From Galerina marginata (taxonomy: Eukaryota > Basidiomycota > Agaricomycetes > Agaricales > Galerinaceae), in assembly GCA_023014335.1 (NCBI GenBank), contig JAECYW010000006.1, positions 1,798,001 to 1,862,000 on the forward strand: a stretch of 64,000 nucleotides of DNA, read 5' to 3'. Under the pieces are notes generated by a model that saw only the letters and a program-made list of their open reading frames with translations, was not told where the DNA came from and did no database searches. A program made the position numbers and the translations under genes. Below, in pieces: positions 1 through 64,000 of this stretch (position 1 is the stretch's first letter; every line of letters starts with the position of its first letter).

Positions 1-291
1 TTGAAGTTCTTGCACAACTGCATGACGTCTTTTATCAAAGCAGAGCGTTGGCCAACAAGTTCGAGAAGACTTCCATGCATATTCTTCCTTCCTTCCATCC
101 ATGCAGAGCCTTCGACATATACGAGGTTATCAAGATGAAGTTTGGATGCCAGCAGAAAGCTTGTGGACATGATGACAATCCACCTATGTTGTTGGTAAAT
201 ATTTTAGTGATTTTTTATAATAAAGCCTGGATTGCATTCGCATTCAATGAATCCTGGATCATGGATGTTCGCGATGTCGAGACAGCCGTCA

Positions 292-760
292 TCAAAGTGA
301 TATCAAACTAGTCGTTTGCAGACTACATCGTAAGTCGGATGTCATATCAACTTTGTGTGATTTACTTACCTTGAACATTCGTAATACATTGCCCAGTTCC
401 CTTCGCGTGCCCGATTGTCTGGTTGCGAAGAATCGTTTGTTTTCGAGTGCGACTGAATGGCATCGACTTTGTTCGAGAAGGCCTGGAGGGCGCTAAAAAG
501 AGTTAGTAAGACGTAATCTGAAGAAATTTGACGCATACCCATGCAGAGCGTTAAGTCGATGATTCATGTCCTCACGCAATAATTTAGCGGCATTGATAAT
601 TGGGTGCTGGATGCTCGCGCTGGCAATTGCCAAGTATTCGCCAAATTTTTGCTACTTCTTTTACTAAAATATATGGAATAAGTTGGCAGCCACGTCGGTT
701 TTCAGCCAGGGAATGAAACTGACCTTGAGCAGCATTACCAAATCGAGAGCAGGGGCTGTC
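292..760 (-). CDS. Unidentified gene, 3' exons only (partial)
   Basis: Four exons on the minus strand keep frame across three GT-AG introns: exon A ends at 724 (its start, near 760, is uncertain), then 539-651, 370-492 and 292-307 with a TGA stop. Intron phases (0, 2, 2) agree at every junction, which is the main evidence that this is a gene. The visible protein has a hydrophobic helix-like stretch (ALDLVMLLKQKFGEYLAIAS), then a helical segment with LLREDMNHRLNALHGALQ and a polar tail. I recognise no family. An in-frame stop at about 784 forces an upstream intron, and the 5' exons were not resolved. Confidence 0.45.
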
Positions 761-1528
761 GCGCTCTTCAATGAGGGCAGATTTCAGAATCCAAGTTGGT
801 TGCTTTGAAGGACAATGAAAACAACGGTTTCTCAGTCGCGAAGGACTGACTTGAACTTTCCGCTCAACAGAGTTATACGCCCGACAACTCCCCTCAGTTA
901 CCGTCCCTTGAGCTTTGGTTGGCTCGGAACATTTGACTACGACACCTTCAGGATTAAGTTGTGTTGGTCACCATGACCAAGTTTGACAGTAAAGCTGGCC
1001 TGGCCCAGCCCAGCCCAACCACTAGCGCTTGTTCCCCATCAATGATGTATACTGAAGCGGTGGTTTGGGCAATATATTTTTCTTGAATTCGCAACTTATG
1101 ATAGTTCAATCGAACTGCCTTTTTTCAACCTTTTTTGCGATAAGGGCCAACCAGAAAATGGCGCGTAAGCCTGATACTGGTTGTAAATACGACGACTATG
1201 AGTAGTGAATAGTACGACTTACTGACGTGTGTTAGACGATCCCAATAATGTATGGCCTGGTCGCGTCCAGTTCAAATTTCTGTCGAGGTTGTCGCGTCAG
1301 GTCGCGTCTCGATTCGGAGAAATCAGATCACGTGGACGGGGTTAATTTGGAATCTGGACATCACGCCACATTCGGAATTTTGCAGCACTCAAAAACAAAG
1401 TGGTGTGTTCGCGCTTTATATTTCTGACCTCCACAGACAAATTCACGGCGAGCTTGGGTCGTCTTAAAAGCCGTGGTATCGGGCAACGGGTCTTTATTTT
1501 TTAAAGGCGTACCACCACCATCCTCGAC
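761..1528. other. Intergenic: upstream of ERG25 and of the minus-strand partial gene
   Basis: No supported coding exon was found. It probably holds the ERG25 promoter, including the E-box at 1329-1334, and unresolved 5' exons of the minus-strand gene. Short ORFs here look random. Confidence 0.5.
1329..1334. promoter_or_regulatory. Candidate E-box (CACGTG) upstream of ERG25
   Basis: The sequence ATCACGTGG lies about 195 nt before the ERG25 start codon. Fungal SREBP-type regulators of ergosterol genes bind E-box and SRE-like sites, and ERG25 is a classic target. Seen: the palindromic hexamer. Inferred: any sterol or oxygen control. A six-base site also occurs by chance. Confidence 0.3.
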
Positions 1529-2825
1529 ATGGTTCTCAACAGCACCATTCCAGACGCGCTCACCGAGTTATACGCTGGCACGGATTTTTCGTCTCTCAAT
1601 TGGTTTGAGCAGCAATGGGTTGCATGGTATATCTGGATTGGCAACCCCATTATTGCGACAGGGCTGGCAAGCTTTTTGCTGCATGAGGTGCGTTTAATTT
1701 ATGTCTTCTCGTTTGCACAACGCGAAATCCATACACCACGACTGACACGTCTACTTTCGCCGCCAGATTGTATACTTTGGACGCAGCATACCCTGGATTA
1801 TCATCGATGCTATCCCATATTTCCGTCAATGGAAGCTGCAGCCTGCTAAAGTCCCAACACCAGCTGAGCAATGGGCTTGCACTAAGCAAGTCTTGTTCTC
1901 GCATTTCACGATTGAACTGCCTGCGGTACGTTCGTCTCGTCAGTCAGCGGCTTTCGCATCGGCGAATTGCCCAATTGGTTTGAAGAATGATTCTGACTTC
2001 TTTTCTGTCACAATAGATTTGGCTTTTCCACCCGACCGCTGAAGGCTTAGGCATGCAAACCTATCAGGTTCCATTCCCGTCATTCAAAACAATGGCCCCT
2101 CAAATTTTCTTGTTCTTCTTTTTCGAGGATTTCTTCCACTTCGTAGGTCGGTCTTTTCCACACTGCATCGCATTTTCAGCTGGTCCTAATGTTTTTCACG
2201 ATCCTTCAGCCCACCAAGCGCTTCACACTGGCGTTCTGTACAAGCACATCCACAAGATACACCACAAATACTCGGCGCCATTTGGTCTGGCAGCAGAGTA
2301 CGCCCACCCCGCCGAAGTGTTCATTCTGGGCACTGGCACGATTCTCGGGCCCCTGATGTACTGCTACTTCACCCAAAACTTGCACATCATCACTGTTTAC
2401 ATCTGGATCGTGCTCAGACTTTTCCAGGCTATCGATGCTCACAGTGGTTATGGTGCGCCTTTCTTTTTTATTGTGTCCCTCTGAACCTATGTTAATCTTT
2501 TCCATCACCAGATTTCCCATGGTCGCTCCACAACATCCTGCCCTTCTGGTCCGGCGCAGAGCACCACGACTTCCACCACATGGCCTTCACGAACAACTTC
2601 TCTACCTCCTTCCGGTGGTGGGACAGGATTTTTGGGACCGACGACAAGTACCGGGAGTATCGTGCCCGTGTTGAAGCATCGAAGAAAGCCATGAAGAACG
2701 CGACCAAGGAGCAGAAACTCGAGATGGAACAGAAGCTGATGGCTGAGATTGAGGCGGAGGGCATTAGGGCGGAGGCGGCGGCTGAGGCGCGAGGTATCAT
2801 GGGTGGGAAGGCAAAGGTGCAATAG
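1529..2825 (+). CDS. ERG25: C-4 methylsterol oxidase (ergosterol pathway)
   Basis: Five exons (1529-1687, 1767-1925, 2017-2146, 2210-2452, 2512-2825) give a 334-aa protein in frame throughout. It is an ER-membrane, non-haem di-iron enzyme that oxidises the C-4 methyl groups of sterol intermediates before decarboxylation. All fatty-acid-hydroxylase-type histidine boxes are visible: EDFFHFVAHQALH, then HIHKIHH, then HHDFHH, with the family signatures SAPFGLAAEYAHP and HSGYDFPWSL. The third donor was chosen as GTCGGT at 2147 because only that junction restores the H-x3-H-x3-H spacing. Hydrophobic helices precede the first box, and the tail is Lys/Glu/Ala-rich. Length matches the family. The next gene is convergent. 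Confidence 0.95.
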
Positions 2826-3461
2826 ACGTCTGTGTTGATGATGCTGAATTATTGGAACGCTATTTAGTATCGGATAATATAATAATTTTCTATCGGCATT
2901 ACATACACAAGCCGCAGTGAAATATAATTCTCAGTCCCTGCAAGACACTATTCAGTAATGTCAACTTGCGTTCGCTCTTATAAAAATTTGGTACTCTATC
3001 TTTTATGCTACTATCATTTTTCAACGCGGCTACTTTAAACCACGAAAATACGCCCATATCATCAACGTGTTTGTTGGCACGAGTATGTATTCCTATAGAG
3101 TTGTGGATACTAATCTACTTCGCTAAGTAGTAGTAAACAGTCGATGAACGACTCGAGCCAGAGTAATGAGGAAGCCAGGATAGTCTGGTAGGATTTACCC
3201 AAGTATCGCTGTAGTTGACAAGAGAACATCTTGGAGCGGCGAATGAAAACCCTATTACGATTAAAAATGGTCTCCCCTAAGTGATAGACCATGTGAGTAA
3301 ATGGGCTATGGTTAGTATGGCAATACCAGAAGCACTGCCACAAGAGTTGTGGACTGCTTCGTACATACTTCCACACCAAGGAGCGATCCCATCTCCGCTG
3401 AGCCCACATGGTGGTTTGGACGGCCAACCCCCAAATAATAAAGCGGCCGCTTCCAATCCGT
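2826..3461. other. Intergenic between convergent genes
   Basis: An AT-rich 3' region shared by ERG25 and the convergent F-box gene. No gene was seen. Confidence 0.5.
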
Positions 3462-5228
3462 TCAATCCGCGTTCGGATCGTCCAAGAAATCTAGATGCAT
3501 ACCCTCCTTTATAAGACCATGTACGGTTTTGGCGTCCGCGCTTTCGAACCTCATCCTCTTCGTGGTCGTTAAAATAAGGGATTGTAGCTGGGATGCGGCT
3601 AGTCCGGTCTGGTTACTTGTGCTCTCCGCTATCGTGCCGTCGATAAATCTGCCCTTCGTGGTGCGCGTTACGTGGCCCTCTTTCATCCGCACAGGTTCTC
3701 CTAGTTGTCGTGCTGTGTTATTCGGAACATCTATCTGCCATCGATGGACTAGAAACTGTACAAATGCATGAGGGGTAAATCCTACGGCGCCTTGATACTC
3801 CAGTTTTTCCAGCATTGGAACTAGACAAGAAGTGTGGGAGCTGTTCTCCTCGTCCATCTCAACGTCTCCACTTGCACTCGGTGTCACGACGTTCGTCCTC
3901 GACATGGGATCCATCAAATCCAAAAGCCACTGGGTGATTTTACCACCCGACTCTGTCACAGGATTGATGAGGATAAGTACTTTCAGAGAAGGCACTTCCT
4001 TTAGGAACTCTATTAGATCCTCTTCGGGTGGTGTAACACCAACGAGATGCACCATCTGCAGCGCACAGGCCGAACGCCGAATCAGCGGGATTACCGGGTT
4101 CAGCATCGGCTCCTCGTCTGACAGCGATAGAACAAGCTCCTTGAGATTAGGCAGAGTCATGGCTCCAAAGAGCGCGTTAAGCTCGTGGGAGGTGTCCATG
4201 ATGAGCTCCAATGATTCAAGATACTCGTGCCGGACTGAACGCGCAACGAAGGGCTGCACACCACGATAAAGCTGTTCGAATTGGCATGTCCGGAGTTCTG
4301 TGCCCAGGCGGAGGGTGTCGAGGCATTCGTCAAGGCCAAAATATTCTCCGTCGAGACGTTGGAGTTGCTGCCATGGCAAGTGGACGTCGGCGACCGAGTA
4401 CCCCACGAGCTTGACCTCCTGGAGCTGCGGGGCGAGTGTAAATGCGTCAACACGCGCCATGGTCGGGCTGCCCTCTGAGAAGCGTAACGTTGCGCTTGAG
4501 AGCAGGGGCAAGTGATGTTGTATCCGGGACAATGACTGTTTCCACGTGCTGGGCAGGAAAAAGTCGATGGTATGCCACTGCTGTGAGTGGGATGCGAGAA
4601 TGTCGATGATGGCTGTAGGGGTAACGTCTATTCCCCAATTGTCGTCATCATTATCGTCATCGTTGGTGTCGTCTTCGACAAGCTTAACCCTCAGACGGCG
4701 ATGAGCGGACTGCTTTAGCCATGATCCAAGGAGGGCTGCTTGCGCCCCTGCATGTCGGTTGTCCATGCGCACAATAACAGTGCACCATAATTGGGAGGCT
4801 CCTCTAGAAACATGTCTCCACTTGCTGCAGATGCTACCCAAAAATAGGGGGGTAACCGCTCCTGTGCCCACACTCAGGCCCAAGTTTACCCCACCCACGA
4901 GCCTTTTCCCATCTGGAATATGGCTATCGTCATTAAATCCGTCCCCGTTTGGAAGGCACATGAACTCGAAGATTAATGCGAGTACTTCTGGAGGCAGACA
5001 AACTGCTGGGGAAAAGGAATTGCGTCTTCGTTTGAGGAATGCGCGTTGCAAAACAAGCTTAACGATGCTGTCTTCCACGCGCAGGATTTCTCTGTCGATG
5101 CAAGTTATTTGTTCGTCTTTGTTAAGACTGGTCGAGTTGGTAAAAAAAGTGCTGATGTCGGGCTCTGTGTTGCGCCGAGGGAAACCTCGACCGAAATTGC
5201 GGGGCTGCGCGCCGTCTTCCATATCCAT
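3462..5228 (-). CDS. F-box/LRR-type protein 1
   Basis: A 588-aa protein starting at MDMEDGAQ. The open frame extends further upstream, but a 5'-UTR intron (5233-5300, GTAAGT...CTAG) ends four bases before this ATG, so the longer start is unlikely. A short helical/coiled stretch (residues about 40-70) precedes an F-box motif, LPPEVLALIFEF, at about 77-90. The rest alternates LP-rich leucine repeats (residues 200-460), typical of agaricomycete F-box proteins that recruit substrates to SCF ubiquitin ligases. An acidic DDTNDDDNDDD patch lies mid-protein. The substrate is unknown. The coding region has no intron. Confidence 0.75.
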   Translation of the reverse strand: MDMEDGAQPRNFGRGFPRRNTEPDISTFFTNSTSLNKDEQITCIDREILRVEDSIVKLVLQRAFLKRRRNSFSPAVCLPPEVLALIFEFMCLPNGDGFNDDSHIPDGKRLVGGVNLGLSVGTGAVTPLFLGSICSKWRHVSRGASQLWCTVIVRMDNRHAGAQAALLGSWLKQSAHRRLRVKLVEDDTNDDDNDDDNWGIDVTPTAIIDILASHSQQWHTIDFFLPSTWKQSLSRIQHHLPLLSSATLRFSEGSPTMARVDAFTLAPQLQEVKLVGYSVADVHLPWQQLQRLDGEYFGLDECLDTLRLGTELRTCQFEQLYRGVQPFVARSVRHEYLESLELIMDTSHELNALFGAMTLPNLKELVLSLSDEEPMLNPVIPLIRRSACALQMVHLVGVTPPEEDLIEFLKEVPSLKVLILINPVTESGGKITQWLLDLMDPMSRTNVVTPSASGDVEMDEENSSHTSCLVPMLEKLEYQGAVGFTPHAFVQFLVHRWQIDVPNNTARQLGEPVRMKEGHVTRTTKGRFIDGTIAESTSNQTGLAASQLQSLILTTTKRMRFESADAKTVHGLIKEGMHLDFLDDPNAD

Positions 5229-7423
5229 AGGTCTAGAGGAACTTGAACATAAATCAATTCCAAGGAATTGAGGAAAGTGAGAGGCGGAAGGAAAACTTAC
5301 TTGATGGACCAACAGTCTATAAGTACTGCTCTCCGAGGTGCTAGTGAAGTTCCAATTCACGTCAATTATAACCAACAAACTGAACGAGAGATTGGAGGAT
5401 CGCCAGATGTCAGTTTGACAGAACGGAGTTGTCAACAAGTGGAAAACAGATCTGGGAGTTTTCCTGCTTGGGTATGGTCGAGCAGTCGGAGGTAAAGCGT
5501 CGGAAGGATGACGCAAATTGTAGGGATATTTGTGATAACACAGATTGTGTTCTATTCTCGACAAACTTCTTGCAAACTTCTTTAGTCTTGCCACGCTTGT
5601 TCTCGGAAAAGATCAAACAATCATAACATTCAGTTTTGAATGTTGAGTATTGGATGTTCGATATGTTGTAGTGGGAGTGATTCTGAAGGGTATTATAGTA
5701 TGTATCGTTAGCAAGGAAAGAGAGGTGTGTTTTGAGGAGACTGACCGAAATGGCCATCATATATCGTAGCCTAGGTAGCCGGGGAGATGGCACAAAATAT
5801 TGAACAGACCGCAAATTTGGATTTTCCTACTGCAACCGCGACTGCTTAGAATTGCCGGTCAATACAGAGGCGAATATGAGCTAGCAATAGAAAGAGGAGA
5901 AAGTGGAAATGAACCGGAATCAGCATGCGCCGGAAAAGCTCAAAAGGCACATGGCCAAACAGCTTTTTGCAGGGGTTCATTTCTGCTGTCAAACCGCGAG
6001 AACTCCGGAACTCTTACCACCGGCGCTTCCTGAGGCGAAGGTCACTGGTCAGGTTCTGTCCAGTGTCTGATACTATCCCCAGCAAAGCGTCCAGTTTGTA
6101 TGTCAAGTGGCGTTCTACTTCGCTGATTCTCAGGCTACGACTTGATATTTTGACACTCCGTGAGACTTGCTACTGTGCTCAACCGCCTTCAGGCGCGAAG
6201 ATTAGCCAAGGCCGCCACGACAGCGACAGAATACATGTTTGTGATCCATGCTGGATGTTAATGGAGAAGGAGAAAAGAGTGGAGGCACAGAAGTGGCATA
6301 TGCGGCAGAAGGTTATAGCAGTTGCACCTGGGAGACTGTGTGGCGTTGGTCTTCCCACTCAAATCTATGGACATCGTTGTCTAATCAGGTCATGCAGGGA
6401 GTTGAGGTATCTTATGACTTTCCCCCTACGTCGCGATAATCTTATCCACCAATTGGTTGAACAGAACGATGGCCCACAACTGACCAATGGTTCAAACCTT
6501 ACAATCCGCAGAACACTTCCAATATTGGGACTGATATTATAGGTCAACCTTTGGATCTACATCCGTAAAAGCCTTCGGCCAACCTGAAGACCGTACCACC
6601 ATCTACCACCATCAGTAATGAAGCAAATTCAACGATAGCAAACTATCCGCTGGTCTGTTCCAGACCACCTCTTTTGCGTTTCGCTCTTCCAGGCGTTCTT
6701 GGCCATCTTTTTTCAACAAAGCCTAGGAATCATTTAATCGATGAAAACGCACAAGTTACTATCATGGCGCTTCCGAATCCCAGCTTGTCATCCGATGGCA
6801 TGGGATGGCAATATCAGCAGAGCATGATAGCATCAGATATATCTGTCTGCTGCTCACAAGCTTTTGAAGTTGCATTCGCACCGCTGTCCGATCTCTTTAC
6901 CCATGTTTTTTGGAGATTCAATGCACACCGGCGCCACTCCTCCTGGTCTACTTCTATATGTGGTGTCACAGTAAATCATTTGACCCATTCAGACTACCCT
7001 GCTCTATTGCAGTGTTCTCTAATAGCTTTCCCCTAGCATCTTGGTGTCTTCACCTGCGGCTGGGCAAATTCTTCTGGATCATCTACGTTGCCACTGCATT
7101 CCTCCATCAATTCGTAAAGGATCATCCGATACTTTCGATTAAGGTGGTGGGAGGAATCGACGCTTCCTGCGTTATCAGGTCATTCTCATCTTCAGCAGAC
7201 AAAACGAACGTAACCGACTTACTTCCAGCCACCTCAAGAGCTTCTAAAGGCTCGTTACATGCGCTGACAATGCCTTAGCCTCGCTCGCTGCCCCCAAGCT
7301 GACAATATAGACCAAGCGGTAGCACGTAAGGGCTACTTCCCGAGGTTTCAGTTCTCTTTATAACAGGAGGTCAGTTTCCCAATTAAGACTATAAGCGAAA
7401 GTACCTCCGGTTGATCAGTCTCC
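5229..7423. other. Intergenic; F-box 1 leader intron at its left edge
   Basis: Apart from the 5'-UTR intron of the F-box gene (5233-5300), I see no supported gene in 2.2 kb. Plus-strand ORFs at 5925-6542 and 6674-7278 have neither recognisable domains nor coherent splice structure. They may be relics or chance. Confidence 0.4.
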
Positions 7424-9029
7424 TTAAGACGCTCCAAGCCAGGATAATAAAAACGATTCTTTATCGTTCCCCCCACTAGAGGAACCTCCGAATGATTTGA
7501 GAATATCGCACCGTGAGATATATCGCTTCAGTGCCTTTATTATTTCTTCCCGAGGGGAGCGCATACAGTGCTCTATCCAGCGGAGTTTCGCGTAGTCGCT
7601 TGCCACTGCCAATGAATGAAGCTCTGTGTCATCATCAGGAGGACGGAGGCGCGATGATTCCATGGCGCGCAAGCATGCCAGAGAAATTCGAGCATTTATC
7701 TGTTGCATGTCGATAAAATTATCGCCTGCTCGCCCGCGATTGAGTAGAAAATCGCAGAACGACTTGGAGTGGAATCTAACTGGACCTTCCTGACAATTGG
7801 AGCATCTTGACGATGGCGATGGCGATGGCGACCCGTCGTTTCCAGTACTGATGGCCGATGGCTCAGAAACTTTAACCAGAGAATGGACTGTACGGAGAGC
7901 TTGATAACCTTTCCCAGTCGGGAGGTCTAGGAGCTTTGTGGCAATATTCAAGAACTCAGTTCGTAGACCCCATTTGCGGCCAAGACTCCTACTTGAGCAC
8001 ATCATTGCCATCACAGTTCCAAGGACCGTCAAGGTGAGCTTTTTATTCGCACATGTTGAAAGGATTCAGATGTAAGGTTCGTCAAGGCTGGCTAATGGAT
8101 TTGGTATAGGAATTTCCGTCGTCGGAATTTTGGAGATAACGTCAAGCCGGTCGGTCGGTCGATGGTTAGGGTCATCAACGAATCTTAGAACCGTCGCAAG
8201 GTATAAAAATTGGCCAGATGCGTTCTCCACGAGGTCGTCTAAAATTCTATCCGCGGGCCATGGCTGAGGCACATTCCTCGTCGCCTGCGTATGTGTCGGG
8301 CTATTTAAGATGCTCTTGAAGCCGTCCAGAAACACGGACCTTATATCTTCATTAGCCTCCAAGGAGGATTGTTCCAGCGATATCTGATCTGCGTTAGGTA
8401 ATAAGAGTCCGCTGTGGAATTCGTCTCGAATCCATGGCTCCGGTCGACTGGTGATGATGAAACGAATATTTTGGGAGTTTCCCAATGTAGCGGAGCTTAG
8501 ATATCGCATTGGATCTTCTCTCCTTCGCATTCGTCAAGGGCGTCGATGACAACCACAATCGGTAATTCCGGACGGTAGATCATCGTTAGTGGATCGACGA
8601 TCAACCTCTTGAATAGGACATCAATGGATTTGTCGAGGATGGCAGGTCTCCCGCGACGGTTATGTCGATCTGTGCCCCAAATTCAGGAAGAAAGATGGCC
8701 AGCTGATATGCGATTGTCGGGAAGAGATAGCGAGAAGTATCAGACACTTGCGTTGTCGGAGGAAAGAAAAAAGTACCACCGAGCAATCCATCCTTTTGTA
8801 AACGCTCGAATATGGATTGTGCAAGCGCTGTTTTACCAACGCCTACTGGACCATTTACCCACAGGATGCGTCTGCTTCCTGGGGGTTTACTTATCCAGGC
8901 GAATATGTCGGCGATCACTGACTTCCACGTTTCTGGGTGGCACTTCGGTGGTGGATATCGCTCTGCCGAATCGTAAATTCCCCTATGAATAATTCGATGG
9001 TTCAATAACTGGAGGCCTAAATGTCTCAA
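7424..9029 (-). pseudogene. NACHT/NWD2-like STAND ATPase, broken
   Basis: A NACHT-type P-loop NTPase of the kind expanded in Agaricomycetes, where such proteins are thought to act in non-self recognition and programmed cell death. In order: a pre-NACHT stretch (SAERYPPPKCHPETW), Walker A GPVGVGKTALAQ, a Walker B-like VVVIDALDECEG, sensor-like FIITSRPEPWI, then the GQFLYLATVLRFV and RFHSKSFCDFLLN segments that normally follow. The homology is continuous across three frames. There is a one-base shift near 8648 (GDLPSST replacing the expected GDPAILDKSI), another near 8500 just after CEGEKIQCDI, and an in-frame TGA at 8066-8068. No GT-AG introns fit these breaks. No WD or ankyrin repeats follow, as in NWD2 types. 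Confidence 0.85.
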
Positions 9030-10456
9030 GGTTAGCGACGAAAAATAAGAAAAAAGGTTAACTATGACAGACCAGACATCCCATTACAACGAGCATACTC
9101 CCATTGACGAGGATATTGCCAGAGTGGTTGAGCATACGTTCGGCAGCTATGACTTAGGGGAATAGGATGGCATCTCAGAATATTCCGAGCCCTTCTCGGC
9201 TTTTATGAACTTCTGCACCTCGCCTACTCATCATTTATACAGTGACCTCCATTCCCACCGACTATTTCTAGTTTGCCCGCCCATTTTCGATATACCCACT
9301 AACTCCAGAGTTTCATCATGTGTAACCGTAGCCTACTGTATCCCACTGGCAAGGCTGTACTCGTTACAGCCAACCAATCTCATGGTCTGCGATTTTTTTA
9401 CGAAGCCCAGTTACCACAGCCCCAGTTATTGATCTTTAGCAATCGACATGCTTATTTGGCCGTACTGACTGATACCTAGAAATACTTAGTCACCCAGAAC
9501 GAGGCATCCTCGTCTGGGAAAAGAATACATATAGTACCGCTTCCGAGACCGTCGCAGCGAGCATTAAAAAAAGTTCATTAGTTTTAGTTGTTCACGCATT
9601 TTGTGTGGGTCCGAATTCGAGGATGCCAGTGGAAATATAAAATGCCTGGGGTCGCATCGTTAATTATACGGAGCACGTGGGCGAATCTGTAAGATTGTCC
9701 AAAGATTTTTTGTGGTTGGGTCCGAGCCAGGGTAGAGGACCAATGAATAGAATGGTGGAAGAACTTGTGGGTCTCCCGCTCACTCAATAGCAATGGCGAG
9801 AATTAAGTTCTGGGTTAAGATACCTTATAGTGAATAAGGTAATAGGCTGCATAAGAGAACTATATCCACTCGTGACCTTTCTTACATCTACATAATACTC
9901 TAATCTGTACTCTCACTTGTCCGTTTTTAGGTCCCGTGCGCCACTCTGTTTTCCTGATTACTAAATATAGGTGCGTGGGTTTCCACGGGTTTTAGGGTTA
10001 ATTCGAACAACTTCATGCACATGGCTCAACTGAGCCTACTACTCATTGCACCGCGAGAACTTATATTATTATTATTGGTTTGCTCGCTGATGGTAGAGAA
10101 AATTTCCTTTTGGATGGGCTTACACATGCACACCACATGCATTGACTTATCACGATCTCAGTCACCTCCGTTTGTCATTATTCCACTTCACGACTTTGGC
10201 ATTAACTCGGCCAACCCATGCTCATCGATTTGAGGAGTGCAGACTTCACTAGCGAGCCATAGAGATGTTCTACTTTGTAGGAGTTAAGATTCCATACTCC
10301 GGGGCCACGGGGAAAGAAGCTGAATTCCGACTTGAGTAGTCCCTTCAATTCCGGCGCATTGGCCATTCCAGAGTCAATACTGTTTATTACTATTATCAGG
10401 GTGTCGGGTAATACGTGTCCGGTTTGCAATAATCAGTCTATATCCACGCAATAACG
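9030..10456. other. Intergenic, no gene recognised
   Basis: A 1.4 kb AT-rich stretch behind the NACHT relic. Only short ORFs without domains were seen. Confidence 0.5.
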
Positions 10457-12091
10457 TTACAGATGCGACCATCGTTCTTCCTGCCCATGTGGTTCTCCTC
10501 CCCGGTCTTCCTGCGTGTTGTTTACCATACTTGCGGCGTTGGTGTCCTGCTGTGTAACTGTACTTGTACCGGGGGTTTGCTCGCCTTCCGGGGAATTCTG
10601 GAACCAAACTTTGCCCTTGGGCAGGATGATCGTGCGAAGACTGGGGCAGGCGCGATGCCATGCTTTAGCAACGTTGGCCTCATTGGCCTCCTCTTCCTCG
10701 GCATCGGAGTCTACGGCAGTGGGAGTTGCGAGGCTAGGGTGGGTTTGTGCAAACGGCGTCACGGGGGGAGTCGCCGCCATGAATGTGATATACTGCGAAA
10801 TGTGAGTGAGGTGGTTGGACAGGCAACGAGTAAAATGGGATTAAAAGACCTTTAGAAGCTTGAAATTTGAAAGCAGAGCTCCAGATTGCGCTAATATTTC
10901 CTATTGATCCTGTCAGTGGTTAAGCAGAACGAAGACAAGAGAAAGACTAACATCGCTACACTCTGCCATCAACATGACTAGATGCAATGCTTCTAGCTGC
11001 TCAAACCTCTTCGCGAGGGCTTCAAACAAGAGCCCCGGTGGAGCTGGGTCAAAGCTGATAATGCTCAGCCTCTTTAACGGCGCGGACGACATCAGTATTG
11101 CATCTAGGGCAGCGATGCTCATCTCCGGGAACAACGGTATGGAGACTATCTCGACGGGTCGATCTTGAACGACGGCTTGGACGATGCAAGCGTCAGCATG
11201 GACGGCATTGAAGGACTTCAGCACTGGAAGGGCTTCTGGTGCCAGAATGAACATGTCGGATGACGGGACTAACATGGATGGTGGTAAAGGGTCGATGAAA
11301 GGCATGAAAATTGAGTCGGATTGGTAACCCCTCAACGTGAGGTCAGTGATGTGGCTTTGGGTCTCTAGAAACGCTGCTAATGGTCGGCGGCAGATAATCG
11401 TAGATGAGAATTGCTTGAGTCTAAAGGTACAACCATCAAATATCCAAAGTGGTGAGTGACTTTTCGGTAGTTCGATGGTCAAAGCTGACAGCCTTGTTGT
11501 AAGGCGCAGAACTCGATGCAGGAGAGTGTAGAAATTGGATATGGGCAAAGACTGGCCAATACTGAGCTTGAGACTTCGTATAAGCTTTGGTAGCTTTGGA
11601 TTACCCAGAACAGTGCACAAGAATCTGACGATAGATGCCGGGCGGTCGACTTCGACGGTGTGGAAGATATGCCGCGTAGACAGGGTGGAGATGAAAGAGT
11701 TGGCTACTAGTAAAGGCTTTAAAGAGTTGAGAGAGAGAAATGAGAAGATGATGTCCAAGATTTCCACTGGTAGGCGTGGACGGAGGGCAGGTTCTTGCAA
11801 ACATCCGCCGATTCCAATTAGGCTCTGCGACATCGCGAGCGACGGCGACCTATCTTTTTCGCAGAACTTCTTGAGAAAGAGATCGGCGGGTGATGCGCAG
11901 ACAATATCGTTTGTCGTTTCTGCAAAATGATGCAAAGTCTGGTAGAGTCCGTCCGTCATTGTTGGCTGTCGTTGTCGAAGCGGGAAAGAAGGGGAGAAAG
12001 TCAGATCTACGGCTAGCGGGCCGAATTTGGCACGTGTTGATGCGGAATCATTTCTGTTTTTGGAATGTCCCTGCTGTTCCCGCTGGGCCAT
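10457..12091 (-). CDS. F-box protein 2 (LPKGKVWF-tail class)
   Basis: Three exons, 10952-12091, 10850-10900 and 10457-10792, join in frame to a 508-aa protein. Internal starts at residue 45 (MTDGLYQ) or 84 (MSQSLIG) are possible. An F-box lies at about 105-145 (LPVEILDIIFSFLSLNSLKPLLVANSF), followed by leucine-rich segments without strict repeats. The C-terminus carries ACPSLRTIILPKGKVWFQ, which I associate with a recurrent class of agaricomycete F-box-like proteins. Role: probable SCF substrate receptor, substrate unknown. It diverges from the gene at 12461. Confidence 0.75.
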
Positions 12092-12460
12092 GATGGGCCA
12101 TGTCGCCTCACACTCTCATCGACGACGCCATAGCTCCAGGGGATTCCAGAAATTCAGATACTCCGGATGACCGTATTCTCAATTGTTTTAGGACAATGCA
12201 TCTCGGGCAGTTTCTGTGGGCGAGTTATCGCCTTTTTTCACATTGTTCTGGGATCACCTGAGACGCGTGCCACTCGCGCCAGGCCTCGAGCCTACTACGC
12301 GTTTTGGAAAATCGATGAAAGCAAAGCGTCGGCCCCGAAGTTTGCTTATAAGCTGTGCCATGGCTCCTGACTCTCTCTTCTCAACCACCATCTTGTTTAT
12401 CCGTTTTCTCCGTGTGCCACTTACAAGTACATCGAGCAACCGCAACCGTACCCCAATCCC
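12092..12460. other. Divergent promoter region
   Basis: A 369-nt spacer between the divergent F-box gene and the hypothetical gene at 12461. I see no specific site. Confidence 0.4.
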
Positions 12461-14046
12461 ATGGCCGCTTTCATCGATAGTATGGCACTTCCCAGCTTTT
12501 TGAACCCAAACCGGTCATCTGGTGCCACGAAAGACCAAGGGCGAGGCATCATCTCCATGATTCGTAGCCTTGTATCCAGCTTCTCAACCTACCAGACTGT
12601 GACTGGGTCGCTTCAGGAAAATGTCGATGGAGACATGGCTGTTGTTCAATCCATCCAGAGCATTGTCTCGACCGCTAACGACCCTCCATCCACAACAGAG
12701 TAAGCAAATTCTAATACTGTCTCCATCAAACTGGGAGGTGCTTATTGTTTCCCATCGCAGCCAAAGTCCATCCCATGGAGTGTGGAGAAGTTATGAGTGA
12801 GTATTCATCCCCATTTTACTTTCAAGAGCCTAATGACTGACTAATATTTAGGGTCGAACCTCTTCTTCCTCCCCGTCTCGAGGTTGCTCAAGCTTCCACC
12901 TCCACACCGATTTCTTTTCCTCCCCACTTGCCCGCTCTTGCAACCAAGGTTGAGCCCTCTAGTCTGTCAATCAAACTTGAACAGTCAGACGCCGAATCTC
13001 GAGCAGTGCTCAAACGTGAATTCGACTCTGGCTACGAGAGTAACGCCGACTCTTCAGAAAGTGCCACTCGGTCGCCGAAGAGACGCCGTAGCGAAGACCT
13101 GCCTGACATCAGTGCGTCCTACGCTTTCCAAATCGAACCATATACTGACATATTATTTCCGCAGAACCCAAGGTCGAAGATCTATCAGACTCAGAGTCCA
13201 ATCGTCGTAGATCGACCAGAAGAACGAGTTAGTTCTTTCAATTATACTCTTATTAAATACATTCTAAATTTTTATCCAGGAGCCTCAAATTCTCGCCATA
13301 GTAGAAACCCCCGTCCAAGTCAAACCTACAGGCACAGGAAGCCAATGCTGCCGTATAACCTCAAACCTAGCCGAAAATTGGAGCGCACCTACGCCTTTGT
13401 CGAACACGACTTCGGCAGCTACGTTGCCTGGCTTCCTGACCATCCGACTCCTCGCAGCAGCGCCTCACCTCGATCGGACGTTGCTAGCTATGGTTCCCTA
13501 AATCCTCAGAACGATGAGGACAGGGACGAGGACATGGCAGCCCCCGACTTTGGCGATGACAACTCCAACTTCAACGACGACAACGACGAGGACATGACCG
13601 CGCTATCCCCCGTCTTAGCCTCCGGCCTTCCGTTTTATGAGTACTACGTCCTCGGCCTAACCAGACTGAACGTCCTGCGAATGAGTATCGATAGCCTAGA
13701 CCAATCCAGCACCATCCAAGGCAACACCGACATGTCTTGGGCTTGGGACTGGGCCCTTGATCAAGGACACGAGCTGTCGGCGGCGACAGGTTCAGGTTCC
13801 ACTGTCACTGCCACCACCACTGCTGGGGCTCCTGTTGCTAGTAACCCAAGGTCGTTGAGGCCATCTTTCGCTCCCGCTGATAGTGCTGCTACCAGGACAG
13901 TAGCTCCACTCCCGCCTGCTGCTGGAAATGCCCTGGCTCTTCCTGGTCCTTCCGGCCAGGCTGCTGTTCGTACCCGTCGCACCCGTGCAGATGATGGCTA
14001 CAGCCCTTTGGCTCCCTCGTTCCGCCGCTCTGGGCACCGTGGATAG
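12461..14046 (+). CDS. Hypothetical acidic/basic protein, probably nuclear
   Basis: Five exons (12461-12699, 12761-12796, 12852-13111, 13165-13227, 13280-14046) keep frame and give 454 aa. The start CCATGGCC is a strong context. Features: an N-terminal helix-rich part, a Ser-rich linker with the basic cluster SPKRRRSED and, after a second splice, RRRSTRR, which look like nuclear localisation signals. Then comes a region ending FVEHDFGSYVAWLP, acidic runs (NDEDRDEDMAAPD, NDDNDEDMTA) and a Thr/Ala/Pro-rich low-complexity tail. No domain was recognised. The 3' UTR is long, with AATAAA at 14660-14665. Confidence 0.6.
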
Positions 14047-15167
14047 CTGCCAGGTCCTCCGTCTGGCCACCAACTCAGATCGACAGGGTGTTATCTCGAT
14101 CTCACAGCCAGCCTTATCCCTTCGGGCTGCACTGCATGGCGGACGAAGACATTCAAGGAACCAAACTCGGACAGACTCTCGAGCGAAAATGGATCCGTAG
14201 CCTTCACGCTGGAGATTCTCCCACCTTCGAAAGGGAAATAGTAGGGATTTTTAATCTCTCAAATCTATGTCTGGGTTTCTTCTCTCTTTCTCTCTCATAG
14301 CTCTCTGGCTTGTACATATTTCAGATTCGCAGCGCCGACAATTGGTGAATGGGTCGTTCTCTTCCAGGGTCTCCTCTCCACAGCCTCTTACATCCCTCCC
14401 GACGGTTCTCCCGTCTGTCTTTCATCCGGCCCTTCCACTCCATTCCTCGTCTCTCAATCCCCGTACCCCATTTTCCCTCCGGACGCTACTATTTCCTTCG
14501 GTTTTTCCCCGTTCACAACCCCATAATCCCAGCCTGTAGGCCTTTATCTTTATTTTTAGTGTATTTTTCGATCGCCTCTGTACCTATATTTTTTTCTCTA
14601 TTTCCTTGTACATAGATAGTTGGTCTCTCAGTCGCCTGAAGCTCATGTAATTTTCTGTTAATAAATGCTCCACCTTGATTCGGAATTTTCGTGTGATTGA
14701 CCTTTGCGATCTAGTTATTTGTCCTTATGAAAGGATAATTGAAAGGCAAGGCGATTGATTCACTTGATGGTTTTTGGCTAGGAACATATGTTCATGAGCC
14801 CAGCTTGGTTTCTAATACAGATGTCATCAAGATCGTGGACTTTGGAACCAGGAAGATAGATTCAATTAAACATCTTAGGTGTTCGAACTTTGGTTTGGGA
14901 ATCGAGAGGGTATTGTGATATTAATATGTAATAAAAATCGTGAACTCGTTGATACAATTTTGTCCCTTTCAAAGGGTCTAGTAGTAAGCATGACGGGGGA
15001 GTCATGTAACGGTCGTAAAGTAAAGCATGAATGCGAAGGGCTGGCGTTGGAATTCGTAATAATACATTTGGTTGGATGTGAGTGGATGGTCCGAAAGAGC
15101 GAATGCGAAGATGCGAATGAACAAGGAAAATACGAATGGAATGATGGTGATGGTTGGAGATGTGGTT
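14047..15167. other. 3' UTR and intergenic
   Basis: A C/T-rich long 3' UTR of the preceding gene, with an AATAAA-type polyadenylation signal at 14660-14665, then a non-coding gap to the convergent membrane-protein gene. No other feature was seen. Confidence 0.5.
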
Positions 15168-15802
15168 TTAATGGCGAAGGATTCCCCAGGCGGCGAGACC
15201 GCCTCCAACTGCAAGGAGTGTGAGGATGACGAATGCCCATAGGCAGCGCTTTGCCCATTTGAGCTCGACTTCGCGCATGGTAGCGATAATTTGTTGGCGT
15301 TCTGCCTCTGTCTTCTCGGGCATCCATGCAGGCGTGTCGTCGGATGTGCTTGGTGGTTCGCGCAGAGGCGAGAATAGGATGAAAGCTCCGAAAAGCCAAA
15401 ACGGTGGGAACACTGAAGAGAGGGAAAGTTGGTCAGTATCTGTTCAATGCGCCACAGTAAAGTGAAAGACGTACAGAATCCGAATCGGAAGAGGTACATG
15501 GCGAGCGTCATTGGCTCGGGGGCATGGAGTGTGTACTCGGGCAGAGTGATATCTGCCTCTTCGGCGTATGGAGGTGGGATGTCGGCAATGCTTTGCCTCT
15601 GGTCGTGCCGGCTCTCGTGTGTCCTCGACGAGGAGAGCGTATATCCGAATTGTTCGTCCATTGGGTCCATCATGCGGGCTGCGGGTGCAGTCCATGCTGT
15701 ATGTGTCACTGCAGGTGATAATGCGCTAACTGATGTGGTTGGTCGCTGAGCCTCGAGATCCAAGTTGAATGTGGAAGTGGAGGTGGATGATGTCGCAGAC
15801 AT
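15168..15802 (-). CDS. Small membrane protein with PY motifs
   Basis: Two exons (15475-15802 and 15168-15412) encode 190 aa; the junction restores FRFGFLFPPFWLFGAFIL. The N-terminal 100 residues are soluble and Ser/Thr-rich, and contain PPPY and LPEY, the short motifs bound by WW domains of Nedd4/Rsp5 ubiquitin ligases. Two hydrophobic segments follow, about residues 108-127 and 165-188, separated by a helical linker (PEKTEAERQQIIATMREVELKW). The topology and paired PY motifs resemble ligase adaptors of the endomembrane system, but this is inference; no named family was recognised. Confidence 0.7.
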
Positions 15803-16549
15803 GGATGTGATTTTGACAATGAAACCTGACTGGGAGGCGAGAGTTCGGTGGTGAGTGCGGTGGTGGTGGTTGTGAAATATGTGAGGCGGCGACGGCGGTA
15901 ATGGACATCTTTGTGATTAGGCCACATTATATAGGTGTGCCACAAAAAAGTGCTCAACAGCAATCCACGAGCAATCCACCAATTCGCTTGGTCCGTTGCC
16001 ATGGACCGATATGGGAAAAGCGTCAGGAGCAAATAGATACAAATAATGTCCTCGCGACATCCGCACCTCAGGTTGGCGCTCTGGGATGCAGAAAATCACG
16101 AATCTTCAAGGCTGGGGGCACTATAGGAAGAATTTTAGAAATGATCCATATAATATATTTGATATAAAGCGCCTTTAAGGAACATAATTGAGGGCGTTAA
16201 AAATTGTTTCCTCATTTGGTAAAATGTCAAAGTTCTTTATATAGGAATTTTAGTGGTTTTGATTACGTAGGAATTACTCCCGATGTCAGTCAATCGACAC
16301 GTTGTTCCCCATCAAAATTACCATAATTGCCAACAATTAGAAGCGCTCTTTCCCCGCATCCACTCCAATCATGAATTAGCTGACCTGGATTGATATCAGT
16401 CAGACTTGGAACCTTGACCGTTTCTGTCGAGCTAATTTAACTCACGATCAATCCAGGTTACAATGTCGATATCGAAGAGACGGACAAGATCTACGCTGAA
16501 CCTAAGTTACCTAATCTAACTCATATGTTATAAATCTTTCGAAGTGTCC
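15803..16549. other. Intergenic
   Basis: Promoter of the membrane-protein gene and 3' flank of the F-box relic. No gene was seen. Confidence 0.5.
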
Positions 16550-18060
16550 TCAAAGTCTCCACCAAGTTCCGTCTCGGTTGGCCAGTTCGAAAACTTCTCG
16601 TCCCACAAGGTCTTGCAAGTTTGTATGAAAAGTATGTGTCAAAGGGAAACATGGGCTGTGTAATTCTTCTTCGTCCTCATAGAGATCAGCCGTGATTCGC
16701 ACTTTTTTCAGAACCACCAAAGCCACTTGGTCTGAGCCATTGACGCCGTTCTTGTGCAATGCCGCCCTCAAAATCAACGGCTGGAGGAAGTCTTGGGGTT
16801 TCAGCCAAAGCGGGCCCTCGTAAGAAAGGCTCTCAAGGAGCGGAAGGTATTGTTGGCGTGAGATATATGATGGGCTTAAGACGTCAAAGAATATATGGCT
16901 CAAGCCCCTTGAGCTCCGAAATGGGTCGTGAATGCGTAACTCCTTGAGTTCGGGTAAAGTCGCCAGAAATTGGATGAGATCTTGCTCGTCGCCAAAGTCA
17001 TTGATGTTGAACTTGACATACAGATGTGTGAGCCTGCACTGTGATCGTTCAATGAAAGGCGATATAGTGTCCATCATAAAATCCCTCGACTTTCCAATAA
17101 TATCAAGCCCTAAGGTTTCCACCGCGGGCGCAAAAAACACGGCTAGGAATTTGTTCGTGTCACTTTCGTGTAGAAAATGTAGGTAGAGGGATTGTATTTT
17201 GGGATGCATAATGGGTGTCTGTCGCCCATCCAAGCGAAAAGGTTGGGCATTCTTGAAATGGACTTCAGTGAGATTTGGGAACAAAGACAAATGTTGTATC
17301 AGGTCGATCTTTGTAGAAAGAACGGTATCAATGTGGGTTATTTGTTTCAAAGGAAGTCCTATAATCTCATTTAATCGAGGAATGCAAAGTTCCAAAGGGT
17401 TAAATGAGTGAGCAGCGGAGCGTTAGTTAGGTCCAGTCTTTGTGGGCATGGATACCCAAAGGTCCCTCTCTGTGAATAGTCACCATCATAGAGGACAGAT
17501 CGAAGGTTTGGAAAGGAGAGTTCGGTTTGTGTGCCTCCTAGCAACTGGCACCACCACGCAGGAATACGAAGGTAGATTGCAGCCCATTGTAGGCAGTATT
17601 CTCTCAGCAGGAACAAAGTTGGGAAAGGAACCTGTGAGAAGCTAACGCCGTCCATAATTTCTAGATAAATTTCAAGCTTGTGCGAACGTGCGCGTCGAGA
17701 TAGCCATTCTCGAAGGAGTGTCAGGTGGATGACATCGATCTCGTCGCCTTTTGTGTTCCCTAGCCTAAGGACGACTGTCGACCAGAGCTCAGGCATCGAC
17801 CACGCAAATCCTCTCCAGGATCTACAGATCCAGCCAAGTTCGATAGGGAGAGATCGTCTACGCCACTGGCCGTCTTTTTGAAGGCGCTCAAGATATGCAT
17901 AGACGAAGATTTGCGACGTAAGTTCTGGTGGAAGCGGCAAGGGGTCAACGGGATTGCGAAAAGTGAGGAAAGAAGAGGGTGGGATAATTTCAAGTTTTCT
18001 GCAATCTGTAATAGCCATTAGGAGGTCCTTAGAAGAGTTGTGAAAGGGTTCAGAGGACAA
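16550..18060 (-). pseudogene. F-box protein 3, frameshifted
   Basis: The N-terminal part (17371-18060) has the F-box LPLPPELTSQIFVYAYLE, the conserved GWICRSWRGFAWSMPELWSTVV block and REWLSRRARSHKLEIYLE, then stops in LTLWNFAFLD. The C-terminal part (16550-17395) carries on in another frame from NEIIGLPLKQITHI to a normal family end, VFELANRDGTWWRL. The two parts together make one paralogue of the F-box gene at 43577-45124. The frame change falls at about 17365-17385 with no splice signals. A single-base sequencing or assembly error is the alternative. Confidence 0.75.
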
Positions 18061-18691
18061 GGTTTAACCTGAAAAATCAGGATTTTGAGGATTCTTTCGT
18101 ATGTAGTTGACTTCAATGACCGTAAGAGCAATCGGTCGACGGTGATCCATCATGCATCAAAATCAACCAAAATTCCAAACCACGTGGCACGGTTGAACAA
18201 CTTACCGTATTCGGTTGGTTTTATCCGTTTTGGGAAAATTATGCATGACTGATCTATTAATAGACGATCAGTCATATACGAATAGAACGAACCTCTGCCC
18301 TGCCCATCACTTTGGCATCACAAACCCTCCCATTATCATACCCTATAGATCTTGAGGCACCAAATTGTCATTTGGCGCAAAAAAAGACTGCCTCTCCCGA
18401 CTCATAATAACTATAACCCACAGCCTTGGTTGTCTCCGGAGGATCATTATAAGTGGGTATAACTTACAAGTGGCTCGACTGCCTGGCAGTGTAAATGTCC
18501 GCAGACGACTTGAATTGCACCAAGCCGGGCGCCAATGGGCGCGCAATCCCAGTCAATGGCTGTCACGTTCATTGCCTTATACCCCTGCCCAGCCTGCATC
18601 ACCGAAGACCCTGACATCAATCACGTATTTAAAGCCGCTGCGTTTTTTTTTCGCAAGACCTAGTCTACACCCTCTCCTTGAGTTAGTCGCA
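18061..18691. other. Intergenic / promoter of secreted-protein gene
   Basis: Holds the TATA-like box at 18626 just before the gene at 18692. Nothing else was seen. Confidence 0.45.
18626..18633 (+). promoter_or_regulatory. TATA-like box (TATTTAAA)
   Basis: Located about 60 nt before the start codon of the secreted-protein gene at 18692, a usual place for a fungal TATA element. Short motif, so only suggestive. Confidence 0.4.
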
Positions 18692-19454
18692 ATGAAGTTC
18701 ACAACTCCACTCATTACCACCCTCCTGTCATTACTTCCGGTCTTGGTCTCTGGACAAGATGATGACGATCCTTTGGCATGCCGCAATTGCAAGGTTGACG
18801 TTGACGATTCTGATCCTCGAATTGTATATTCGCCTGCCGCAAGTTGGACTCACCAAACAAACACGCCGAAAGTCGAAGGTGACCAGATTTACTATATGGC
18901 CACAAACAGCTACTCAATGGCTGAGGGGGCTTCGGCGACGTTCAAATTCACTGGCGTGGTATGTCCTCCGACCTTTGTTCGGCTTACCATTCCACTGCCG
19001 CCTCACACTTTCCCTGTCTAGGGCATCGAATACTGGGCTGTTCAACCATCTTTTGACGTTAAAATTCAAATAGACGGGGAAACTCTGAACTCGGGAGCTG
19101 GCGAGAGTTCCTATACAACCGTCATTGCCTCGCGTGCATTCAATACGTCCGGAGAACATACAATCACTATAACGGCTTCTACTTACGGTACCGCGATATC
19201 CTCGAGCATCAGTCTTGACAGGTTCCGGTGAGTATTAGGCTTAACATGGTTTCGATGTGTAGTCTCATAGAGCCTGTCTTAGAATTGACAATGGGAGTGT
19301 GCCCACATCAACATCGTCGGCCGATGTCTCCTCCACCAGTGGCACCGCTTCCCCTTCCGCGACAGCGTCCTCCAGTTCCCGCCTTTATTCCACCCATGCT
19401 GGGATAGCCATTGCGGGATTCTTGATGTCTTTGCTCCTCATCTGTCCTCTATAA
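18692..19454 (+). CDS. Secreted, probably GPI-anchored surface protein
   Basis: Three exons (18692-18958, 19022-19227, 19283-19454) give 214 aa. A clear signal peptide (TPLITTLLSLLPVLVSG) is followed by an acidic start and a beta-rich domain with DDSDPRIVYSPAASW, GASATFKFTG and a GIEYWAVQPS/QIDGE segment. This layout resembles the jelly-roll, galactose-binding-like domain common in agaricomycete secreted proteins. A Ser/Thr-rich stretch (about 165-195) and a hydrophobic C-terminus (GIAIAGFLMSLLLICPL) suggest a GPI-anchoring signal. Probable wall or surface location; ligand unknown. Confidence 0.75.
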
Positions 19455-20106
19455 ATAGTACTGCGGTTGACCCCTTGAAGCTTTAGTAAACGTCGCTGAA
19501 GTGTCAAATAATGGAAAGAGAGGTCCTGTAGGCTTCAGATAAACTTTGGAGTAATAATTCCTGAGTAGCAAGTGGTATTGAGAGTGAAGAGCGACCTGCG
19601 AAAATACGTTCAAGAACTCACTGGACAACAAAGGGGATTCAGCAACAAAAAAAATGCACTTAGACGCGGATGGAAAACAGAACAGAACTTGAATCAGATT
19701 GCGAATCAGAATGACAAAAGACAAATTCTGTCAAAACTTTCCTCTAAACCCAGCAACGATAGTGGAAACTCGAAGGCAAATGGTCCAAGAGAAATAGTCG
19801 AATTAGGGTTCAGAGCCGCTTAAGGCTGATTGCAAGCGAGGGGAAGGTGAGGGACGCTGAGGCGATCACGCATAGCAGTTAGCCCGAATTAACGGAACAA
19901 TTCCCGTTGAATAATACATGAGTATTCACCGGCCGGGATAGAAAAATCGCAAAACGGGAAACCATTGTTTGAACAAAGGGATACATTTACAGGAAGGCTC
20001 GCGAGGAAAAGGACAAAAAAAAGAGGCAATATGAAACCGACCACGAGTAAGGAAAACAGAAAAATGAGACGATGGGTCACAGGAATTCAGCTAGACAGGA
20101 GAGCCC
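19455..20106. other. Intergenic between convergent genes
   Basis: 3' flanks of two convergent genes. No gene was seen. Confidence 0.5.
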
Positions 20107-21520
20107 CTATATTGACCTCATGAGCCGCGCAGATCGGCGTAGTGCACGATTGGGAGTAGGAGAAGTTGTCGATGAGCGACAATGAATTGCAGCGGCTGGA
20201 GAGGACGAACGAAATAGCTCTCGGTGCATGGCTTCTGGACTGGAAGGCGGTTTCCGGGATCGCATCGATTCAGGAGCCGGTGTTGGTGTGCGTATCCTCT
20301 TGGTTGGACGACGATCTTCGTCAAATAAGTCGTCGTCGCTATCGTCTGATTGATCATGGGTGCGTTTCGAGACCCTCCGACCCTCAAATTTCACTTGCCG
20401 GCGCATCATTATTTCGTTGTCGACTGCCATTGAGGGAGAGCCGAAAAATGACGTGGGTGAAGGTGGTTCCTCACTCCGGTGCCTGCTGGGCGACGCTCCA
20501 AATACAGCATCGATAATAGGGTCCAAATCAGACTGGAAATGTCGCAAGGACGTTGACAGCTGCTGAAGTTCATTGTCGGACGGCAAGAATAAATCCGCGA
20601 AGTTGGAGATACCAGGAAAAGCGTAGTCGAGGTCCAACTTAGGGGAAGAAAGGAAGGGAAGACTGTTGTCGACGTCATTGGATGAGTCTCCCTCGAAGTC
20701 GGAGGAGAAATGAAAAGGTAGCTCAATAGGTTCAATTTTGACCGGAGGAGAAAGGCTGCGTTCTACAGCAGAAGGAGAAACTGAGGTAGAAGCTCGAGGG
20801 CTGACATGACGATCGCGATCTGCCATAGGTGTGTCATTGGGCATTCACTGAGTTGTAGCTCCAACGAACGTGCTGACCTTGTCTAGTGGCCGTCCTTTTG
20901 GAAACAAGATTGCGAATATCATCAAGTTCCTCGCTGCGTTTACCTAGGCATACGGCCACATTCCCATCATGACCCAGCACAATAGTTTGAGTGCGCTCAG
21001 GCTGAGTGCGCTTAGACGCAAAAGTAAGGGTGAACGGTAACTTCAAAGCTCCCGGCTTGACAGAGTAATCGTTCCATTCACGTTGGTAATTAGTATTTGA
21101 GGTATTAGGTGAGGTTCCGACTAGGGAAACATTCACCGGAGTGAGCCCGGATTGAGTCCTGGAACAACTTTGTCAACACAAAATCAAGAATCTGAGAGGG
21201 GTCCGATACTTACTGATGGCAGTTCCGAGATCCACTGCGAAGGGACGAAACAATGAGCATTCCCCAAGTTCGTTCGGTTGGGCAGAACGAAGGGCCTACC
21301 TTGCGACGGCCGGTTCATCCGTTATTAAAACAATGTTTTCAAGGAAACGCAAGATAGTCGCATCGTGATCTCCCTGTTCCTCGACCAACACGTCCTTGAA
21401 GGTCGAAAGTTGGGAGGCCAACTTGTAAATTCTGTTCATGAAAGCAGAAGCGGTCGCCTTTTTCAAAGACACGACCTCTGCTTCATTGGCAGAGAGTTCT
21501 GGAGAGGCTGAGCTAGACAT
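20107..21520 (-). CDS. Hypothetical nuclear-type protein
   Basis: Four exons (21300-21520, a 21-nt microexon 21214-21234, 20878-21167, 20107-20819) stay in frame for 414 aa. The N-terminus is helical (SANEAEVVSLKKATASAFMNRIYKL). The middle has charged REWNDYSVKPG and KRSEELDDIRN segments. The C-terminal half is acidic and Ser/Pro-rich with basic clusters (RRVSKRTHD, RRPTKRIRTPTPAP) that look like nuclear localisation signals. The last intron was taken as 58 nt (20820-20877), because a nearer acceptor would give only 30 nt and break the frame. No domain was recognised; a transcription-related role is a guess. Confidence 0.55.
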
Positions 21521-22196
21521 TTAAGATAGTGCGCAGATGATTCTGAGGCGGGGCAGGGTGCTAGGTTTGCGAGTGACAAAGGCAAGAACCAAGTTGAGTG
21601 GCGCTCCACAGCAGCGCGCGGCACGAGCTATAAGGAAATCCGGACACCGGCGCTTTTGATGTTTGGATTTCCAGGTTGCTGTTTACGCGTCTTATAAGGC
21701 AAGAGAAGGCAAAGCGGAGTGGCACAAAACGGGGTCCGAGTCATGATCACATTCACAGCACTTGTGATACTGACAACAACAACAGTAGGCCTTCTTTAAG
21801 TTCTTAGCGTATTGAAACCACGTAGAGGTGACGATCAGAAGAGAATAATGGGAGTCCGGGAATACAAGAAGTGGGGCTAAGCAATGAACATGAGAGTGAC
21901 TAAAGAGTGATTGTACCAGTGAAGCGAGCGGAGATTTCCACGTGTTCCGTCGGACAGCAATGATCCGTCAATTCTCCATATTGACGGAGATATCAGCCTA
22001 TTATCAGGACAACTTTATCCTTGAAGAAGGTATCTACATAAGACAGTCCCTCAAGGTTCGTCAAATCCTTGTATATGTGAGGGAAAACGAGCAGGATTTT
22101 ATTTACACTGAAAAGCTACAAAATTTAATTTACATGGTGGACACAATACATAAAAGGGATGAAAGGGCCTTTCCTAATAAGTTCGTCTGGTACCTT
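21521..22196. other. Intergenic
   Basis: Promoter of the nuclear-type gene and 3' flank of F-box 4. No gene was seen. Confidence 0.5.
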
Positions 22197-23921
22197 TCAA
22201 TTCTGGCATAGAGCAGCTCCGTCGTTTACGAACGTGAGCACCCCCATGTCCACCATCCTGATAAACTCCTGCAAAGACTCCTGGTCCATGTGTTCATCGA
22301 TCTTCAGTTTGGCCACGCTTGAATTCAGACCAGGTACAATCGTCACCTTCCGCAATATGGCTGTCTTCGTAGGCGTAATGATACAGCTTGACTCGCTCTC
22401 GCGTATATGTGAGCGAATGACAAGCGGCTCGATAAAGTCAATCGACTCGGCCGATAGCCTTCCCTGGAATTCTAGAATCTTGAGGTGTGGAAGGTATTCT
22501 GGGTATTTGAAAGGATGGAGTTGGTCGAAAAACAACCCGGTCAGCCCTCTCCTTGATACAGATGGTTCCAGAATCGGTTTGAAGTTGCCAAAATGGCGGA
22601 TGCGCAGCTCTGCGAGTGACGAGAGGCGGGGAGAGGAAAGGAATTCGATGAGGTCGAGTTCGGGAGCAACATAATACTCCAAGGTGAGTTGGGTGAGTGC
22701 ACATGCTGAGCGCTCGATGAAGGGTAAAAGACTGCGAGCAAATGGTATTTTCCGTGGAACCCTGATGTGCAAGCTCTTGAGAGCGGGCAATGTGATCTGG
22801 TCGAAGAGTTCAAATACTAACGCATCAGGCGCCCGAAATTCTGGGCTAAACTCGAGGCTCAGGCTCCGTAAATTCTCATGCACTTTCGGTGGAAGAGCAT
22901 GCGCCGGGTTAATATTGGCGATGCCCGCTAGAACATGGCAATTGTTCAAGGTGAGTTTCCGGAGGTTGAAAAATTGGACAAGGAGGTTTCGGAGGTTAAT
23001 TTGGGATACATGGTTGAATATGAGGTGCGTGATTTGTTTCGTGGGGTAGTTGGTAAACGTGACGGTGCGCATGGTCAAGGACGAGAGTGATAAGGTGCGG
23101 AGGGCATCGGCTTGGCTGAGGTTGAGAGCCAGCGTCTGCCCGCGTGATTCTGCTTCTGCATGGTGTAGGGATACGTATTGAAGGAGAGGGAAGGAAAGAG
23201 GCATCGGGGGGAACGAAGCGTAGGGATAGCGACCGACACTATTACCCTCTTGCGCAGGACACTTCGAAGGAAGCTCGATGAAGCCATATCTGCGTGCTGG
23301 AAGGTGGAATTCAACGCGCCTCCATTGTCCGGAATGCCGAGCCAGTATCTGCAAGGCGAATCGAGATTTCGGGATAAAGCCCACCTCAGCATCGGCGTCG
23401 TACGACCGCGCATTTGACCGTGGCTCCTCGACGTAGATGTCCAACGGCCGGCCTTTCGCGCGCTCTAACCATTCAGAGAGTAGCTCCGTCTGTGCCTCAA
23501 TCCGTTTGAGGGAGATCCGCAGGACAATCGTCGTCCACAGCTCTGAAGAGACCCACGCGCATTCCCGACAGGCTCTGCAGATTTGGCCCAGCCACAGAGG
23601 GTAGAAGCTGCGGGGCCATCGTGCGGCCCCTCGAGTGGGTTGGCAAGCAAGGCTGAATATCTGAGCCAGGACATCTTCAGGAACGTCGAGCAGTCCCCTG
23701 GCCATGGAGTCCGATGTGGTGCATGTTGGGTCCATTGCTACCCTGGTACGATACTGAGCGTACCATACAGGGTGAAGCGAAGTTGGGGAAGGCGTGGGTG
23801 GCATGGATGAAAGACCGGCATCAACGGACCGGCCGCGGGGAAGCTGACAAGTCGTGATGAGGTCATGCAATGTGGGGGTGGATAAGTCTGGTTTGCACGG
23901 TCGCTCGGAAGGAGAGCACAA
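22197..23921 (-). CDS. F-box/LRR-type protein 4
   Basis: A single uninterrupted frame of 574 aa. The start is not certain: M63 (MDPTCTT) or M73 are alternatives closer to the F-box. The F-box VPEDVLAQIFSLACQP (about 80-95) is followed by the block PLWLGQICRACRECAWVSSELWTTIVLR and SEWLERAKGRPLDIYVEE, then leucine-rich segments to residue 560 and an end EFIRMVDMGVLTFVNDG. It is a close paralogue of the gene at 47761-49296, sharing these blocks almost word for word. Probable SCF substrate receptor. Its upstream side borders the foldback element. Confidence 0.8.
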   Translation of the reverse strand: MCSPSERPCKPDLSTPTLHDLITTCQLPRGRSVDAGLSSMPPTPSPTSLHPVWYAQYRTRVAMDPTCTTSDSMARGLLDVPEDVLAQIFSLACQPTRGAARWPRSFYPLWLGQICRACRECAWVSSELWTTIVLRISLKRIEAQTELLSEWLERAKGRPLDIYVEEPRSNARSYDADAEVGFIPKSRFALQILARHSGQWRRVEFHLPARRYGFIELPSKCPAQEGNSVGRYPYASFPPMPLSFPLLQYVSLHHAEAESRGQTLALNLSQADALRTLSLSSLTMRTVTFTNYPTKQITHLIFNHVSQINLRNLLVQFFNLRKLTLNNCHVLAGIANINPAHALPPKVHENLRSLSLEFSPEFRAPDALVFELFDQITLPALKSLHIRVPRKIPFARSLLPFIERSACALTQLTLEYYVAPELDLIEFLSSPRLSSLAELRIRHFGNFKPILEPSVSRRGLTGLFFDQLHPFKYPEYLPHLKILEFQGRLSAESIDFIEPLVIRSHIRESESSCIITPTKTAILRKVTIVPGLNSSVAKLKIDEHMDQESLQEFIRMVDMGVLTFVNDGAALCQN

Positions 23922-24095
23922 GAAACAAATGTTGATGGCAGCAAGTCATCTCCACTTCCCTGCTGCGTCCTCTGTGGAGTGCGTGGCCATACACTTGACT
24001 CGCATACCGGCGACTCCACAACAAAATTTCCTGACGATAACCTGACTTGGGCTAAATACTCTGATAGGATTTTGCAAACGCCAGATGGAAAGATT

Positions 24096-24230
24096 ATCTG
24101 CATTGGATGGAACGTCGGAAGCGGTGCACCCTGCAACCATGGCGGCAAGCGCGTCCACCTCTGCTCTTTCTGGGGTGGAGACCACCATGCCTTTTCTTGG
24201 ACATGCCGAGTCAAACCTGACGACATCTAA
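24096..24230 (+). pseudogene. Truncated inverted copy of zinc-knuckle ORF 3' end
   Basis: This encodes the last 44 residues of the 180-aa protein at 25023-25565, in opposite orientation. It is identical except for one base that turns CSFCGG into CSFWGG, removing a probable metal ligand. The copy has no start of its own and lies in the left palindrome arm, so it is a duplicated fragment. Confidence 0.8.
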
Positions 24231-24300
24231 TGACAAGTTCCTCCTCATCCTGATAAATTATTAAAACTTACAATCATGCAAAATTTTCAGAATTATTCAT

Positions 24301-24427
24301 CATTTATTATTCATTATTCATTATTCATTATTCATTATTCATTATTCATTATTCGTTATTCGTCATTCGTCATTCATCATTCGTCATTCATCATTCGTCA
24401 TTCATTATTCATGATTCGTTATTCGTC
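24301..24427. repeat. Heptamer tandem array, left arm
   Basis: Six perfect ATTATTC units (24313-24354) are followed by variant units with G, C or A substitutions (GTTATTC, GTCATTC, ATCATTC). The mirror array lies at 24833-24952 with one ATTATTC unit fewer. Confidence 0.9.
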
Positions 24428-24666
24428 AAAGTTCGTCATTCATCATTCATGCTATCTATCATTCAATGTATGTATATGCCTCTCATTAACGATGATTTAT
24501 ATTTTGTTCCGCTCTATCTGGGGGTCGTCGATCCGGTTCCTTCTTGTCCCAAACCGCGAGTTGTGAGCTTCACTCTATTTGGAGCAGCGTGTTTGGTTCC
24601 AAAAAATTCGGACCGCACTCCCACATTCAGAGCTTGTTTGCGCTGAGAAATCGGGCGACAAGCGAC

Positions 24667-25157
24667 AACACGCTGCTCCAAATAGAGTGAAGCTCACAAC
24701 TCGCGGTTTGGGACAAGAAGGAACCGGATCGACGACCCCCAGATAGAGCGGAACAAAATATAAATCATCGTTAATGAGAGGCATATACATACATTGAATG
24801 ATAGATAGCATGAATGATGAATGACGAACTTTGACGAATAACGAATCATGAATAATGAATGACGAATGATGAATGACGAATGATGAATGACGAATGACGA
24901 ATAACGAATAATGAATAATGAATAATGAATAATGAATAATGAATAATAAATGATGAATAATTCTGAAAATTTTGCATGATTGTAAGTTTTAATAATTTAT
25001 CAGGATGAGGAGGAACTTGTCATTAGATGTCGTCAGGTTTGACTCGGCATGTCCAAGAAAAGGCATGGTGGTCTCCACCGCAGAAAGAGCAGAGGTGGAC
25101 GCGCTTGCCGCCATGGTTGCAGGGTGCACCGCTTCCGACGTTCCATCCAATGCAGAT
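24667..25157 (-). repeat. Right arm of large foldback palindrome
   Basis: The reverse complement of 24096-24593. It starts at AACACGCTGCTCC after the spacer and ends inside the zinc-knuckle ORF (25023-25565), whose 3' third it contains. The right arm thus belongs to the intact gene and the left arm is probably the copy. Confidence 0.95.
24833..24952. repeat. Heptamer tandem array, right arm
   Basis: Mirror of the left-arm array, reading GAATAAT/GACGAAT units on the plus strand. It has five ATTATTC units (minus strand) beside the shared 12-nt edge, against six on the left. Confidence 0.9.
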
Positions 25158-25565
25158 GAGATCAGAACCCATTTCGGCTGGTTCATGATCAAAAAGGATA
25201 TCAGCCAAGAAAGTAGGCATGACATCCTTGAACATAGCTGCATAAGACGGGCGCTTGAGCCTATGAAGATCTTCATCATCGATAGTGAACATCGAGGCTG
25301 TCTCAGAGCCAGGGACTGGGTGAGACTGAGGGTCCGCAATGTGAAGAATGCTCTTCCTGTGCCGCTCGTCATTCTGATCCTCAATATCCTTACACATTTT
25401 AAGCTTGGCCTTGAGAGTGAGAGATTTAAAGAGTTGTATGACGCCAGGGCTGGTATGTGTTTTCGGGACATGAGGATGTTGCTCGGGGTTGTGTTCCTCG
25501 TCGGGATATGAGACAGGTGAATGCCTTGGAGGATCAACAACAGCCTGAGTATTGGAAGATGCCAT
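25023..25565 (-). CDS. Zinc-knuckle-like protein, possibly retroelement-derived
   Basis: An intact 180-aa frame. The first 130 residues are polar, with a basic helical part (FKSLTLKAKLKMCKDIED) and YAAMFKDVMPTFLADILFD. The last 45 residues contain a compact Cys/His pattern: CIGWNVGSGAPC, then HLCSFCGGDHHAFSWTC. Patterns like C-x-x-WN-x-G...C...H-x-C-x-x-C-GG-x-H-x...C occur, as I recall, in gag-like proteins of fungal retroelements and in orphan proteins near them, but I cannot assign this one. Its 3' third forms the right palindrome arm. About 100 nt upstream of its start lies the left end of the DNA transposon, which may have cut it from its promoter. Confidence 0.55.
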   Translation of the reverse strand: MASSNTQAVVDPPRHSPVSYPDEEHNPEQHPHVPKTHTSPGVIQLFKSLTLKAKLKMCKDIEDQNDERHRKSILHIADPQSHPVPGSETASMFTIDDEDLHRLKRPSYAAMFKDVMPTFLADILFDHEPAEMGSDLICIGWNVGSGAPCNHGGKRVHLCSFCGGDHHAFSWTCRVKPDDI

Positions 25566-25606
25566 TTAAAGCTCGAAGAATGAGATACTAGCGATGAAAT
25601 TTATTC

Positions 25607-25620
25607 GACGCGGCAGACAG
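25607..25620 (+). repeat. 14-bp inverted repeat flanking the transposon (left)
   Basis: GACGCGGCAGACAG, the exact reverse complement of 29294-29307. Both lie outside the target duplications, so without the transposon they would form a 14-bp stem with a loop of about 49 nt. Confidence 0.8.
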
Positions 25621-25661
25621 AAAGATATTCGCAGAGTAATACCTGAGACGAGGAATGTTCA

Positions 25662-25666
25662 TAATC
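25662..25666 (+). repeat. Target-site duplication TAATC (left)
   Basis: The five bases directly outside the left terminal repeat, matching 29286-29290 directly outside the right one. Confidence 0.75.
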
Positions 25667-25681
25667 TTGGGGAGGCGCAAC
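25667..25681 (+). repeat. Left terminal inverted repeat
   Basis: TTGGGGAGGCGCAAC. The next bases (GCCTCC) also let the left end fold on itself as GGAGGCG-CAA-CGCCTCC (25671-25687). The right end lacks that hairpin. Confidence 0.8.
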
Positions 25682-25858
25682 GCCTCCAATAAATCTGGAC
25701 AGATGACTAAGCGCACAGCCACCACAAACCTGCCAAATGAGTTCCACTTCGACTCTTCATCGTCGATGAAGGCTCCCGAGGCTGTTTTTGACGACTTTAG
25801 GCATTAAAAAAATTGTATTATATAGTGTAAAGTGTATAGGGATAGAAATAATGTACTA

Positions 25859-28787
25859 TTATGCTAAATCATCATTATGATCTGATTCATAGAATGAGTC
25901 CTCTGGTCCAGCCATTGTTACGTCGTTATCCACTGCAGGTAAAGGAGCAGGGGTAGCATTTGCACTAGGGGTGTTGTGCTGAAGGTATCTTTGGACCGCT
26001 TTCTTCAACTCAGAAACGCGGTCAGCTTTTTTCTTCATGTGAGACTTCAAGGGAACGTGCTCCGCGGTCTCGGATTCGTCCATGACAGGCTTGGGAAGCT
26101 TCTTTTCCTGTTCTCGATGGAAGTCTAGCTGGCGGTTGAGTTCGGCGTTGTCCAGCCCATCGATGTCGGCATCGCTCAAGTAAAGTTTCTTGCTTGTTTC
26201 CACGAGGATGGCCGCTCTCTCATCTCGCTTTTCCTGCCTTTTGGTCTCTTTTGCAACGTTCTCAGTCACCTTTTCCTTGTCTGCTTGGATCTGCGCTGCT
26301 TTCATCTGCCTTTGGAGCCCGCTCTCATCGCGCGTCCGCGCTGCTTGCCTGATGTACAGATGATCCGCGTCTTCAGTGAGTTTATTTGAGATAAAATCTT
26401 CTGTGTTGTTCTGGCCTGCAATGAATGCCGCGTTGAATTTATGCAATGTTTCTGCGGGACGTCGTCGTTGACCCAAGCGCCACCTTCCGAGACTGCCTTC
26501 GTTAATGTCATTGGTGGACGAGAAGAACAGCGTGTCGCGTTCGGCCTCGGTCAACTTATCGATGTCGCCACCTTCCTTGAATTCCTCTGAGAAACGGTCA
26601 ACAAAGGTTTCACGGGCCCCTTTGACAAACGCGACGATAGCTTTTTTGAGGTTTGGGAGTTCAGGTGCAATCTCCCAGATAGCTGTCATGACTTTGGTAC
26701 CCCAGTCATCGCGTTCTCTTCCACCCAAGGATGCAGTTTCATGTGAAGCATCACGCGATGTCCATAGCGTCGGGTCTGAAATAACCTTGTCGAGAAAGGT
26801 TACTTTCTTTTCGAAGAATGGTTTCAGGTCCAGAATGTTGTCATTTGCGCGGACGTGCTGCATGAAGGGGCGCGAGACATTGACATTGTACAAGGCAAGG
26901 ACACAGAGCTCGGTTATTGTCGGTATGTCCTTCAGGGAATTTGCGAAGTTCTTTTCAATATTCGTTTCGCCAGGTTTGTCCTTTCCATTCCGTACGAATT
27001 CCATGAAGTTGATGAAGAATTGGCGGTAGGCAATTATCGTTCCAGCTGCCTCGCCGTGCGATCCATATCTTGTGTTGCTGACATCGGGATAGGGAACACG
27101 ATGACCGACATGGTATTCCATATAAAAATCGTACGTATCTTGTTGACCCTTCTTCTTGTCTTTATTTCGACAAATTAAACCGCCGAGCATTGTTGCATGA
27201 CTCCCGCCTCGTTTCGAGACTTCGGCGGCTCGAATTTCGGCGCTAGTGGGTGTCGAGACTTCTGTTTGATTCGCTAGAACAGCCGCATTGTCTTTGTTGG
27301 CAAGAAGAATAGGTCGCGTTTCGTTTTCCTGGCTCCACATATCCTGCATTGCCTTATCTCCTCCTTTGTTGCAGTTTAAGTCCTTGTGCATGCAGCAACC
27401 TGTCCGAATGAATGTTGCAAGACGCCGCTGGTGATCTTCAGGCAAGTTATCAAAGACTTGCTTCCCGACTTCTCGCACAATCTCGATATCTGCGGCTGCC
27501 TTTTCTTCTTCCGAGAGCTTATCCCAAGCTTCTTGCCCGCCATGTTTTTCGATCTGGTTTGCTTTTAAAGGGACGAGAAGGGCGATGACTCTGGACACGT
27601 TCATTCGGAAAAGGGCCTCCTCTCCGAGTCGCTGAAGAATTGCCTCCATCTTCCAAATTCTAATAAGCTCGTGGCTTTTCTTTTGGTCAGCGGCATGATC
27701 ACCACTTGTACCAATTAATCGGTAAGCGAAGTCGTCTGGAACAAATTTTAGGCCATTGCGTTTGGCTATCGGACTGTTGTTGAAGATTGTAGCAAGTTCC
27801 CGAAGGCGCTCCTTCAAACCATCCACCTGCGTTTCACTTGTATGATTTATAGATGTTCCGACTCCAAGAGTACGGAGGGTCCATTTCGGCTCATCAGTTG
27901 GCTTGGTGTAGTCAACGACCTTCAACGCAATTGTTCGGGACTCAAACTCAATGTGTTTGTGAGAGGTTGAATCCGAACTGTAAGTTATCTCTGTATCTCC
28001 CAATAAGTTGCATGTCCGACCTCTTTGGGATGGACCACTCACTGTCCGCAACAGCCATTTCATATGCCAGCTGAATATCGGCTGCAACACCTGCTTCCAA
28101 AACAGCGCGCTGAACGGTGCGCTTGCTCATCCTCCGCTTAATCGTGACACCAAGACTCTTTCCAATCTCCTGTAGTGCTGCGCCAACCTTCGCCTCCGCC
28201 ATTCCGGAAGAAACCATAAGTCTTGCGAGGGCTCGAGATTGTTGTGAATAAATGCCCCGCTGCGTTAATCGGAAACTTCCTGCACGGCGCTTTGTCTTCA
28301 TCCTGTCTTTCAAGCTCTTTATTTCAGCCACGATCCGCTTGTTTCTCTTGATGAGGATAGACCGTTCCCATGTTAAATCCTTTTTTGCTTCCTCCAAATC
28401 CTTGATCTTGGCTTTTAGCAGGCGAATTGACTCGTCGGCCATCTCCTGCATCTGCTCTAGCTCCTTCCCCATCATCTGCAGTGCACCCCGCAGCCTATAA
28501 GCCTGTTCCTTGACGTGTTTTAAATTGACTTTACGTGCATTATTGGCTTTTTGCAGCCTGTTATTTCGTCTTTTCTCGTTCCAGTACCGCGTATTTTCGT
28601 GCTTCAGTTGCTGTTTACACTCGTAGAGTTCTTTCTTCAGGTTTTCTATAGTCCCTTCGGACATAGACGCGTCGACACTACCAGAGTCCGCACGATTGGT
28701 CGTCCAACGAAGGTCCCTTGCCTTCTGGAGAGAGCTAATTCGGGCCTCAGAGCGCCGTTTTGGTTTTCGGGCCAAGTTTCGAGTCAT
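25859..28787 (-). CDS. Transposase-like coiled-coil protein (novel RNase-H-fold candidate)
   Basis: Two exons (28043-28787, 25859-27990; intron 52 nt) give 958 aa. Residues about 45-168 are a long basic coiled coil. About 175-232 is helical with SKRTVQRAVLEAG, which could be a DNA-binding fold. The core then shows, in order: ITYSSDSTSH (Asp255 after a beta-like stretch), LIGTSGDHAADQ (Asp346), CCMHKDLN (Cys447/448, His450), SNTRYGSHGEAA (about 554-563) and NDINEGSLGRW (Glu746). hAT-type transposases present D, D, C-x-x-H, a TRW motif and E in the same order, so an RNase-H-fold nuclease is my inference. A charged helical tail follows. I recall similar proteins as unnamed families in Mycena and relatives. 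The gene fills the TIR-bounded element. Confidence 0.75.
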
Positions 28788-29023
28788 TAAGAGTTGCCTA
28801 GGTAAGATAGATATTTATGAGGGAGTAAATTAGCACAGAGAACAATCGAGGACGTGTTTTTCGAGCGCGTTCTATCCAGCGCGGCCCCTTTACGCGTTAG
28901 ATTTGTGATTATGTAATCCATTATCTCGCGTTTCTCAGCCTCATTTTTAAAAACAAAATATTGGCTTTGCACGGCAATGTAGCCTTATAGTTTATAGAGA
29001 CAATATCATTAGTTTTGCATTTT

Positions 29024-29134
29024 TCAGGGAATGGCCTGAGATTTTCGAGGCGAAGTCCCTAAATATCGTTAGTTTGAGTAGGTAATTGGCCCTCACTCTT
29101 ATCTTATCGTGGATATTCTCAGGCCATTCCCTGA
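29024..29134. repeat. 18-bp inverted repeat inside the transposon
   Basis: TCAGGGAATGGCCTGAGA (29024-29041) and its exact reverse complement (29117-29134) are 75 nt apart, between the transposase start and the right terminus. This may be a transposase-binding or regulatory site. A short direct repeat, ATATC(A/G)TTAGTTT, occurs at about 29004 and 29062. Confidence 0.85.
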
Positions 29135-29270
29135 CAAACTACTTCTGGGACCAATTTCTGAAAGAAATTTCCCAATTGAGATGCCGGAGCGTGCAAAATA
29201 TTGTTTTTCCATAATTTTGTCTATCTATAGTGAGAGCAAACATGTACAAATAAAAATTGATCTGACCGGT

Positions 29271-29285
29271 GTTGCGCCTCCCCAA
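29271..29285 (-). repeat. Right terminal inverted repeat
   Basis: GTTGCGCCTCCCCAA, exact reverse complement of the left terminus, followed directly by TAATC. Confidence 0.8.
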
Positions 29286-29290
29286 TAATC
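29286..29290 (+). repeat. Target-site duplication TAATC (right)
   Basis: Matches the five bases directly outside the left terminal repeat. Confidence 0.75.
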
Positions 29291-29293
29291 TCG

Positions 29294-29307
29294 CTGTCTG
29301 CCGCGTC
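29294..29307 (-). repeat. 14-bp inverted repeat flanking the transposon (right)
   Basis: CTGTCTGCCGCGTC, reverse complement of 25607-25620. Confidence 0.8.
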
Positions 29308-29720
29308 ACCTGACTTATCCTCAGATGAGTTGATCTGCGACCAACTCATTTCGGAATCAGCCAAAACTGTGCCTACGAGAGCGCACTCCGAGTGCATATA
29401 GATTGTGCATTGCGATATGATATATCCATCTACGTGTAATTAAAACAGTCCATACGTAAATCAGCAGGATTGAGAGGGGTATCGTGCAAGTGCAAGTGGA
29501 GCCAAACAGCTGTATGGAATGGAGAGTGCTGGCGGGGATGGCGTAACAGTATAGAACAAAAGAACACGAATGAAAGCAAAAGAACGTGGTATCAGATCTT
29601 CCCAACCCAGCCAACCCTCACCATCTTCACACTACGGGTAGGTGCATCAGCCAACGGCGGTTGAGCTGGCACCCAACTACGGAACTCGGAGCGTCGAGCT
29701 TGAGTTCCACTACGGGAGCA
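29308..29720. other. Transposon flank and AUR1 3' region
   Basis: Contains a small hairpin, ATGAGTTG...CAACTCAT, at about 29326-29349, then the AUR1 3' UTR. No gene was seen. Confidence 0.5.
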
Positions 29721-31136
29721 TCAATCCACGCGTCCTCTGGCATTTCCATTAGCCTGCGCGAAAGGGAAGGATCCAGCCACCGGACTCCAGCCATCCTCCG
29801 GACCCCTCTCATCACCTCGAATCAAACTCGCGATCGACGCCGTATGTCGATGTCCAGCTCCAGATTTCACCCCCCCTCTTTGAGACCCTTTCTTCGCATG
29901 GGGAGGTACTTCTTGCACAGACGGTGGGAAGCTCGTCGTACCCGGCACAGGGGAGCGATACGTGATGTCAACCTCCTCGTCATCTGAGCTGGGCTCGCTG
30001 ACAGTGTCGAACTCCCTCGCAGAGAGCATTAGCCCACCGCGTCCCGAATAACCTCCATTTGCGAGTCGTGGATCTTCGAGGTCGTATAAATCGTACTTGT
30101 TCCTTGAGCGTCCGTTTACGCCTGACCCTGAAGAAGCGCCAAGGTTCAAGTTGGGCGGGTGGGCAAGCGCTGCGGGACCCCTCAAATCGTCCGGAAGGAA
30201 TAAATAGAAAAATGCTGTGGCAAGGCATCCGCCGCCAACAACATCGATGAGGTAGTGATGAGACAGGTACATGGTTGCCCAGTAAAGTACACTGGCGTAT
30301 GCCCATATATACCGTGTTGCTTGTGGGAAGAAGTGAGAGAGGAAAAGGGCTTCGAGGGTGGCGTTTCCTGCGTGGAGAGAGGGGAAGGCACCGAACACCA
30401 GCGGGGAGTTTTCAAATCCCGAAGTGTATGTTTTGGAGTGGAACAAAGCGTCGATTCGCGAGAGACCACCAGGAGAGCCTGGCATCCCGTAGTTTGCTGG
30501 TGTAAGACCGTAAATAAGCTCGTACCACGGTGCGGAACAAGGTAGGATAAGTTGAATGAAAACGCCAACAACGTTCATGTACCCAAACGTGCGTGCCCAT
30601 AGGTGAAGGGTTGGTTTTGTGCGGAAGAGCCATAGGAAGATGGCAACAACGAATGGGCAGGTGAAATGCACGACGCCGTAAGGCAACCATGCTATAATAT
30701 CGAGAATTGGGTGGGTGAAACGTGTGAGGATGTCGGAAATGTTGGCGCCGTACAACACGGACTCAAGGGTTGGTAGGAGAGAGACAGAGATGGAGGGTCT
30801 CCACGCCGAGGGCATAAAACGGCTGGAATACCACGAGAGGATCCATGTGAACACTGGTGTGGCGGGTACGAAGAACTGGCTGGTGAATGGGACGAGGAGG
30901 GCGATTGTGTATAGAATAGGAATGGCCAGCTTGGTTGGGTACCCTGGTTCTTGCATTAGGGTCAACCAGAAGGCGGCATTGGCGATGTGGAATAGGTATA
31001 TCGAGTCCCCAAACGTGAACTGGTGGGCGCGCAGTCGTTTCAGTGTTACTGCGGGGTTCAACGACTTGTCTAGTCTTGCAACGCCAGCGACAAAAGCTTG
31101 AAATATATCGGAAAACGTGCGCGCAATGGACGCCAT
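29721..31136 (-). CDS. AUR1: Inositol phosphorylceramide synthase catalytic subunit
   Basis: An intronless 471-aa integral membrane protein. An in-frame ATG 48 codons upstream (31280) is possible, but the extra residues look like leader. The enzyme transfers phosphoinositol from phosphatidylinositol to ceramide in the Golgi and is the essential, fungus-specific target of aureobasidin A. It has the PAP2/LPT-type layout: several transmembrane helices, then CSAPWYELIYG (about 190-200), FGAFPSLHAGNA (His of motif C3) and YLSHHYLIDVVGG (His and Asp of motif C4). A long polar cytosolic tail, rich in Ser/Gly/Asp, fills the last 130 residues. The neighbouring transposon has not disturbed it. Confidence 0.93.
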   Translation of the reverse strand: MASIARTFSDIFQAFVAGVARLDKSLNPAVTLKRLRAHQFTFGDSIYLFHIANAAFWLTLMQEPGYPTKLAIPILYTIALLVPFTSQFFVPATPVFTWILSWYSSRFMPSAWRPSISVSLLPTLESVLYGANISDILTRFTHPILDIIAWLPYGVVHFTCPFVVAIFLWLFRTKPTLHLWARTFGYMNVVGVFIQLILPCSAPWYELIYGLTPANYGMPGSPGGLSRIDALFHSKTYTSGFENSPLVFGAFPSLHAGNATLEALFLSHFFPQATRYIWAYASVLYWATMYLSHHYLIDVVGGGCLATAFFYLFLPDDLRGPAALAHPPNLNLGASSGSGVNGRSRNKYDLYDLEDPRLANGGYSGRGGLMLSAREFDTVSEPSSDDEEVDITYRSPVPGTTSFPPSVQEVPPHAKKGSQRGGVKSGAGHRHTASIASLIRGDERGPEDGWSPVAGSFPFAQANGNARGRVD

Positions 31137-33103
31137 TGTAGAAGGATAGTTCGACGTCGTCGGGAACGTCTCACTCACAGTCGTGCTCGTCGTGGGGGTC
31201 GGCAAGGAGCCGTGGGAAACTAGGAAAATATCTCTTGCCCTTTCAAGCCGTGAGTTTGTCATTCCGCTCGTCATCATCATGCCGTAGCTCCTCGCAGGTT
31301 CTCGTAAACAAGCTCATCCATCTATCCGTGAACCCTGGATCATTGTCAGTTCCCCATGTCTGCTGATTGTCCCAAAAAAGCTCTGCATAATAAGCAGAAC
31401 GCAAACCAGTTATCCGGCTCGGAGACTCGAACTTGCACCACTGTGTTTAAATCCTTTTCTAGGTGGCTAAGATATAGCACTCACCAGCGCTTGAACCGGT
31501 TGGCTTCATCCTTAATCCTATCTGTATCTGAACGAGCTTTCGCGCAATCCTGGTCTTGGATCTCGAGCCAGCATCCTGGCTCAGGTTTCTCATGAATCGA
31601 ACTTCTGGACGCTGTCAAACAATCTGCGTGTAGCTAGTATGCAGGCGCACCGTCTCTTCTATCTGAAGCCGTTGGATGTTATCTGCGACCATCTGTCAAT
31701 GGTTATACCTTCACCCTCCAGGATTATTCCCTGCGTCCTTCTGCTTGTGTGTTTTGTGAGGACGTAAGCGATAAAATCGGAAACAAGAAGAGTGCTTCTC
31801 GCATCTCTGATTAAAACAGCCACATACTTCATCAGGAGGGTTGGACGGCCAATGGATGGGTGCGAACCCGGTCTATTTTCGGTGTTCCGTCGAGCCACGG
31901 ACCAACGTTAATTATACTCATTGACTAAAATGGAAGTCCTCTTTCGAACACATTCTCGGTAAACACATCCTTGGTACCTCTGTAGCCATCTCTATCCTTC
32001 GTATTTGAGCCTATCGGCGAATGTTTCGGCCTACTCTGATTTATTTGGACCAAAACACCTGGCTATCGTAAATTACTGGCCCATTTCAGAATTCCTGGTC
32101 TGTCGACTGATTGTCCTTCTCATCTATCGGTTGTATTATCCCTTTCCTGGAACTTCGACATTTCAAAGCAACTTGTGAGTTCCTATGACGAAAATCCTCC
32201 GCCACAGCTTGGTTCATAAAACAAAGGTTTCAAGGATAGCCTCGACGATGACTCCGATCTAAGTGACGGCTGGAACTTTTTAGCACTCCACTGTGTCCAG
32301 ACTCCAGAGAATTGCCACCCCCGCCGGGGCGTTCTCTCGAATATCTGTACTCGTTGCCGCTTTCTTGGAGACACTTATCTTACTACAATAGCACACTAAT
32401 AGGAGCGAAGGTGCAGACAGTGGACCAGAAGTACACTCATCTAGTACTTAGGCGAGTTCCTGTGTATTGCCATTCTTATCTGACTCTATATATATTCCGC
32501 GATGACCTTTTTTCTTCATTTCTGGGCTCAAGTAACTGCCCGAACATTCAGGGCTCGAACTCTTGCATGAGATCGGTGAGTCGCAAGTCGTTTTGGAGTC
32601 GTTCTCCAAGTTGAATTCATTCCGGGTATGCCGGATCCGCACGAGGCCGGCTATAGATCCCGCCAACGTTTCCCTTTCAATTGCTCGAGGGATCTCGAAT
32701 GCCACCTCCTTGAATCCCGACATCCTCCCAACATCCTCTCAAACCTACTTATATTCTTCGAAAAATGTTACTAAAATAACAAGAGCTGAAAAGGAGCATC
32801 AACGTCTCGGGATCTTGGCAAGAGGTCGTCATGTTGAACGTTGACCCCACCGCTTTGACCCCTCGCTTTGACTGGTAGTAACCACACTCCAACGCTCGCA
32901 TTCTCTTGTTGCTTAGTCCGGCGTTGCTACCTTTTAGGGTGGAGTGTCGACGCTTGGTCTACATCCTGCTGGATAAAAGGACAGGCCACTGTTGGAAATG
33001 AACCACCAAGAACGCAAACTACTCCTCCCTGGTACCATTTTAACTCCCTCTGCTCATCGCGATGACTTACGCTTAATGCTGTCAGAAATACGAATTCCCG
33101 AAC
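31137..33103. other. Intergenic, no gene recognised
   Basis: About 2 kb with AUR1 promoter sequence at its left edge. A tRNA-like segment at 31414-31499 fails folding (see rejected items). Other ORFs are short and featureless. Confidence 0.45.
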
Positions 33104-34480
33104 ATGAATATCAGGATCAAGAAAACGCCACCGGCCCAACGTCTTCCCTTTGACGTTCTCTGGTTCCTCTTCCGATACGTCGTTGCTGTGGACGGGGACG
33201 CAGGACCGACGACCATTTCCCATGTTTGCAAGCTGTGGCGTCAATCCGCCTTGGATACCCCACTGCTGTGGACAAAAATCACCATGCGGCTCTACTTCTA
33301 TAAGCAAAAGCACCAAAGAGCGGAGGCCCGCTTCAACCGCTCGGCGAATTTGCCGTTGGATCTCACTTTTCATTGCTCGCGCAACCTCCAAGAACCAGAG
33401 AGAGACTCTTTGATCATCCCGCACGCACATCGTATTCGGAGCCTGGTCATCTATTCCAAGGGAGGGATGCTCTCTGAGTGGATGTGGATGCGCCTCAACA
33501 TACATATGCCCAGATTGGAAGAATTCAATACCATCATATCTCGCGTCCCAGCTCTTCGTGCTGTTCGGAAGGTTACCTCGCTTGAGGATGTCAGTAATCT
33601 TGTGCCCTTCGTACCAAACAATCGACCAACGGCTTGGCTTGGGTGGGTTACAAGAGGTCTCACCTCGCTCAGGCTTGCCACACTCGACTTTTATACCGAA
33701 ATCTCTATGATAGAGCTTTTCAGCATCCTCGAATACGCCGCCGTTACACTCCAGGAATTTGAATACGAGGGTTATACACCCAGAGATGAGCCCTTCCATT
33801 CATTTCCCCCTCTCAACTTCCCACAGTTACGCAAACTGGCGGTTTCTTTCGTCGACGATATCAGTCCCCTTCTCTTTATCTTCTTCTCTGCCTCGTTGGA
33901 CAGGCTGACTTTGCGCAATTTTAAAGCTTGCCCCTCACACGGCGTCGCTCGCGATATAAACCCGGATTTTGTGATTACTGACCCCCTCGTTTGGCTTTTG
34001 CCGATTATCGGTCAATGGAACACCATTACCCACCTCGAACTTTTCGCTATCGGCGAGTTGCCCAGGAACCAAATTCTGGACTATATTAGGTCTTTGGACA
34101 AGTTGGAGTCGCTCGTTCTCTATGGTGTGGGTGGCCCGGAATGCTTCGCTCAAGAACTCATCCGCGATCCCGAAGGCAGTGGGCCCCTCCTCCCAAAACT
34201 CAAACGTCTTCTGTGTACCGCGTTTAACTCAGGACTGGATGTGATCTTACTCCTACTCTCTCGTCGGTTCCATCAACTTTCTCGGTTGGACAAGCTGACT
34301 ATCGACTCCAACCTCTTCTCTTTCCTTGTGGAACAGGATTCGGATTCGTTGTCCATTCTGAAGGACGCAGCGTTGGAGGTTATGGTCGTCGACAATCCGA
34401 TCCTACAAGAATATGTCCCACTTAATGAGGTGCTTGTTCTGACTAACGAACATCTCTTGCAACAGCCCATTACTGTCTGA
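33104..34480 (+). CDS. F-box/LRR-type protein 5
   Basis: Intronless, 458 aa. An F-box-like start (RLPFDVLWFLFRYVV, about 13-27) leads into the conserved block ISHVCKLWRQSALDTPLLWTKITM seen in agaricomycete F-box proteins. Leucine-rich segments (LTSLRL, LRKLAV, ITHLEL, LESLVL) run to about residue 430. No partner or substrate can be inferred. It belongs to a different subfamily from the paralogue pairs elsewhere in the window. Confidence 0.75.
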   Translation: MNIRIKKTPPAQRLPFDVLWFLFRYVVAVDGDAGPTTISHVCKLWRQSALDTPLLWTKITMRLYFYKQKHQRAEARFNRSANLPLDLTFHCSRNLQEPERDSLIIPHAHRIRSLVIYSKGGMLSEWMWMRLNIHMPRLEEFNTIISRVPALRAVRKVTSLEDVSNLVPFVPNNRPTAWLGWVTRGLTSLRLATLDFYTEISMIELFSILEYAAVTLQEFEYEGYTPRDEPFHSFPPLNFPQLRKLAVSFVDDISPLLFIFFSASLDRLTLRNFKACPSHGVARDINPDFVITDPLVWLLPIIGQWNTITHLELFAIGELPRNQILDYIRSLDKLESLVLYGVGGPECFAQELIRDPEGSGPLLPKLKRLLCTAFNSGLDVILLLLSRRFHQLSRLDKLTIDSNLFSFLVEQDSDSLSILKDAALEVMVVDNPILQEYVPLNEVLVLTNEHLLQQPITV

Positions 34481-34740
34481 CTCTGCTTCATTTATGTACT
34501 CGTTGATGGGAGTGCTTGATCTGTGTACTGGTAAATTCGAAAGGCTTTCTGTTGTCAATACATATATGTACTATATTTCCCCTTTATGTAATTCAGTTGT
34601 GTGCAACTATTGATTCGGGCCATCGGATCGTAGGTCTGCACTCAATAATGAACGCTGGTCCGTGAGCGTGCAACTTCTGGCAGCTGACTAAAGATCTATC
34701 CATCCATCGATTAGAATCTCTTCCAGCATCTTTCACGATC

Positions 34741-35813
34741 ATGGAAGTTATCGCTCAGTACAAAAACAAGGAAATCGCCAAAGTTATTGATCCCAGTGGG
34801 TGGTTATTTGTCTTCATGGATCCGTCACAGGTTTCCGGCAACTGGGCCTGACATTTGATTGGCGGTTTGACAGCTGTGGCTGCTTTCGCGCCATTACTGA
34901 AAGCGAAGAAGACTTTCATTCGTGAGATACCCGTGAAATCGTTCACATATGGACCTACAGATCGTCACCAGGTAGCTTCTGTTTGGAATATGAGCATTGG
35001 GGGAAAAGCTAATATAACTTCTAGTTGGACATATATTACCCCTTAACGACCACATCCGAAAAGGCGCCCATCTTGTTCTTCATATACGGAGGTGGATTCA
35101 ACACCGGCGAACGCAATATATCTCCTAGAAGCTTTGGGTTGGTCTACGCCTGTCTAGCAGCGTTCTTTGCTCGCCGAGGATACATCGTGGTTATCCCTGA
35201 TTACCGCCTCGTCCCGCATGTTTTATTCCCTGGACCTGCTGAGGACATCCGCGACGCCATTCGGTGGGTCACCAATAACCCAGAAAACCTCGTCTCCGAT
35301 GGGTCTCCATTCCCCGACTTAAATACCGTCGTCATTATGGGCCATTCCGCTGGAGCAGCGCATATAGCCACATTGTTATTCCACCCCAATGTCCTCTTAG
35401 ACAACGACGAGCTCCGGTCAAAGATCAAAGCTGCGGTCCTTGAATCCCCTCCTTACGACCTTTCTGCTATGACCATGGACTGGGGAGAAACAGCAGCAAT
35501 ACACACAAAATACTGGGGCACTCTGGAAGGAGCTAAAGCCAATGACCCGCTTCACCTTTACCGCCGCCTTCCAAATACCGTCATCGAGTCCTTGCCGAAA
35601 ATCTTGATGGTCGAAGCAGAAAGGGAACCAGATTGGTTAGCAGACGCCGGGACAGCGTTCCACGAAGAGGTCAGGACGAGGACCGGCGAAAACATAAAAA
35701 GAATAATTGCAAAAGGCCATAATCATGTCAGCATAAACTGGGCACTCAGCAGCGGAGAGGGTGAGGATTGGGGCGAACAGGTGGCGGAGTGGTTGAGCGA
35801 AATTAACGCGTGA
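34741..35813 (+). CDS. Alpha/beta hydrolase (esterase/lipase, fold-3 type)
   Basis: Three exons (34741-34795, 34874-34971, 35025-35813) give 313 aa. The catalytic outline is complete: oxyanion-hole loop FFIYGGGFNTG, nucleophile elbow GHSAGAAH, an acidic residue probably in EREPDW, and His in KGHNHVSINWAL. The oxyanion loop reads YGGGF where the hormone-sensitive-lipase/fold-3 family usually has HGGGF, a change I note as unusual. There is no signal peptide, so it is probably intracellular and acts on a small ester, lactone or amide. The similar kynurenine formamidases cannot be excluded. Confidence 0.8.
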
Positions 35814-35995
35814 ATCGGACTCTGGAAAATGGAATAATGGACCTCGTATACCAAACCTAAATAAATAACCATGGTTCCGACCAATTCTTTATAGCTGGAC
35901 ATTCATTCTTGCATCGTAGATTATAGATTTTTGTAAAGGCGTCTAAGATAGTTTAGAAAGAACTGGCCATTGTCGGATTGTAATGACGGTGTTGC

Positions 35996-37275
35996 TTACC
36001 ATTTGGTATCATAGTCAATGATTGTCGTCCCTATCTTCTTTCCCAACAAAAATGATTTGTCGACGATGGCACTCGCTATCGCCACATCCTGCAAACCGAT
36101 TCCTACAGATTTAAACATTGTAATGGGGCCATCGTAAAGATTTTCCGAAACACGGGGCTTCTCAATATCCAATAGTTGGCAAAACGATTCCAATGCCAGG
36201 TTTCCGTTTTCGTCCATTGGAATTAACTGTCCCAATTCTGTCATTTGCTCAGGGGAAACTCCCGCGTCTATGAGCTCTCCAGCCTCATGCAAGCATGCCT
36301 CCCGGGAATCGACGAGTAGAACGGGAAAATAAGATGCAGAATTTTCACCGTCCCAAGATTTAAAGCTGCCTATTGCTCTCTGGACGAGGGATTTATCGAC
36401 TTCTCGCATCGAAGGTGTGTAGCTTCCTATAAGAATGATGTGTGTACCGTTTTTCACCCAGGACGAGGGAAATAAAGGCGTAGTGGAGGACGTGGCGCAG
36501 ATAATGATATCGGCCGATTTGACGGCCGATTGAATGCTGCTCGATTCATTATTGTGGATCTCTTGGTCTGATGCGCTGATATTAGAGGCATTGGAGGCGA
36601 GAAGAGAAATTTGAACATGGGAGAACCGAGATATTAATTTTTCCTGGAGAGATATGGCACGATGATTGGCGGTACGATTAACGACGATGCACTGAGTGAT
36701 GGATGGAAAGTGACGAATGTGAAGATCAAGGTGGGACTCGATCTGCTGCCCCGCTCCAAAAGCGACCAATGTCTGAGGCTTAGATGGGCCTACCAGGCTC
36801 GTGGAAAGTAGCGAGCCTATTTTGACACAGAGATTTAGTTTGTTGGATTTCGAGGGCAAAATAATCCCCTACCAGCGGCATTTCGTAAAGCAGTCAGTTT
36901 CCTGGCGTTTACAATGGCCTTCGTTACTCCGGTTTCCTCGTCTAATATTAGGGTAGTCGCGGGGAGGCCACGGGAGTCATTCTGTCTCGGTACGCAGACT
37001 ACTTTGATAGCTGTGTCACCTAGACGAGTACTAGCCTGAGCGGCGTGAGAGGGCGGCGGCTCATGAAGATGTAGACCAATTCGAGCTGGCATAAAAAGCG
37101 CAGTATGATGAGCGGTTGGGATGCTGATCCGCGGAGGCATAACCACAGAGCCTTCCCTCGCTGAAGAATCTGACAAGCAAATGAACACTTGCGCCATCAG
37201 CAGCTGTAAATCGTCTGGTGAAAGAGCGGAGGCAACGGTATCCACATCAGACGCAGAAAGGACGAGAAGAGACAT
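35996..37275 (-). CDS. Ornithine cyclodeaminase/mu-crystallin family protein
   Basis: Two exons (36873-37275, 35996-36816) give 407 aa. Family features: an N-terminal dimerisation part with MPPRISIP, the NARKLTALRNAAGSLLS helix, a Rossmann GAGQQIESHLDLH for NAD(P) (the normal GxGxQ pattern), CATSSTTPLF and IGSYTPSMREVD, and a C-terminal SVGIGLQDVAIA. Such enzymes cyclise ornithine to proline or act as imine/ketimine reductases, and the fungal substrate is usually unknown. It is longer than bacterial members because of two low-complexity inserts. It shares a divergent promoter with the DUF4419 gene. Confidence 0.85.
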
Positions 37276-37644
37276 CCAGATTTATTAAGTTTCTTTGGTG
37301 AGATTATAGTGGAATAGGACTTTTCAGATTGATGAACGAGATGGTGTAGGCATTAACGTGAAGGTGAAGAGAGAGCAGTGGAAGAAGACAACTCGAAGAC
37401 CGACGGCCCAGTGGGCCGGTTACCCGCTCTCCCACTGAACTGACAGTGAGCGCTGCCAGCAGTCATCAACGATGTGTTCGAAGCAATGTTCAAAATCTAA
37501 GGATAGTTTAAATCCTTCACTTGGTACATCTATCACATTGAAGTCTTTGAATAGCTACGCCGGTTCTACTCTTATATAAGGGCAGCTTCGAAACGACTCT
37601 GAGACTGTCCGGTGTCCAAGTTGTCCCCACTTCATCCCTTGGTC
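37276..37644. other. Divergent promoter region with TATA box
   Basis: A 369-nt spacer between divergent genes, with TATATAAG on the DUF4419 side. No other site was recognised. Confidence 0.5.
37573..37580 (+). promoter_or_regulatory. TATA box (TATATAAG)
   Basis: About 65-72 nt before the DUF4419 start codon, the usual position for a fungal TATA element. Confidence 0.5.
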
Positions 37645-39020
37645 ATGCCCGTATCTTTCTCTGTTGCCAAACACGATGCTAATCCAGTTCCTGCACCACG
37701 GAATTCAATTTCAAATGCCAGTGAATTTCTGGCGGATAGTTGGGCGATAAAAGCGAAAACCGTCCATAGCGCAGAATTATTGCAGACATCTCTGGTCAAC
37801 GCCGACTTCTCAGCGATATGCGTTGAGGATAATGGATTTGTAGACACCGTGAGGAGGGCCTACAATGGACATCACCATCTCGTTATCAGGTTTGTGGTCA
37901 TGTATTTGAATTTCTTTTGCGCTTACCTGGTGTAGGCCCGACGATGTCTGGATCGCCATCTTAGGACAATTTAATTTCTAGTGTGTTTTTAGTTTCGTCT
38001 TGCTTTTGGTGGCCAATTTACACTAGGAATCGTTTCCCATTAGCGTTAATGCCCATGTCGAGGAACTGCGTCATCAATTCGTAGCCCACGAAGGAAAGAA
38101 GAAGCTCACGGTTTCTGCAATAGGAACTCGATATACTGTCGACTTTGAGTACCTCGCAAATCAAATGTCAAACCTGATCCACGATAATGTTCGTCAGTTG
38201 TCAACAAATTTGTGTAGCCCATTTTTTATATTTGGTGGCAGGTCGTGGACAAGCATCTGAAAAACTGGATCCTGCCAGACTTCACCACGACCACACATAA
38301 TGATACAGTTATATGTTCGGTCCTAATGATGTCGACGCTCAAGGCGTATGTCGCGTACTGGCACATTTTTTTCTTGGGCACGGGCTGACCCTTGCTTGCA
38401 GGTATTTCAAGTATGAGGTGCTGCTTCTCTGTGGGATACCTTCCGTCACTCTCGAAGGCGAAAAGGAAGACTGGGAAAAGCTGCTGGCCAGGTTGGATAA
38501 ACTCAGTGACTTCGGGGCAGAGCCAGCCGTATGGGCAACACTCCTTCGTCCTATCCTCAGTCGATTCGTGAATGCTTTTGAGGGCGAGCCAGATATCGAC
38601 TTCTGGGGAAGAGTCTGCCACTTCCATTTCGGTGGCTCCGGACCATCCTACCTTTCTGGGTGGATCACCGCATTCTGCGTCTGGAACAACCAGGGTAAAT
38701 GGCAGGGACCTGCCCTTGGTATACCCACGGAAGACGAGAGTTGGATAGAGAAGGAGTACGGTTTCAGGCAACTGGAGTTGGACGGAGTGAAATATCCAAT
38801 CATCGACGACAACCACGTCCCCGTGGCATTCTGCGAAGTTGACGTTAAATTGAACGATAATGGAGATATAGTGGAGTGCATGATGGTTTCTGGCCACTTG
38901 GCCAGCATTGCGGAAGGGGATCGGAAGGACATAATCCGACCACTGCCGTCTTGGTTCATATTTGTCAAAGAAGTGGGCGAGGATCCGAGGAGCTTGAGAC
39001 GACGAAAAAAGGCGTTATAA
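37645..39020 (+). CDS. DUF4419-domain protein
   Basis: Five exons (37645-37889, 37936-37980, 38044-38188, 38242-38345, 38402-39020) keep frame for 385 aa. The fourth exon begins after a GTTCGT donor intron. Hallmarks of the fungal DUF4419 family: HHLVIRPDDVWIAILGQFNFYVN, FVAHEGKKKLTV, ILPDFTTTTHNDTVICSVLMM, YEVLLLCGIPSVTLEG and HFGGSGPSYLSGWITAFCVW. Function is unknown; the family is abundant and variable in Agaricomycetes. No signal peptide or membrane segment is present. The start was set at the first ATG after the TATA box. Confidence 0.85.
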
Positions 39021-40216
39021 TGGGGGGAAAAGAATCGAGTTCGATGTGAGCAGGGTTATTTGTATACCGGCCATAAAGATTCCGAATTGAACTGAAAATA
39101 AGCGAGTGGTTAACCAGAATTCTTGTGAGTGTCGAACGAGTAGCATTGGTGTTTTGGAGTGTCAATGCCAAGTCCCAACCTGGTAGTTTTGATTATAAGA
39201 AGCGTCAAATTAGTGCAAAGACCAACTTACAAGAACATTGCCAAAATCAGTCATGTCTTCTGCACCCGACCATGTCGTCCAGGCTGACATCTCTCCTGAC
39301 AAAGGAGCTGTCTCTTCCCTTGAGCTTTGCCTGTCAAGACTGGTGTCCCAGTCGCAGATAGGGAGGTCAAAGGCATTACTGTTCATGCTTCTGATGAAGG
39401 CGGTAAATCCACCGTTAGTGGAGTAACTGGCCCCTCTCGCAACATCCTCAGGACCGTGAAAAACATCGTGGCCTAAGTTGAGAAGGATAACCAGGTCAGT
39501 GAAGGGCCATTACCATCGAACTGAAAGGGGCTTCGCCAAGATCGTGGAGAATTCACGCAGAACCTGTTCAGGACCATGCAAGCCAGTACCCAAACTTCAA
39601 CACCGTTATATGCCATGTCCAACACCTGGTCACCTGGAATGGGACCAACGACGAGGATTAGGACCACTGGCATGAAGAATTCGACATCCAAATTGGCAGA
39701 ACCATTGGGAAAATTCATCATGAACTCTCGCTCCGGGCTGTCGCTGAAATTAGGTACTTAGATATGCGGTTTTCTGGGCCGGCTTCGGAACTTTCAGTAG
39801 ACTTGGGGATGCAGGCTTCTTGAATGTATGGGTATTCCTGTTGAGAAACAATCAGTGATGCAGACATATTGCAATGAGGGGGCTTACCAAAGAAGAGTCA
39901 AATCCAGTTTGGCAGACGGGCCGTCTTCGTCGTCAACGCGTCAACCCTTGAACTCGAAGTCGAGACCCACGCAGGCGGGAGGAGCAAAGGTTAAGATAAT
40001 ATCAGATATCGTTTCCCAGACCAGATCATTGGGTTCGAATTTTTTTGGAACGGATATACAAGACATGACAATTAAAGTTGCTATTTGAGTCTGAACGGAG
40101 GCAATGGGGTGTGCGATTAGGATGAAGAGCCATCGCACACGAAACTGTACATGGGAGAAAAAGTAACCTTGGACTGAGGAAAGGATAGGACTTGTGCGTC
40201 ACTTGAATGATACATG
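39021..40216. other. Intergenic, possible gene relic
   Basis: Plus-strand segments at about 39253-39420 and 39560-39760 look protein-like in composition but are broken by stops and have no consistent splice sites. No family was recognised; it may be a decayed gene. Confidence 0.35.
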
Positions 40217-41516
40217 TTATACTGCAGCTTCCGCTTCGCCGTCAGCATCAGCGTCTCCGTCTGCGTCCGCATCATGATTGCCTAAAGAAAAGGCTCAGAC
40301 ATATTATGGAAAGATCGCGCGAAGAACCTTACCAACGAAGTCATTTGGATCATTTTCTGAAAGAAAGGTTCAGATCTTTGATTAATGACATTTGTCGTAG
40401 TGTCCTTACCTTTATTGGACTCCCCAAGGCTAGAAATATCAGCCTGAGCGTTGCCATTGACGGCGGCGAGGACGGCATCCTCTTCGACGCCGTCTTCGTC
40501 TCCGCCTTCATTTGCTTTATTCTGGCCCTCTTCGCCGTCTACGTCTCCATCAGGATTGGTGTCTTCTGTGTGCTGTACTTTCCTCTTCTTCAAGAGGACT
40601 CCGGCGAAGATAGGTTTGCCGCTTTTACTAGGTGGTGCAGCGGCGGAGCCCTCGACGCTCTTCCTAGGCCTCCCTCTACCGCGCTTTGGTTTTGGTTCTT
40701 CCGTCTCGTCCTCGTCCTCGTCTTCATCGTCATCGTCTTCGTCCTTTTCAGGTACGCTTTTCCTAGGCCTCCCTCTACCGCGCTTTGGTTTTGGTTCTTC
40801 CTCTTCTTCCGTCTCGTCCTCGTCCTCGTCGTCTTCATCTTCGTCATCTTCGTCCTCGTCCTCGTCAGGCACGCTTTTTCTGGGTCGACCTCTTCCCCTC
40901 TTGACCGAAGTGGAGGCTGCCGCCCTCTCCCCACTAGGCACGCTTTTCCTCGGCCGACCTCTTCCACGATTTTGTTTGGACGCCGGGCCTGCCTTAGTGG
41001 TTACTCGTCGTGTCTGCCGGGTTTTCGTTGGTGAGCTTTCTCCTTTACTGTCTCCTGCATCGCTTTTTCTGGGTCGGCCACGCTTGCGGGGAGTCCTTGG
41101 CTTATAGGCGCTAGTTGGGCTAGCGTCTTCTTCTTGTACGAGCTTGACACGTTTTGTGCCTTTGTAGCGAGTGTTGTAGTTTGAACTATCATCCTCGTAC
41201 GATTCCTCATCTACAACTTTGCGCTTCGAAGGACTTTTTGGCTGAGCAGCCTTACGTGGAGTTTGCGTTTGTTCCATCTTTGCAATAGCTGGCTCAACTG
41301 GGTTGATATAAGGTCAGTCAGACAAGGGAGTTAAATAAGGTGGCAACAAAACAGAAACTTACGACCTCGTTCGTCGACATCGCGTAGAAAATCAATCATA
41401 TCATCTTTGCGCCCGAGGCCCTGATAGGATGCTCCTTCAGTGGAACCTTGCACAAGCTGGGTGCAAACAAGACGAAGGCATTCTGCCTTCAACAACTCCC
41501 ATGGAAATTCGGACAT
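40217..41516 (-). CDS. AT-hook DNA-binding protein with SAP-like N-terminus
   Basis: Four exons (41363-41516, 40410-41297, 24-nt 40333-40356, 40217-40281) give 376 aa, and all phases match. The N-terminal 51 residues (ELLKAECLRLVCTQL...GRKDDMIDFLRDVDERG) resemble a SAP-type helix-extension-helix. Then come five AT-hooks, RKRGRPRKS and four RGRGRPRKS copies, separated by acidic DEDEDED spacers, and an acidic tail of DADA repeats. AT-hooks grip the minor groove of AT-rich DNA, so a chromatin or scaffold role is likely. Two of the hook-plus-spacer units are almost identical at DNA level, indicating recent tandem duplication. An additional 5' exon cannot be excluded. Confidence 0.75.
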
Positions 41517-42132
41517 CGCATAAATTCTGCAGACGATTCCAGTAAGGTCCAATACCTGCGTAGAGCTGTCGATAAACAAGAGCTGACGGCTGCGTTGAAG
41601 AGGGAATAGACTAAGTAGCAAATAGAAAAGCCGTGAGACCGAGGCAGTTTGCATTGTGTGTGACAGGCATGTGACAGTCGTTACTTACTACGTCCCGCTC
41701 ACCACCGGACATGTTCATGTCCAACTCTCCGTACTCGCCCAAAGGATAATACATGCTACAAGCTCTGCTACATCCTCAGCTGACAGAATTATATAATTTT
41801 TCCGAACTCAAGTGGGCTGATTAACCGTCAACTTACTCAGGGGATGCGGCGCCAGGTTGACTTGTCAATTCATGCTAGTGTCACTGGCAACAGCCACGCA
41901 CATGAAATGCACCTGGCCATAGAAATCAGTCATAGAGAAGTCCAATATGTCAGAACTAAACGTATTTTGGTGTATCTCACAGGTGCACTTACTATGACCA
42001 ACGCAATGCTTATCGGGCACTCATAAAGGGTGGAGGCACAGCCTGCGCCTTTTTGCTCGCCGCAGAATACACAGCCTTCCTTGGATTGGGGTTTCTTTAT
42101 AAACTTGTCACCGTTATCCCTATTGTCAAGCC
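41517..42132. other. Divergent promoter region
   Basis: Lies between the AT-hook gene and F-box 6. A possible extra 5' exon of the AT-hook gene (ATG near 41754 on the minus strand) could not be joined convincingly. Confidence 0.4.
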
Positions 42133-43485
42133 ATGCATCAGCTTCGCCAATTCACAAGGCCTTCACTCTTTGACGACACCGCATGCGACGCAAATCATGG
42201 AAGTCCTGGCCCATTTCCCATTCTCCCCACCGAGCTCATTGCGCTCATACTCGAATACCTCAAAGACGATTACTCAACCTTGTTCGCTCTTTCCCTCACA
42301 AATAGGTTTATGAACGAGGCAACCAAACCAGTGCTCTATCGCTCCATCCACAGTGGCGTAATAACCATGCGAACAGGGATGCCGAGGAATGGCGATCGTG
42401 CACTAACTTCAGTTGTGGGAAATTTTAGCCTCGCGCGATATGTACTGGAGTATACCCTCGAGGATACTGTCGAAAATCAGTTTTCAAATTTCGTAACGCG
42501 CCGGCACCCCCATCCTGGCATGCAAAAAATGGTTAATCCAAATCTTCGACCTGCTTTGCATGCAATGGTTAACCTGAAGCACCTATCCGTCCACACATAT
42601 TCTATCGACAATTGGAATTTACTCGATTTCGGACCTTCGCCTCCCAATAGCATCCCCAAGGTTGAAATATTTCAACTGGAAACGTTCTCCTGGACCGGCC
42701 ATACACGCGACGCGTCTTCAAGTTCATATCGTAGCCTCTCATCCTTCCTCATGACACAGCGCAAACTTCGTCGCGTTCAAGCACAACTTAATGGCCAAAA
42801 CAACGACTATAGAATTGGTGGTATGATTCGCTCCCAACCTCAAACTCCGATTCCTCCAGAAGCCTGTCCAGACCTTGAGTGGATAATAGGCAACCGAGGA
42901 ACGATCGAGGCACTTCTTCCTGGTCGAAAGATTACGATCGTTGTATGGCAACCTTGCTGGAGTGACGCCAGGGGATCGATCGCCTTTCTGGCCAAAGAAT
43001 TAAGTCGATTACGGGTTCTCTCGCTGCACGACTCTGGTTTTCTCGCCCCGATTCCCCCTGTATTCGAAATGGCGAAGTACCTGCAAAATTTGAAATATCT
43101 AGAGGTTCATAACACGGTATGCTTTAGACTTCAGTTTATTGTATCGCATCGCTAAATCATCTTCTTCCAGGATTTCGACTCCCTTGAGTGGGTGAAAGCC
43201 CTTCCCGTCATTTGCGGGCTAGTTCTGAATGATGATCGGAATCGGAACCGTCCGTTTAACACGCCAAAAAGAAGGGACCAGGCCGCCAATTTGTTCGTGG
43301 AGTGTCCGACATTGGAGTTTATAGCTGTCGAGCTTCTGGATTCCCTCAAAAACAACTTCGAGTGGTGGGACCGTTTCGACTCAGATGTAGAACGACATGG
43401 GGACAAGGTAAGTGGTACTGGATGGGAGCCCAAGTACGTGAAATATTCATATTGTGAGAGGATTCTTTATCCTTCGATTTCTTAA
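42133..43485 (+). CDS. F-box protein 6
   Basis: Two exons (42133-43116, 43171-43485) give 432 aa. F-box: FPILPTELIALILEYLKDD...FALSLTNRFMNEATKPVLY, about 28-70. The middle has leucine-rich elements, and a WW-rich part near 330-400 (VVWQPCWSDARG, FEWWDRF). The 3' end includes a potential donor (GTAAGT at about 43409), so the true C-terminus may differ. First of four consecutive F-box genes. Confidence 0.7.
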
Positions 43486-43576
43486 ATGTCCTGTGATATA
43501 TGGGACTTTTGAGTAACCATGAGGGAAGGTGTTAGATACGGGACTACCACCAAATATTTACTACGACTATTGCCTT

Positions 43577-45124
43577 TTATTTAGAGAACCACGAAACCCC
43601 TTTCACATCAACCAACTGAAAAACCCCAGACGCAACTAATCTGTTGACATTGATCAGAACATCTGGCGAAAGAAATGTACCCGATAAATTTTTTCCTTCC
43701 AAATAATCAGTCTGGATCCAAACGCTTTCAAGTCGTCTCATTTCATGAATGCCGTGAGATGCTTCATCGGTTGCCCTCAGGATCAAGGGTTCCATGATTT
43801 CTGGCAGATTCGTACCGGTGAGGAATGGGCCTTCATAGGAGAAAATTTGGAGCGAGGGCAAAAATGACGGATGTTGCAAATGTCGTAGAGCGTCAAATAA
43901 CCTGTTGTCCAGGCCACTTGGGGTGTGCAAACTAGTTGGGACACAGATGTCTAGTTCTCGAAGACTGGATAGCCTTGCGAGAAGTCGAACCAAATCTGGG
44001 CTGTCATGGTGATCTATACGATAGCGGAGGCGTAGTTTGGCAAGTTTGCACTGCGATCGATGAAGAAATGGATGAATGGTGTTCATGGCAAATTCGGACG
44101 ACGATTTGTAATCGACTTTTACCTCCAAGGACTCCAATGCAGGTAGAGTAAGCGCCGAAGTAAAATACCCAAGGGTTTCGTCATCGGAAAAGCATAAGTA
44201 AAGTCTGGCTAGTTTAGTATGAGCAGGAGCGGTGGTGGGCTCTTGCGTTATGAGCCTGACGTCTATAAAACGTGCCTCCACGAGGTTCGGGAGTCGTATT
44301 AGCTGTTGTACTGTCTCGAGTGCTGTAAAATTCAACAACCCGAGTCGGTCAATCTGCTGTAACGGAAAGAGGATATAGGCGTTTGAATTAGAGAGGTTCG
44401 CGCCTTCTTCTAATGTCAGGTCATGGAGTATGGAAGCATCGGTCAGGTTTAGTGGGCCATTGGCGATTACGTCGGTGCTTTCTGCCATTGCTCTAGAAAC
44501 ATAAAAAACGCGGAGATTCGGGGTGAAAAGCTTGACCGTTTGATCCGCATTATTGAACAACCCACACCACGATGCTGGAAGATGAAGGTGGACTGTATGC
44601 CATTGCGGACTGTAGGATTTCAAGAGATTTATGATGTCGTGTGAAGGGGGGAAATCTCTAGGGACCTTTGAAACATGGATTTCGAGCAGAAAACCTTTTG
44701 CGCGAGATAGCCATTCTCGAACCAAAGATACTTTGGTCTTCTTTGGGCGAGTATCGGATGGTTGAAGCCGAATGACCACTGTCGTCCAGAGTTCCGGAGT
44801 GGACCAAGCGAAAGCTCTCCATGACCTGCAAACTTTGCCAAAAGAAAGCGGATGAGGTTTTCTTAGCCATTGACGCCGTATAATGTTGTCCGGTTGAACC
44901 ATTGTGAACTGACTGGCAAGGAGGAAAATTCGTGTTGTGATTTCTGGAGGGAAGAAAGTCACTGGATCGATGGGCCGGATATCAATTCCATCGTCCAATG
45001 ATAAGGTTTGTAATGACCAGAGCTCTTCTTCGTCTCCAAGTTGCATCACTGGCAAGTAAAGATCGAGGTCCGGATTTTTACCAGGAAAATTGAGGCCAAA
45101 TGCTAAAAAGCGAGGGCAAGACAC
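43577..45124 (-). CDS. F-box/LRR-type protein 7
   Basis: Intronless, 515 aa. The F-box FFPPEITTRIFLLASQF (about 57-73) is followed by GKVCRSWRAFAWSTPELWTTVVIRL and REWLSRAKGFLLEIHVSK, then LRR-like segments and the end VASGVFQLVDVKGVSWFSK. It is an intact paralogue of the frameshifted gene at 16550-18060, matching block for block. A later start at MQLGDEEELW (about residue 27) is possible. Probable SCF substrate receptor. Confidence 0.8.
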   Translation of the reverse strand: MSCPRFLAFGLNFPGKNPDLDLYLPVMQLGDEEELWSLQTLSLDDGIDIRPIDPVTFFPPEITTRIFLLASQFTMVQPDNIIRRQWLRKPHPLSFGKVCRSWRAFAWSTPELWTTVVIRLQPSDTRPKKTKVSLVREWLSRAKGFLLEIHVSKVPRDFPPSHDIINLLKSYSPQWHTVHLHLPASWCGLFNNADQTVKLFTPNLRVFYVSRAMAESTDVIANGPLNLTDASILHDLTLEEGANLSNSNAYILFPLQQIDRLGLLNFTALETVQQLIRLPNLVEARFIDVRLITQEPTTAPAHTKLARLYLCFSDDETLGYFTSALTLPALESLEVKVDYKSSSEFAMNTIHPFLHRSQCKLAKLRLRYRIDHHDSPDLVRLLARLSSLRELDICVPTSLHTPSGLDNRLFDALRHLQHPSFLPSLQIFSYEGPFLTGTNLPEIMEPLILRATDEASHGIHEMRRLESVWIQTDYLEGKNLSGTFLSPDVLINVNRLVASGVFQLVDVKGVSWFSK

Positions 45125-45694
45125 GGTGCAAAATTGTCAGGAGGATCGCTGTACAAGTACCCAAGCAGTGTCACTTTGAGTCCCTGGTCAATCACGAGTC
45201 AATCAATTCACATAGAAACCAACGGACAGACCGATGTCAACGGCAGTGCACTCGTCTGTCTTCCTAGTCCATGTGGCGGGGGTTTATCTCTTTACCAGGG
45301 CTTTCTCTTGACGCAACTTTGTCTCTGGTCTTGCCGACAATGACTCAGTTGACGACAAAACCCCTTTCTGCGTCCTTGAAAGCGGCTTTAAAGCTCGCAC
45401 ACATAGCACGCTCGCAGCTGCTGCTAGTGACTCTGGTCTTCTCTCCACACGATTGATCTGCAGCGCCGTCAGGAAGGCGACAATCTGTGCGGGGTGGAGA
45501 ACATCCGGTGTGAACAACAAGATCTTCGGCGCCAAAATATTCTGGTGTTTTGTACGAGCCTATCCGACAGCGAGGGAAAGGACTGTGATGTGTTCGACCT
45601 GAGAGGAAGAAAAACAAAAGGTTTTGATGAGCGATCGGATGCACTCGGCCCGGAATTCCGGTCAATATACCTGGGATGTCCGGGAGGGTGAACG
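45125..45694. other. Divergent promoter region
   Basis: Between divergent F-box genes 7 and 8. Overlapping ORFs on both strands were seen, none with a domain. Confidence 0.45.
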
Positions 45695-47454
45695 TTGGTT
45701 TCTACCATTACCATCATGCCAATTCCCGAATTGCCAATGGAATTATGGCTGCAGATACTTTTGTACCTTCCCCAAACTACTGCCAAATTGATTGGGGTGA
45801 ATCGCGTCCTGTTCGAACTCGCTCTGGACGATATCTACAAGGCAATTGATTTTACATCCAACGATGAACGCATGGTGCAGAGATTTCGACAACTCGAGTG
45901 TGTATATTTTTTCCATTGATTGTTACACTCCCTTGGCCTCATCCCCTTCATTCTCAAGAGACGAAAACCTTGCCAGGCGTCTGCGCTGTTTATATATCAA
46001 CCCCAGCCTGAAGTTTCTGCCCATGTCGAACAAAGGTCTCAGTGCGAGCTCCTCCAGACGGACTCTCCTGCTAGCCATCGGGCATATTAGAAGTCGTGCA
46101 GCGGCTTTTAAAAATTCCTTGGTTGATCAATCCTTCGAAGTCCTAAAAACGGCCAAGAAGGCGATGAAACACTGTCGCAACGCTGAAGAAATCGAAATAG
46201 TGATAGGTGACCAGGAAATCACACTTTCATTTGTGTCTTTCACGAACTCCTTATGGCGACGAGACTCCGTTGGTCCAAACATCAAAAAAATAGCTATAAT
46301 GACAACATTCGCCAACTTATCCCTCTTCCTCAACCCGCTCGTCGACGGAGCTTCTACTTTGACGAATCTGTGTGCGTTTAATCTGCAATTAATCTCCCAT
46401 AGATTTGAGCATACTTCTGCTCAGTGGAACGGAGCAATGAAGGCTCTCGTTTCCTTCTTTACGGCTTTCAAAGATGCCCTGACTTCAGTCGGCCTCTATT
46501 TCACTGTTTTTCAGAACCGCGGAAGACTCTTCGAAAAACTTCCCCACCTTCCAAATTTACGGGAGCTATCCTTTTTCGCACCGGTTAACTGCGAAACATT
46601 CCCCAGTACTGAAAGCCTTACACATTTTTTCTCAAAACATGCCTCTGAACTTGAAGTCTTGACCATCACTACTGATTCACCTTGGAAGTCAGTCAAATGG
46701 AGGAGTAATCTGTATACTGTCTGGCTTGCAGACGATGAATTAATGGACCCGAAGAAGTTGGCCTCAATCTCGCAACTCACTTTTCCCAAATTGCACACTT
46801 TTCACTTTGGCTATCAAAAGATCGAGCGGGATTTGGGGCACGCTGTCAGTCTTTTACCGAAACCCTCCCGCGTTATGCCCAATCTTGTGAAACTCGTCAT
46901 GGACGAGGCGAAGTTAAGCCTCGAAGACTTAACTAACCTTGCAGACTCATTTTCCCTTCGTGAAGGCCGTATCTTGGAGGAACTCCATTTTCCCTGCTTC
47001 AAACTTTCACGCCCTTATTTTGACCTGCTCTCCGAGAAACTCCCCAGGCTGAAAGCGTTGACTATCAAATATGACCTGACTATTTCCCATGAGGAAGCAT
47101 GTCCTCCAGCTTCGGCTCCGCCGCAGGGATTTGTATGTGTCGATTACACTTCTTGTTTGCTTCGCGGAACAACTGACCTACTGCTTTCAGTCGGGGTTCC
47201 ACAACGACATGCGAGTACGTACGTATCTCTCTTGGGGAATCAGGTATCTTCGCCTTTTAAGAGGGGCTTGTATGTTTGGACATCCGGATATTCATGATAT
47301 GGAAGTCGTTGCTGCTTGCCTGGTGACGCAGAGAGTGGTTTTGGACACAACAATTGCCTGTAGCTGCTCTTCTCCGCTACCGCAGGAGGTTGCCAGCGTG
47401 GATCACCGAGCATTCACTTCACGCTTGACTTTTCCCTTGGGGCCCTACTTTTAA
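45695..47454 (+). CDS. F-box protein 8
   Basis: Three exons (45695-45897, 45959-47132, 47191-47454) give 546 aa if the last intron is used; without it the frame ends at 47297. The second ATG (45716) starts MPIPELP directly at the F-box ELPMELWLQILLYLPQTTAKLIGVNRVLFELALDD and may be the real start. The body has leucine-rich segments (LRELSF, LEVLTI, LVKLVM, LKALTI). The two GT-AG introns of 61 and 58 nt both keep frame. Substrate unknown. Confidence 0.7.
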
Positions 47455-47760
47455 TGGGCAGGTGTCACCAGTCCTGCCTGGAAGGGAAGGAAGGAAGTAT
47501 ATTATACTGATGTGGTCCCTCAATGGAATCAGTTCACCGTAATTTAGACTAATCATTTCAATATCACGGTTTCGACGTTGAGATTTTCATCGCCTTGTGG
47601 TTTTCCTGGTCATCTAACTTCTCCGAGCCTTTTCATTACTTACGAACTTTCAATCTATTGTGTTTACACATTTTGGAAGTACAATCCCCTTCACCGGCTG
47701 ACCTGCACTGTTTTCGTAGAGATCGGCAGTTTCCCCTCACTATGAATTGCAAAACAATGT
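47455..47760. other. Intergenic between convergent F-box genes
   Basis: A short 3' flank; nothing was seen. Confidence 0.5.
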
Positions 47761-49296
47761 TTACACCCACGTCGTTCCATCCATATTCACCAGCACAAGT
47801 AAGCCCACCTCCACCAAACGAATAATTTCCCAAAGGTACTGCGCGTCCAGAAGCCCCGAAATGCTGTAGTTTTTCTGGTCCGCCGTGATCATCACTCTCC
47901 TTAGCGCAGCTATCCCTGAAGCCGAACCAGCACTGCTCTCCGGGACCGCACCCGACCGTATCATAAGGGGGTTTATAAAATCGAGAGTTTGCACCGTCAA
48001 TTGGCCTTCGTACTCGAGGACTTCAAGATTTGGGAGGAAGTTTGGGAAGGTATGTGTGTAGAGATGGTCGAAAAATATCTGGCTCAGTCCCCATTGTGTA
48101 CCCTGTTCCGGTACGTGCACTTTGCCTATTCTGAAGTTCAAATCGCGTATACGAAGCTCTGTAAGGGAGGAAGAGATGGGCTCGGATGAGAGGAGGTTGA
48201 TGAGGTCGTTTTCGTAGGTGGATGTCATTTGGCATTCGAGGGTGAGCTGGGTCAGCGAACACCCCTTCTGAAAGCATGGCGAAATGTATTCGAGTCGGGT
48301 CGTGTACTGGAATGGCTTGGAAATACGAAGGGAGAGGCTCTTCAGAGTGGGTAGGCTGAGCTGGTAGAAAAACGTCCCGGGCGAAGATTCGATCCCAAAA
48401 TCGACGTCCAGTATTTCCAAGCCTTCGTGGGTGGTGGGCTGCAGGTTGAAACATTGACATTTGGACCATGTGAGCTCTCTGAGCTCTGGGAATCTGGAGA
48501 GAAGATCGTTTAAATCGATTTGGATGGACGAAGACAGAAACAGGCGCGTAATTTGGTCTGTGGGGTAGGATGATAGATAGTCCGGGTTGTTGAACGTGAA
48601 GTTAGAAAGCGATAATGTTTGAAGAAGAGGGGCCGCCTTCAAGTTCACTTCGAATTTCGCGAGTATTTCATTTTCACCATGCCCAATCGAGGCATGACGA
48701 AGCAGAGGAAGAGACAGACCAGGAATTGGAATGGTGCGGAAGAAGAATTCGTATTGGAAGGGGTGATATAGGTCGAGGCGTCGCCATTGCTCTGAGTGTC
48801 CAGTCAGGAGGGAGAGCAACAACCGAACACCAGCGCGCCAGGTAGGAGAGAGCTGTCCGGTCGACTGCTCGATGTAGACGTCCAGTGGCCTTCCCTTTGC
48901 GCGTTCCAACCACTCCCTTAGGATGTCAGTTTGGACGCTAAGATTATCGGTAGAGATGCGAACGATGACGGTCGTCCATATTTCTGAAGTCGCCCACGCG
49001 CACTCGCGCCAGGCTCTGCAGATCTTGCCTAGCCAGAGTGGGTAAGAGGCGCGCCTCCACCTTGGGTTCGAGATGGGGTCGAGGTCCGGTTGACAAGCGT
49101 ACTCGAATACTTGAGAGAGTACGTCGTCTGGAAGGGCGAGTATTCTGTGTCTCGTCGGGGTTGTTTTCTGGTTTAAGGCTTTGACACCGCCTTTCTTGGG
49201 ATTCAAATTCTTTCTTGGTCCCGTCGGTCTAAGATTGGGCCTAACTGGACGTCTTCGTGGACAGCAAACTTTACTACCAGGCTGCATTCGTTCCAT
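47761..49296 (-). CDS. F-box/LRR-type protein 9
   Basis: Intronless, 511 aa. A basic N-terminus (CCPRRRPVRPNLRPTGPRKN) precedes the F-box LALPDDVLSQVFEYACQP (about 53-70). The block YPLWLGKICRAWRECAWATSEIWTTVIVR and REWLERAKGRPLDVYIEQ follow. It is the closest relative of F-box 4 (22197-23921), and the shared blocks show a duplication that left the copies 24 kb apart on the same strand. The C-terminus ends IIRLVEVGLLVLVNMDG. Probable SCF substrate receptor. Confidence 0.8.
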   Translation of the reverse strand: MERMQPGSKVCCPRRRPVRPNLRPTGPRKNLNPKKGGVKALNQKTTPTRHRILALPDDVLSQVFEYACQPDLDPISNPRWRRASYPLWLGKICRAWRECAWATSEIWTTVIVRISTDNLSVQTDILREWLERAKGRPLDVYIEQSTGQLSPTWRAGVRLLLSLLTGHSEQWRRLDLYHPFQYEFFFRTIPIPGLSLPLLRHASIGHGENEILAKFEVNLKAAPLLQTLSLSNFTFNNPDYLSSYPTDQITRLFLSSSIQIDLNDLLSRFPELRELTWSKCQCFNLQPTTHEGLEILDVDFGIESSPGTFFYQLSLPTLKSLSLRISKPFQYTTRLEYISPCFQKGCSLTQLTLECQMTSTYENDLINLLSSEPISSSLTELRIRDLNFRIGKVHVPEQGTQWGLSQIFFDHLYTHTFPNFLPNLEVLEYEGQLTVQTLDFINPLMIRSGAVPESSAGSASGIAALRRVMITADQKNYSISGLLDAQYLWEIIRLVEVGLLVLVNMDGTTWV

Positions 49297-50118
49297 GATT
49301 TCCTATCGGTCAAGTGTGAGCGCTCTGAAGAGTGAGGCAAAGAAAGGGCAAAAATCACCTCCATCTCCAATCCTTTCCTACAGTTTAATAGTGAGGGTAG
49401 CAAGAATACGCATCCATGTCAGTGCTCGAGGTAGATATACAAAACCGAGGCCCCGTGCCTCCAACAGGACGAACAGACATTGAAACTGTAATAAGCAGTG
49501 ATGGAGGCAGTTCAGTGAGAGAAACGGGCAAGGAATTAGAGGACATGCTGTGCGCCGTCAAGCAGCGTGTTCAGAGTGTTGCAACTTGTACGTTTCTGAT
49601 AGGACCTGCGGATGTGGAGGACGCACGACTCGTTTCTTATGCGCTATGCATAGTTTATCAAGGGACCTCAGTGTGGGGGCTGAGCAGCGCGCAAGTTTTG
49701 CGGGTAGCATGGAGCTCGTCACGGCGTCACCGGACAAAATCATTACAACTCAGTTACCTACCAGCAGAGATAAAGCTGGCTGTAAGTCCAAATCTCGAAA
49801 GCAACAGTATGTATATATCACATAACCAGAAAGCAACAGAGTACTTAATATACAAACACCTAAAAAAGGACAAGCTAGACTACGATAATAGACGAGAGAG
49901 GGATGGGGTTGTCGTGGTTGTGAACATGATCGTATGCAAGAAAATAAAACTGATGTATGTATGTGTATATAGATAGACAGAGCTAGTGGATACGGATATG
50001 GTATCACCATCGATATAGGCACGATGGCGTTGAACGAAATAGTGATGGCGCTGAACGAGGTATCTATCCAGGTGACTACGGGTAAGGTCTAGGTCGAAAA
50101 GGAATTAAACGATGTCCT
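49297..50118. other. Intergenic
   Basis: F-box 9 leader and fungalysin 3' flank, with TATG-rich simple sequence near 49940-49980. An 186-codon open frame at 49416-49976 looks random. Confidence 0.45.
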
Positions 50119-52906
50119 TTAGTCCTGCTGGCAGGCCACGGGGACGGTATATCCCTGCGAAGAACATAAGCAACGACGCTCGAGTGGTTAATAAAGCAGT
50201 GATAATGCTCACGTTGGTCCTGATGCCTCCACCCCAGGGTGTGCGGTCGCGAACTTTGGCGTCCTGGCCGAGGCCACGAGCAGCGAATCCATCCCACAGA
50301 GTGCAGAAGTTCTCTCCGCCAGTAAGGACCTGATCAGCCTGAATAATAGCATCACGGGCGTCGAAGAACGACGGTCTGCAGGTCTGGAGCTTCATGCCGT
50401 TCAGGACGAGCCTGCAAAGTTTATCGTCAGTCCAACTCATTGCACAATGCACTAAAACAAAAGAGACGTACTGCACAATCAAAGAATTACCATGCTTGGG
50501 AACGAGAGGGCCCTTCTTGTCGTCTCGGTAGAAGTGTCCGGCGGGGACGGTTCCGTCGTCGAGAGGAGCAGGAGGGAAGAGCTCATCGGAGTAGCCATGC
50601 TTCTCGATAAGCTTCTGGGAAACGACCCAAAGGATCTGAGCCCAGACTTCACCGACGGCGTGGACGCCCCAGTATCCGGGTTTGTCGAGGGTCTTGTAAG
50701 TCGAGGGGTTGATTTCCTCATCCTATAATAAATTGTTAACAAATGTTCAATAGGGTTACGAAGAAAAAAGGGACATACTAATGAGTAAGGATAGTTTCTG
50801 ATGCCGTTTTCGCGGTTGGCAGCCCAAGAGCCCATGGCGTAGTCCGAGTAGTTCTTGGTGCTGCGGATGGTAGTGGCAAGGAAGTCACCCCAGCCTTCTC
50901 CCATACCGCCGGCCTCGCCCCAGCCCAAGCACCCCGAGTTGGCGGGGCCACCAGTCAGACGCGTGCTGAGACCGTGGCTCAGCTCGTGGATGACAATGCC
51001 GGCTTCGAGGTCACCATCACGGTAAGGCAGGGCGGTGTTCCAGAGATACATGCGCATGCGACCGTTTTGACCATCAGGAGGGGTCATGAAGTTGGCATTG
51101 TTGAATCCCGAACCGTCCTGAGCGTTGGCAATGACGGCGTCGTTCTGGGCTCCGCCTCGGCCAAAGTTGTATTGCTGGAAGTTGCCTGAAACCTCATCGA
51201 ATCCATAACTACGAAAATACGTTAAAAGGCGACTTTGGGTAAATTTGATGTAGGAAGCTTACCGATAGTAAAGATCGTGGACCAAGTTAGATGTATAGAA
51301 GAGTTGCGTGATCGTGGTGTTAATGTATCTCTGCGCTTCGTCCATAGCATCGGGCTTCTCAGTCTCCTGAGGGTCGTATTCGTAGTCGAAAACCTTCTCC
51401 TTGCCACCATCTGGACGATAGTTATTGATAAAAGAATTCTGACCCTCCCAGTTCTCCTGAGCGAAAACCTAGAAGAGAAATTATAAGAATACGACACAAG
51501 GCAAGCAATTCGAGCCTACATACATTGTTGCCCCAGGTGGTGGTGGTATTTCGGTAGAAGTCTTTTGTCGGTGCCTTTAGGCCCTTGAAGCTTGGGTCGT
51601 TGGCATAAGGAATAGAGTGCCAGCCGACAGGAGAGGCCAAAGCGTCAAAGTTCTCCTTCTCGAGCGTACGATTACCCACGGAAGGATCGTTAACACCCCA
51701 TTTGAAGACATTGTAAGTTCCAACAACAACCTCGGGAGCCTTGGGAATAGGAGCATCGGATGCCCAGTCAACCACGGAAATGATCTGGTGCGGAGCCGAG
51801 GCTGAGACAGCAGCCTCATACCAGTTGTCCTGCATCTCGACCTCAAACTACGACAGTGGAGTTAATCAAAAAATACTTTGGGATATGCCGGTGCCACTAA
51901 CCTTCCATACAAGGTGCAAGTCAGTGCTGCCCGCCTTGTTGGGGACCTGAATGTACGCCATCTTGGCCTTGACGGGGTTGACGGTGTCTGGAACATTATC
52001 GGCCTCGAATTCAATGGAATGCTCGTCCTTTGAAGGAGCAAAATGGTGTGTTGGGGTGAACATGATGGCATCTTTGTGGTGGTCAAAACGGTCGAGAATA
52101 TCCTTCGCAACTTTCTGGTCAGGCGTCGCGGTTGCCATAAACTTGAGGAGAGCCGGTCGGAAGTCAGCGACGTCATCCGAGTAATGGTGTTCCTCGAGGT
52201 CAATCGGAGAGCAATTGGTCTCAACCAAATGCTGCAATTCGTGAGCAGCCTCGTTTGAGCTTGAAGCCTGCCCCATGACGACTTGTTCAGAGTCAACGAC
52301 ATTAGCCCGCTGGAGGCTTGTCAATGACTGGAACAGCTCGTCACAGGCCTCCTGTCTCGGGTCGCGAATAGTGCTGATATCTGGCTTATCGAAGAGAGCC
52401 GGAGTAACACCGTTGAAGAACTGGAAAGAGTGATAAGGTCACACGATACGTTATGTGCCAACGGATGGCCGACTTACAGAATTTCCGTACGAGAGGACCA
52501 TCCCGTCTTTGATGTTAATGTTCATATCTCCGTCAGTCACCTCAAGACCGTTGACGAGTTGACGGACATAGACGTGGGTAACCCCAGTGTTCTTGTCGGT
52601 GTAAGAGTCAGGACGGATCTTGTAAGACGAGCCTGTGGCCACTTGGTCCATGAGAACGTCGTTCACAAAGATGCGGGCGACCTCAATGGGGTCCATGGAG
52701 GGATCCGCTGGCGTGAAGCCGTTGGTCGTGATTTGGTAAGGACTTGACCGGAACACGGCATGAGGGTGCTCTGGCCCGAAACCAAGAGACTTGCGGCGGT
52801 AGCCTATCCGGCCCTCGTCGTGAGCTGAGGGCGCTACGTGACGGTGCCCGTAGACATGGCCAGCGAGGCTTGCGACGACGAGCGACGCTGTGAGGAAGCA
52901 GCGCAT
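50119..52906 (-). CDS. Fungalysin (M36 extracellular metalloprotease)
   Basis: Eight exons (52478-52906, 51902-52420, 51524-51847, 51263-51468, 50779-51208, 50472-50722, 50213-50411, 50119-50154) encode 797 aa. A signal peptide ([17 protein letters not shown]) is followed by an FTP-type prodomain (residues about 60-380), then the zinc protease domain with HELSH at about 567-571 and the third ligand Glu in [10 protein letters not shown] at about 597. The last 12-codon exon, after a 58-nt intron, gives the family ending [12 protein letters not shown]. Such proteases are secreted and digest elastin, collagen and keratin-like substrates. The catalytic residues are intact and the length is normal. 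Confidence 0.93.
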
Positions 52907-53924
52907 TGTAGAGCTAGGTTCAAGGACAGATATGGGCCTAAGACTGGTCAAAGTCTGTTATCCCTGAAGTATGGAGGTAAGAAAGCAAGAGAGAGGGGGC
53001 TGCGGGGATACGGATGGGTGGGGTTTATGAACAAGCCCCGGTTGTAAGAGCTTGCGTGGTGAGGGGAGAACGATAAGGCTCGCGTGCCGGGCTGGTGCTA
53101 TGTGGTCATGTTTGGTCACCGTGGCTGCGGTGGAATGACTCAAGTCATCTCTTTCGTCGAGGATCACCACATGCACAGCTATCATTGCAATCTGTGCCCG
53201 TATACAGCCGTACTCCTCTCCTTGGTTGCTCATTCTGAGTAAAGAGCCGCAGAATCCTCTTTAGTGGACTTCTGAGCTGGACTCGGAATATTCTTAGCCT
53301 GAGAACTTCTTCTCGACATGTCAATAAAGATGCCACCGGGTTTGACAAGCAAGTCCCCAAATTTAAAGTGCCAGCGCATCCGAAGTCACACACTTCGAGC
53401 CCCAGAAGTCTCCATTTTCCGTGATTACCTCATTGTAGAGTATTAGAAGTGGTACGAGTCTCAAATTGCGTCATAGGTCCAACACGAGGTTAAGCGCCCG
53501 GCGCCTCATTTTCTGTTCGTGGACATGAAGGCAACGCCCAAATTACCGTACATATCTACTCATCAACACTCACATACGTATTCCATAATTGTCTGATGAC
53601 GAATCCAGCGCTTTCCATTCGAGATGTACCATATCCAGTCGTTGAGCACTCGTACACCACAAATAACTACACGCGCAAAACGCATGGCCGATATCGGAAA
53701 TTCGGAATCTTAGCACCCCAAACTTTAGAGAGCGAGGCGAGATTATTAAGCCCAACAAAATCGTGCAAGGCCCCACGACGCCCGCCGCAGCAAAACGGCC
53801 AAGGAGAATGCAAGGTATTCGGACGACTTGTTGTGCGAACGGATTAGGAGACCGAGGAGGCGTTAGATGATATAGGTCCCATAGTTCGAGACGCAATGAA
53901 ACTCAAGATCCAGAAAAAAGGAAA
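52907..53924. other. Intergenic
   Basis: Fungalysin promoter side and flank of an F-box fragment. I recognise no gene. Confidence 0.45.
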
Positions 53925-54275
53925 TTAAAGGACAGGAAGTGAGAATATTCGTCCGCCAGAAGGGCAAGGGTGCACTGAAAAAAGGCCCTGCGTCACGACT
54001 TTCTTGACACAATTGTAGACATCCTTCGTCGAGAGCGGAGCTGTAACCTTGGAACCAGTCGTACGAATGAGCAAGGCGAGGACTGCTAACGGGAGGCTGT
54101 GGATGGCCTGATAGAGGAAGCGATCAGCGACGCCAAATATTCGTTGATTTAACAAAAGGAAGTCGGACAACGAGAGAAGAAGTATCTCCATTAGAACCAC
54201 GTTGAGTAGAAAATCGGTAAGGAGAGGGGTTGGAGGACGTTTCGGAACTTCTGCCATTGATGTCCTTGAAAGCAT
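53925..54275 (-). pseudogene. F-box gene fragment 10
   Basis: A 116-codon frame whose pieces line up with the first 150 residues of F-box 11 (56497-57990): RFLYQAIHSLP against RFLYRTVPGLI, and STKDVYNCVKK...FSVHPC against SKKDIYECIKK...FSARHV. The F-box part is degraded and everything downstream is missing, so this is a truncated, decayed copy about 3 kb from the intact gene. Confidence 0.55.
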
Positions 54276-54592
54276 GAGCCATGGCGCGCAGAATCCAGAG
54301 ACCCGCTCACCAACGAAGTCGTGGTCGATAATACGGGTAGGCGAGGAAATGATTTCGACAGAGTACTCACGAAATCGGGCTGGTTTGCACTGAATTAAAT
54401 ATCACCAACAATACTTACTGATCTCCATGTAATTATTTTTATGGACAAAAATGAATTGGAAGAGGTTTTACGACAGTTGCCTGGGTTGCAAGTCCTGCGA
54501 CTTTCAAAAAACGAGTCTCCTTCGTTTGAATTCGAGGCTACCGGCTCCTTGGTCTGAGAACAGCGTCGGTAGGCGCTGGAAGATGATGCAAC
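54276..54592. other. Intergenic
   Basis: A short gap; nothing was seen. Confidence 0.5.
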
Positions 54593-55884
54593 CTACAGCC
54601 CTTGAAGCTTCAAAGAAGTGCTATGGGTTCGGATAAACTCCACGACATCGGATAGAGACTTTTCTTTGACTCCATCCGGCTCGTTGTGCAGCTCGTGGCG
54701 AGCGTCCTAGTGTCGTCAGAGTCAGACCTTCGTGAATCAAATCGGGGTGCATGTTGCGTACAGGATACAAGATAATTTTCTTGTCATTCGCAGGAAGCTT
54801 CTCACACACTTCCTGTGTACTTTTCGGAGAAGTTACCTGAGCGAGAGAAATGAGCCAACATATAAAGATGAAAGAGGTGTACCACTGGCACGAACATTGT
54901 CACTCGATCCGTGTAGAAGCAAGACCTACAAAAAGGCTTGTGATTCATGTGATGAAATGCAAGTTGAAGACATACAGGAATGCTCTCAGGCCAATTAGCA
55001 TAAGATGTCTTCAACATAATCTCTCCCTGATGATTTATGAGTGGCGGAATGACAAGACTACCATTCACCTTGAAACTTGCCTGGTCTATCATATCGCCTA
55101 GACTTTGAAGACTGCCTGGTTTTCCAATCAGTGGATCGGACACGTACGACTCGTTTGTTTCTGGGTTCCGAGAGAGATCCTGAAGATTGAAGCATGGGCA
55201 TTAAACAGAAAAGCGCGACAACAAACAAACATTCAAGTGCGAACCTCAAGATTGTTTCGAAATGGGAAGAGAGTATAGGGCTTCACCTGAACCACCTTCT
55301 TTGCTATCCACATCGCAGGTTTTGGGATAGGATTGGTGAGGGTAATGCATGGGCTTCCGGCAATGACACCTTTTACACGCTTTACCGGGGTGATATCTGC
55401 TCGCGATTGATCACAAAGTAATCCTAGCACCTGGCCACCACCCTTAAGAAGTAATATAAAATTGTAAGCCAAAGTGAAGCGTAGAAAACCCAGGAAGAAT
55501 AACCATAGATGTGCCCATGAGAAAGAGCGGTAGTGCTGGAAAGTTGGCTGCCGCTTGCTCAATGGCCCATTCTAAGTCGTCCATCTGGAACGCCCATTTC
55601 GTTTTCCCGTACGCGGCGTCTTTGCTTTTGTGGTCGCTATCTCCAGCAGTACGTCCGTAGCCACGCAAGTCAAATACGAAGACCGCGATTTGATGCTTCG
55701 TGGAAAGGTTAGAGTGCATATCTGTGTAGCGCCCTGCATGTTCAGCAGCGCCGTGGACGAAGACGAGGACGGCGATCGGGTCGGAAGAAGGATATGTGCG
55801 AGTGTAGAAGTTCGTGTCGTGGGGACCAACGACCCATTTTTCTTCATATGTAGAATTTGGGACCACAGCTTGGGACGCTGACAT
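54593..55884 (-). CDS. Monoglyceride-lipase-type serine hydrolase
   Basis: Seven exons (55504-55884, 55245-55442, 55069-55179, 54976-55026, 54896-54925, 54762-54836, 54593-54706) join in frame to 319 aa. This is a Hydrolase_4/serine-aminopeptidase-like fold that hydrolyses monoacylglycerols to glycerol and fatty acid, as Yju3 does on yeast lipid droplets. The oxyanion loop is VHGAAEHAGRY. The nucleophile elbow GTSMGGG is split by an intron. The catalytic Asp sits in LLLHGSSDNVTSP and the His in DARHELHNEPDG. Length and triad order are normal. Two exons are only 30 and 51 nt. Confidence 0.9.
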
Positions 55885-56496
55885 TGTAGTGGTCGTAGTG
55901 GTCGTGCTTGTGAGCGCTGAGGGACAACTTCTTGGTCAGTGAAAGTGTAGGATTATTTATAAGTTTCTGATCCAAGTACTCGGAGCTGATGATGGCGAGC
56001 TGAATATTTGGTGTATATAGTCGCCGAGTCAGAACCTTTGGGCTTTCGGCTATTTTTGTTCGCCGGTGCATCAAACTCTGGAAATTCCCAGCATGGAACG
56101 AAGGAAGCAAGAAGGAAGGAAAGTCCGTCATTGGAGCAATTAGTTCGCCGTAGACTAGCCAGTAATGACTTTACCTATCCAACCAATGAGGGGAAAATTT
56201 GAAGGACTATGGTGCATTTTTGAGGCCAGTGTCACAGAAATCTTAACCTAGAGCTCGAGTTAGCTCAAACACGAGACAAGAACTATAAAGTGGACCACGT
56301 ACGGCACGCGTACAAGAAAGGCTGTTATAATTCCAATATATAAGCAATTTCAGGACATAAGGGGCAGCAAAATCTAGGAATTTCCAAATTGCTTAACACA
56401 ATCGCCGTTCGCAAGTTTCAGTTTGAGTCATGACACCACCACGCGATCTGTGATGAACAGCTACCCATTGCATCTCCGATGAAACTCGAAGCAGTT
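55885..56496. other. Intergenic
   Basis: Promoter of the hydrolase gene and 3' flank of F-box 11. No gene was seen. Confidence 0.5.
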
Positions 56497-57990
56497 TCAC
56501 GTAGCGCCCAGTCTCCATTTGAAATTTGGGCGCGTATCCGAAGTGGAGGAAATAGGACTACCGTATCCTGAGGAGCATGTCGAACAGTCGTCATCGTATT
56601 CCTTTTTGAAAAATAATCCATGAATAAATGAAAGCTTGTGGGCGGGTTGCTGCTTACCCTCCGAAAATGTTGATGCAAAACGCTGAATTCTTCTGTCTCT
56701 AAGTTATGTTCAAGAACTTGAACAATATCAAGTGCGTCCAAGTTATGGAGGCATTTCTGAGTGAAGACTTGTAGTTTGTATGGTTTGATGTAAGAAAGAG
56801 TCCCACTGATAATTAAGTGCTTTACGCCTTCAAAGTGATGCACTGAGGCAACGACTTTGTCAAGCGTGTTCTGTTTAATAAATAAGGAGACTTGTTGGTC
56901 AGGGCGACAAAGTGTATGAAGAAGTCATTTGCATACGTACCTGCACAAGCACTGGGAAGTGAAGTGTCAAGTATTGCAAGGAGCTAAAAGCAGCGTGAAG
57001 AGTGCTTATGTGTTCCCGAAAGACGGGAGCGGTCCCAAAAATGATGCGAGCGCGTTTAATCTGCTTTTCGCGTGGCCCTATATCCATGTACCGCATTAAA
57101 AAAGAGTCCTGATATGGGGTTTCCGCTGCACCATATGACACGAAAGTAGATGTATCAACGACAACAGAATCCACCGCTCGACCTTCAATGAGGTGTCGAA
57201 TAAGTGCCATCGACGGCGAGTGGCCCGACCATCCCAACGTCGTGAGAGATGGCAATGTCCCGGCTGGAAAAGCACCACTCCACTCTTTAAATAGTCTCAG
57301 GAAAGATAAACCCCAATTGACCGACAGGTGTCTTAAACAGGGTTGAGTTTGCAAAAAGGACACCAGCGCATGATCGAAGTGAAAGGAGGAGTGAAAATCC
57401 AGAAGCTGGAATGTACATCCTGTGAGCAGGGCATCCACTGTGGCTGCCTTGCGGTCATTATCATTTCCCAAGTAGATTCGAAGGGAGGTGAGATTCCGAA
57501 GCTTTCTCAGAACGGCCACAAGCAGGGTGAGGCGGCTTTGAAGGACATGGCGTGCCGAAAACGCTTTCCGTGATCCAATTTTCTTGATACATTCGTAGAT
57601 GTCTTTCTTGGAGAGCGGCCGATCGAGTGGGATCCAATACCTTTGCGGCAAGAGTGTGAACGATCTGACTAATGGCGCCGTGCGGTCGAAGAAATAGATT
57701 GACATAAGGAACGCTGTAAGTTTGCTGGGAATAAGACCCGGAACTGTACGATAGAGAAAACGAAGGGAAACACTGGAAAACCGTCGGCTGACGAGGGAAA
57801 GTTGGAAGAGGTCTCGACTTGGACAGAGAGTGAATATCTCTTCCAAAATTTCGTCTGGGAGAGGATTGATGTCAAGCAGTGCTGTCACTTCTTGGTAAAC
57901 TAGCTTCGGCTGTGGTTTTGAGGAGACTGGGACTGTGTGTTTGGGAGGAGCAGTGACAGCACGGCGCCGGAATTGGTTTGCGAAAAGCAT
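56497..57990 (-). CDS. F-box protein 11
   Basis: Three exons (56941-57990, 56658-56870, 56497-56601) give 455 aa. The F-box LPDEILEEIFTLCPSRDLFQLSLVSRRFSSVSLRF lies at about 43-77. Then come RSFTLLP, SKKDIYECIKK and weak leucine-rich segments. The end is DDDCSTCSSGYGSPISSTSD. The exon junctions were set by frame and GT-AG signals. The truncated relative at 53925-54275 shows this subfamily has duplicated locally. Probable SCF substrate receptor. Confidence 0.75.
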
Positions 57991-58731
57991 GAGAGGCTGA
58001 AAAAGTTGTTTAATCAGGAGCAGGCAGCAATTTGAGGCAGCTACCGACGGTCCTTTGATGGTCGCTTGAGCAGATACTAGCTAGCTAGCGAGAATCGGGA
58101 CGAACTTCGATAGGAATGTCATCATTTTGCGATCAAAGTGGACGGTATATGGAATGCACCTCTTGGATTCCAACAAGAACAGCAGGAGATGGACCACTGA
58201 GCTTGCAGGCACCAGATACAAGTGCTGCAAGGTGGATTTTGAGGTTGAAACCAAGCCTGATAGATACCAGAACCGTAAGTAGAAAAGTGATTGACAGTCC
58301 GATTCAGAGTCATGGCCCCGTGAGCAAAGCTGGTAGGCGGCTGCGATCTACATGCCAGTTGTCACTTATCATAATGTGATAAGAGCGACGTAGAATGAAT
58401 GTGACGCTGCGGTTGTCCAACTGACGGCGGTGGTGGTCGACATTAAACAAACAAAGTCATGTATAATTTTCCTATAATTTGGTATATTTAAATTCGCTAG
58501 TACAGTTGCATTATAACAGCTCACGCTGTGGGTATGTATTAAGGACCAAAAATACAATCAAATCCTCGTGGACTCCGTAGGTCGATGTAAGAGGAGTGAG
58601 AAGCAAAAATCAAAGTTATTAGGAGTCGTTGGAGAAGTCAGAAATAAAGTCTCAAATCCATCCAATTTATCCTATGAAATAAGTGGGAAAAAAGGCATTA
58701 CCGCTAGTCCATTCAACCAGGTAAGGAGTTC
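57991..58731. other. Intergenic
   Basis: No gene was seen. ORFs on both strands lack domains. Confidence 0.5.
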
Positions 58732-59700
58732 TCAGCAAGCACACCCGTCGTCTTGCTTTTGTTGTTCTGCCCCAACAACTTGAACACCGCCAGGCATGCC
58801 ACCATTCCCCCCGCCAGTGTTTTGCCCTTTGCCCCCTGAACTCGAACTCTCCCAAAGTTCAGGCGTATCCAGGATCTTCTCTACCACCTCCTGGAAGGTC
58901 TCCTTCACCCCTACAGCAGTCTTGGCTGATGTTTCGATAAAGAGAGACGACATCCGTGTCGCGAATTTTTCTGCTTCGGCCGTTGGTACTTGTCTTGAGA
59001 ACTCCTTCAGGTTTTCGGAATGATGAAAGAATAAAAGTCACGAGAAGGTTAGATATGAAACTAGTTCGTAAACAGAAAGAAAGGCACCTTATCCACCTTG
59101 TTACCAACAAGGATCTTCACCACAGAGCTCGACACGTACGTTTCTAGTTCGCTGTACCACCGAGGCAGAGCCTCGAAAGATTCGCGATTGGCAACGTCAT
59201 ACACTGGATCATGATGCCACTTAAGATAACTCCACCTTCACATAAAAGGGGGGAAATACCTAGAATAACGCCCTGTGCGCCACGGTAATAGGACGATGTG
59301 ATAGTGCGGAAGCGCTCCTGGCCTGCTGTGTCCTGTATTTCGAGCCTCAAACATAAGTTATGCCGAGATTCGTCGATAACAGAAGGACATACCCATATAC
59401 TGAGCTTGACCTTTTTGCCCTTTATTTCCATCTTGTGCACCTATGTTTTAAGAAAGGACAATAAGGAACCCATTTCCAATGAATAAAGCCTAGAAGGCAG
59501 CAGGCGAAAGCGCTTGCATTGACAGCACCACTCACCCGAAAGTCAACACCAATCGTGGCACTACTCTCGTCCTCTGGGAGCCACTGCTCATCAGAAAACC
59601 GTAGTAACAGACTCGACTTGCCCACTGAGGAGTTGCCGATAAGCAGTAGCTTCACATTGATGGGTGGGTTGGGCCCCGCATTTGTTGTTGTTGTGGCCAT
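58732..59700 (-). CDS. Rab18-like small GTPase
   Basis: Five exons (59536-59700, 59393-59440, 59260-59332, 59088-59203, 58732-59004) give 224 aa. All G motifs are present: GNSSVGKSS (P-loop), TIGVDFR (switch I effector), [10 protein letters not shown] (switch II), GNKVDK and ETSAK. The C-terminus CAC is a geranylgeranylation signal. The Rab18 signature IL-x-TPELWE follows the GTPase domain, which favours Rab18 over other Rabs. Rab18 acts at ER-lipid-droplet contacts and ER-Golgi traffic. The tail is Gly/Ser-rich and slightly longer than usual. Confidence 0.92.
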
Positions 59701-60141
59701 GATGCGATTCTATGTATCGTAAAATAAGGTTGGGTGTGGTTGTTTAAGCTTCCAGGAAATATTTGAAGTAGAAAGAGAATTTAAGCCGTGAGTTTGAGTC
59801 CAGGAAGTACAGTGGTGGTGGAAGTGGAAGAGGAAGTGTAAAGGTGGAAAGCACTTGCTTATGACAGTTAGCCTCGTTTAGACAACGCGTCATTTGACTA
59901 GATTGCTACCGACGCCAAAAATATAGTCCACACCAAATCAAGTTGTGACGGGGTATAATGTTATATTGCTCATACAAAGTACATTCGTGTTTTTACTGAT
60001 GGAATAGATAGATACTCGAGTAGACTGCGCAAATGTTAAAAAAGGTTACGCCTTAATACTCCGATTTGACTATAAACGACCACGACTAGATGACGGAACT
60101 TGATTTAACTGCATCATCTCACCAACTGAACCAGATTTGAT
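59701..60141. other. Intergenic
   Basis: The Rab18 promoter side and the 3' flank of the sulfhydrylase gene. Nothing specific was seen. Confidence 0.5.
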
Positions 60142-62199
<2,058 letters not shown>

Positions 62200-64000
62200 T
62201 GGAGGAGTGGTGTGCGATAAAACCTGTTCCTTGTGGGTTTTGGGACTGCTATGGGGATTTCGGATCACTTTATATGTTGAACGAGGGAATACATGGGAAC
62301 AATGGCGTGCTCAAGAGACATGATTATGATAGATGAAAGCCTCGATCACGCAATCAACTCTCTTTTGGTTCGATTTTGAGGCGTTTGGAAAAGTGATTGC
62401 TGCTGCGCTATTTGGTTGGAAGATCCTATGAGATATCTCCCAGGACATCTGAAACGAAGGTAGAATTGGAAGGGGTTTGTTGAGGTAGGTAAGTAATTAC
62501 CGAGTTCAGTCAGCGATCCTTGGACGTGGCTCATCATCGGGCTAAAGATAATCTTATCAGCAAAATCACGTGGTATGAATTGGGTGAGTTCCGCAAAGTT
62601 CTTGTCAAGCCTTTCAAACTGTTCAACATCGATAGATATCCACGATTCAATGTGAGCACACGAACCTCAAGTGGTGCTTATGTGGATCTCCGTTTTCCAT
62701 GTACTGTTATTTCTTGGTTCTTTCTTTCGGTCAGAAATTCAGCGGCTTCCTCGACCCTCTGATTGACCTCACGGACTCAATGTTGGCAAACCATTCTAGG
62801 GCTCAAGCTCTGCTGTCACTACTCGGAACGCAGATATAAGACTCCTTCACTACTTTTTTCAGTCGGAACACGGACTCTCAGACTATCTATCCTCGCTCAG
62901 GCCTTTCAGGCGCTTCAGCAGCTCTTCAGCCTTCTTTTATTATCCCTTATAGAATGTATACCACATGGACCTTACTTTGCCAGTTCAAGGTTTTGCTTCT
63001 AGGGATAAGGATACGACTAGGTATCTAGAATATACCCGCAGCCCACCAAGAGCTACATATGCCTATTATCGAGCGGTTGTTTACCTTGAAAGTCGTATGC
63101 GGGGGCATAAATTGCAGGCACCATATTAGGACACATCTTCGTCTGTCCTGTCTTTTGTTTCTACAGTCAAAGCGGACGAAGGGCACCTACTGTGTTTTAA
63201 ATTGACGACTCGCCAGCAGGGTTACTCTTCGGCTCGCCTACACCATTACGCCGTCATTTATTCTCCTGTGCCACCTATGCTTTTAACCCTGGCGTACGCT
63301 TTTTAAGAACTTTGTCTCCTTTCAAATCCACGTGAGCCTTCCTGTGAGCCTTGATGTCATTTTTATACTTATGCTCAATTCATTCACAAGCCCTCGGAAA
63401 ACCAGCGCGAACAGTAGTGATTGCGTGCAGTCGGTCCAGCGTATCTACTAAGAGCCTCCAATCTCATGTGTGGATTGTGCTGGATCTATGCAAAATGCCA
63501 CCTGCGGCACCATCGATTCTGCGAGATGGTAGTATTCACTGCTGGTATCCGACCATAATGTTACGGAGTTGCCCATACGAGCATCGGACGGAAGCAAACT
63601 TACATCGAGGTCTAGGTCTAAATGATAAAGGGCTGGAATTGGTTGAAATTTTATCTCCCTTTGCTTGCGTGAGTGTCTGCTCGTTTTTTTTTCATTTCCA
63701 CCTTCTAAATCTGTTCATCCAGCTGCTCTTTCTTCTGGGCAATTTCAGTGACTTAGGGCGTTTGCTTACGCCCTATGACATTTCCCATGCTTAAGAGACT
63801 ATACTCGAATGCATCTGGAGCAAATCTTTCTAGCTGGGCAAAGGGCAGCAATAGGCGACTGGTAGTACTGTTTTTTACTCTTCCATGAGTATAAAAATGA
63901 TACTGGAATGGGGCCCAACTCCCGCATCAAACGGCAGAATTCTGAAGGTATATACGTTGGGCCCAGTGAGAGACTCGTTACAAAGAAACTACGGAACCGC
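62200..64000. other. Intergenic to window end
   Basis: Holds the sulfhydrylase promoter region, including the E-box at 62567-62572. The remaining 1.3 kb shows only short ORFs (63351-63794 is the longest) without a recognisable domain. Confidence 0.45.
62567..62572. promoter_or_regulatory. Candidate Cbf1-type E-box (TCACGTG)
   Basis: TCACGTG about 370 nt upstream of the sulfhydrylase start. Cbf1-type factors use exactly this heptamer at fungal sulfur-assimilation genes. Seen: the site. Inferred: its use here; the distance is long but possible. Confidence 0.3.

Follow-up and report, generated by a model that had tools for sequence, protein, structure and literature searches.

A probable cut-and-paste DNA transposon of Galerina marginata with 7-bp target-site duplications and a transposase of predicted hAT-like fold

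Transposons of the hAT superfamily are recognized by target-site duplications of 8 bp, or of 5, 6 and 7 bp in hAT5, hAT6 and hAT7, and their terminal bases follow the pattern YARNG. Families of hAT7 that make 7-bp duplications are described from Puccinia in a report that gives 8 bp for Zisupton (PMC12730594). Duplications of 7 bp are also made by Galileo of the P superfamily (PMC2775673). Dada elements, which target small RNA genes, are described with a DxxH motif and duplications of 6-7 bp, and two of them, Dada-U6 and Dada-U1, as having no terminal inverted repeats (PMC3706591). The same source presents the C/DxxH motif as common to hAT, Kolobok, P and MuDR transposases, so that CxxH is not specific to hAT. 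In Marasmius oreades, an active 3.4-kb element called 'hAT' is reported together with derivatives of 597-631 bp (PMC9674265).

Here we analyze an element in a 64,000-nucleotide stretch of the G. marginata genome, which as a whole is referred to as the window. We conclude that it is very probably a cut-and-paste DNA transposon from a recently mobile lineage, encoding a DDE transposase of hAT-like fold. Four observations carry this reading: the insertion is precise and duplicated 7 bp, the spliced gene is intact, the candidate residues of a DDE triad and a CxxH motif are conserved, and there are non-autonomous derivatives whose ends are of the same type. The element and its terminal features are as follows.

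25668..29284, no strand assigned: complete transposon, 3,617 bp, delimited by empty-site comparison
25661..25667, plus strand: left copy of the target-site duplication, ATAATCT, 7 bp (repeat scan; one copy in empty sites)
29285..29291, plus strand: right copy of the target-site duplication, ATAATCT, 7 bp (repeat scan; one copy in empty sites)
25668..25681, plus strand: left terminal inverted repeat TGGGGAGGCGCAAC, 14 bp, perfect (repeat scan)
29271..29284, plus strand: right terminal inverted repeat GTTGCGCCTCCCCA (repeat scan)
29024..29041, plus strand: left arm of a perfect inverted repeat of 18 bp inside the element, close to its right end
29117..29134, plus strand: right arm of the same internal repeat

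The ends were sought by scanning for inverted repeats bordered by direct repeats of 4-9 bp. The longest duplication that flanks them exactly is the 7-bp ATAATCT, which puts the ends at 25668 and 29284. The sequence-only reading had placed perfect 15-bp terminal repeats at 25667 and 29285, directly flanked by TAATC. The perfect inverted repeats exist, but they measure 14 bp and the true boundaries lie one base inward on each side, because the outermost T..A of the duplication had been counted as part of the repeat; the 5-bp duplication proposed there arose in the same way. The terminal 15-mer has no second exact occurrence within the window. As a control for chance, 200 random sequences of 5 kb each were generated with a first-order Markov model fitted to window positions 20001-40000, and none contained a 12-bp repeat pair (outer 6 bases exact, at most one mismatch in 12, spacing 500-5000 bp) together with an exact 7-bp duplication.

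Related sites elsewhere in the genome (69.3 Mb searched, 43 contigs) preserve the locus in its empty state. The right flank, from 29285 onward, recurs at five other places, of which the three on contig C6 were compared; the others lie on C19 and C39. When both window flanks were fused around one ATAATCT, this query matched the region of C6:1947457-1947529 with 97.4% identity over 577 bp and that of C6:1949463-1949538 with 98.6% over 146 bp, and a single ATAATCT stands in each. A third flank copy, at C6:1946458, is more diverged and reads AAGAATCT at the corresponding site. Two near-identical repeat copies thus hold one ATAATCT where the window holds two, and the duplication is therefore 7 bp and not 5; TAATC, which the empty sites had been expected to match, is present there as the inner part of the longer word. 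The element inserted into repeated host sequence and made an exact 7-bp duplication. The host repeat corresponds to window positions 25157-25667 and 29292-29357 and has more copies on C6, some of them inverted. It adjoins a near-palindrome of about 990 bp (window 24096-25085); this stretch is about 93-94% identical to its reverse complement and likewise has copies on C6.

The element carries one gene, on the minus strand, with the following parts.

28043..28787, minus strand: exon 1, with the ATG, a 124-residue predicted coiled-coil helix and a three-helix HTH-like region
27991..28042, minus strand: putative intron of 52 nt, GTGAGT...ACAG (from reading frames and splice signals)
25859..27990, minus strand: exon 2, with the RNase H/DDE core, C-terminal helices and the stop codon (reading frame; predicted structure)
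27971..27973, minus strand: codon of D255, putative first catalytic acid (of 93 alignment rows, 15 are gapped here and 77 of the other 78 have D)
27698..27700, minus strand: codon of D346, putative second catalytic acid (of 93 rows, 5 are gapped here and all of the other 88 have D)
27386..27397, minus strand: CxxH motif, C447-C-M-H450 (C and H invariant in all 93 rows)
26498..26500, minus strand: codon of E746, putative third catalytic acid (91 of 93 rows have E, the other 2 K)

A single intact gene for 958 amino acids had been read from the sequence, and this is confirmed as two exons once the 52-nt intron is removed; in some homologs the reading runs through the intron position. Repeats, duplication and gene had been taken together as a complete DNA transposon, a view borne out by the empty sites and by the intact spliced gene. 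In the predicted structure, a large helical insertion interrupts an RNase H core ahead of the last catalytic helix. The core is predicted with a pLDDT of 92 and finds its best fold match, by a clear margin, in the hAT transposase Hermes. A fold search with the N-terminal part returned nothing under E 0.8; by sequence, the PDB gave one match at E 0.75, and another sequence search gave none. These features suggest how the protein could work. It would assemble through its coiled coil, while the HTH-like region may bind subterminal DNA. The RNase H core would then cut both ends, with D255, D346 and E746 probably holding the metal ions, and the ends would be joined to the target at positions staggered by 7 bp, which repair by the host would convert into the duplication.

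Relatives of the element were searched for in the genome by DNA, protein and pattern. The exact element occurs in full length only once; related copies range in protein identity from 62-63% over almost the entire exon 2 to as low as 28%. Further copies had been predicted, and within this genome both ends could be placed in 16. Perfect 7-bp duplications flank 14 of them (ATAATCT, CTTTAAA, CACATGC, CTAAGAG, TGGCTAA, GAGCCCG, TGAATAG, CAACTAG, GTAGATG, CTCTAAC, CATATGG, TATGCAG, CCATTTC and CCAGATC). The copy at C1:1138478-1140181 has a duplication, TAATGTA, that is shifted by one base, and C2:74564-75174 has none. The ends read TGGGGAGGCGCA, TGGAGAGGCGCA, TGAGGAGGCGCA, TGGGGACCGGCA or TGGGGATGTTC, some with single-base variants; their consensus is TGRRGA, and all 16 placed copies start with TG (TGGGGA, TGGAGA or TGAGGA). 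The count calls for some caution, as a duplication was itself a requirement of the end scans. The ends of 11 of the 16 were also fixed independently, by where homology between copies stops when flanks are included, and these comprise nine perfect 7-bp duplications, one shifted by a base and one copy without. Three of the homology comparisons overrun the ends, by 1, up to 3, or up to 12 gapped bases. The count omits the truncated copy C22:139311-139510. It also omits L013 (C23:3765955), L014 (C8:498706) and, on C39 and C21, two groups each, because the DNA examined there showed no convincing end pair; L013 and one of the C21 groups had weak pairs, which were set aside.

Three copies of 4.2 kb are 96-99% identical and match one another up to or within three bases of the terminal repeats; each has a different duplication. 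Shorter derivatives, compared with their flanks, behave likewise, with homology stopping at or near the terminal repeats: 611-bp copies on C1, C39 and C2 are 97-99% identical, while the figure for a 610-bp relative on C12 is 75%; 1.7-kb copies on C1 and C8 are 98% identical, and 602-bp copies on C12 and C31 are 100% identical. Since this identical pair carries different duplications, the comparison shows that the lineage moved recently; the movement is that of a sister family with ends TGAGGA rather than of the window element's own family. In its sizes the system resembles the 'hAT' of M. oreades, which may or may not belong to the same lineage. A pair of 10-mers from the 18-bp internal repeat recurs in the 610-bp derivative (L006) and is absent from L007, L008, L010 and L011.

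It might be argued that the gene is a domesticated host gene lying between repeats by chance, as the exact element is full-length only once and its gene is intact. The empty sites in paralogous repeats contradict this, and related elements carry duplications of their own, so that we give the idea practically no credence. A more serious alternative is that the element is a hAT after all, from a divergent family (for example the rust-fungus hAT7 group, with its 7-bp duplications) in which the C-terminal dimerization domain can no longer be recognized. The sequence-only reading had argued against ordinary hAT, Kolobok and Tc1 from a 5-bp duplication, an argument that fails because the duplication is 7 bp. 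With 7 bp in 14 of 16 copies, the element would fit the hAT duplication lengths as hAT7 only, and in this it is like the hAT7 of Pucciniales, described from Puccinia (PMC12730594). It is also like Hermes in the predicted RNase H core and its large helical insertion, in the candidate DDE triad and in CxxH, and it has an RY.S motif at the place where RW.S stands in the hAT of this genome. Against this stands the dimerization domain PF05699, which matches at 26 places elsewhere in the genome and is found neither in the window exons at E <= 10 nor in any of 16 homologs at E <= 1. A BED zinc finger was equally missing at E <= 10 in the exons and at E <= 1 in the 16 homologs, and no hAT Pfam domain of any kind appeared at E <= 1 in these. 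Profile-profile comparison by hhalign with 24 fungal hAT proteins gave probabilities of at most 0.2%, in a test that had no remote positive control and had animal and plant hAT and Puccinia hAT7 outside its range. The second D lies 101 residues from CxxH, compared with 33-39 in fungal hAT, that is 62-68 more (spacing from the 5 of 7 fungal proteins in which the pattern located both). Unlike hAT, the transposase begins with a coiled coil and an HTH-like region, and the copies end in TGRRGA and not in YARNG. On balance, we regard a divergent hAT as a possibility to be taken seriously, though one we are inclined to doubt.

Membership in the P superfamily has in its favor the 7-bp duplications of Galileo (PMC2775673) and the occurrence of C/DxxH in P transposases (PMC3706591). 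No THAP or P-type RNase H Pfam domain was found at E <= 1 in the 16 homologs, and the fold matches shown are led by Hermes and include no P transposase, although a missing row excludes nothing. A genome search with PF21787 matched nowhere, controls included, and is therefore uninformative on this point. We consider a P element improbable. In our judgement the element is hAT-like in its working, yet it cannot be filed as hAT; it represents a well-defined, recently mobile lineage with 7-bp duplications, a predicted fold like that of hAT and a signature of its own.

Other assignments were rejected. That to hAT5 fell with the 5-bp duplication, as the empty sites give 7 bp. Dada was dismissed on the 14-bp terminal repeats of the element and a window without any Rfam or tRNA match. 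Kolobok would require TTAA, whereas the 7-bp duplications vary in sequence. For MuDR, the MULE domain PF10551 has nine matches in the genome and none in the element. Transposase genes of the Kyakuja-Dileera-Zisupton (KDZ) group are plentiful in the same genome, which with 135 matches of PF18758 (several per gene possible) is KDZ-rich; none of these lies in the element, and hhalign against six KDZ proteins of this genome gave probabilities of at most 0.1%, again with no remote positive control.

Beyond this genome, protein searches found 269 homologs at E <= 0.001, and 274 when an alignment served as query; 120 of each were listed, 149 of them distinct. Everything listed for the alignment query still belongs to this family and to fungi of the same kind. 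Among the matches listed, we take those with organism names to be all Agaricomycetes, from Agaricales through Botryobasidium, while many others are unnamed metagenome proteins. All the listed names are 'hypothetical' or 'uncharacterized' with the sole exception of P0044 ('unnamed protein product', 'CCHC-type domain-containing'), which also has the only precomputed Pfam domain among the 149, PF03732; none of them has a Pfam transposase domain. Scanning 16 homologs with hmmscan at E <= 1 gave twelve families, none a transposase. In the window, exon 2 matched no Pfam family at E <= 10 and exon 1 matched fifteen, each below its own cut-off. The early impression that the protein matches no classical transposase thus holds for the sequence profiles tested (Pfam, fungal hAT and KDZ) and gives way at the level of fold, where the predicted core is like Hermes and hAT. 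Among the papers searched by title and opening of the abstract, none describes this transposase family, and the locus tags of six homologs turned up in none of those searched for them.

Judged from the named homologs listed, the lineage appears to have spread through mushroom-class fungi; at the sequence-profile level it is separate from fungal hAT. It is possibly an unnamed superfamily. The rule stated by Repbase is that one superfamily should not converge on another when searches are iterated (PMC4455052). With the element read as a transposon, a fungal protein family now labelled 'hypothetical' would be reclassified as transposases, and a branch would be added to the C/DxxH transposases (hAT, P, Kolobok, MuDR and Dada). 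For annotation and for tests in cells, the lineage is well enough defined by its ends, the length of its duplication and its derivatives. Next to the element, a 519-amino-acid open frame lies on the minus strand at window positions 29721-31280, its 3' end about 440 bp away; it presumably resembles fungal inositol phosphorylceramide synthase (Aur1-like).
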